The position numbers and the translations under genes are program-made. Under the pieces are notes generated by a model, which did not search any database, had not been told where the DNA came from, and saw only the letters and a program-made list of their open reading frames with translations. From NCBI GenBank assembly GCA_017448105.1, contig JAFSMC010000005.1, positions 1 to 34,839 on the forward strand: DNA of 34,839 nt, given 5' to 3'. The stretch comes from a bacterium. GTDB taxonomy: Bacteria > Bacillota_I > Bacilli_A > Mycoplasmatales > Mycoplasmoidaceae. This document shows, in pieces, positions 1-34,839 of the stretch. Position 1 is the stretch's first letter; every line of letters starts with the position of its first letter.

Positions 1-56
1 CTTGTATAACTTTTCTAGTTTCCTAAATTATACTACACAACACAATGGGAAACTCA

Positions 57-1208
57 TTATTTATTTTCATTATCTGCAAAAACTTCATACAAGTTTTTAA
101 TACTTTTTTTTCTTTGGCTACAATAAAACACAATTGTGTTTGCATAAACACTTTCATAAATTTTTTTTATTTCTATAAGACGAGCAATTTTTTTTGGTTT
201 ATTAGTCAATAAAGCAAAATTAATAACTGAGACGATTTTATCAAAACTAATTTTTTTAGTTTTAAAAAGATATAATGCTGCTTCACTAGCAGCATTAAGA
301 ATAACCCCCAGTGATTTTGTTTTATCATTAATCACATCATATGCTCATTTTAAAGGCAAAATCTTTTTATCCATTAAAGCAAGGTTATTAGTTTTTTTGG
401 CATTTTCTTGCATACTTTTCATAGCCTTTGATGATTTGAAATCATTAATAGCAAGAGCAATAAAATAATGCATATCACTTTTACATTTTGATAAAATCAA
501 ACCACCATCATCAAACATGATAGCACTATGAACATTTGAAGTTGGATCGAGCAAAACATTTATTTTCTTTGTATGAAAATATCAATAGGCCTCAATAATT
601 TCAAAACATTTATTTAATAATGTGTTAGAATCAATAGTAATTTTTTCACCCATATTTCAATTTGGGTGTTTTGTTGCTTGTTGCCAGGTTATGGATTTTT
701 TTTGTTGAGTTGAGTATGTTAAAAAACTTCCACCACTACAAGTAATATATAGTTGGTTAATTGGTTTATTAGCCAATAAAACTAAATTCATTAAACTGGT
801 GTGTTCTGAATCAATAGGTAAGACTTTAACATGATTTTTTTTAGCTAATTTATCAATAAAATAACCGGCAACAACTAAAGATTCTTTATTAGCAAGTGCT
901 AGATCGATCTTAGCCGTAAGTGTAGCAATTGATGCCTGCAAACCAGCAAAACCAACAATGGCATTAACTACTAAATCAGGTTGTGATTTTTTTAATAAAT
1001 CGGTAAAACTTTGACAATTACCATATTCATTATCATAACAACACAAAACATGTTTAATATTGTTATTTTTAATTATTTTTTTACATAATTTATGCTCATT
1101 AAAGTATGAACAACCAACAATTTTAAATTTAAGTTTTCTGCAAACTTCAATAGTTTGCTGGCCAATGTTGCCAGTAATACCACAAATAACAATTTTTTTG
1201 TTTTGCAT
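57..1208 (-). CDS. dxr: 1-deoxy-D-xylulose 5-phosphate reductoisomerase
   Basis: DXR converts 1-deoxy-D-xylulose 5-phosphate to 2-C-methyl-D-erythritol 4-phosphate with NADPH, the first committed step of the MEP isoprenoid pathway, in the cytosol. The 383-residue frame is read through several TGA(Trp) codons. It starts with the NADPH-binding loop GITGNIGQQT (about residues 10-19), followed by LANKESLV (about 105), the metal-binding IDSEHTS segment (about 132, Asp and Glu kept), HPNWNMG (about 181) and NKCFE, which carries the third acidic ligand. Length is close to the usual 380-400. The ATG at 1208 follows the cdsA stop by two bases (TAAGTATG), so it is the last gene of the tsf operon and probably translationally coupled. 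MEP genes are patchy in mycoplasmas, but this copy looks intact. Confidence 0.93.
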
Positions 1209-1210
1209 AC

Positions 1211-2338
1211 TTATAAAGTTAATTTTCCTAATCAAAAGAAACAAATTTGCTCTGTATTTTCAGGTAAGATGGTAACCATTGTTAAACTAAAAAAATAATA
1301 AATAGCAAAAACAAAAGAAATAGCATCTAAACGATCTAAAACTCCACCATGACCAGGCAAAAGATTTGAAAAATCTTTAATCCGATATTGTCTTTTAATA
1401 TAACTAAAAAACAAGTCACCAATGGTACTTACTATTTGCAAAGATAAAATAAAGAAAAAAGCAATAATTCATCACCATCATTTACCAATATCTTTTAGTC
1501 CACCAAATTGGCAACCTAAAATTGAATAAACAATGTTATATTCTTTAATTGCTGGCATATTAACATAAATAAAAGTTGCCAAGACACCTAAAAATAAGAA
1601 TGAAGTAATAGCAAAACTAAAAATAAGTCCTTCAACAGTTTTTTTAGGACTAACTTTTTCTATAAGTTTAATTCTTCCCCAAATACTCCCTCCAAGATAA
1701 GCAAAAACGTCAGATAGATTACTTAAAGCAATTAAGAATGCAAATGTGGTTCATTGGTAATTAATTGAAACACAAAAAACAGTAGGAAAGAACAAACCAA
1801 CTAATAACATCAAAACAGGAAATCAAAAGACACTTTTTCTAAACATCAAAATTTCTGATCTTCTTCTATTAAAGTAAACTACCACCAAACTACCTAGAAA
1901 TAAACTAAAGGAACCCAAAAAAGTTAAAAGAATGTTTATAAAAAAGATACGTTTTAAATATTCATTGACACTGCTTGGGACTTGTGATTGTTTAGTAGGA
2001 ATAATAAAGTAACGGTTAATTGTATAAAACAACCCTAAACCTCATGTAAAAAGAATAACTACAAGTGTAGAAATTAATAAAGCTATTTTTTTATGACTAA
2101 AAGATAGTTTAGTAATTTCTTTGCAAGCAAAAGCAATAACTGGTGTTAAAACAACTAAACAGCAGACAGAAAAAATAAATTTATTTTGTCTAGGAATAAT
2201 ACTATCATTTATCCAAACATCGCTTGTTAAGAGACAGAAAGTAATAAACAAAATATAAAAGATAACTAATCCAAAACCAGTTTTGGTTCTTGTTAACATC
2301 TTCTTTTTGAAATTATTCTTTTGTCTGATTGTTTGCAT
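1211..2338 (-). CDS. cdsA: Phosphatidate cytidylyltransferase (CDP-diacylglycerol synthase)
   Basis: CdsA makes CDP-diacylglycerol from phosphatidic acid and CTP in the membrane, supplying phosphatidylglycerol and cardiolipin synthesis. The 375-residue protein is read through TGA(Trp). It has a basic N-terminus, about eight hydrophobic segments, and near the C-terminus the family signature GDLFFSYIKR followed by IKDFSNLLPGHGGVLDRLD, which holds the catalytic and metal-binding acidic residues. It is longer than E. coli CdsA (285), as is common in mycoplasmas. I chose ATG 2338, two bases after the uppS stop. An in-frame ATG at 2410 would give 399 residues but overlap uppS by 70 bases. It lies between uppS and dxr in one operon. 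Confidence 0.92.
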
Positions 2339-2340
2339 AG

Positions 2341-2988
2341 CTACTTCTTGGGCAAAATTGCGCCAAAACGTCTTTTTCTTAAATGATATTCTTTTATATT
2401 TTGTTTTCATGTTTTTTTTGTATAGTCTGGTCAAAAAGTTTTTTCAAAAATTATTTCAGCATAAGCAAGTTGATAAAGAATAAAGTTACTAATTCTGTTT
2501 TCATTACCAGTTCTAATCAACAAATCAACATTAGGTAAAAAAGAAGAAATTCTTTTTTTACTATCAAGATCTTGCCTACCACCATAATTAAAAGCTATAG
2601 TCAAAGTTAATTTATTATTTTTAGCTGTTTTTTTTTCAAGAAGTTTAATAGCATCTAATAACTTCTTGCTTAATTTAGTTTTAAAACCTAACCATTTAAA
2701 GCAAATATTTTTTTTTAAGAAAAAATCTAGGGTTTTTTTAGAAACTATTTTTTGATAAAATAGACTATGAAGAAATTTAACTTCTGCTTGAGGGCGATTT
2801 CAGTTTTCTAAAGAAAAACAAAACAAAGTCAAATACTTGACATAGTCATTTAAAGCATAATCAATTAAATGCTTTATGACTTTTGCTCCTTGTTGGTGAC
2901 CAAAAATACGTGGTTGATGACGTTTTTTGGCTCAGCGACCATTTCCATCTAAAATTAATGCAACATGATTTAAACTATTTCTACGCAT
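2341..2988 (-). CDS. uppS: Isoprenyl (undecaprenyl) diphosphate synthase
   Basis: This cis-prenyltransferase condenses isopentenyl diphosphate onto farnesyl diphosphate to make a C55-type lipid carrier. The 215-residue frame opens with [17 protein letters not shown], the diphosphate-binding loop with its catalytic Asp, continues with [18 protein letters not shown] and DLLIRTGNE, and ends with FWPDYTKKT and a late RRFG, all family landmarks. It is slightly shorter than the E. coli enzyme (253). It includes TGA(Trp) codons. It follows frr by four bases and is followed immediately by cdsA. In a wall-less cell the product may serve glycolipid, glycoprotein or capsule synthesis rather than peptidoglycan; that is inference. 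The nearby dxr would supply the isoprenoid precursors. Confidence 0.93.
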
Positions 2989-2992
2989 TTAG

Positions 2993-3550
2993 TTAAAGTG
3001 ATAATAAGTTCTTTTCTTTTTTAGCAAATACATCTTCAAGAATCTTGTTTGCATTTTTAGTTGCTTTATTTAATTCATCTTCAAAGTATTTAATTGTATC
3101 AGGCGAAAGTTCTTTGTTTTTCTTATATTTAGCTTGCACTGTTTGTCTAACATCACGAACTTTCACCTTAGCATTTTCTAATAAAATTTTTGCTTTTTTA
3201 ACAAATTCTTTTCTAGATTCTTCAGTCAAGGGAGAAAAAATAATTCTAATACAATCAGGATTAATTTGAGGATTAACCTCTAGTTTTGATTCAGCTAAAG
3301 CCTTAGCAATATCTTTTAGTAAAGATTTATCATATGGCTTAATAATAATTTGAAAAGCATCAACTGCTGAGATATTAGCTAGCTGAAATAATGGTGTTTT
3401 TTCACCACCATAAGCGCTAACTAAAACATCATTAAACATATTAGGGTTTGGTCGACCAGATTTTATTTTAGAAAACTCAAAATCTAATCATTGATTAACT
3501 TTAGCAAAGTTATTATTAAACTCTTGTTCTAATTCTTTTCATTCCATCAT
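2993..3550 (-). CDS. frr: Ribosome recycling factor
   Basis: RRF, with EF-G, splits the post-termination ribosome so it can start again. The 185-residue length matches the family. The N-terminus reads MMEWKELEQEF with TGA as Trp, followed by the conserved KIKSGRPNPNMFNDV segment (usually KxRTGRAxPxLLDxI) and YGGEKTPL, then an acidic and basic helical C-terminus (LSPDTIKYFEDELNKATKN). Two adjacent ATGs (3550 and 3547) are possible starts; the first is used here. It lies 22 bases downstream of pyrH and four upstream of uppS, the common bacterial order tsf-pyrH-frr-uppS-cdsA. Confidence 0.94.
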
Positions 3551-3572
3551 ATTAGTTACTTTCTTTTAGAAA

Positions 3573-4286
3573 TTATTTGTGAATATGAGTAAATTTGCAT
3601 TTCTTTTGCAAAACTTTAACAATACTGTTGTTGCCAAGAATGTTGAAAACATAAATGTCAATATTGTTTTCTTCACATAAAGTTAAAGCTGATAAGTCCA
3701 TAACTTGCAGTTTTCTCTTATATACATCAAAAAAGGTTGTATTGGCGATGAATTTTGCATTTTTATTTTTTAATGGATCAGCAGTAAAGACACCATCAAC
3801 TAAGTCTTTACCCATTAAAATCATGTCGGCTTGCATATCAATAGCCCTGATTGCACAACCTGTATCAGTCGTAAAGTATGGATGACCAGTACCACCAGCA
3901 AAAAGACAAACTTGGTTTTTTGAGAAAGATTTTTCAATGTTTTCACTAGTAATTGGTTTTGTTAAAAAACCAACTGGTAGAGCTGAAAATAATGAAACTT
4001 TAACCCCCAAACTTTCTAAAATATCTTTAAATACAAAGCTATTGGCAATAGTTGAAAGCATTCCAATATAGTCAGCATCAGCTCTTTTTAAACAATGCTC
4101 GCTGTCCATTTTTCCTCTTCAAATGTTTCCACCACCAACAACTATCCCAATGTTATATTTTGCATTAAGTTGTTTAATTTGACTACAAAGTTTTTTGACA
4201 ATATCAAAATTAAAAATACTATTTGGATTTTTGGCTTTAATACTTGCTCCAGAAACCTTGATTAAGACTCTTTTTTTACTTGTCAT
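3573..4286 (-). CDS. pyrH: Uridylate kinase (UMP kinase)
   Basis: PyrH phosphorylates UMP to UDP with ATP; it belongs to the amino-acid kinase family and acts as a cytosolic hexamer. The 237-residue protein starts MTSKKRVLIKVSGASI, with the phosphate-binding KxSG loop, then has IGIVVGGGNIWRG (about residues 50-62), ADYIGMLSTIANS, GGTGHPYFTTDTGCAIRA (substrate and ATP site) and the ADPLKNKNAKF segment, all typical. Length matches the family (about 240). Its ATG shares one base with the tsf stop (TAATG on the minus strand), so the two genes are probably translationally coupled. Confidence 0.95.
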
Positions 4287-5170
4287 TATTTATTGTCTCC
4301 CATTTGTGCTGCCACTTCTGCAGCAAAATTAGTTTCTTTCTTTTCGATACCTTCACCTACTTCATATCTAGTGAAGTAAACAACCTCAAAATTGTATTGT
4401 TTAACAATATCAATAATTTTTTTACCAGCTAAGAATTCATATTCTTGGTCATATAAACAAACTTCAGTAAGAGATTTATGTAATTTACCTTCAACAATCT
4501 TACCAGCAAATTCTTTTGGTTTGCCAGAATTTACCACTTGTTGAGTAATTACTGCACGTTCATTTTCCAATCATTCTTTAGATATTTGCTTATCACTGAT
4601 GAATTTAGGATTCATTGCCACAATATGCATAGCAATATTCTTTTTGATTTGGTCATCTACTTTTTTATCAAAAACAATTAGTGATGAATATCTTTTATTA
4701 GCATGTTGATAGCATCCAAAATCTTGTTCATTGGCTTTTGTTAATCTTACAAAACGTCTTAAAACAATTTTTTCTCCTAATTTACCAGTCAAAGTTTCAC
4801 AATTGTTTGCAATTGTTTCACCATTAGTTAATTTAACTGTTTGAGCTTCTTCTAAAGTTTTGACTTGGGAATTTAATAAAGCAGTTTTAATTTCTTCACA
4901 TAAATTAATAAAGTTATCATTCTTGGCCACAAAGTCAGTTTGTGAATTTATTTCCACAATAATTGCATTATTACCTTCAGCGGCAACTAATGTTGCTCCT
5001 TCAGCAGCAATTGCTCCAGCTTTCTTAGCGGCCTTCGCAATCCCCTTTTCCCTTAGATATTTAACAGCTTCTTCTAAATTACCATTGTGTTTTTCTAAAG
5101 CAGTCTTACAATCAGAAAAACCTGCTTGGGTCATTTCTCTTAGTTGTTTGATTAAATTAATATCCACCAT
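4286..5170 (-). CDS. tsf: Elongation factor Ts
   Basis: EF-Ts is the nucleotide-exchange factor that regenerates EF-Tu-GTP. The 294-residue protein opens with a UBA-like N-terminal domain (LIKQLREMTQAGFSDCKTAL), then has the TDFVAKNDNFI segment that contacts the EF-Tu G domain (about residues 78-88) and a C-terminal dimerisation and core region (HIVAMNPKFISDKQI). A TGA near residue 201 is Trp. The ATG at 5170 has a GGAG ribosome-binding site about five bases upstream, and a divergent AT-rich promoter lies just behind it. It is the first gene of the tsf-pyrH-frr-uppS-cdsA-dxr operon. The usual upstream partner rpsB is absent here; cls is divergent instead. Confidence 0.96.
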
Positions 5171-5203
5171 TACAACTCCAATTCCAATACATTGTTTGTA
5201 GAT

Positions 5204-5219
5204 AATTATATATATAATT
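5204..5219. promoter_or_regulatory. Divergent palindromic promoter core between tsf and cls
   Basis: A perfect 16-base palindrome, AATTATATATATAATT, contains a TATAAT on the plus strand (5213-5218, facing cls) and the mirror TATAAT on the minus strand (5205-5210, facing tsf). The -10 boxes of two divergent genes thus nearly touch. No convincing -35 boxes are seen, which is usual in mycoplasmas. Assignment as a promoter is inference from position and sequence. Confidence 0.5.
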
Positions 5220-5249
5220 GATTTATCTTAAGTTTTAACTTGAAAATAC

Positions 5250-6779
5250 ATGAGCAAATTCAAAATCATTATTTCGACATTTCTAGGATTAGTTGCTATT
5301 GTTTTTGGGGTAATTACGTCTTTAATTTTTATTTATCAACCTACTTTAATCGTAGGAATTACACTGGTAGTCCTATTGTATGTGCTAGATATTATCTTAG
5401 GTTATTTTATTATCAATTCAGACCGAAGTAGCCATGCTAAAACAGCATGATTGTTCACTATCATCCTGTTTGGTTTTTTTGGTCATGCTTTTTTCTTTAT
5501 GTTTGGACTAGAAACATTTAGAAAAAGAAAGAAAACAAAAATTGCTTTGCAAAATGTTTTAAATTACAACAACAAAAGTGTTAATTTACCTCAAGATCTT
5601 ATTTATCCATTTGAATATGGTAAGAAAATATTAAAGCGACCTATATGTAAGAATAATGACATAAAAATCATCCATGATAATACTCAAATTTTCTTTGAAA
5701 GTATTAAAATCATCCAACAAGCTAGATACTTCATTAATCTTCAAACTTTTATTTTTAGGTGATCTAGTTTCTGAACCAAAATCTTATTTACAGAATTAAT
5801 CAAAAAGGCTAATCAAGGAGTAAAAATCAGAATTTTATATGATTCCTTTGGTTGTTTTAGAAAAATACATAATAAAGACTTTAAAGTTTTAACCAAATAT
5901 GGTATTGAAGTACAAAAATTCAATACTTTAGGAATTAATATCTTTAAAGGAACAACTAACTACCGTTTACATAGTAAATTATTGCTGGTAGATAATAAAA
6001 TTGCTCTATATGGCGGTAGCAACTTTGCTGATGAATACTTATCAATGAGCAAAAAAAAAGATTGATGAGTAGATTACAATGTAGTTGTTTCTGGACCAAT
6101 AGTTTCTAACATGAGCCAAACATTTATTGAATATTGGTGTAATTATTGTCATTTTGCCAATCGTCATTCTCTACAAAACATTTTAAATGACAAGAAAATG
6201 CTTATTAGTAAAAACACTTTTAAAAAAAGTGATGTACAAATGCAATTGTTGTCTTTTAGCCCAAACTCCAATAAATTTGCTTTTCAAAAAATTTTAGTTA
6301 ATGCTTTTTTAAATGCCAAAAAAAGTATTAAAATCATTACTCCATATTTTTGCCCATCTGAAACTATTGTTAATGCTTTGTTAATTGCCAAACAAAAAAA
6401 TGTGGAAATAGAAATTATTGTTCCTTCTAAAAATGCTAATTTTATTAAAATAATGAATCGCTATACATATAGAAGCTTAGTTCAACAACATAATACTAAA
6501 ATTTATGAACATGATGGGTTTATTCACAGCAAACTTTATATTATTGATGATGAATATGCTTTTATTGGTTCATGTAATTTGGACTATCGATCAATTTTCC
6601 TCACTTTTGAATCATTATTAATATCAAACAATAAACCTTTTGTTTCAGAAAATATCAAGTTTTTTAACCAACAAAAGGATTTTTCGCATTTAATTACTAA
6701 AAAAATATTAAATGAAAATTTGTCTAAATCCCATATTGTTGCTTGTAAAATAATGAATTTATTTAAAGTGTTATTTTAA
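5250..6779 (+). CDS. cls: Cardiolipin synthase (phospholipase D family)
   Basis: This membrane enzyme joins two phosphatidylglycerols into cardiolipin. The 509-residue protein has hydrophobic N-terminal segments (about residues 5-50 and 68-85), then two phospholipase-D HKD motifs: HSKLLLVD from His241, followed by GGSNFADEY, and HSKLYIID from His426, followed by GSCNLDYRS. Both catalytic His, Lys and Asp sets are intact. Length fits bacterial Cls (480-510). The frame runs through several TGA(Trp) codons. The ATG at 5250 lies about 30 bases after a plausible TATAAT and has no clear Shine-Dalgarno sequence. The divergent operon includes cdsA, which makes the CDP-diacylglycerol needed upstream of cardiolipin. 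recU follows after a short gap. Confidence 0.93.
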
Positions 6780-6818
6780 TTTTGTAACAAACCATTTAAA
6801 TAAAATTATTTATTTAAT

Positions 6819-7319
6819 GTGGAAATAAATAGCAATAAAGGAATGTATCTTGAACAACTTGTTAATCGGACAAGTGCGTATTTTATTGCTAATAACTTGG
6901 GAATTATTGAAAAAAGACAAATTCCAACTAGAGTTTTAAAAAAGATCAATGAAAAAACCGCCATAGTTAAGCTTTTATCTAAAGCAAAAGTGGATTATTT
7001 TATTTATTTTAATAATATTTATTGTGAAATTGAATGCAAAGAAACAAGCAAAAGCTATCTCAACCTTAATTTGGTGTTAAAACATCAACATGAATATTTA
7101 CAAAAATTGAATGCATTAAATATCCATGCATACTTGTTAGTCTATTTTTCATTCTATGAAAAGATTATGGCCATTAACTATGCAAAATTAACGCAATTAA
7201 TTACTGTTAAAAAACTAAAAAAGAAAATTAATTTTAAAGATCTTAAATTATGTGGGATAGAAGTTCCCATTGTTTATCCTGGAATCTTGGACATTACTAA
7301 AATAATTAACCACTTTTAA
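6819..7319 (+). CDS. recU: Holliday junction resolvase RecU
   Basis: RecU is the Firmicute-type Holliday junction resolvase, used in recombination and repair. This 166-residue protein lacks the long N-terminal tail of the B. subtilis protein but keeps the core: NSNKGMYLEQLVNRTSAYF at the start, then a PD-(D/E)xK-like active site with Asp59 in KVDYF and Glu72-x-Lys74 in IECKET, followed by LKHQHEYL (about residues 87-94). These match the catalytic Asp and ExK of B. subtilis RecU. Start: GTG 6819 keeps the conserved NxG segment; the first in-frame ATG (6843) would cut it off, and a TAA lies upstream in frame. No clear ribosome-binding site is visible. The 3' end overlaps the convergent rpiB gene by 14 bases. 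Confidence 0.85.
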   Translation: MEINSNKGMYLEQLVNRTSAYFIANNLGIIEKRQIPTRVLKKINEKTAIVKLLSKAKVDYFIYFNNIYCEIECKETSKSYLNLNLVLKHQHEYLQKLNALNIHAYLLVYFSFYEKIMAINYAKLTQLITVKKLKKKINFKDLKLCGIEVPIVYPGILDITKIINHF

Positions 7320-8205
7320 GCTGCAAACCACAGTTTGCTAATGAATTATTTTTAACTTTAGTTTTGTTTTTTAAAAAAAGATCAACCATTTTTTTTGCTT
7401 TCATAAAGCTAATAAATCTGCCACCAAAGCCTAAAACGTTGACATCATATTGGAAGCTATTAAGTAGTTGTGATTTTTTATAAGCATTAATACAACGTAA
7501 GTAATCAAATTTATTAACAGTATTACAAATGCCCATTCCCGAACCACAAATTACAATTCCTTTTTGGCCTTGGTTTAACATTATTTGACCTAGTTTAATA
7601 CCAAAGACTGGATAATCACACGAATCTTTAGAATATGTTCCAGCATCAACTACTTTAAAGTGTTTTTCATTTAAATAAAAAATAATCTTATTCTTTAGTT
7701 CAACACCAGCATGATCGCTAGCAATAATGATAGAATCATTATGATTAGCAAAATTAACATTAGTTTTGCTGTTTGATTCAATAAAACTGTTATGCAAAAT
7801 TTCTAGTCGTTTTGAGTGTCTTCCTCCTTCAAAAGTAGTAGATAAAAAAATTTTGATAATTTGAATAATTTTCAAACAGCAAATAGTTTTATAGCCAATG
7901 ACCAAAACATTGGCATTATTATGCAAAATAGAAAGTTGAGCTAACTTAGAATTGTAAGCATTAGAACAGAAAAAATCTTTTTGTTTACTAAAGTAAATGA
8001 ATCCATAACTATCATATTCATCAATGACAATAATTTTGTCATAAGTCATTTTAAGACTCAAGGCAAAAGTTTTTTTTCTATCTTCTTTGCTAAACAATTT
8101 GTAATCAAAGCTTGTGTTTTGTTTAGAATTTTTTTTTAAACAATGATGTTTAAAACATTTAACTCATTTTGCTTTATGTTTGTTAACCAAAAATAGAACT
8201 TTCAT
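7306..8205 (-). CDS. rpiB: Tandem RpiB/LacAB-type sugar-phosphate isomerase, composite active site
   Basis: RpiB interconverts ribose 5-phosphate and ribulose 5-phosphate; LacA/LacB are related galactose-6-phosphate isomerase subunits. RpiB is normally about 150 residues and works as a dimer with shared active sites. This 299-residue protein holds two RpiB-like halves. The first (1-145) has lost the N-terminal Asp-His pair and the catalytic Cys (IDEYD at 61-65 in place of ICGTG) but keeps LHNNANV (His95) and FEGGRH (125-130). The second (158-280) keeps SDHAG (Asp164, His165) and VICGSGMG (Cys220) but has FQYDVN where HNDxN should be and lacks the FEGGRH tail. The halves therefore look complementary. 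The substrate, ribose or another sugar phosphate, cannot be decided. ATG 8205 was chosen by frame. It is convergent with recU. Confidence 0.85.
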
Positions 8206-8246
8206 AGTTTATTGAATTATATGTGATTCGTATGGTAAAGACAATA

Positions 8247-8276
8247 AAAATACCAACTATTTCTAGTTGGTATTTT
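8247..8276 (-). terminator. Rho-independent terminator of tuf
   Basis: A perfect 13-bp inverted repeat (8247-8259 and 8264-8276, core TACCAACTA/TAGTTGGTA) with a four-base loop lies 18 bases past the tuf stop on the minus strand and runs into T-rich sequence. It separates the highly expressed tuf from rpiB. Confidence 0.8.
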
Positions 8277-8293
8277 AGGTTGTAAAGAAAAGA

Positions 8294-9478
8294 TTAAGCA
8301 ATAATTTCAGTTACGTTTCCAGCACCAACTGTGTGGCCGCCCTCACGAATTGAGAATTTAGAACCTTTTTCAATAGCAACAGGAGCGATTAATTCAACAG
8401 TAATTTCTGCATTATCGCCAGGCATAATCATCTCTACACCAGCTGCAAGTTCAATTGCACCAGTAACGTCAGTTGTTCTAAAGTAGAATTGTGGTCTGTA
8501 TCCTTTGTGGAATGCAGTATGTCTACCACCTTCTTCTTTCTTAAGTGCATAGATTTGAGCTTTGAATTTCTTGTATGGTTTAATTGAACCAATCTTTGCT
8601 AATACTTGTCCACGTTCAACATCTTCTCTGTTAACACCACGAAGTAAGATACCAGCATTATCACCAGCTTGAGCAAAGTCAAGAGTTTTTCTAAACATTT
8701 CAATACCAGTTACAACTGCTTTTCTTGTTGGTTTAATACCAACAATTTCGACTTCTTCATTTAATTTAACAGTTCCACGTTCACAACGCCCAGTAACTAC
8801 AGTACCACGGCCTGTAATTGTGAAAATGTCTTCAATTGGAAGTAAGAAAGGTTTATCAACTTCTCTTGTTGGAGTTGGAATATATTCATCAACTTTATCC
8901 ATTAATTCTTGAATCTTAGCTTCTCATTCTGGATCGCCATTTAAAGCTTTTAATGCTGAACCAAATACCATTGGAGCATTATCGCCATCAAATCCATATT
9001 TATTTAATAAGTCACGGATATCCATTTCTACTAATTCTTTAATTTCTGGATCTGTGACAGTATCACACTTATTAACAAAAACTACAATTTTAGGTACACC
9101 AACTTGTCTAGCTAACAAGATGTGTTCACGAGTTTGAGGCATTGCCCCATCACTAGCAGCAACAACTAGGATAGCTCCATCCATTTGTGCCGCACCTGTA
9201 ATCATATTTTTAACATAGTCAGCATGTCCTGGACAGTCAATGTGAGCATAGTGACGTTTTGCTGTTTCATATTCAACGTGAGCAGTATTAATTGTAATAC
9301 CTCTGGCTTTTTCTTCAGGGGCACTATCAATAGATGCATAATCTTTTGCTTGTGCTAAACCTTTTTTAGACAAGTAAGTACAAATTGCAGCTGTTAATGT
9401 AGTTTTACCATGGTCAATATGACCAATTGTACCAATGTTTAAGTGTGGTTTTGTACGATCAAATTTTCCTATTGCCAT
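8294..9478 (-). CDS. tuf: Elongation factor Tu
   Basis: EF-Tu carries aminoacyl-tRNA to the ribosome as a GTP complex. The 394-residue protein is full length. The P-loop GHIDHGKT is at residues 19-26 (Ile replaces the commoner Val), followed by the switch I segment [20 protein letters not shown] (about 81-85), NKCD (about 136-139) and GSALKAL. Domains 2 and 3 follow ([14 protein letters not shown] and the C-terminal [15 protein letters not shown]). One TGA(Trp) lies near residue 190. GC content is visibly higher than in neighbouring genes, as expected for strong expression. The start has a good AGGAG site (9485-9489) and a TATAAT at 9514-9519. It is probably monocistronic: a strong hairpin follows and polC lies upstream with its own 3' end. 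Confidence 0.98.
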
Positions 9479-9513
9479 TTTTTTCTCCTATAAATAAAAA
9501 AATAGTTTGTCTT

Positions 9514-9519
9514 ATTATA
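9514..9519 (-). promoter_or_regulatory. tuf promoter -10 box
   Basis: The minus strand carries TATAAT about 35 bases upstream of the tuf ATG, in an AT-rich gap between the polC stop and tuf. No clear -35 box is seen. An AGGAG ribosome-binding site (9485-9489) lies between it and the start. Confidence 0.5.
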
Positions 9520-9567
9520 TAACAATTTCAATTCTTGGTTAATTATTAAGTTATTTTCTAAATATAT

Positions 9568-12500
9568 TTAGAACAAAGTCAATTGTTCATCTTGTCGCAA
9601 ATCATCAGTAATATGAAGTTGTTTCATTGTCTTCATAATAGCTGAATTAATTTTTGTTCTTTTTGTCAAATCAAAGATAGAACTAAAAGGTTTTTTAGCC
9701 CTTTCATTAACAATTGAATTAGCTACTTCCACACCTAACCCATTAATGGCAGTAAAAGGAGGAATAATTTTATTACCTTCTACTAAAAACTCGGTGGCTG
9801 CTGATTTTTGTAAATTAACATTTTCCAAAATGATACCTCTAGCAAACATTTCTAAACATATTTCATAAATAGGGAATAATTCCATTTCTTTGTTATTTAA
9901 AGCTTTTTCTCCATATTTAATTTTTTTTCTTTCTTTTAGTTCATTAAATTTGTTCAAAACCGCAATTTTACCAGCAACAATGGTTTCTAAATCAAAGTCT
10001 TCTTTAGTTCTTACTGTAAAAAAAGCAGCATAAAATTCAGTTGGTTTGTAAACTTTATATCAAGCAGTTCTCAAAGCATCAATTACATATGCAGTAGCAT
10101 GAGCTTTTGGGAACAAATATTTAATTGAATAACATGATTGGATAAATCATTGCGGAACTTTATGTTGTTCTAAAACTGGTAAGTATTTGTCAGGAATACC
10201 ATTACCTTTTCTAATGCTTTCGGTGGTTAGAAAAGCGGAGACAAAGTCTACTTTATGTTGAGTTAGAAAGAATAAAATATCTTCTCTACAAGCAATTACT
10301 TCTTTTAATTGTTTTTTATATTTACTAATTAAATCTTGGGCATTACCTTTTCAAACATTAGTTCCATGACTTAACCCTGAAATTCTTATCAAATCTCCAA
10401 CACATTTTGGCTTAGCTTCAACAATAATTCCTCTAGTAATTCCTGTGTTAAATTCCGGAAGCCCTAAGGTAGCAATTTTACTAAGATCATAGCTTTCATC
10501 AGTAATTGTTAAACTTTTAGAAGAATTGAATAGTTCTAAAACTTTTTTATCATGATATGGAACGGTTAATGGATCAATGCCAGTAATTTTATGTAATAAG
10601 TTTAAAATTGTGGGTTCATCATGTCCTAGAATATCAAATTTTAATAAAGTATCATGTAATGATTCAAAAGCAAAGTGAGTCGTATATCAACCTTTGGATG
10701 GATCATTTGATGGGTAGTTAAATGGAGTAAAGTCATAAACATCATATTCTTTAGGAACAATAATGATTCCTCCTGGGTGTTGACCAGTAGTTCGTTTTAC
10801 TCCTTCGCATTGTTTAGACAAGTAAGAAATCAAAGCATTAGAAATATTTAATTGGTCTTCATTTTTTTCGTCAAAATAGTTTTTTACATAACCATAAGCA
10901 GTTTTAGAAGCTACGGTACTAATCGTACCAGCTCTAAAGGTATGGGCATCACCAAAGATTTCTTTAATAAAATTATGAGCTTTGTTTTGATAATCTCCTG
11001 AGAAGTTTAAATCAATGTCAGGAATTTTTTCTCCGTTTCTGCCTAAAAATGATTCAAAAGGTATGTTATGACCATCACTAATCATTGGTTTTTGACAAAC
11101 TGGACATTTTTTGGTTGGTAAGTCAAAACCATCAATGGTTTCATCCGGTTCATTAGCTCATTCAAAATGATGACAATGCGGACATAAATAATGGGGTGGA
11201 AGAGGATTAACATCAGAAATATTTGATAAGTAAGCAATAAATGAAGAACCCACTGATCCTCTTGATCCTACCAAATAACCATCACTATTAGATTTTTTTA
11301 CTAACAAATGTGCTATTCAGTAAATAACTGAATAGTTGTTTTGGACAATCGATTTGATTTCTTTGTCAATTCTTTGTTGAATTTTTGGATCAACTCTGTC
11401 TCCATAAAGTCTTTTAATATTACTATTAACAAGTTTTAATAATTTATCTTGGCAACCTTCAATTTTTGGGGCAAATGGTTGGTTGTTAGCACTAATTTTT
11501 AATGGTGTAATTTTATCATCAATTAAATTTGCAAATTCATTAGTATTGTTGACAACAATATCATCTAGTAAAGTTTGATCCTTTATATATGAAAAAGCTT
11601 GATACATTTCTCTGGTAGTTAAATAATGCTGATCTGGCTCAAACTTATATTTATATAAACGGTGTCTCGCCCCACCAATTTGTTTAACATACAAATATAT
11701 TTCATGGATCTTCTTTTGCCATTTTGTTAAGTAGTAAGCATCAGAAACAGCACAGATTTTTTTCTTCTTTTTTTGGCAAAGATCAATGATCTTTTTTTGT
11801 GCAGTAATAATTTGTTCTTTTTTAATTAATTCTTCTTTTATTTCATATTCAATATGATTTCATGGTGCTAAAAAGATGTAATCATATTTATTAATCTTTC
11901 TTTGTAGTTCTGGAATGGTATCATTTAAAACTGCTAATCATATTTCGCCTTCAGTAGGATGCGGGCATACCAAAAAGTTTTCACGATATTTGTTGATTTG
12001 TTCAAAAGTAATTTTTGGTTTAATGATTTGTTGTTGGACTATGCCGTTATTAGTTAGTGACATACTAACTAATTTGTATAAATCTTTAACACCTTTTTGA
12101 TTTTTAACATAGATATCAACAAAGTAACCATGTTGACTATCAACAAGTTCCTTGTTTGTAAATTGTGCTAGTTCATTAACATTGTGAATTTTTAACAATG
12201 CTAATTTCTTTAGCATTATCTTCCATACACTTAACAAATATTCACAGTCTTTATCGGCTCTATGCGCTTCTAATTCATTGTAGTCAATTTTATATTTACG
12301 GCAAATACTTGCCAATCTATGTGCAGCAAAGTCACTATTAATTGCTCTAGATACTTGCATAGTATCAATCAAACAATTAGTAATTGGTTTAAGATTGTGT
12401 TTTTCACAAATCTTGTTTAAGAAAGCTAAGTCAAAATTAATCCCATTGTGTGCAATTAAAACATCATCACCAATCCATTGTTTAATTTTTTCAATAGCTT

Positions 12501-13971
12501 GCTTAGGGCTACAACCATCTTTAACCATTTCATTAGAAATGTGACTAAGATTCATAGTTCTCATTGATAGTGGTTGAGATGGTTTAACAAAAAAGTCAAG
12601 ATGATCAACAATTCGCCCATTGTTATATTTAATTCCACCAAATTCAATTAGTTCATCAAATTCATTGTATAAACCGGTTGTTTCAATATCAAAAATCACA
12701 TAATTTGCCTTTAGCAAATTAATATCAGTTTTAGGACAGTTAACTACTAAACTAATTTTGCTAGGTAAAACTTCAAATTCACAGCCATAAAGAGGTTTTA
12801 TCTTAGTTTTTTTAGCACTAGCACTAATATCAGGAATAGATTGAACGTTAAAACGTTCAATTACTCCTAAAGCCTTGTGTCCTAAAGCTTGCGCATGGTA
12901 ATAAATTTTGTCAACTGCACATATCCCATCAAAAGCAGTAAGATTAGAGTGACATAATAATTCAACACGTTTTTTAGGTTCAACATCTTTAACAATTAAT
13001 TTACTTGGTCTTAGGCCATGACAAATTTTAAAAATGGTACCATTTGGTTGGAAATTAGTGAATTTATCTGATTTTAATTTAACTTTGGTATGAATCCAAT
13101 CACCAATTTTAAATGATTCCAAATATGATTCGTTAATACATTGGTTCTTTCGATAGAAAGTGTTTAAGAATTTTTTTGATAGGTCATTACTTAAGAAATA
13201 CTTAATTGTAATAGCATTGTCATCATAATCATAAATAGCAAAAGAATAAATTATGCTACCATTGCTAGTAGTTTTTTTATCAATATCAAAAATTTCCCCT
13301 TGTAGGTTAACAACTTCATTAGCAGCTACCATTTCACTACTAATGGATGAAATGCTAACAAAACCAGAATTGATTTTGTTCAAATTTTCATATTTTAGCA
13401 AAGATTGTTTATTAGCATCAAAATCAATTTTAGCTTCATTAATATCTTTCTTCAATTGAACATAAAGATCCATATGTTTTTGTTGCCTAGCTTCATCAAT
13501 AACAAATTTTGTTCCTTTAAAAGAAAAACCTTGGTTATTTAAAAAAATAATTAAGTCTTTTAAGATTAATTTAATAGTAGCTAGTTCATGCTCCAAGAAA
13601 TATTTACAAACTAAGAAATTCTCTTTATCTAAATAGTAGTTTTCTTTTTTAAATAATTCAGCAACTAATAAGTCATTACTATGATTTCGGGTAATAAAGA
13701 AATCAACATAGTCATCCAAAATTTCTTTATTTTGTGGTCCATTTGAAGAACAATTAATGTAAATAGTGGTGTGGCTTCTTAATAAAGATAGCTTCCTAAA
13801 GATTTCTATTGGAAGAATCTTGGTTGTTTCAACAAAAATTAAGACATTTTCATTAGTTAGGGTCGGCATTTTCATGTCAAAAATACAATAAGGTGAAATA
13901 CAATCAAATTCTTGTTCAGTTAATATTTTACTTTTGACAAAGAAACTCTTTCAATCTGGATTTATAGACAT
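9568..13971 (-). CDS. polC: DNA polymerase III alpha subunit, PolC type
   Basis: PolC is the replicative polymerase of low-GC Gram-positives. This 1467-residue frame, read through many TGA(Trp) codons, matches the family length and order: N-terminal domain, OB fold (about 220-320), split PHP domain with an inserted DEDDh proofreading exonuclease (FDIETTGL near 424, [13 protein letters not shown] and a final Asp), zinc finger (CPHC near 929 and CPVC near 957), polymerase palm with [11 protein letters not shown] near 984 and RTTGQHPGG, and the C-terminus ending DEQLTLF. The exonuclease residues are intact. The PHP domain has lost several metal ligands: ELLCHS for ELHLHT, IERFNVQ for TDHxxVQ, and SDAYY for GNVHY. 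ATG 13971 starts MSINPDWKSF. It lies downstream of tRNA-His. Confidence 0.96.
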
Positions 13972-13990
13972 AGTAAAAAATGTTGTTTAA

Positions 13991-14013
13991 ATAGTATATA
14001 TCTTATATACTAT
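13991..14013. promoter_or_regulatory. AT-only palindrome in the polC upstream region
   Basis: A 10-bp perfect inverted repeat (ATAGTATATA/TATATACTAT, three-base loop) lies 20-42 bases upstream of polC. On the minus strand it offers TATACT about 20 bases before the polC ATG, a plausible -10 box. On the plus strand it is followed by a run of seven T, but no plus-strand gene leads into it. I read it as the polC promoter region; a weak hairpin in the leader is the alternative. Confidence 0.35.
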
Positions 14014-14096
14014 AGATTTTTTTCTGTTTCACACATATAGGAAACAAAATTTATCATTGCAATTTTTGTTTTCTTAGTAGTTTTTCTAATTTAAAT

Positions 14097-14174
14097 TGGG
14101 GCGTTTAGTGGGACTTAAACCCACGAATGCCTGAGTCACAGTCAGGTGCGTTAATCAGCTTCGCCATAAACGCC
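14097..14174 (-). tRNA. tRNA-His (GTG anticodon)
   Basis: The minus strand folds as a standard cloverleaf. The acceptor stem is GCGTTTA/TAAACGC, the anticodon stem CCTGA/TCAGG with loop CTGTGAC (anticodon GTG) and the T-stem GTGGG/CCCAC. The extra 5' G (position -1) is encoded at 14174 and faces C73, the identity element of tRNA-His. CCA is encoded at 14099-14097. It lies between rpsO (divergent) and polC (same strand). Confidence 0.95.
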
Positions 14175-14189
14175 ATAAAAATCAAAAAT

Positions 14190-14216
14190 ATTATACTTGA
14201 TAATCAATGTTATAAT
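14190..14216. promoter_or_regulatory. Divergent promoters for tRNA-His and rpsO
   Basis: Two TATAAT boxes face away from each other: one on the minus strand at 14190-14195, 16 bases from the tRNA-His 5' end, and one on the plus strand at 14211-14216, leading to rpsO through a leader of roughly 85 bases. -35 boxes are not convincing. Confidence 0.5.
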
Positions 14217-14309
14217 ATTCCCAACAAATGATAAATTCCAATTTACGATTGCTTTATCTAAAAAGGGTTTATTGAAAATAAAAAATAATCTGGAGATCAT
14301 ATTAAGCAT

Positions 14310-14579
14310 ATGGCAATAAGTACAAAAGAAAAACAAGATTTAGTGATTAAATTTGGCAAAGATGCCAAAAATACTGGCTCAGTACAATCACAAGTAGCTA
14401 TTTTTAGTGCAGAAATTAATGCCTTAACTGAACACATTAAAAATAATCCTAAAGATTTTGCTTCTAAAAGATCTTTGTACCGTTTAGTATCTAAAAGAAG
14501 AAATCTACTAAACTACTTAAAAAGAAGAGACATTGAACAATATCGTGATATTGTTAAACAGCTTGATTTAAGAAATTAA
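14310..14579 (+). CDS. rpsO: 30S ribosomal protein S15
   Basis: S15 binds 16S rRNA early in small-subunit assembly and helps form an intersubunit bridge. The 89-residue length is exactly that of the family, with the conserved segments GSVQSQVAIFSAEINALTEH (about residues 22-41), HxxxNPKDFASKRSL and LVSKRRNLLNYLKRRD. ATG 14310 has GGAG about 14 bases upstream. The leader from the TATAAT is about 85 bases. In many bacteria S15 represses its own mRNA through the leader, but I cannot show a binding site here. It is followed after 16 bases by a small membrane protein gene. Confidence 0.96.
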   Translation: MAISTKEKQDLVIKFGKDAKNTGSVQSQVAIFSAEINALTEHIKNNPKDFASKRSLYRLVSKRRNLLNYLKRRDIEQYRDIVKQLDLRN

Positions 14580-14595
14580 CTTAATAAAGCAAAAC

Positions 14596-14919
14596 ATGGC
14601 AGCATATTTTTCATCAATTAAAAAATATTTCACTGAATTTAATCAAACAAAGTTAAAAAATTTATTTGTTTTTACCTATTGTTTTCTTTTTTGTTGTTTA
14701 ACAATAACATTTGCAAATGACTTTATGAAAAAATGATATTACATCATCCTACCAGTTTTTATAGGATTATTAGTAATAGCTATCATTGTTCACGTTGTTT
14801 TATACTATTGGCTAAAAAATAAAGCTAAAACTACCAATGATTTGAAAATAGAAAAAATTCTAAAAGAAAGAAAAGTCCAAGAAAAGAAAGATTGAGAGAA
14901 TAAGTTTAAAAAAGATTAA
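14596..14919 (+). CDS. Small membrane protein, unknown function
   Basis: This 107-residue frame (MAAYFSSIKKYF start) contains two TGA(Trp) codons and was assembled by hand. It has two hydrophobic segments, about residues 23-40 (LFVFTYCFLFCCLTITFA) and 48-70 (YIILPVFIGLLVIAIIVHVV), and a strongly charged lysine-rich C-terminal tail (about 75-107) likely to face the cytoplasm and form a helix. It follows rpsO closely on the same strand, so it may be co-transcribed. Its end overlaps the end of the convergent cysS by 14 bases. I do not recognise a family. Open frame, codon use and packing support a real gene. Confidence 0.65.
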
Positions 14920-16213
14920 CTTTTTTTAGTTGTTCTCTGTATTTATCAACTGCATTGTAATCTTTAGCTAAAGTTGCTTCATGTCATTGATTAATTAAAT
15001 CAATGTGTTTATCATGTTCATATTTAGTTAAACTAATACCAAGAACATCAAGACATTGAACTAATTTCATATAAACTTTTAAACTATCTTCAAAATTCAT
15101 TTGACGGATTAAAATATTTAATTGTTTTTGCATTGATGATAGTTGAGCAAGAGCATTTGGTAAGTTTAAATCATCTTCAATAGCTTTAATAAATTCAGGA
15201 TCAAAAGGTACTTGAATATTTTTAAATTTTTTATTAGCTAATAAAATAGTTTTAGCTGCTGCTAATGCATCAGTTAACCTATTAACTTCACTAATTGCTT
15301 CGTTGAGGCTATTCACAGTAAAATTCAATGGATGTTGGTATTTAGTTTTATAAAAAAACCAACGAAGTCCATTAGCATTGTCTTTATTAACAATATCTTT
15401 AACAAGAATAAAGTTATTAAGTGATTTAGACATCTTTTCACCATTTATATTAACATGGCCTACATGCATTCAATATTTAGCAATATCTTTTTTAAAAAGT
15501 GCATAGTTTTGGGCATTTTCATTTTCGTGATGAGGGAACTTTAAATCTACACCACCACCATGAATGGTGATTTGCTGACCCAGATATTTATTAATCATAA
15601 CACAACATTCAGTATGTCATCCTGGTCGTCCTTTTTGACCTCATGGGTTATTTCAACTTAAACCTTCATTGGTAGCTTTCCATAAAACAAAATCAAGGGG
15701 GTGTCTTTTGTTTTCACTATTATCTTTTCTTACTCCATTAAGTAAATTTTTAATGTTTTGATGACTAATTTTTCCATAATTAGGAATTTTCATAACATCA
15801 AAATATACATCATTCCCTACTACATAGGCAAAACCAGCATTGATCAGATTTTGGATATATGTAATAATGTCTTGAATATGATCAGAAACTTTGGGCATTT
15901 CCATTTTCTTAATATTTAAGATTGAAAATAAATCAAGATATGCTTGGGTATATTTTTGACTTATTTTTTGTTCAGTAGTATTATTTTGTTTAGCAGCATT
16001 AATGATTTTGTCGTCAATATCAGTAATGTTGTGATAAAAAGCAACTTTTTTGTTATTTTTTAGCAAATAACGATACAAAACATCAAAAATAATTAAAGGT
16101 CGAACATTACCAATATGAACATAATTGTAGACTGTTGGTCCACAATTATAAATAGCTATAGTTTTTTCGCTTAATTCGTATTTTTTGTTATCGACAGAAT
16201 TTAGAATTTTCAT
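14906..16213 (-). CDS. cysS: Cysteinyl-tRNA synthetase
   Basis: CysRS charges tRNA-Cys. The 435-residue class I synthetase reads through TGA(Trp). The N-terminus has the zinc ligand Cys24 in YNCGPTVYN and the HIGN signature at residues 33-36, followed by [17 protein letters not shown] zinc segment and HHENE-type motif lie in the middle, and KMSKS is at 260-264. A helical anticodon-binding C-terminus follows. It is a little shorter than B. subtilis CysS (466), as in other mycoplasmas. The gene lies 27 bases downstream of ligA and probably shares its transcript. Its stop is inside the convergent small membrane protein gene. Confidence 0.95.
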
Positions 16214-16240
16214 ACTGATTATATTTATTACATTATAAGT

Positions 16241-18215
<1,975 letters not shown>

Positions 18216-18229
<14 letters not shown>

Positions 18230-19775
18230 ATTTTCAAGGGGGTGGTTGTTGCTTAGTATTATAAATTGTTTTATATAAAAAAGTAATTATTGCCATTAAT
18301 GGCACATAGTTAACATAAGCAAGTACCAATGGATCAAAAAAAGTATTAAAAATGTGGGCAGACAAAAAGTTACAAAAAACCATAAAAGTAATTACTAAAA
18401 TCGCTAAAGATTCTTCTTTATAAATATTTTTATTTTTTGTTCTTAAGACAAAATAAAAGATGGTAGCAACAAGATACAAAACAGAAAGAAAAATGTTGAT
18501 TATTAATAAAAAGATAAAAGGAATTTTATAAACAACCAAATTGGAAATATGAAATGCAAAAAAGATATCAAATTTTTCTATTGGAAAGTTTCATTTGTAC
18601 ATCTCTTGAAAAATAAAAACATTAACAATAATGATGCCTAGAACAATCATAATTGCTCCAGCATATGCAACAGCATGATCATGTTTTAAGATTCAGTTAT
18701 TTAAAGAACTATAAGCAGCATTTAAGTTTTTATTGTTATTTAACTTTAAGATAACAAATGGCACTAATAAAGTAATAAAACAGAAAATAACAAAAATAAT
18801 AGGAATAACTTTATTTAGTCAAGCACCAACCATTAAAAAAATAGGTGCTAGTAGCACAGCTCCGTTGCCCAAAGGACTAATTCCGTGTTTAATAAAATAA
18901 AAGATGGCAACAATTCATAGTAAAATTACTAAGAAGAAATTTACCGTGTAATCGGTAACAACCAAAGCTATTAAAATCAAGAAAAGAAACAAGGATTTGT
19001 CGTTGGTGTTATTAGTGTTAAATAACACTAATAAATATACCAAAATGAAAAATGGGACCAAGGCATTAATTTTGATAAAACTACCATAGCCAATTAAGGG
19101 CAAAATACAAGCAAACAAGGTAATTAAAACTTGACAAACAATTTTTCAAGCTGGATATTCTTTATCAGTCAAACCACCAGCAAGACAAGCTAATAAGAAA
19201 CTAACAACGATATTATTGTTTCACAAAACAAACACAATCCTATCCTCAAGTTGGAGATTCCAACAATGAATCCAAAATAAATTTAAGAAGTTAAAACTGT
19301 TGTAATTGTCAAGAGAGTTTCCTTTTGACAAAGAAATAACTTTATTAAAACCAACTTCAATATGGGTGACAAAGATATCTTTAACACTATCTAGCTGACT
19401 TTGTCATTGTTCAAAAGGGATAAAGTAAAAAGAAACACATATTCCTAAAATAAACATCCACGTTAAAAAAAAGGTTAAAGTCTTTTTTCAATGCAAATCA
19501 TTCTTAATAAAGAAGTATTTTCAGTTTCAAGTGTAGAAAAACAATAAAATAGTCTGGCAACAAGCAAAAAAAACAATATATATAAAAACATTGCAAGCAA
19601 AATAGTAAAAAATATAACAAACAATAAAGACAAAAATAAATATAGTAGTAAAACCAAAGATAGTACAAATTGATGAATTATTAGTAATGTTTATTTTTTT
19701 AAAAAACCGACCAATTAAATAGCTGTTAGTAATATATAAAGTAGTAACAATAGCAATGAATATGAATACAAACAT
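18216..19775 (-). CDS. Large multi-pass membrane protein, unknown function
   Basis: The 519-residue protein is a single frame once TGA is read as Trp. It is almost wholly hydrophobic, with roughly 12 candidate membrane segments, and has one longer polar loop near residues 110-150 (charged, SLSKGNSLDNYNSFNF). Segments such as LLACLAGGLTDKEYPAWK and KHGISPLGNGAVLLAP suggest a transporter-like fold, but I do not recognise a family and name no substrate. Its end overlaps ligA. From memory, the order cysS-ligA-membrane protein matches MG253-MG255 of M. genitalium, so this may be an MG255-type protein. ATG 19775 follows a minus-strand TATAAT (19782-19787) by only six bases, suggesting a leaderless transcript. 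An upstream TTG at 19790 is the alternative start. Confidence 0.8.
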
Positions 19776-19781
19776 GCAAAA

Positions 19782-19787
19782 ATTATA
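19782..19787 (-). promoter_or_regulatory. -10 box giving a likely leaderless mRNA
   Basis: TATAAT on the minus strand ends six bases before the ATG at 19775. A transcript started at the usual distance would begin at or next to the A of ATG, and no Shine-Dalgarno sequence is present. Confidence 0.4.
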
Positions 19788-19837
19788 CAAATATTAAAAC
19801 AATTTGTTTGCATTAGATTAGAGGATTATTTTTTATA

Positions 19838-20008
19838 TTAAATAAACTGGATACTTTCAAACAAAAGAATAAAGTTTAGAACATAATAATTTTTTTCAAC
19901 ATTTGAAAAAATTAATGTCTTATCATCTTGTTTTGAATTAGCTTGAAAATCTGTCAGTGGTTGAAATTTAGCTTGCTTAATACAAAGCAATTTTCTACTT
20001 GTAAACAT
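19838..20008 (-). CDS. Doubtful small open frame
   Basis: A 56-codon frame (MFTSRKLLCIKQAKFQ start) occupies most of the otherwise empty stretch between the large membrane protein and tRNA-Gly. It has a stop just upstream in frame and no ribosome-binding site at normal distance; AGGAAA lies about 18 bases upstream. It has no membrane segment and I recognise no family. It contains no TGA, so it offers no codon-use test. It may be chance. Confidence 0.2.
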   Translation of the reverse strand: MFTSRKLLCIKQAKFQPLTDFQANSKQDDKTLIFSNVEKNYYVLNFILLFESIQFI

Positions 20009-20047
20009 AACACATTAAATTGTCGTTTCCTAATAAAGGAGACTACT

Positions 20048-20092
20048 ATGGATATTTTACCTTTTTTTTGATTTATAAAAAAATTGTGATAG
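20048..20092 (+). CDS. Possible 14-residue hydrophobic peptide with strong ribosome-binding site
   Basis: AAAGGAG (20037-20043) sits four bases before an ATG that opens MDILPFFWFIKKLW, with two TGA(Trp) codons, and stops at TAG. This is one of the best Shine-Dalgarno sequences in the window. The peptide is aromatic and amphipathic. Its last codons run into the left arm of the hairpin at 20081-20111. It could be a short membrane peptide, a leader peptide or chance; no function is assigned. Confidence 0.3.
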
Positions 20093-20111
20093 ACTACTCA
20101 TATCACAATTT
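20081..20111 (-). terminator. Rho-independent terminator downstream of tRNA-Gly
   Basis: A perfect 11-bp inverted repeat (AAATTGTGATA/TATCACAATTT) with a nine-base loop lies 10 bases past the tRNA-Gly 3' end on the minus strand and is followed there by a run of T. On the plus strand the T-run is absent, so it is directional toward the minus strand. Confidence 0.75.
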
Positions 20112-20121
20112 ATGTTCTTTA

Positions 20122-20195
20122 TGGAGCAGATGACGAGAATCAAACTCGCGTCTCGACCTTGGCAAGGTTGCGTTCTATCATTGAACTACATCTGC
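20122..20195 (-). tRNA. tRNA-Gly (GCC anticodon)
   Basis: The minus strand forms a cloverleaf: acceptor GCAGATG/CATCTGC, D-arm GTTC/GAAC, anticodon loop TTGCCAA (GCC), T-arm GCGAG/CTCGT with loop TTTGATT, discriminator T and encoded CCA. The anticodon stem CAACC/GGTCG has an A-C mismatch at the second pair (28-42), where E. coli tRNA-Gly(GCC) has G-C. A TATAAT (20206-20211, minus) lies 10 bases upstream, and a terminator follows. Confidence 0.93.
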
Positions 20196-20205
20196 ATTAT
20201 TTCCA

Positions 20206-20254
20206 ATTATAAAGCATTATATAGTTTGACATAAACTATAATAGGTTGTAACAT
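20206..20254. promoter_or_regulatory. Divergent promoters for tRNA-Gly and the MFS gene
   Basis: On the minus strand TATAAT at 20206-20211 serves tRNA-Gly. On the plus strand TTGACA at 20226-20231 is a perfect -35 box, with TAACAT 17 bases later (20249-20254); a TATAAT at 20237-20242 is too close to pair with it. The MFS start (20269) follows with a very short leader. Confidence 0.45.
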
Positions 20255-20268
20255 TTTATTTTTAAAAT

Positions 20269-21750
20269 ATGGTTTTAAAACAAACACTAATTTTAATCAA
20301 CCTAGGTATTTTAATTCTTTCTCTGATTGGAGTTAGTTTTTTAGTTTACAAAATTAAGTTTAAAGATAATAATTACCGATTGTTATTCATTCTTTACACA
20401 TTTTGTTGAATAGGACCGATGATCCTAAGAGAATATACAAGTCAAATGCATAGCCATATGGATTTTGGTGAAGTAACAAAAGACAACTTATTGCCTTATG
20501 TTTTAGTTGTTTATGGATTAGTTGGTTTATTGTGGCGGCCATTAACAGATGTATTTGCTTTCAAACTTAATTCAAGAAAAAAAGTTATTTATGTTTCTTT
20601 GCTATTCCAATTTGTTTGTTATATCCCAATGCTTGTTTATCCGTGCTTGGCAACTAACATTATCCAATCTATTGGATGTGGGATTGGTGCAAGCTGTCTT
20701 GGTTTGTTTAATCTCATGTTTAATGAACAACATGCAAAGCAAAAAATATTTTTAACTGCTACATTACTATCTTTACCACCATTATTAGCTGAATTTATCT
20801 CTTCAGTTTTGCAATCATTAGTAACAAGTTTCTTACCCAAAAATGCTACAAACAATGATTATTTAGACATTGTGAAATGAATGTGATTTATTGCACTTCT
20901 TTTCTTAATTTTTGCTGCTGTGATTGGTTTTTTTGTTAAAGAAAATACAGCTCTTTTATATAAAGATAATCAATATAAAGAACCAGTCAGCACAACAAGT
21001 AGTTGGTTTGTAGTTATTTTAATTTGTTTGGCTACAATGATGACATCATTTACTAAATTTACTACCTCCGGTCCTGCTTCCATTACACAGTTAGACTATA
21101 TTGCTACATATCATATGGGGCGTGATTCAATTAAAGGCTATGATGGTTATTTGTCAACTATTTTTACAATTGGGCAAATTGCTGGAAACTTAATCATTGG
21201 TTTGATATTATCTAAAAAATTTAATGAATGAACATTATTCACTGGCGGAATAGGTTGTTGAATTATCTTTATGATTTTAACAACAACTATTGGAGTTCAA
21301 AATCCATATGTATTTTTAGCTGTGAATGTTTTAAATGGTTTTGCTTTTGGGATCACTTACAACATTATTGTTAGAAAAATGATTAAAAAGTTTTTTTTAA
21401 AAAGTAATGTGATCACACCAATGAGTGTATATAACACTTCATTATCAATAGGAATTGTTGCTTCAACATGATTCAACCCATGAATGAAGAAAACAGTTTT
21501 TGGTGCATTAACAAACTATTTTAAGAAATATGACGAAGCAATTAAAAACAATAATATAATCCCAAAAATCAGTCTAAATGACTGAAACAATTTTGTTCAC
21601 ATTAATAATATCGTTAATGTTGTTGTAATTGCCACAATAGTAGTAATGTGAATTGCTTTTAGTGGTGCTTTCTTTATCGAGAAGAAATACCCACCAAAAT
21701 TAATTAAATTGAAACATCAATACCAATCATCATCTGATATGGATGACTAG
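20269..21750 (+). CDS. MFS-type transporter
   Basis: This 493-residue protein has about twelve membrane segments and no other domain, the pattern of the major facilitator superfamily. Landmarks are a first helix at residues 5-25, the loop RPLTDVFAFKLNSRKK after helix 2-3 (an MFS motif A-like D-x-x-x-R-x-x-R/K loop), a central polar loop (about 215-240, KENTALLYKDNQYKEP), and a second half with GYLSTIFTIGQIAGNLIIG. The frame includes many TGA(Trp) codons. No substrate can be named; mycoplasmas carry several MFS proteins of unknown substrate. The start ATG 20269 lies close behind a good -35 box. The 3' end is 19 bases from the convergent cstA stop. Confidence 0.8.
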
Positions 21751-21769
21751 ACTACTTAAAACAAGCAAA

Positions 21770-23278
21770 TTATTTTTGAACTGTAGCTTTATGCTTTGGT
21801 TGATAATTTTTAAAGATACCCCAACGATTAATTTTGAAAAAATGTACAATTGCTAAGCTTAAAGTAATTCCACCAGCAGCATAACCAATATTTGATGCCC
21901 AAATTAATGGAATTCATTTTCCTAAAGAAATATTTGGTTCACCAAATAAATATGTAGTAACCACTACAGTCATAAATACTGCCGGAACACCAGCAATAAC
22001 TCAACCAAACTTATATTTACAATTTGTCATTAGGTAAATTGCTGAGATCCACAATGACATAGCTGCCATAGTTTGATTTGCTCAAGCAAATCAACGTCAT
22101 AAAGTTTGGAAATTGTTATTGTCTAAAAAGTTTCATAGACTAAGACCAGCAACACATGCAAATAGGGGAACAGTTAGAATTAATCTGTTACTTACTTTCT
22201 TTTGATTTAAATGGAACAATTCGCCCATAATTAGTCTTGCACTACGTAAAGCAGTGTCACCTGAAGTAATTGGACAAATTACCACTCCAATTACTGCACA
22301 AGCAACACCTACTGGCCCTAATAAGGTATGAGCAATCTCATTAATAGTTCTACTGCTACCACCACCTAATTCTTTTAATGTTGTTCATCCATCAGGTTGA
22401 TCTACATGAAAAAAAGCCATTGCTACTGCGGCTCAAATTAAAGCAATGATTCCTTCAGCAACCATTGCACCATAGAAGATATGTCTACCTTCTTTTTCGG
22501 TTTTAATACATTTTGCAACCATTGGAGTTTGTGTAGCATGAAAACCACTTACTGCTCCACAAGCAATAGTAATTAACATAAATGGTCAAGCTGGAAGGCC
22601 ACCGTTTTGAAGCGAGTAATCTTTTAAGTTACCAATTAGTTCAATTAATGGATATTTATCAGTACCTACTACAGCAAAAGACATTAAAGCCATAGCAATT
22701 AATATAGCTCCAAAGAATGGATACAACTTACCAATTAGTTTATCAATTGGTAAAATGGCAGCTATTAAATAATAACCAAGAATAATAACTAATCATGCTC
22801 AACTTGGGACTATTCTATTAGTTAAATCTTGTAATAATGATGATGGTGAAACAACAAACACTGCAGTGACTAAAATAAGTAAAAATACTGAAAAAACTGA
22901 CATGATAATTTTCATTACTTTACCAAAATATTTACCAGTTAATGTTACGATAGAAGCACCATCGTGACGACTAGAAATCATTCCTGAAAAATAGTCATGA
23001 ACAGCTCCACCTAAAATGCAACCTAAAACAATTCACAAAAATGCTATAGGTCCAAATAGTGCACCACTTACTGCCCCAAAAATCGGACCAGTTCCAGCAA
23101 TGTTTAACAATTCAATTAAGAAGGCTTTCGCTTTACCTAAAGGAATTTTGTCAACGCCATCTGGTGATGCAATTGCAGGTGTTTTACGATTATCAGCACC
23201 AAAAATCTTCTCAGCTAATAAACTATAACCAAAGAAACCACCTATTAAGACAACAACTGCAATAAGAAAAGTATACAT
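21770..23278 (-). CDS. cstA: Carbon starvation protein CstA family transporter
   Basis: The CstA/BtsT family are multi-pass transporters, shown in E. coli to import pyruvate (BtsT) and implicated in peptide and pyruvate uptake (CstA). This 502-residue protein shows the family signatures: YSLLAEKIFGADNRKTPA (about residues 19-36), ELLNIAGTGPIFGAVSGALFGP (about 56-77), GGAVHDYFSGMISSRHDG (about 91-108), GFHATQTPMVAKC and VICPITSGDTALRSARL. It lacks the extra C-terminal domain of the 700-residue E. coli form. TGA encodes several Trp. The ATG has AGAAAGGA at a good distance. It lies 80 bases behind the 196-residue membrane protein gene. The sequence supports the family strongly; the substrate is inference. 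Confidence 0.92.
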
Positions 23279-23358
23279 ACTTTTTATTATTCCTTTCTTA
23301 CAAAAAAATCATATCTAAATTAAGTATTATTTTTAATATAGCACAAATAAAAAGAATT

Positions 23359-23949
23359 CTATAAATTTGAGTGGTTTTTACTGAAAGCAAAAAAAGTAAA
23401 AATGGTGATGACAAAAGGAATAGCAGCGATGAAAAATGGTGGTTGTAAGATTCAATTAAAACCACCAATAATGCTTGGTAAAGTAATTATTGAAGGATTA
23501 GAGTAATATATAAAAATACCAAAAATTGTGACAGTAATAACTATACCAACATTGTAAAGAAAGATACAAAAAATCGTAAAAACTGAGATAATTTTTAAAT
23601 TCGCTTTAGTTGCTTTGCTAGACAAAAAGAAGACTGAGTTATAGAAAATATTAAAGTAAATGAAAAAAAAGAAAAGTGCATCTATAACAGTAAAAATTAA
23701 TAAACTTAAAAGCACACCCCAACCTATAGATTTATTTTCTTCGGCGAGAATGAATTCTCTTATTTTAGTGTATTCCCAAACTCAATTAATACCAAAACCA
23801 ACTCAAATTAGCACTCCAATTAAAAATAACACATTGAAAATACTAATGGTAGTAGCTAAACATGAGTTTTTAAAGTTAGCTTTTAACTTTTTATCAATAT
23901 TGTGTTTTTCTCAATTTAAATATTTTTGATTTAATTTTCTAATTTGCAT
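23359..23949 (-). CDS. Four-helix membrane protein, unknown function
   Basis: A 196-residue frame read through TGA(Trp), starting MQIRKLNQKYLNWEKHNI. The first 30 residues are basic and soluble. Four hydrophobic segments follow at about 32-52, 78-102, 115-145 and 164-186, and the C-terminus is short. The start overlaps the end of tig by 19 bases, so it is almost certainly co-transcribed with tig and probably translationally coupled. cstA follows after 80 bases that contain AT-rich promoter-like sequence. I recognise no family. The overlap and intact frame argue for a real gene. Confidence 0.7.
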
Positions 23950-25292
23950 AGTGTAATGATTTTGTTAAATAATTTGCTTTTTAAAACAATGTTTTGGTAA
24001 TAAGTTTCATTTTCTTTTTTATTGAACTCTTTTTTTAATTGGTCACTACTTGTTGAAGAAAGACTTAGATGTTTTTTAAAAAAGTCATTCAGATCTTGTT
24101 TTGTACATTCAATTTTCAGCTTTTCAATCATTGCATTAAAAATTAAAGTGCCAACAAGCTGTAAACTTGCTTGTCTTTTAATTTCTTGGTTAAATTTTTG
24201 ACCAAAATCCTTATCATTTTTACTTGAAATAGTAATATATTGTTGTAAACTTTGAAAACCTTGCTGTTGTAACTGTTTTTCATATACATGGATTAGATTG
24301 TTAACATAATAATTAGTTAATCCTTTAGATTCATGGCTAATTTTTACTTGTTTGCTTAATGTATCGATGATAATTTTAAAGCATTGGTCTTGATAAGTAC
24401 TATAAGCATTCTCATGTTCTAATGTTTGTAAGAAAGTAATTAATTTTTGCTCATTATCAACATCTGGTTGATTAATTTTTAGAGTTTCATTAATAAATTT
24501 TTTATCAATTTTTGGGTATGAAATTGTTTTAACATCGTGAACAAGTACTTCAAATTTTGCTTTTTTGCCAGCATAATTTTTAGCATGATAGTCTTTAGGA
24601 AAAGTAACAATAACATCTTTTTTGTCATTGGGTTTTAGACCAATTAATTGTTGTTCAAAATCACCTATAAAAGATTTAGAACCAATTTCTAATTCATAAT
24701 TTTTAGCTTCACCACCAGCAAATGGTTTATCATCAATAAAACCTTTAAAATCAATGACTGCTACATCATGATTTTCAATAACTTTGTTTTGTTTAGCAAC
24801 AATCACTGCCTCTCTTTTTAAAAGCGGTTTTAAGTTTCTTTTAATATCTTCTGCTGTCTTTTTAGTTTCTTTAAACTTAGGAAGAGTAATTTTTTTAAAG
24901 TCTAAAGTATCAAGATTAGTGATAATAGGCATTGAATCAAAAATTGCTTCACCAACAGGCCCATTAGTATCATTTAAATCAATAACTTTTAAACTATTTA
25001 AAAATTGAATTGATTTAGATTTTTCAAATTCTTTTGTGGCAATGATTGAATCAATCAAAGCATTTTGAAAATTATTAGATGACAAACAATAATTTTTAAT
25101 TTCTTCTGGTGAAATATGCTTAGCTAAAACTGCTTTAGGAATAAAGCCCTTCCTAAAACCAGGGATTTTGTAGTTCTTAGCCACTTCTTTTTGCGTTTTT
25201 TCACATTGCTTGGTAAATTCAAGAGCATCAAGTTGTATTTTAAACAATACATCTTTATCACTTTCTTTAACTTTTAAGACTTTTAATTTCAT
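23931..25292 (-). CDS. tig: Trigger factor
   Basis: Trigger factor is the ribosome-bound chaperone and prolyl isomerase that meets nascent chains at the exit tunnel. The 453-residue length matches the family. The N-terminal domain has the ribosome-docking signature YKIPGFRKGFIPKAVLAKH (about residues 41-59). The middle FKBP-like domain starts near VAVIDFKGFIDDKPFAGG and continues with SFIGDFEQQLIGLKPND and VTFPKDYHAKNYAGK (about 175-250). A long helical C-terminal cradle follows. No TGA codon occurs in the frame. It starts opposite uvrA and is followed by an overlapping membrane protein gene. Confidence 0.95.
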   Translation of the reverse strand: MKLKVLKVKESDKDVLFKIQLDALEFTKQCEKTQKEVAKNYKIPGFRKGFIPKAVLAKHISPEEIKNYCLSSNNFQNALIDSIIATKEFEKSKSIQFLNSLKVIDLNDTNGPVGEAIFDSMPIITNLDTLDFKKITLPKFKETKKTAEDIKRNLKPLLKREAVIVAKQNKVIENHDVAVIDFKGFIDDKPFAGGEAKNYELEIGSKSFIGDFEQQLIGLKPNDKKDVIVTFPKDYHAKNYAGKKAKFEVLVHDVKTISYPKIDKKFINETLKINQPDVDNEQKLITFLQTLEHENAYSTYQDQCFKIIIDTLSKQVKISHESKGLTNYYVNNLIHVYEKQLQQQGFQSLQQYITISSKNDKDFGQKFNQEIKRQASLQLVGTLIFNAMIEKLKIECTKQDLNDFFKKHLSLSSTSSDQLKKEFNKKENETYYQNIVLKSKLFNKIITLCKLEN

Positions 25293-25317
25293 ACTTTTTC
25301 ACTAATTTTAGCACTTA

Positions 25318-25336
25318 TATAATAAAGTATTATTAT
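25318..25336. promoter_or_regulatory. Divergent promoter region of tig and uvrA
   Basis: The 61-base gap between the two ATGs holds TATAAT (25318-25323) and TATTAT (25331-25336) on the plus strand, and mirror AT-rich boxes on the minus strand. uvrA has no Shine-Dalgarno sequence, so if TATTAT is used its leader would be only about ten bases. Confidence 0.4.
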
Positions 25337-25353
25337 AGTTGTAGTTGTTATAT

Positions 25354-28227
25354 ATGAGTAAGAAAGATTTAGCAAATAACATTTATGTTATTGGGGCCAG
25401 AGAGAATAACTTAAAAAATGTTAGTTTAACTATTCCTAAAAATAAACTAGTAGTTATGACTGGTTTAAGTGGCAGTGGCAAGTCTAGTTTAGCTTTTAAT
25501 ACTATTTATGCTGAAGGTCAAAGAAGATATCTTGAATCTTTATCAAGCTATGCTAGACAATTTTTGGGTAACAACAGTAAACCGGATGTTGATACCATTG
25601 AAGGTTTATTGCCTTCAATATCTATTGATCAAAAAACTATTAACAATAATCCTAGATCAACAGTAGGAACAGTTACTGAAATCTATGATTATTTAAGGTT
25701 ATTGTGGGCAAGAATTGGTATACCTTATTGTCCAAAAGGTCATGGACCAATTAAAACTCTAACTTCTAGGCAAATTGTTGATAAAATTTATGCTAATTTT
25801 AAAGAAGAAGCGCATCTTAATATTTTAACTCCAGTAGCTTATAGGACCAAAGGAACCTTAAAAAAAGAAATAGAAAATTTAAAGACTAGTGGTTATCTAA
25901 GAGTTAGAGTAGATGGTGTGGTTAGAACTCTTGATGAAGAAATTAATTTAAATAAAAATCAATTCCACAATCTTGATGTAGTAGTAGACAGAATTGTTTT
26001 GAATAATGATAATCAAACTCGAGCTAGATTGTTTGATTCAGTTGAACAAGCTTTGAAACAAGGCGACAATAAAATTGTTGTTTTGGCTAAAGACAAAGAA
26101 ATCCTTTATTCAAAAAACCACTCATGTCCTATCTGTGGTTTTTCTATTCCTGAAATGGAACCTCGTTTATTTTCTTTTAACTCACCAACAGGTGCTTGTT
26201 ATAAATGTAAAGGTTTAGGATCAATTTATGAACCTGACGAAGATAGAATGATTCCGGATAAAACCTTAACCATTAATGAAGGGGCTTTTAGATACTTCAG
26301 AAATACAATGGATTCTAAAAGTTTGGAATGACAAAAGTTTGCGGCATTAATTAAACACTACAAAATCCCTAGAGACATACCAATTAAAGACCTACCAAGA
26401 AAGCAATTAAAAATTTTACTTTATGGTTCACATGAACCAATTAATATCTCAATAAAATCAGCTGGTGGTAATGTTTACAACCGTTGTGATTTTATTGAAG
26501 GAGTTCTATCTCTAATTAAAAGAAGACATTTAGAAACAACTTCTGAATTAACTAGAGAAATCTATGGTTTTTACATGACTGAAAAACAATGTGATGAATG
26601 CAAAGGACAAAGATTAAATGCTCAAGCATTATCAGTAAAAATTGCTGGCAAAAGCATTGTTGATGTCTGTGAAATGCCAATAACAAAAATCCGTGATTTC
26701 TTCTTAGGTTTAGAACTAAATGAACAAGAAAAACAAATTTCTAGATTAGTCTTAAAAGAAATTATTAACCGTTTAACTTTCTTAATTAATGTTGGACTTG
26801 ATTATTTAACTTTGTCTAGACCAGCAAGTAGTTTATCTGGTGGAGAAAACCAAAGAATTAGGTTAGCATCCCAAATTGGTGCAACCTTAACTGGGGTTTT
26901 ATATGTTTTAGATGAGCCTTCTATTGGTTTGCACCAAAAAGATAATGATAAATTAATCAACACAATGAAAGCAATGTGTGATATTGGCAATAGTTTAATT
27001 GTTGTCGAACATGATATTGAAACCATGTTCGCTGCGGACTATTTAATTGATATTGGCCCAAAAGCCGGTAATGAAGGGGGGAAAATCATTGCACAAGGAA
27101 CATTGCAAGATATTATTAATGCTAAAAACTCGATTACTGGTAAATATCTAAGTGGAGAATATCAAATTCCTATCCCAAAGACAAGAAGAAGTGGTAATGG
27201 TCAAAAAATTATTCTTAAAGGCATTAATGTAAACAACCTTAAAAATATTGATGTAACTTTTCCATTAGGAAAATTTATTTGTGTAACTGGGGTTTCAGGT
27301 TCAGGAAAAAGTTCCTTAGTTTCTGAAGCTTTAGTAAAAAATTTACAAAAAATTCTTTCTGATCCATTTATTATTGCCCCAAAAGTAAGAGATATTGTTG
27401 GTGTAAATAATGTTGATAAATTAGTAGTAGTTACTCAAGAACCAATTGGAAGAACTCCTAAATCTAATCCAGCCACTTACACTAGTTTATTTGATGATAT
27501 TCGATCATTATTCGCTAATACTAATGAAGCAAAAGCAAGAGGGTATAGCAAATCTAAGTTTAGTTTCAACTTAGATGGTGGTAGATGCGAAAAGTGTCAT
27601 GGAGACGGTTACTTAAAAATCGAAATGCACTTTTTACCAGATGTCTATATTAAATGTGATGAATGTAATGGAAAAAGATATAACAATGAAACTTTGTCCA
27701 TTTTATATCGAAATAAATCTATTTATGATGTTTTAGAAATGTCAGTTGCTGAAGCTTATGACTTCTTTATCAACATCCCAAGCATTAAACATAAATTAGA
27801 AATAATGAATGATGTTGGTTTAGGTTATTTAAAACTTGGTGCACCAAGCACTACTCTTTCAGGAGGGGAAGCCCAAAGAATTAAACTAGCTAAATTCTTG
27901 CAAAAAAAAGCTAATAGCAAATCAATTATTGTCTTAGATGAGCCTTCTACTGGTTTACATCCCCATGATGTAGCTAAACTGATCCAAGTTTTAAATACCA
28001 TTGTTGACCGTGGTACCACTGTTATTGTAATTGAACATAACCTAGATATAATCAAATGTGCTGATTACGTGATTGATTTAGGACCAGATGGTGGAGATGC
28101 TGGTGGCAAAATAGTTACCACAGGCAGTCCAGAACAAATCATTAAAGATCAAAAAGTCTCTTATACTGCTCAATATTTAAAGAAAGTTTTGCAAGACAAC
28201 AAATCATCTAAAAAGCAAAACCAATAA
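25354..28227 (+). CDS. uvrA: Excinuclease ABC subunit A
   Basis: UvrA finds bulky DNA damage and loads UvrB in nucleotide excision repair. The 957-residue protein has two ABC ATPase modules. Walker A loops are GLSGSGKSS (residues 37-45) and GVSGSGKSS (646-654); signature motifs are [16 protein letters not shown] and [14 protein letters not shown]; each is followed by VLDEPS. Zinc modules are visible as CPICG with CYKCKG (about 257-288), CDECKGQR (about 411) and CEKCHG with CDECNGKR (about 747-775). The frame uses TGA(Trp). ATG 25354 gives the usual start; a TTG nine bases upstream is in frame but not needed. uvrB and uvrC are not in this window. pstB follows 44 bases later. Confidence 0.97.
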
Positions 28228-28271
28228 AACTATTTTTATCAATATATAATCTTTAACATATTTATGGCTTT

Positions 28272-29210
28272 ATGTCTGACAAGAAACAATTAGTAGCAAA
28301 ACCTTCAAAAATAGATAACTATCTTAATGCAGATAAAGGCTTTAAAAAGTTCTTACAATGATTTAGTTTATCTAAAGAAGACAAAGATAAAATCAAACAA
28401 TTAAAAAAACAACTTTCTAAAGACAAAAACAGCAAAAAAACTAATTTTAATAAACAGCATATTTTTGAAATATGTAATCTTAATTTGTTTTATGGTAATA
28501 ACAAACAAGCATTGCACAACATCAATTTAAACATCAAAAAAGGAGAAGTTACTGCTTTTATTGGTCCTAGTGGTTGCGGTAAATCAACCTTATTATGATG
28601 CTTAAACCGTTTAAATAATGCTGTGCCAAATGTTAGGATAACAGGCAACATTTACTTTGATGATGGAACTAACATCAATAGTAAAAAACTTAGTCATATT
28701 GAACTAACTACTAGAGTAGGGATGATCTTTCAAAGATACCTGCCTTTCCCAATGACTATTTATGAAAATGTGGCTTATGGACCAAGATGTCATGGAATCA
28801 CTAATCAAAAGATTCTTGATAACATTGTCCGTGATGCTTTAGTTGATGCTGCTTTGTGGGATGAAGTTAAAAATAATCTTCATGATAAAGGTACTAGTTT
28901 ATCAGGTGGACAACAACAACGTCTTTGTATTGCTAGAGCTATAGCTCTACATCCAGAAGTTTTGCTCATGGATGAACCTACTTCTGGACTTGACCCAATT
29001 GCTACTAGTAAGATTGAAAATTTAATCTTAAAGTTGAAAAAAAAATATACAATTATTCTAGTGACCCATTCAATGGCACAAGCTCAACGTGTGTCGGATA
29101 ATACTGTTTTTTTAAGTAATGGTAAAGTTGTTGAACAAGGACCAACAAAAATTATTTTTACTGCTCCAACTCAACACGAAACCAAAGACTATATTTTAGG
29201 AAGGAATTAA
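28272..29210 (+). CDS. pstB: Phosphate ABC transporter ATP-binding protein PstB
   Basis: PstB powers high-affinity phosphate uptake. The 312-residue protein has a lysine-rich N-terminal extension of about 70 residues, absent from E. coli PstB but common in mycoplasma versions, then the ABC core: Walker [10 protein letters not shown] (98-106), a PstB-specific Q-loop region [24 protein letters not shown], signature LSGGQQQR from 210, Walker [14 protein letters not shown] and the switch histidine in [14 protein letters not shown]. Two TGA(Trp) codons occur. Start ATG 28272 is the in-frame choice; the ATG at 28264 is in another frame and stops quickly. pstS, pstC and pstA are not adjacent: uvrA is upstream, and a PQ-loop protein and phoU follow. 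Confidence 0.93.
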
Positions 29211-29212
29211 TT

Positions 29213-29587
29213 ATGAATTGATATATCCATGTTGGACTAATTGCTGCAGCTTGTGTGGCAATTTACAATGTTCCAATGTTTATTAAAATTTTAAAAACCA
29301 AAAATACTGCTGGTATTTCCTTAATTATGTATATCTTGCTGGTAATGGCTTGCTGATTCTTCTTTATTAATGGTTTAGGAATGATGCTTGATGGATCTAA
29401 CCAAAATAATGTTTATAATGGTTTACCAATTTTTTTAGCTAATTTATTTGGTGGAGCTTTTTCAACCATTATTTTAACAATTAAGTGTAAAAACATGATA
29501 AATGCTAAAGCAGCTAATTTATCTGAAGCAAAATATTGTGAAGAAAAATTACTTCAAGCCAGAAGCAAGAAAAGAGAAAAAATTTAA
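29213..29587 (+). CDS. PQ-loop (SemiSWEET/MtN3-like) membrane protein
   Basis: The 124-residue protein has three membrane segments (about residues 5-24, 36-54 and 70-90). Between the first two it has NVPMFIKILKTKNTAGISL, the pattern of a PQ-loop (proline near the end of helix 1, then K-T-K-x-x-x-GIS). This resembles SemiSWEET half-transporters, which dimerise to move sugars, although here Pro is followed by Met and not Gln. The C-terminal 30 residues are charged and helical. It starts two bases after pstB stops and ends two bases before phoU starts, so it belongs to that operon. The substrate is unknown. Confidence 0.75.
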
Positions 29588-29589
29588 TT

Positions 29590-30282
29590 ATGGCAATTAA
29601 TTATCAAAGCCTTAAGATTTCTGAAAAAGAATTGCAAAACTATTTTATGTCTTATGCTAAGCATATTTTAAATATGCAAGAGATTTTACTTGAGCTTTTG
29701 AAAGATGAAAAAGCTGTTACCCCAAGCATTTTTAAAAAAGTTGAAACTATGGAAAACAAAGCTAATGAATTTGAGGCAGAAATTATGAATGAATGCATCT
29801 GAGTCATATCTAAAGATATGCCACGTGCTAACCATTTGCGATTCATTATTGCTATTATCAATTCTATTAAAGATCTAGAAAGAATGGCAGACTATGTGAT
29901 TGCTTCAGTTGCTATATTTTATAAATCTAAACAACCTAAAGAAATGTATCGTTGAGGTAATCAAGTTTGACAAAAAGCTCACATTTTATTCCGCGCCGCT
30001 TACAATCAACTTTTAATTAGTACAAAAAATAATGGCGAATTTTATCGTAAAGTTGTTGTACCATCATATAATAAATTTGCTAAAGAATATAAAAATATTC
30101 TCAAACAAGTTTTTGCTTATCTATCTAAGGCTAAAAACCATCCCGCTTTCCAAATTCTTGATATTTTTAGGGATGCAGAAAGAACAGCTAGTCATATGAC
30201 TAATATTGTTGAAAACTTTGTATTTATTCGTGAATATATGTTTTATTTCGAAGGCAAACAACATAATACTAAATTTGAATAA
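29590..30282 (+). CDS. phoU: Phosphate uptake regulator PhoU
   Basis: PhoU is a helical regulator that restrains the Pst transporter and, where present, phosphate signalling kinases. The 230-residue protein is all-helical with the expected two three-helix repeats. Each contains a PhoU signature: MENKANEFEAEI then ISIKDLERMADYVI-like sequence in the first (NSIKDLERMADYV), and ILDIFRDAERTASHMTNIVENFVFI in the second, both with the E/D-x-x-x-D/E metal-site pattern. TGA encodes several Trp, including MYRWGNQVWQK. It follows the PQ-loop gene by two bases and is followed after 18 bases by the RNase J-like gene. Confidence 0.92.
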
Positions 30283-30300
30283 TCTACAGTAGGAAATAAT

Positions 30301-32031
30301 ATGAACAAAATTGAACTTATTTGTCTTGGCGGTCAAGATGAAAAACAAAAATGCTGTCAAGCATTAGTGGTTGATGGTGATATTTATGTAATTAATGCAG
30401 GAATTTCCACTCCTGCCCAAACTACTTTAGGTGTACAAAAAAGTATTCCTGATTTTAGTTATTTATTTGATAATAAGGATAAAGTTAAAGGTATTTTTAT
30501 TTCTAGTGCTGAATACAATAACTTTGGTGCTCTAGAATTTTTAATTGATCAATTACCTAAAGTACCAATCTACACTAGTTACTTTGGCAGATTTGTGATT
30601 GAAAGTTATTTCAAAACTTATGTTTATAACAATCCCATCAACAAAAATAAGAAGTTTAACCTAACAATTAAGACTTTTAAACCATTAGAAAAACAAAATT
30701 TTGGTTCGTGTGAAATAACTGCTTTTAGAACCACTAGTTATTTCTTAAATTCTTTAGGTTGAATTTTTACAACTGTTGATGGATCAATAATCTATTTAGA
30801 CCAATTTATTGTTTCCACTGGTAATAGTAGTAGTTTTAATGATTTAATTAATGAAATTAATAAAATCACTAATAAGAAAAACTTATTATTACTTGCTCCA
30901 GTTGGAACAAACATTAATCATTTTGGTTTTACCAGTCCTAACTATTCTGTTTCATCATTTTTTGATAATACTATCATTGATTCTCAAGGCAGAGTTGTCG
31001 TAGCTATTGATGCTTGTGACTGGTATAAATTAATCTCACTAGCAGCTATTTGTGCTAAAAAGTCTATTCCTTTTTATATTCACAGCAAAATAATTAATGA
31101 TTGTTTTGACTACTTGTTAAAAAACAAAATTATTTCTTTACCAACATTATTAAAACTAAAACCTGAAAATGTTGCTAAAGCAGAAAGAGCTGTCATTGTC
31201 GTTTCTTCATATCGCCAACAATTAGTAAGGATTTTGCAAGAAATTGTTGATGGTGAAGATAAAACTCTTACTTTTAAACCAAATGATACTTTTGTTTATG
31301 CTTTACATACGGAAAATGGTTATGAAAAAGTTGAAGCAAACATTTTTGACAACATTAAACGTCTTAGAATTGGTAATTTAATAAGTTTACCTAAAGATAT
31401 TCTGCTGTTATCTCAAAGCCGAGAAGACCATAAATTTATCATTAACTTATTAAAACCGAAATATCTTATTCCTTTAAATGGTCTATATATGTATTTAAAC
31501 AAATACAAAAGTTTAACCGCTGCTTTAGGCATTAATAAAAACAATGTTTTATTAGTTAGTAACGGTTTTGTTATCCATTTTAAAGATGGATTTCTAACTA
31601 AAGAAAAGAAACACTTAAAATTATTCGAACAATACATTAATAGTCGTGGAATTAATGATTTCAATAGTTCAGGCTTATTTGAATGCGAACAAATGGCAAC
31701 TAATGGTTGTGTTTTAGTTTCATTATTACTTGATAAAGATAAAAAACAAGTTTTAAAATACAACTATAACTCGGTTGGTGTTACTAATGTCACCAATGAC
31801 CAAAACAAAGAACTTTTAATGGAAATTAACAAAACACTTAATGAAATCATTGTTGAATTATTAAAACAATTAAATGATAACCATAATGGTTTATCAAAGG
31901 AACAACAAGAATATTTCAAAAAACAAGTTATTAAACAATTTGATAAGAAATTTGGTAAAAAACCATTAGTTTTACTAACCATCATTTACAACCATACGAT
32001 TAAAAATATCAAAGAAAAGGATAAGCATTAA
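30301..32031 (+). CDS. RNase J-like beta-CASP protein without metal ligands
   Basis: RNase J enzymes are metallo-beta-lactamase/beta-CASP ribonucleases; Firmicutes usually carry J1 and J2. This 576-residue protein has the family length and plan: beta-lactamase core (MNKIELICLGGQDE, VPIYTSYFG, FRTTSYFLNSLGW), beta-CASP insert with VVSSYRQQLVRILQEI near 300-315, the returning LIPLNGLYMYL (usually FIPxHGEYxxL), and a charged C-terminal domain. The HxHxDH metal motif, expected at 69-74, reads SAEYNN, so all four ligands are lost. The later His of NHSIPDS and PxHGEY are also replaced (by Ser and Asn). It should not be a metal-dependent nuclease. From memory it may correspond to the second RNase J of M. 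genitalium (MG423). A partner or scaffold role is inference. Confidence 0.82.
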
Positions 32032-32153
32032 TAATGTCATCTAAAGTGCAAGCAACACTAACTTATATTCATAAGGTATTTGTTTGGTTTTAGATCAACC
32101 ATTAAAGATTATCAGCAATTTCAACCTGTTATATTCCAAGACATGAATTAAAC

Positions 32154-32159
32154 TATAAT
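32154..32159 (+). promoter_or_regulatory. -10 box upstream of the LicA-like gene
   Basis: TATAAT ends 22 bases before the ATG at 32182 and would give a leader of about 15 bases with no Shine-Dalgarno sequence. The 150-base gap from 32032 otherwise holds only a 19-codon frame and possible frame remnants, so this may be the start of a new transcript for licA-pnuC. Confidence 0.4.
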
Positions 32160-32181
32160 CTAAACGTTTTGAATTCTACTT

Positions 32182-33030
32182 ATGACCAAAAAAACAAAAA
32201 AAATGTTTAATCAAACTTTTTTAGTCCTAGCTAAAAAAACCTTTTTTAAAAAATATCCCAATAGCCAAGAAAAAATTGCTAGTATTAAGCAAATTCATTC
32301 TGGCTATACAAACTATTCTTTCTTATTTACTCTAAAAAACAAAACTAAGTTCCAAGTAAGAATCCCTAATGATGGTAATTTAGTAGACAGATATTGTGAA
32401 TATCAAATAATTAAACTTTTAAATGATAAAAACTTTGTTTATTATGATACTAAGACCGGTATTGCTATCAAAAAATGAATTGAAGGCACTAACCCAAAGA
32501 TAACCAATGCCAAATCACCAATCTTTTTAAATAAATTATTTAAGCAAATCTATCAAATTCATAAATTATCAAAAAAACACTATACAAAATTTAAAGCTTT
32601 AAATTTTGCTTTTTACAATACTAATGTTCATCAATTACCACCTATAGCAAGAAAAAAATATTTAAAACTTTACAACCAACATAAAAATGATCCAGTAGTA
32701 ATTAATCATAGTGACATCAATTTAGCTAATATTGTTCTTTCTAAACAAAATCAAATCCATTTGATTGATTTTGAATGAGTAATTTTAGCTCCAGACTATT
32801 GAGACTATGCTAACTTTTTCCGTGAACAATTGTTACCACTCAAATATGCAAAACTACTAAACAAATACATTAAAAACTTTAGTTTTGATGTATTTTGTGA
32901 ATTTGTTTTCTTATGTACATGTTTTGCTTATTTATGAACATTTAAAATGCCAAAAACCACGAAAATAATCAACTATCGTAAATTACAATTGAAAAAAATA
33001 CAGAAATATGTTAAATATAAAGTAAAATAG
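32182..33030 (+). CDS. LicA/choline-kinase-like phosphotransferase
   Basis: The 282-residue protein belongs to the choline/ethanolamine kinase and aminoglycoside phosphotransferase fold. An N-terminal lobe has IKQIHSGYTNYSFLF (about residues 34-48, a glycine-rich nucleotide-binding start) and KFQVRIP (about 55-61). The catalytic loop is INHSDINLANIV with His176, Asp178 and Asn183, followed by the metal-binding Asp196 in LIDFEW. WDYANFF then matches the choline-kinase C-lobe. Several TGA(Trp) codons lie in the second half. The likely job is phosphorylating choline or a related small alcohol or sugar for lipid head groups; the substrate is inference. The pnuC-like gene starts six bases later. 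Confidence 0.85.
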
Positions 33031-33036
33031 GTAATT

Positions 33037-33900
33037 ATGGAAAAGACAAATTATTTACAAAAAAAGACTTGATCCATAAAAAAAGTTGGAGCATTTTGAA
33101 ACAACCTCTCAACATTTTTAAAAGCTATTATTGTTATTAATGTTAGTTTATTATTAACTTTGTTGGTTATTAATTTAGTTAATTTAGTAGTTCCTTTTAT
33201 TCCTCAACAACAGCTAGATGAAAACCAACCTACTAAAGACACTCTTTTCGATATTCCTAAATGACTAACATTTATCATTACTTTCTTTGGGTCAACCTTT
33301 AATCTTGTTAGTATTACCTTAATGTACTATAAAAAGAAATCAACTTTTATTTGAGGATTATTAGGAGTAATTTGTCTTGGCCTAATACATTTACAAAACA
33401 AATTATGAGGATTAGTAATTATTTATTGAGGATATTATGTCATTACTCAGATAATCATGTTTTTTTGGTGAGGCAAAAAAATCAATAGTGATAAAAAAAT
33501 TATTACCAGTCATGCAAAACTTGATGAGTTTATTTTAATTTGTTTATTACTAACATCAATCGCTATTAACTTTATGTTGGTCAGACAAAATGTACCGAAA
33601 GTTCAAGAATGATTACCAACAAAAGATCCATCTCCTATTGTGTTGTTTTTAGATAGCTTTATTATGTCTTTTGCTCTTAGTACCGTTTACTTTGTAGCTA
33701 AAAGATATATTGAAAGATGAATTATTTCTCTTATTGTTGATAGTGCACAAGTAGTTTTGTATGTTATTTTAATTGTTTCTAATATTCAAGAAGGAAAATA
33801 TTTATCTATGACAAGTAATATTGTCTTTTTATTAACTGCTATGACTTTATTTGCTCTTGCTTTGTATGGTTGAATAAACTGAAATAGAGATCATAAATAA
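33037..33900 (+). CDS. pnuC: PnuC-like nicotinamide riboside transporter
   Basis: PnuC proteins carry nicotinamide riboside or related vitamins across the membrane by facilitated diffusion. The 287-residue protein, rich in TGA(Trp) codons, has about seven membrane segments. Family features are the FGSTFNLVSITLMYYKKKST loop, IHLQNKLWGLVIIYWGYYV with aromatic substrate-site residues, the Trp-rich QIIMFFWWGKK, and RYIERWIISLIVD near residues 223-235, matching the R-x-x-E-x-W-x-x-x-x-x-x-D pattern of PnuC. The N-terminal 60 residues include an extra helix and loop. It is six bases behind the LicA-like gene and likely co-transcribed. A substrate other than nicotinamide riboside is possible. Confidence 0.75.
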
Positions 33901-34056
33901 GTATGTTTATTAATTGATTATGACAATTCATGCTTAAAATAATAGGTTGTTAACACAGTAATAAAAAACAGTTTGTGAATATATTTCTAAGGTTAATACA
34001 TCATTTATATAACTTCAAAAAAACAATAAGTTCAACATTATAAATAGTAATAAAAA

Positions 34057-34115
34057 CAATTGGTAGAACTACGGACTTCAAATCCGTGTGTTGTGGGTTC
34101 AAGGCCTGCCACCCC
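34057..34115 (+). pseudogene. Truncated copy of tRNA-Trp(UCA)
   Basis: These 59 bases match 34617-34675 of the intact tRNA-Trp(UCA) with a single mismatch (G34104 for T34664). The copy lacks the 5' acceptor strand and the first half of the D-arm but keeps the anticodon arm (TCA), the T-arm and part of the 3' acceptor; the final TGCCA is altered to ACCA. It cannot fold as a full tRNA. With the intact gene it forms a direct repeat offset by 560 bases. Confidence 0.9.
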
Positions 34116-34146
34116 ACCATTAGTAAATTTAAGAAAGGAAAAAGTT

Positions 34147-34440
34147 ATGTTAAATTACTGATATGAATGATATGCAATAATGGGTTTTATTATTTTCTTA
34201 GCAGGTATACTCATTTTAGTTAAAGATAAAACTTTACTTTACAGAGAATGTCCTAATTGCCACCAATCTAAAAAAGTAAAGTTTTCTATAATAGGTTTAG
34301 GATTGTTGATTTGTTCTGCTGTTGGTAGTATATTTGCGTTGATATACCTAATTATTAAGATAAATGCATTTAGATGTGACAAATGTCATTGTCTAACACA
34401 AAGAATATACGCAGTACATTCTAATAAAAGTAAACAATAA
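34147..34440 (+). CDS. Small two-helix membrane protein with a split zinc ribbon
   Basis: The 97-residue protein starts MLNYWYEWYAIM, with two TGA(Trp) codons in the first eight residues, and has a strong ribosome-binding site (AAGAAAGGA) upstream. Helix 1 is at about residues 10-25. CPNC follows at 35-38, then helix 2 at 47-71, and CDKC at 77-80 with an extra Cys82. The two CxxC pairs flank helix 2 on the primary sequence, so they could join into one zinc site only if both lie on the same side of the membrane through a hairpin. I know no named family. The gene lies alone between the truncated and intact tRNA-Trp copies and is followed by a hairpin. Confidence 0.75.
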
Positions 34441-34450
34441 AAACTAAATA

Positions 34451-34480
34451 ATATGTTGTTTTATCAATAAAACAACATAT
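34451..34480 (+). terminator. Hairpin after the zinc-ribbon gene
   Basis: A perfect 14-bp inverted repeat (ATATGTTGTTTTAT/ATAAAACAACATAT, two-base centre) begins 10 bases past the stop. It has no T-run after it on either strand, so termination is plausible but not certain. Confidence 0.5.
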
Positions 34481-34587
34481 GCTGCTAACTTGAATAATAT
34501 AACTGAAGGTGGTCTATTAGATACTCAACAATCATTAAAGCATTACTATGGCAATGAGTCAATGTTAAAAACTTTATTATTTTTTAC

Positions 34588-34593
34588 TATAAT
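34588..34593 (+). promoter_or_regulatory. -10 box of tRNA-Trp(UCA)
   Basis: TATAAT lies 11 bases before the tRNA 5' end. A weak TTAAAA at a fitting distance could be the -35 box. The truncated copy at 34057 lacks this upstream sequence. Confidence 0.5.
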
Positions 34594-34604
34594 CATTGTG
34601 ATTT

Positions 34605-34680
34605 AGGGGTGTAGTTCAATTGGTAGAACTACGGACTTCAAATCCGTGTGTTGTGGGTTCAAGTCCTGCCACCCCTGCCA
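34605..34680 (+). tRNA. tRNA-Trp (TCA anticodon), reads UGA as tryptophan
   Basis: A complete cloverleaf: acceptor AGGGGTG/CACCCCT, D-arm GTTC/GAAC, anticodon stem ACGGA/TCCGT with loop CTTCAAA (anticodon TCA), T-arm GTGGG-type stem with loop TTCAAGT, discriminator G and encoded CCA. The UCA anticodon pairs with UGA and by wobble UGG, which fits the in-frame TGA codons throughout the window. A selenocysteine tRNA is excluded by the ordinary 7-bp acceptor stem and short variable arm. Confidence 0.96.
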
Positions 34681-34791
34681 TAATAAAAGGATTTAAGAAA
34701 TTAGAAATATAAACAGGTGAATACCTTACAAAAACTATTATACATAAATCCAGCACAAAATATATTTTTTAATTTTTATTGAGAGGAACAA

Positions 34792-34839
34792 ATGCCTAAA
34801 ATTAATAATTTTACTGGAAAAACATTCGGAATTTGAAGA
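34792..34839 (+). CDS. 5' end of a gene running off the window
   Basis: ATG 34792 follows a good GAGAGGA ribosome-binding site by five bases and opens MPKINNFTGKTFGIWR, with one TGA(Trp), to the window end. The stretch NFTGKTFG resembles the N-terminus of some HNH/AP2-type mobile DNA-binding proteins (often NLxGxxFGxLxV), but sixteen residues are too few to assign a family. Confidence 0.55.

Follow-up and report, generated by a model that had tools for sequence, protein, structure and literature searches.

A single-chain, LacAB-like sugar-phosphate isomerase with probably one active site in a mollicute genus

A fused LacA-LacB-like gene

The window analysed here, i.e. the whole stretch of 34,839 nucleotides, carries a gene that is best read from its residues as a LacAB-like fusion in which one active site works and the other is dead. 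This reading, proposed in a preliminary description of the DNA, is supported by the residues kept and lost in the two halves, which are those of LacAB, as well as by relatives in which lacA and lacB are separate genes arranged in the order of the two halves. The asymmetric split of the residues is already known from LacAB, while the fusion into one chain is new. The gene, its parts and its neighbours are located as follows:

7306..8205, minus strand: fused LacA-LacB-like isomerase gene, 299 aa, genetic code 4, stop codon at 7306-7308
7786..8205, minus strand: N-half, LacA-like domain, residues 1-140, assigned by the mollicute LacA clade and the model fold
7738..7785, minus strand: linker, residues 141-156
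7309..7737, minus strand: C-half, LacB/RpiB-like domain, residues 157-299
N-half residues: H95 (7921-7923), N96, R129 (7819-7821), H130 and R133, with FEGGRH at residues 125-130
C-half residues: D164-H165 (7711-7716), Y198 (7612-7614) and C220 (7546-7548)
C-half, altered residues: Q252-Y253 (7447-7452) in place of His-Asn, and no GRH tail
6819..7319, plus strand: RecU-like Holliday junction resolvase, with a 14-bp tail-to-tail overlap with the 3' end of the fusion
8294..9478, minus strand: tuf (EF-Tu), upstream of the fusion on the same strand

The ORF, for which the preliminary description gave no strand, starts with ATG and contains one TGA, read as Trp in the code 4 translation; the opposite (plus) strand over 7306-8205 has many stops. 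As described previously, two RpiB-like halves lie in one frame: the PF02502 (LacAB_rpiB) profile matches the 299-aa minus-strand ORF in two stretches (E 3.5e-47; 160.3 bits versus a gathering threshold of 24.7), and the residue numbers given earlier for H95, FEGGRH 125-130, D164-H165, C220 and Q252-Y253 are all correct on translation. In contrast to LacAB, the fusion does not consist of two separate polypeptides, since it is a single ORF and no in-frame ATG, GTG or TTG start for a separate C-half was found between the halves of the window's gene. Against the curated equivalog models the fusion stays below the cut-offs for LacA (73.8 versus 164), LacB (91.7 versus 234) and RpiB (TIGR01120, 134.7 versus 138.65, the score being summed over the two halves), whereas it exceeds that of the broader RpiB subfamily NF004051 (150.1 versus 135). 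This is an annotation trap, as naming by NF004051 yields a plain RpiB, though the build is LacAB-like. No further PF02502 locus was found in the 505-kb draft genome to which the window belongs (G000), which is estimated to be 61% complete, so that a second RpiB may have escaped detection there.

Structure prediction suggests that each half has the RpiB fold. For the whole chain, AlphaFold returned a model of moderate confidence (pLDDT 70.7, pTM 0.64). The N-half alone (AF2: pLDDT 83.5, pTM 0.76) matched classic RpiB structures with Z 14.9-17.2 over residues 1-134, and the C-half model matched both RpiB 1o1x (Z 17.8, rmsd 3.3, 135 aligned) and LacB 4lfk_B (Z 16.3, rmsd 3.1, 132 aligned), although these matches are not independent of the choice of alignment, because RpiB fragments were among the input rows. 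C-terminal fragments settled on the N-half and N-terminal ones on the C-half; the sister fusions P0002 and P0003 (from the genomes G005 and G002, respectively) were left out of the input.

Division of the active-site residues

The crystal structure of LacAB from L. rhamnosus shows one active site per LacA-LacB dimer, to which LacA contributes Met92, His96, Asn97, Arg130, His131 and Arg134, and LacB contributes Asp8, His9, Ile10, Arg39, Tyr42, Cys65, Thr67, Ile69 and Thr73; the second site is vacant and occupied by other residues (PMC3755991). LacB Arg39 binds the phosphate of the hexose-phosphate (PMC3755991). LacA H96, N97, R130, H131 and R134 are all matched in the fusion, by H95, N96, R129, H130 and R133, as are LacB D8, H9, Y42 and C65, by D164, H165, Y198 and C220. 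These nine traced pocket residues are invariant without exception in the three fusions known to us, with a chance expectation of approximately 3e-7 (derived from 58 invariant columns among the 290 of the three-fusion alignment), and they are also invariant across six LacA-LacB pairs.

The mirror site is predicted to be dead, as both the Asp-His pair and the catalytic Cys are absent from the N-half, and the C-half has Gln-Tyr for His-Asn and lacks GRH; thus, neither half holds the full set expected of an RpiB subunit, i.e. Asp-His, Cys, His-Asn and GRH. The loss of complementary residues from the halves, as claimed in the preliminary description, is therefore real, but it was not caused by the fusion, since relatives already show it in their unfused LacA and LacB.

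The pocket departs from that of LacAB at the position of LacB Arg39, which is S195 in the window's fusion and Ser in all three, and at that of Thr67, which is Ser222 in the window's fusion; moreover, little or nothing is left of the LacB C-terminal tail. Lys106, at the place of RpiB Arg113, was considered as a compensating phosphate ligand and rejected, the residue being Asn in G002 and a Lys also occurring beside Arg39 in other pairs. The Gly following the catalytic Cys is replaced by a TGA-coded Trp in G005 (P0002 residue 223, L063) and by Phe in G002 (P0003, L064).

Distribution and genomic neighbourhood

A homologue search, as proposed in the preliminary description, recovered the same fusion in two further species: among 59 related genomes and a 298-genome sample of the order, it was uninterrupted only in G000, G002 and G005, all of one genus. 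Given its presence in two other species at 32-36% identity, the fused ORF is not a chance artefact. In 392 genomes of the phylum searched with a joined LacA-LacB profile, no other uninterrupted two-half frame was found among the matches listed, the other two-half matches listed (G163, G454 and G340) having a stop inside. Phages and plasmids showed separate lacA and lacB or a single RpiB, with no single-chain fusion among the matches listed, and a contig scan with P0001 as query returned two distant single RpiBs and nothing else. The open-licence papers searched contained no description of a fused LacAB. At several IMG/VR phage loci, i.e. L089 (1001-1429), L090, L094, L095 and L097-L099, an RpiB-like domain apparently lies at the end of a longer open frame; in L089, the only one in which this motif was read, FCRTGQG replaces the usual CGTG/CGSG.

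Several other lineages harbour tandem lacA-lacB genes, always with lacA first. The two genes are in frame with each other and separated by just one stop in G006 (junction GAT TAG TTT ATG AAA), G036, G256, G163 and G065, so that the fusion could be reached by the loss of one stop codon. The RecU-like neighbour also lies beside the fusion in G002 and G005, and tuf is adjacent in G002 as well. All three fused genomes have the locus order recU-cls-tsf-pyrH-frr-cdsA-dxr in common, where the names other than recU are our own reading of the sequences.

Descent of the two halves

A 75-domain tree places the N-half inside the mollicute LacA clade (99/95), where it groups with LacA of G006 and G036 (96/89). 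The fused halves form groups of their own (98/87 and 92/91), and both lie on long branches. Fast evolution of this kind could reflect a functionless tandem duplicate of RpiB in decay, a possibility already raised in the preliminary description. It is disfavoured, and we regard it as very improbable, since three species have retained the ORF and its site residues at the divergence and chance level given above and no second, intact copy was found elsewhere in G000 (61% complete).

The origin of the C-half is less straightforward, as it groups with mollicute RpiB in the same tree (99/96). Its profile scores in the three fusions are higher for RpiB (138/128/122) than for LacB (102/104/115), and S195-C196-D197 of the window's fusion is RpiB-like. 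All this would suit a LacA-RpiB chimera whose second site disappeared by convergence, an origin different from, though mechanistically compatible with, the one we prefer. Against such a chimera, which we consider rather unlikely while still a serious contender, all three C-halves carry LacB marks at or near the dead site: GRH is missing, and Asn228 and Tyr253 are characteristic of mollicute LacB, while none of the RpiBs used for comparison has them. Furthermore, the C-halves of G002 and G005 retain the Thr-His-Tyr of LacB, LacB lies directly downstream of LacA in other lineages, and the AU test does not reject a tree that has the C-half within LacB (p 0.068). Over 17 diagnostic columns, the LacB:RpiB counts of the three C-halves are 5:9, 4:7 and 7:7, and the LacB of G022, a true partner of the LacA next door, has likewise drifted towards RpiB-like residues (9:6). 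Because the LacB marks occur in all three C-halves and the G022 LacB is similarly mixed, we favour descent of the C-half from LacB, with drift, over descent from RpiB.

Genome content and probable substrate

All three fused genomes possess rpe, transketolase and DeoC. Among 20 genomes, a PF02502 member was present in 12/12 with a transketolase match versus 3/8 without one (Fisher p 0.0036, the counts not being independent by descent), and RpiA was found in none. Genes may be hidden in the drafts, whose estimated completeness is 61% to 82%. Three genomes of the same genus without the fusion (G001, G003 and G004) yielded no rpe, transketolase or DeoC, as if the pathway had been lost together.

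G000 contains a cluster of deoD, deoC, a pyrimidine-nucleoside phosphorylase, cdd and a sugar phosphomutase, together with tpi and gpmI; rpe follows the genes gap and pgk, and tkt lies after a uridine kinase. Apart from rpe, tkt, deoC, deoD and the phosphorylase, these names are presumed by us from the sequence. For nucleoside-derived ribose to enter rpe and transketolase, a ribose-5-phosphate isomerase is required, and no candidate other than the fusion was found. Judging from this genome content, its substrate is therefore probably ribose 5-phosphate rather than galactose 6-phosphate, and the enzyme probably links nucleoside breakdown to central sugar metabolism.

A true galactose-6-phosphate isomerase (EC 5.3.1.26) of the tagatose-6-phosphate pathway, i.e. 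LacAB in one chain, might nevertheless be expected from the LacA ancestry of the N-half and from a LacAB pocket mostly kept except for Arg39. In addition, the unfused pair of G006 sits in an apparent lac-type cluster with a PTS EIIC. We consider this function improbable, as LacD gave no match above cut-off in the 20 genomes, a PfkB-type kinase was found in none of the three fused genomes, and PTS EIIC was found neither in G000 nor in G002 (G005 has one). The tagatose-6-phosphate context of LacD, kinase and PTS is thus missing from the draft of G000; HPr is a weak match there and absent in G002. The Ser in place of Arg39 and the short or missing LacB tail also speak against this function. However, Arg39 is a weak mark of hexose use, because E. 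coli RpiB also has an Arg at this position in our residue comparison: its replacement by Ser195 fits a shorter substrate, while an Arg there is compatible with ribose 5-phosphate.

Unfused pairs occur in both kinds of setting. The small, nearly complete genomes G045, G050 and G055 (L024, L026 and L015) have a lacA-lacB pair with LacB Arg39 and a DeoC, and no rpe or transketolase match, PfkB kinase or LacD was found in them, so that a LacAB pair is not always tied to the pentose pathway. In G022, G036 and G037 (L014, L007 and L016), which have rpe and transketolase, no PF02502 enzyme other than an unfused lacA-lacB pair was found. The sequences of these latter three genomes suggest that heterodimeric ribose-5-phosphate isomerases are more widespread in mollicutes.

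Proposed mechanism and relation to known enzymes

With ribose 5-phosphate as the probable substrate, we consider it likely that the gene encodes a single-chain isomerase derived from joined lacA and lacB, with one site at the interface. An adjacent lacA-lacB pair would have been joined in frame by loss of the intervening stop, giving a single-chain aldose-ketose sugar-phosphate isomerase whose two RpiB-type, Rossmann-like domains are expected to pack on each other as LacA does on LacB. The only active site would lie between them: the N-half would provide H95 and N96 for ring opening and substrate orientation, and R129, H130 and R133 on the phosphate side, while the C-half would provide D164-H165, Y198 and C220, the latter as catalytic base. 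The main job of the enzyme would be the conversion of ribose 5-phosphate to ribulose 5-phosphate, connecting the breakdown of nucleosides with rpe, transketolase and glycolysis.

Such an enzyme shares with L. rhamnosus LacAB (PDB 4LFK-4LFN, PMC3755991) the single site per dimer, the division of residues, the order of lacA before lacB and the dead second site. It differs in being one chain instead of two polypeptides, in having Ser195 for LacB Arg39, in the missing helix 7 tail of LacB, and in that no lacCD or PTS was found with it. With the RpiBs of E. coli, M. tuberculosis and M. genitalium (6MU0) it has the fold, the catalytic residues and probably the reaction in common, and the C-half resembles RpiB at S195 and D197; RpiB, however, forms homodimers whose two sites are equal, whereas the fusion has two unequal halves and one site. 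The unfused mollicute pairs (G022, G036, G006 and others) have the same halves, but as two polypeptides.

RpiB, the LacA-LacB pair, the one-frame pair with a stop and the fusion make up a natural series from a two-site homodimer to a one-site chain, and the single chain allows each half to be mutated separately, which is impossible in a homodimer. LacAB-type pairs may serve several mollicutes as their ribose-5-phosphate isomerase. For the genus with the fusion, it is tempting to speculate, with the case for and against about evenly balanced, that LacAB was captured in one chain and turned back from hexose to pentose phosphate as the host's only ribose-5-phosphate isomerase, while the unfused in-frame stage persists in relatives.
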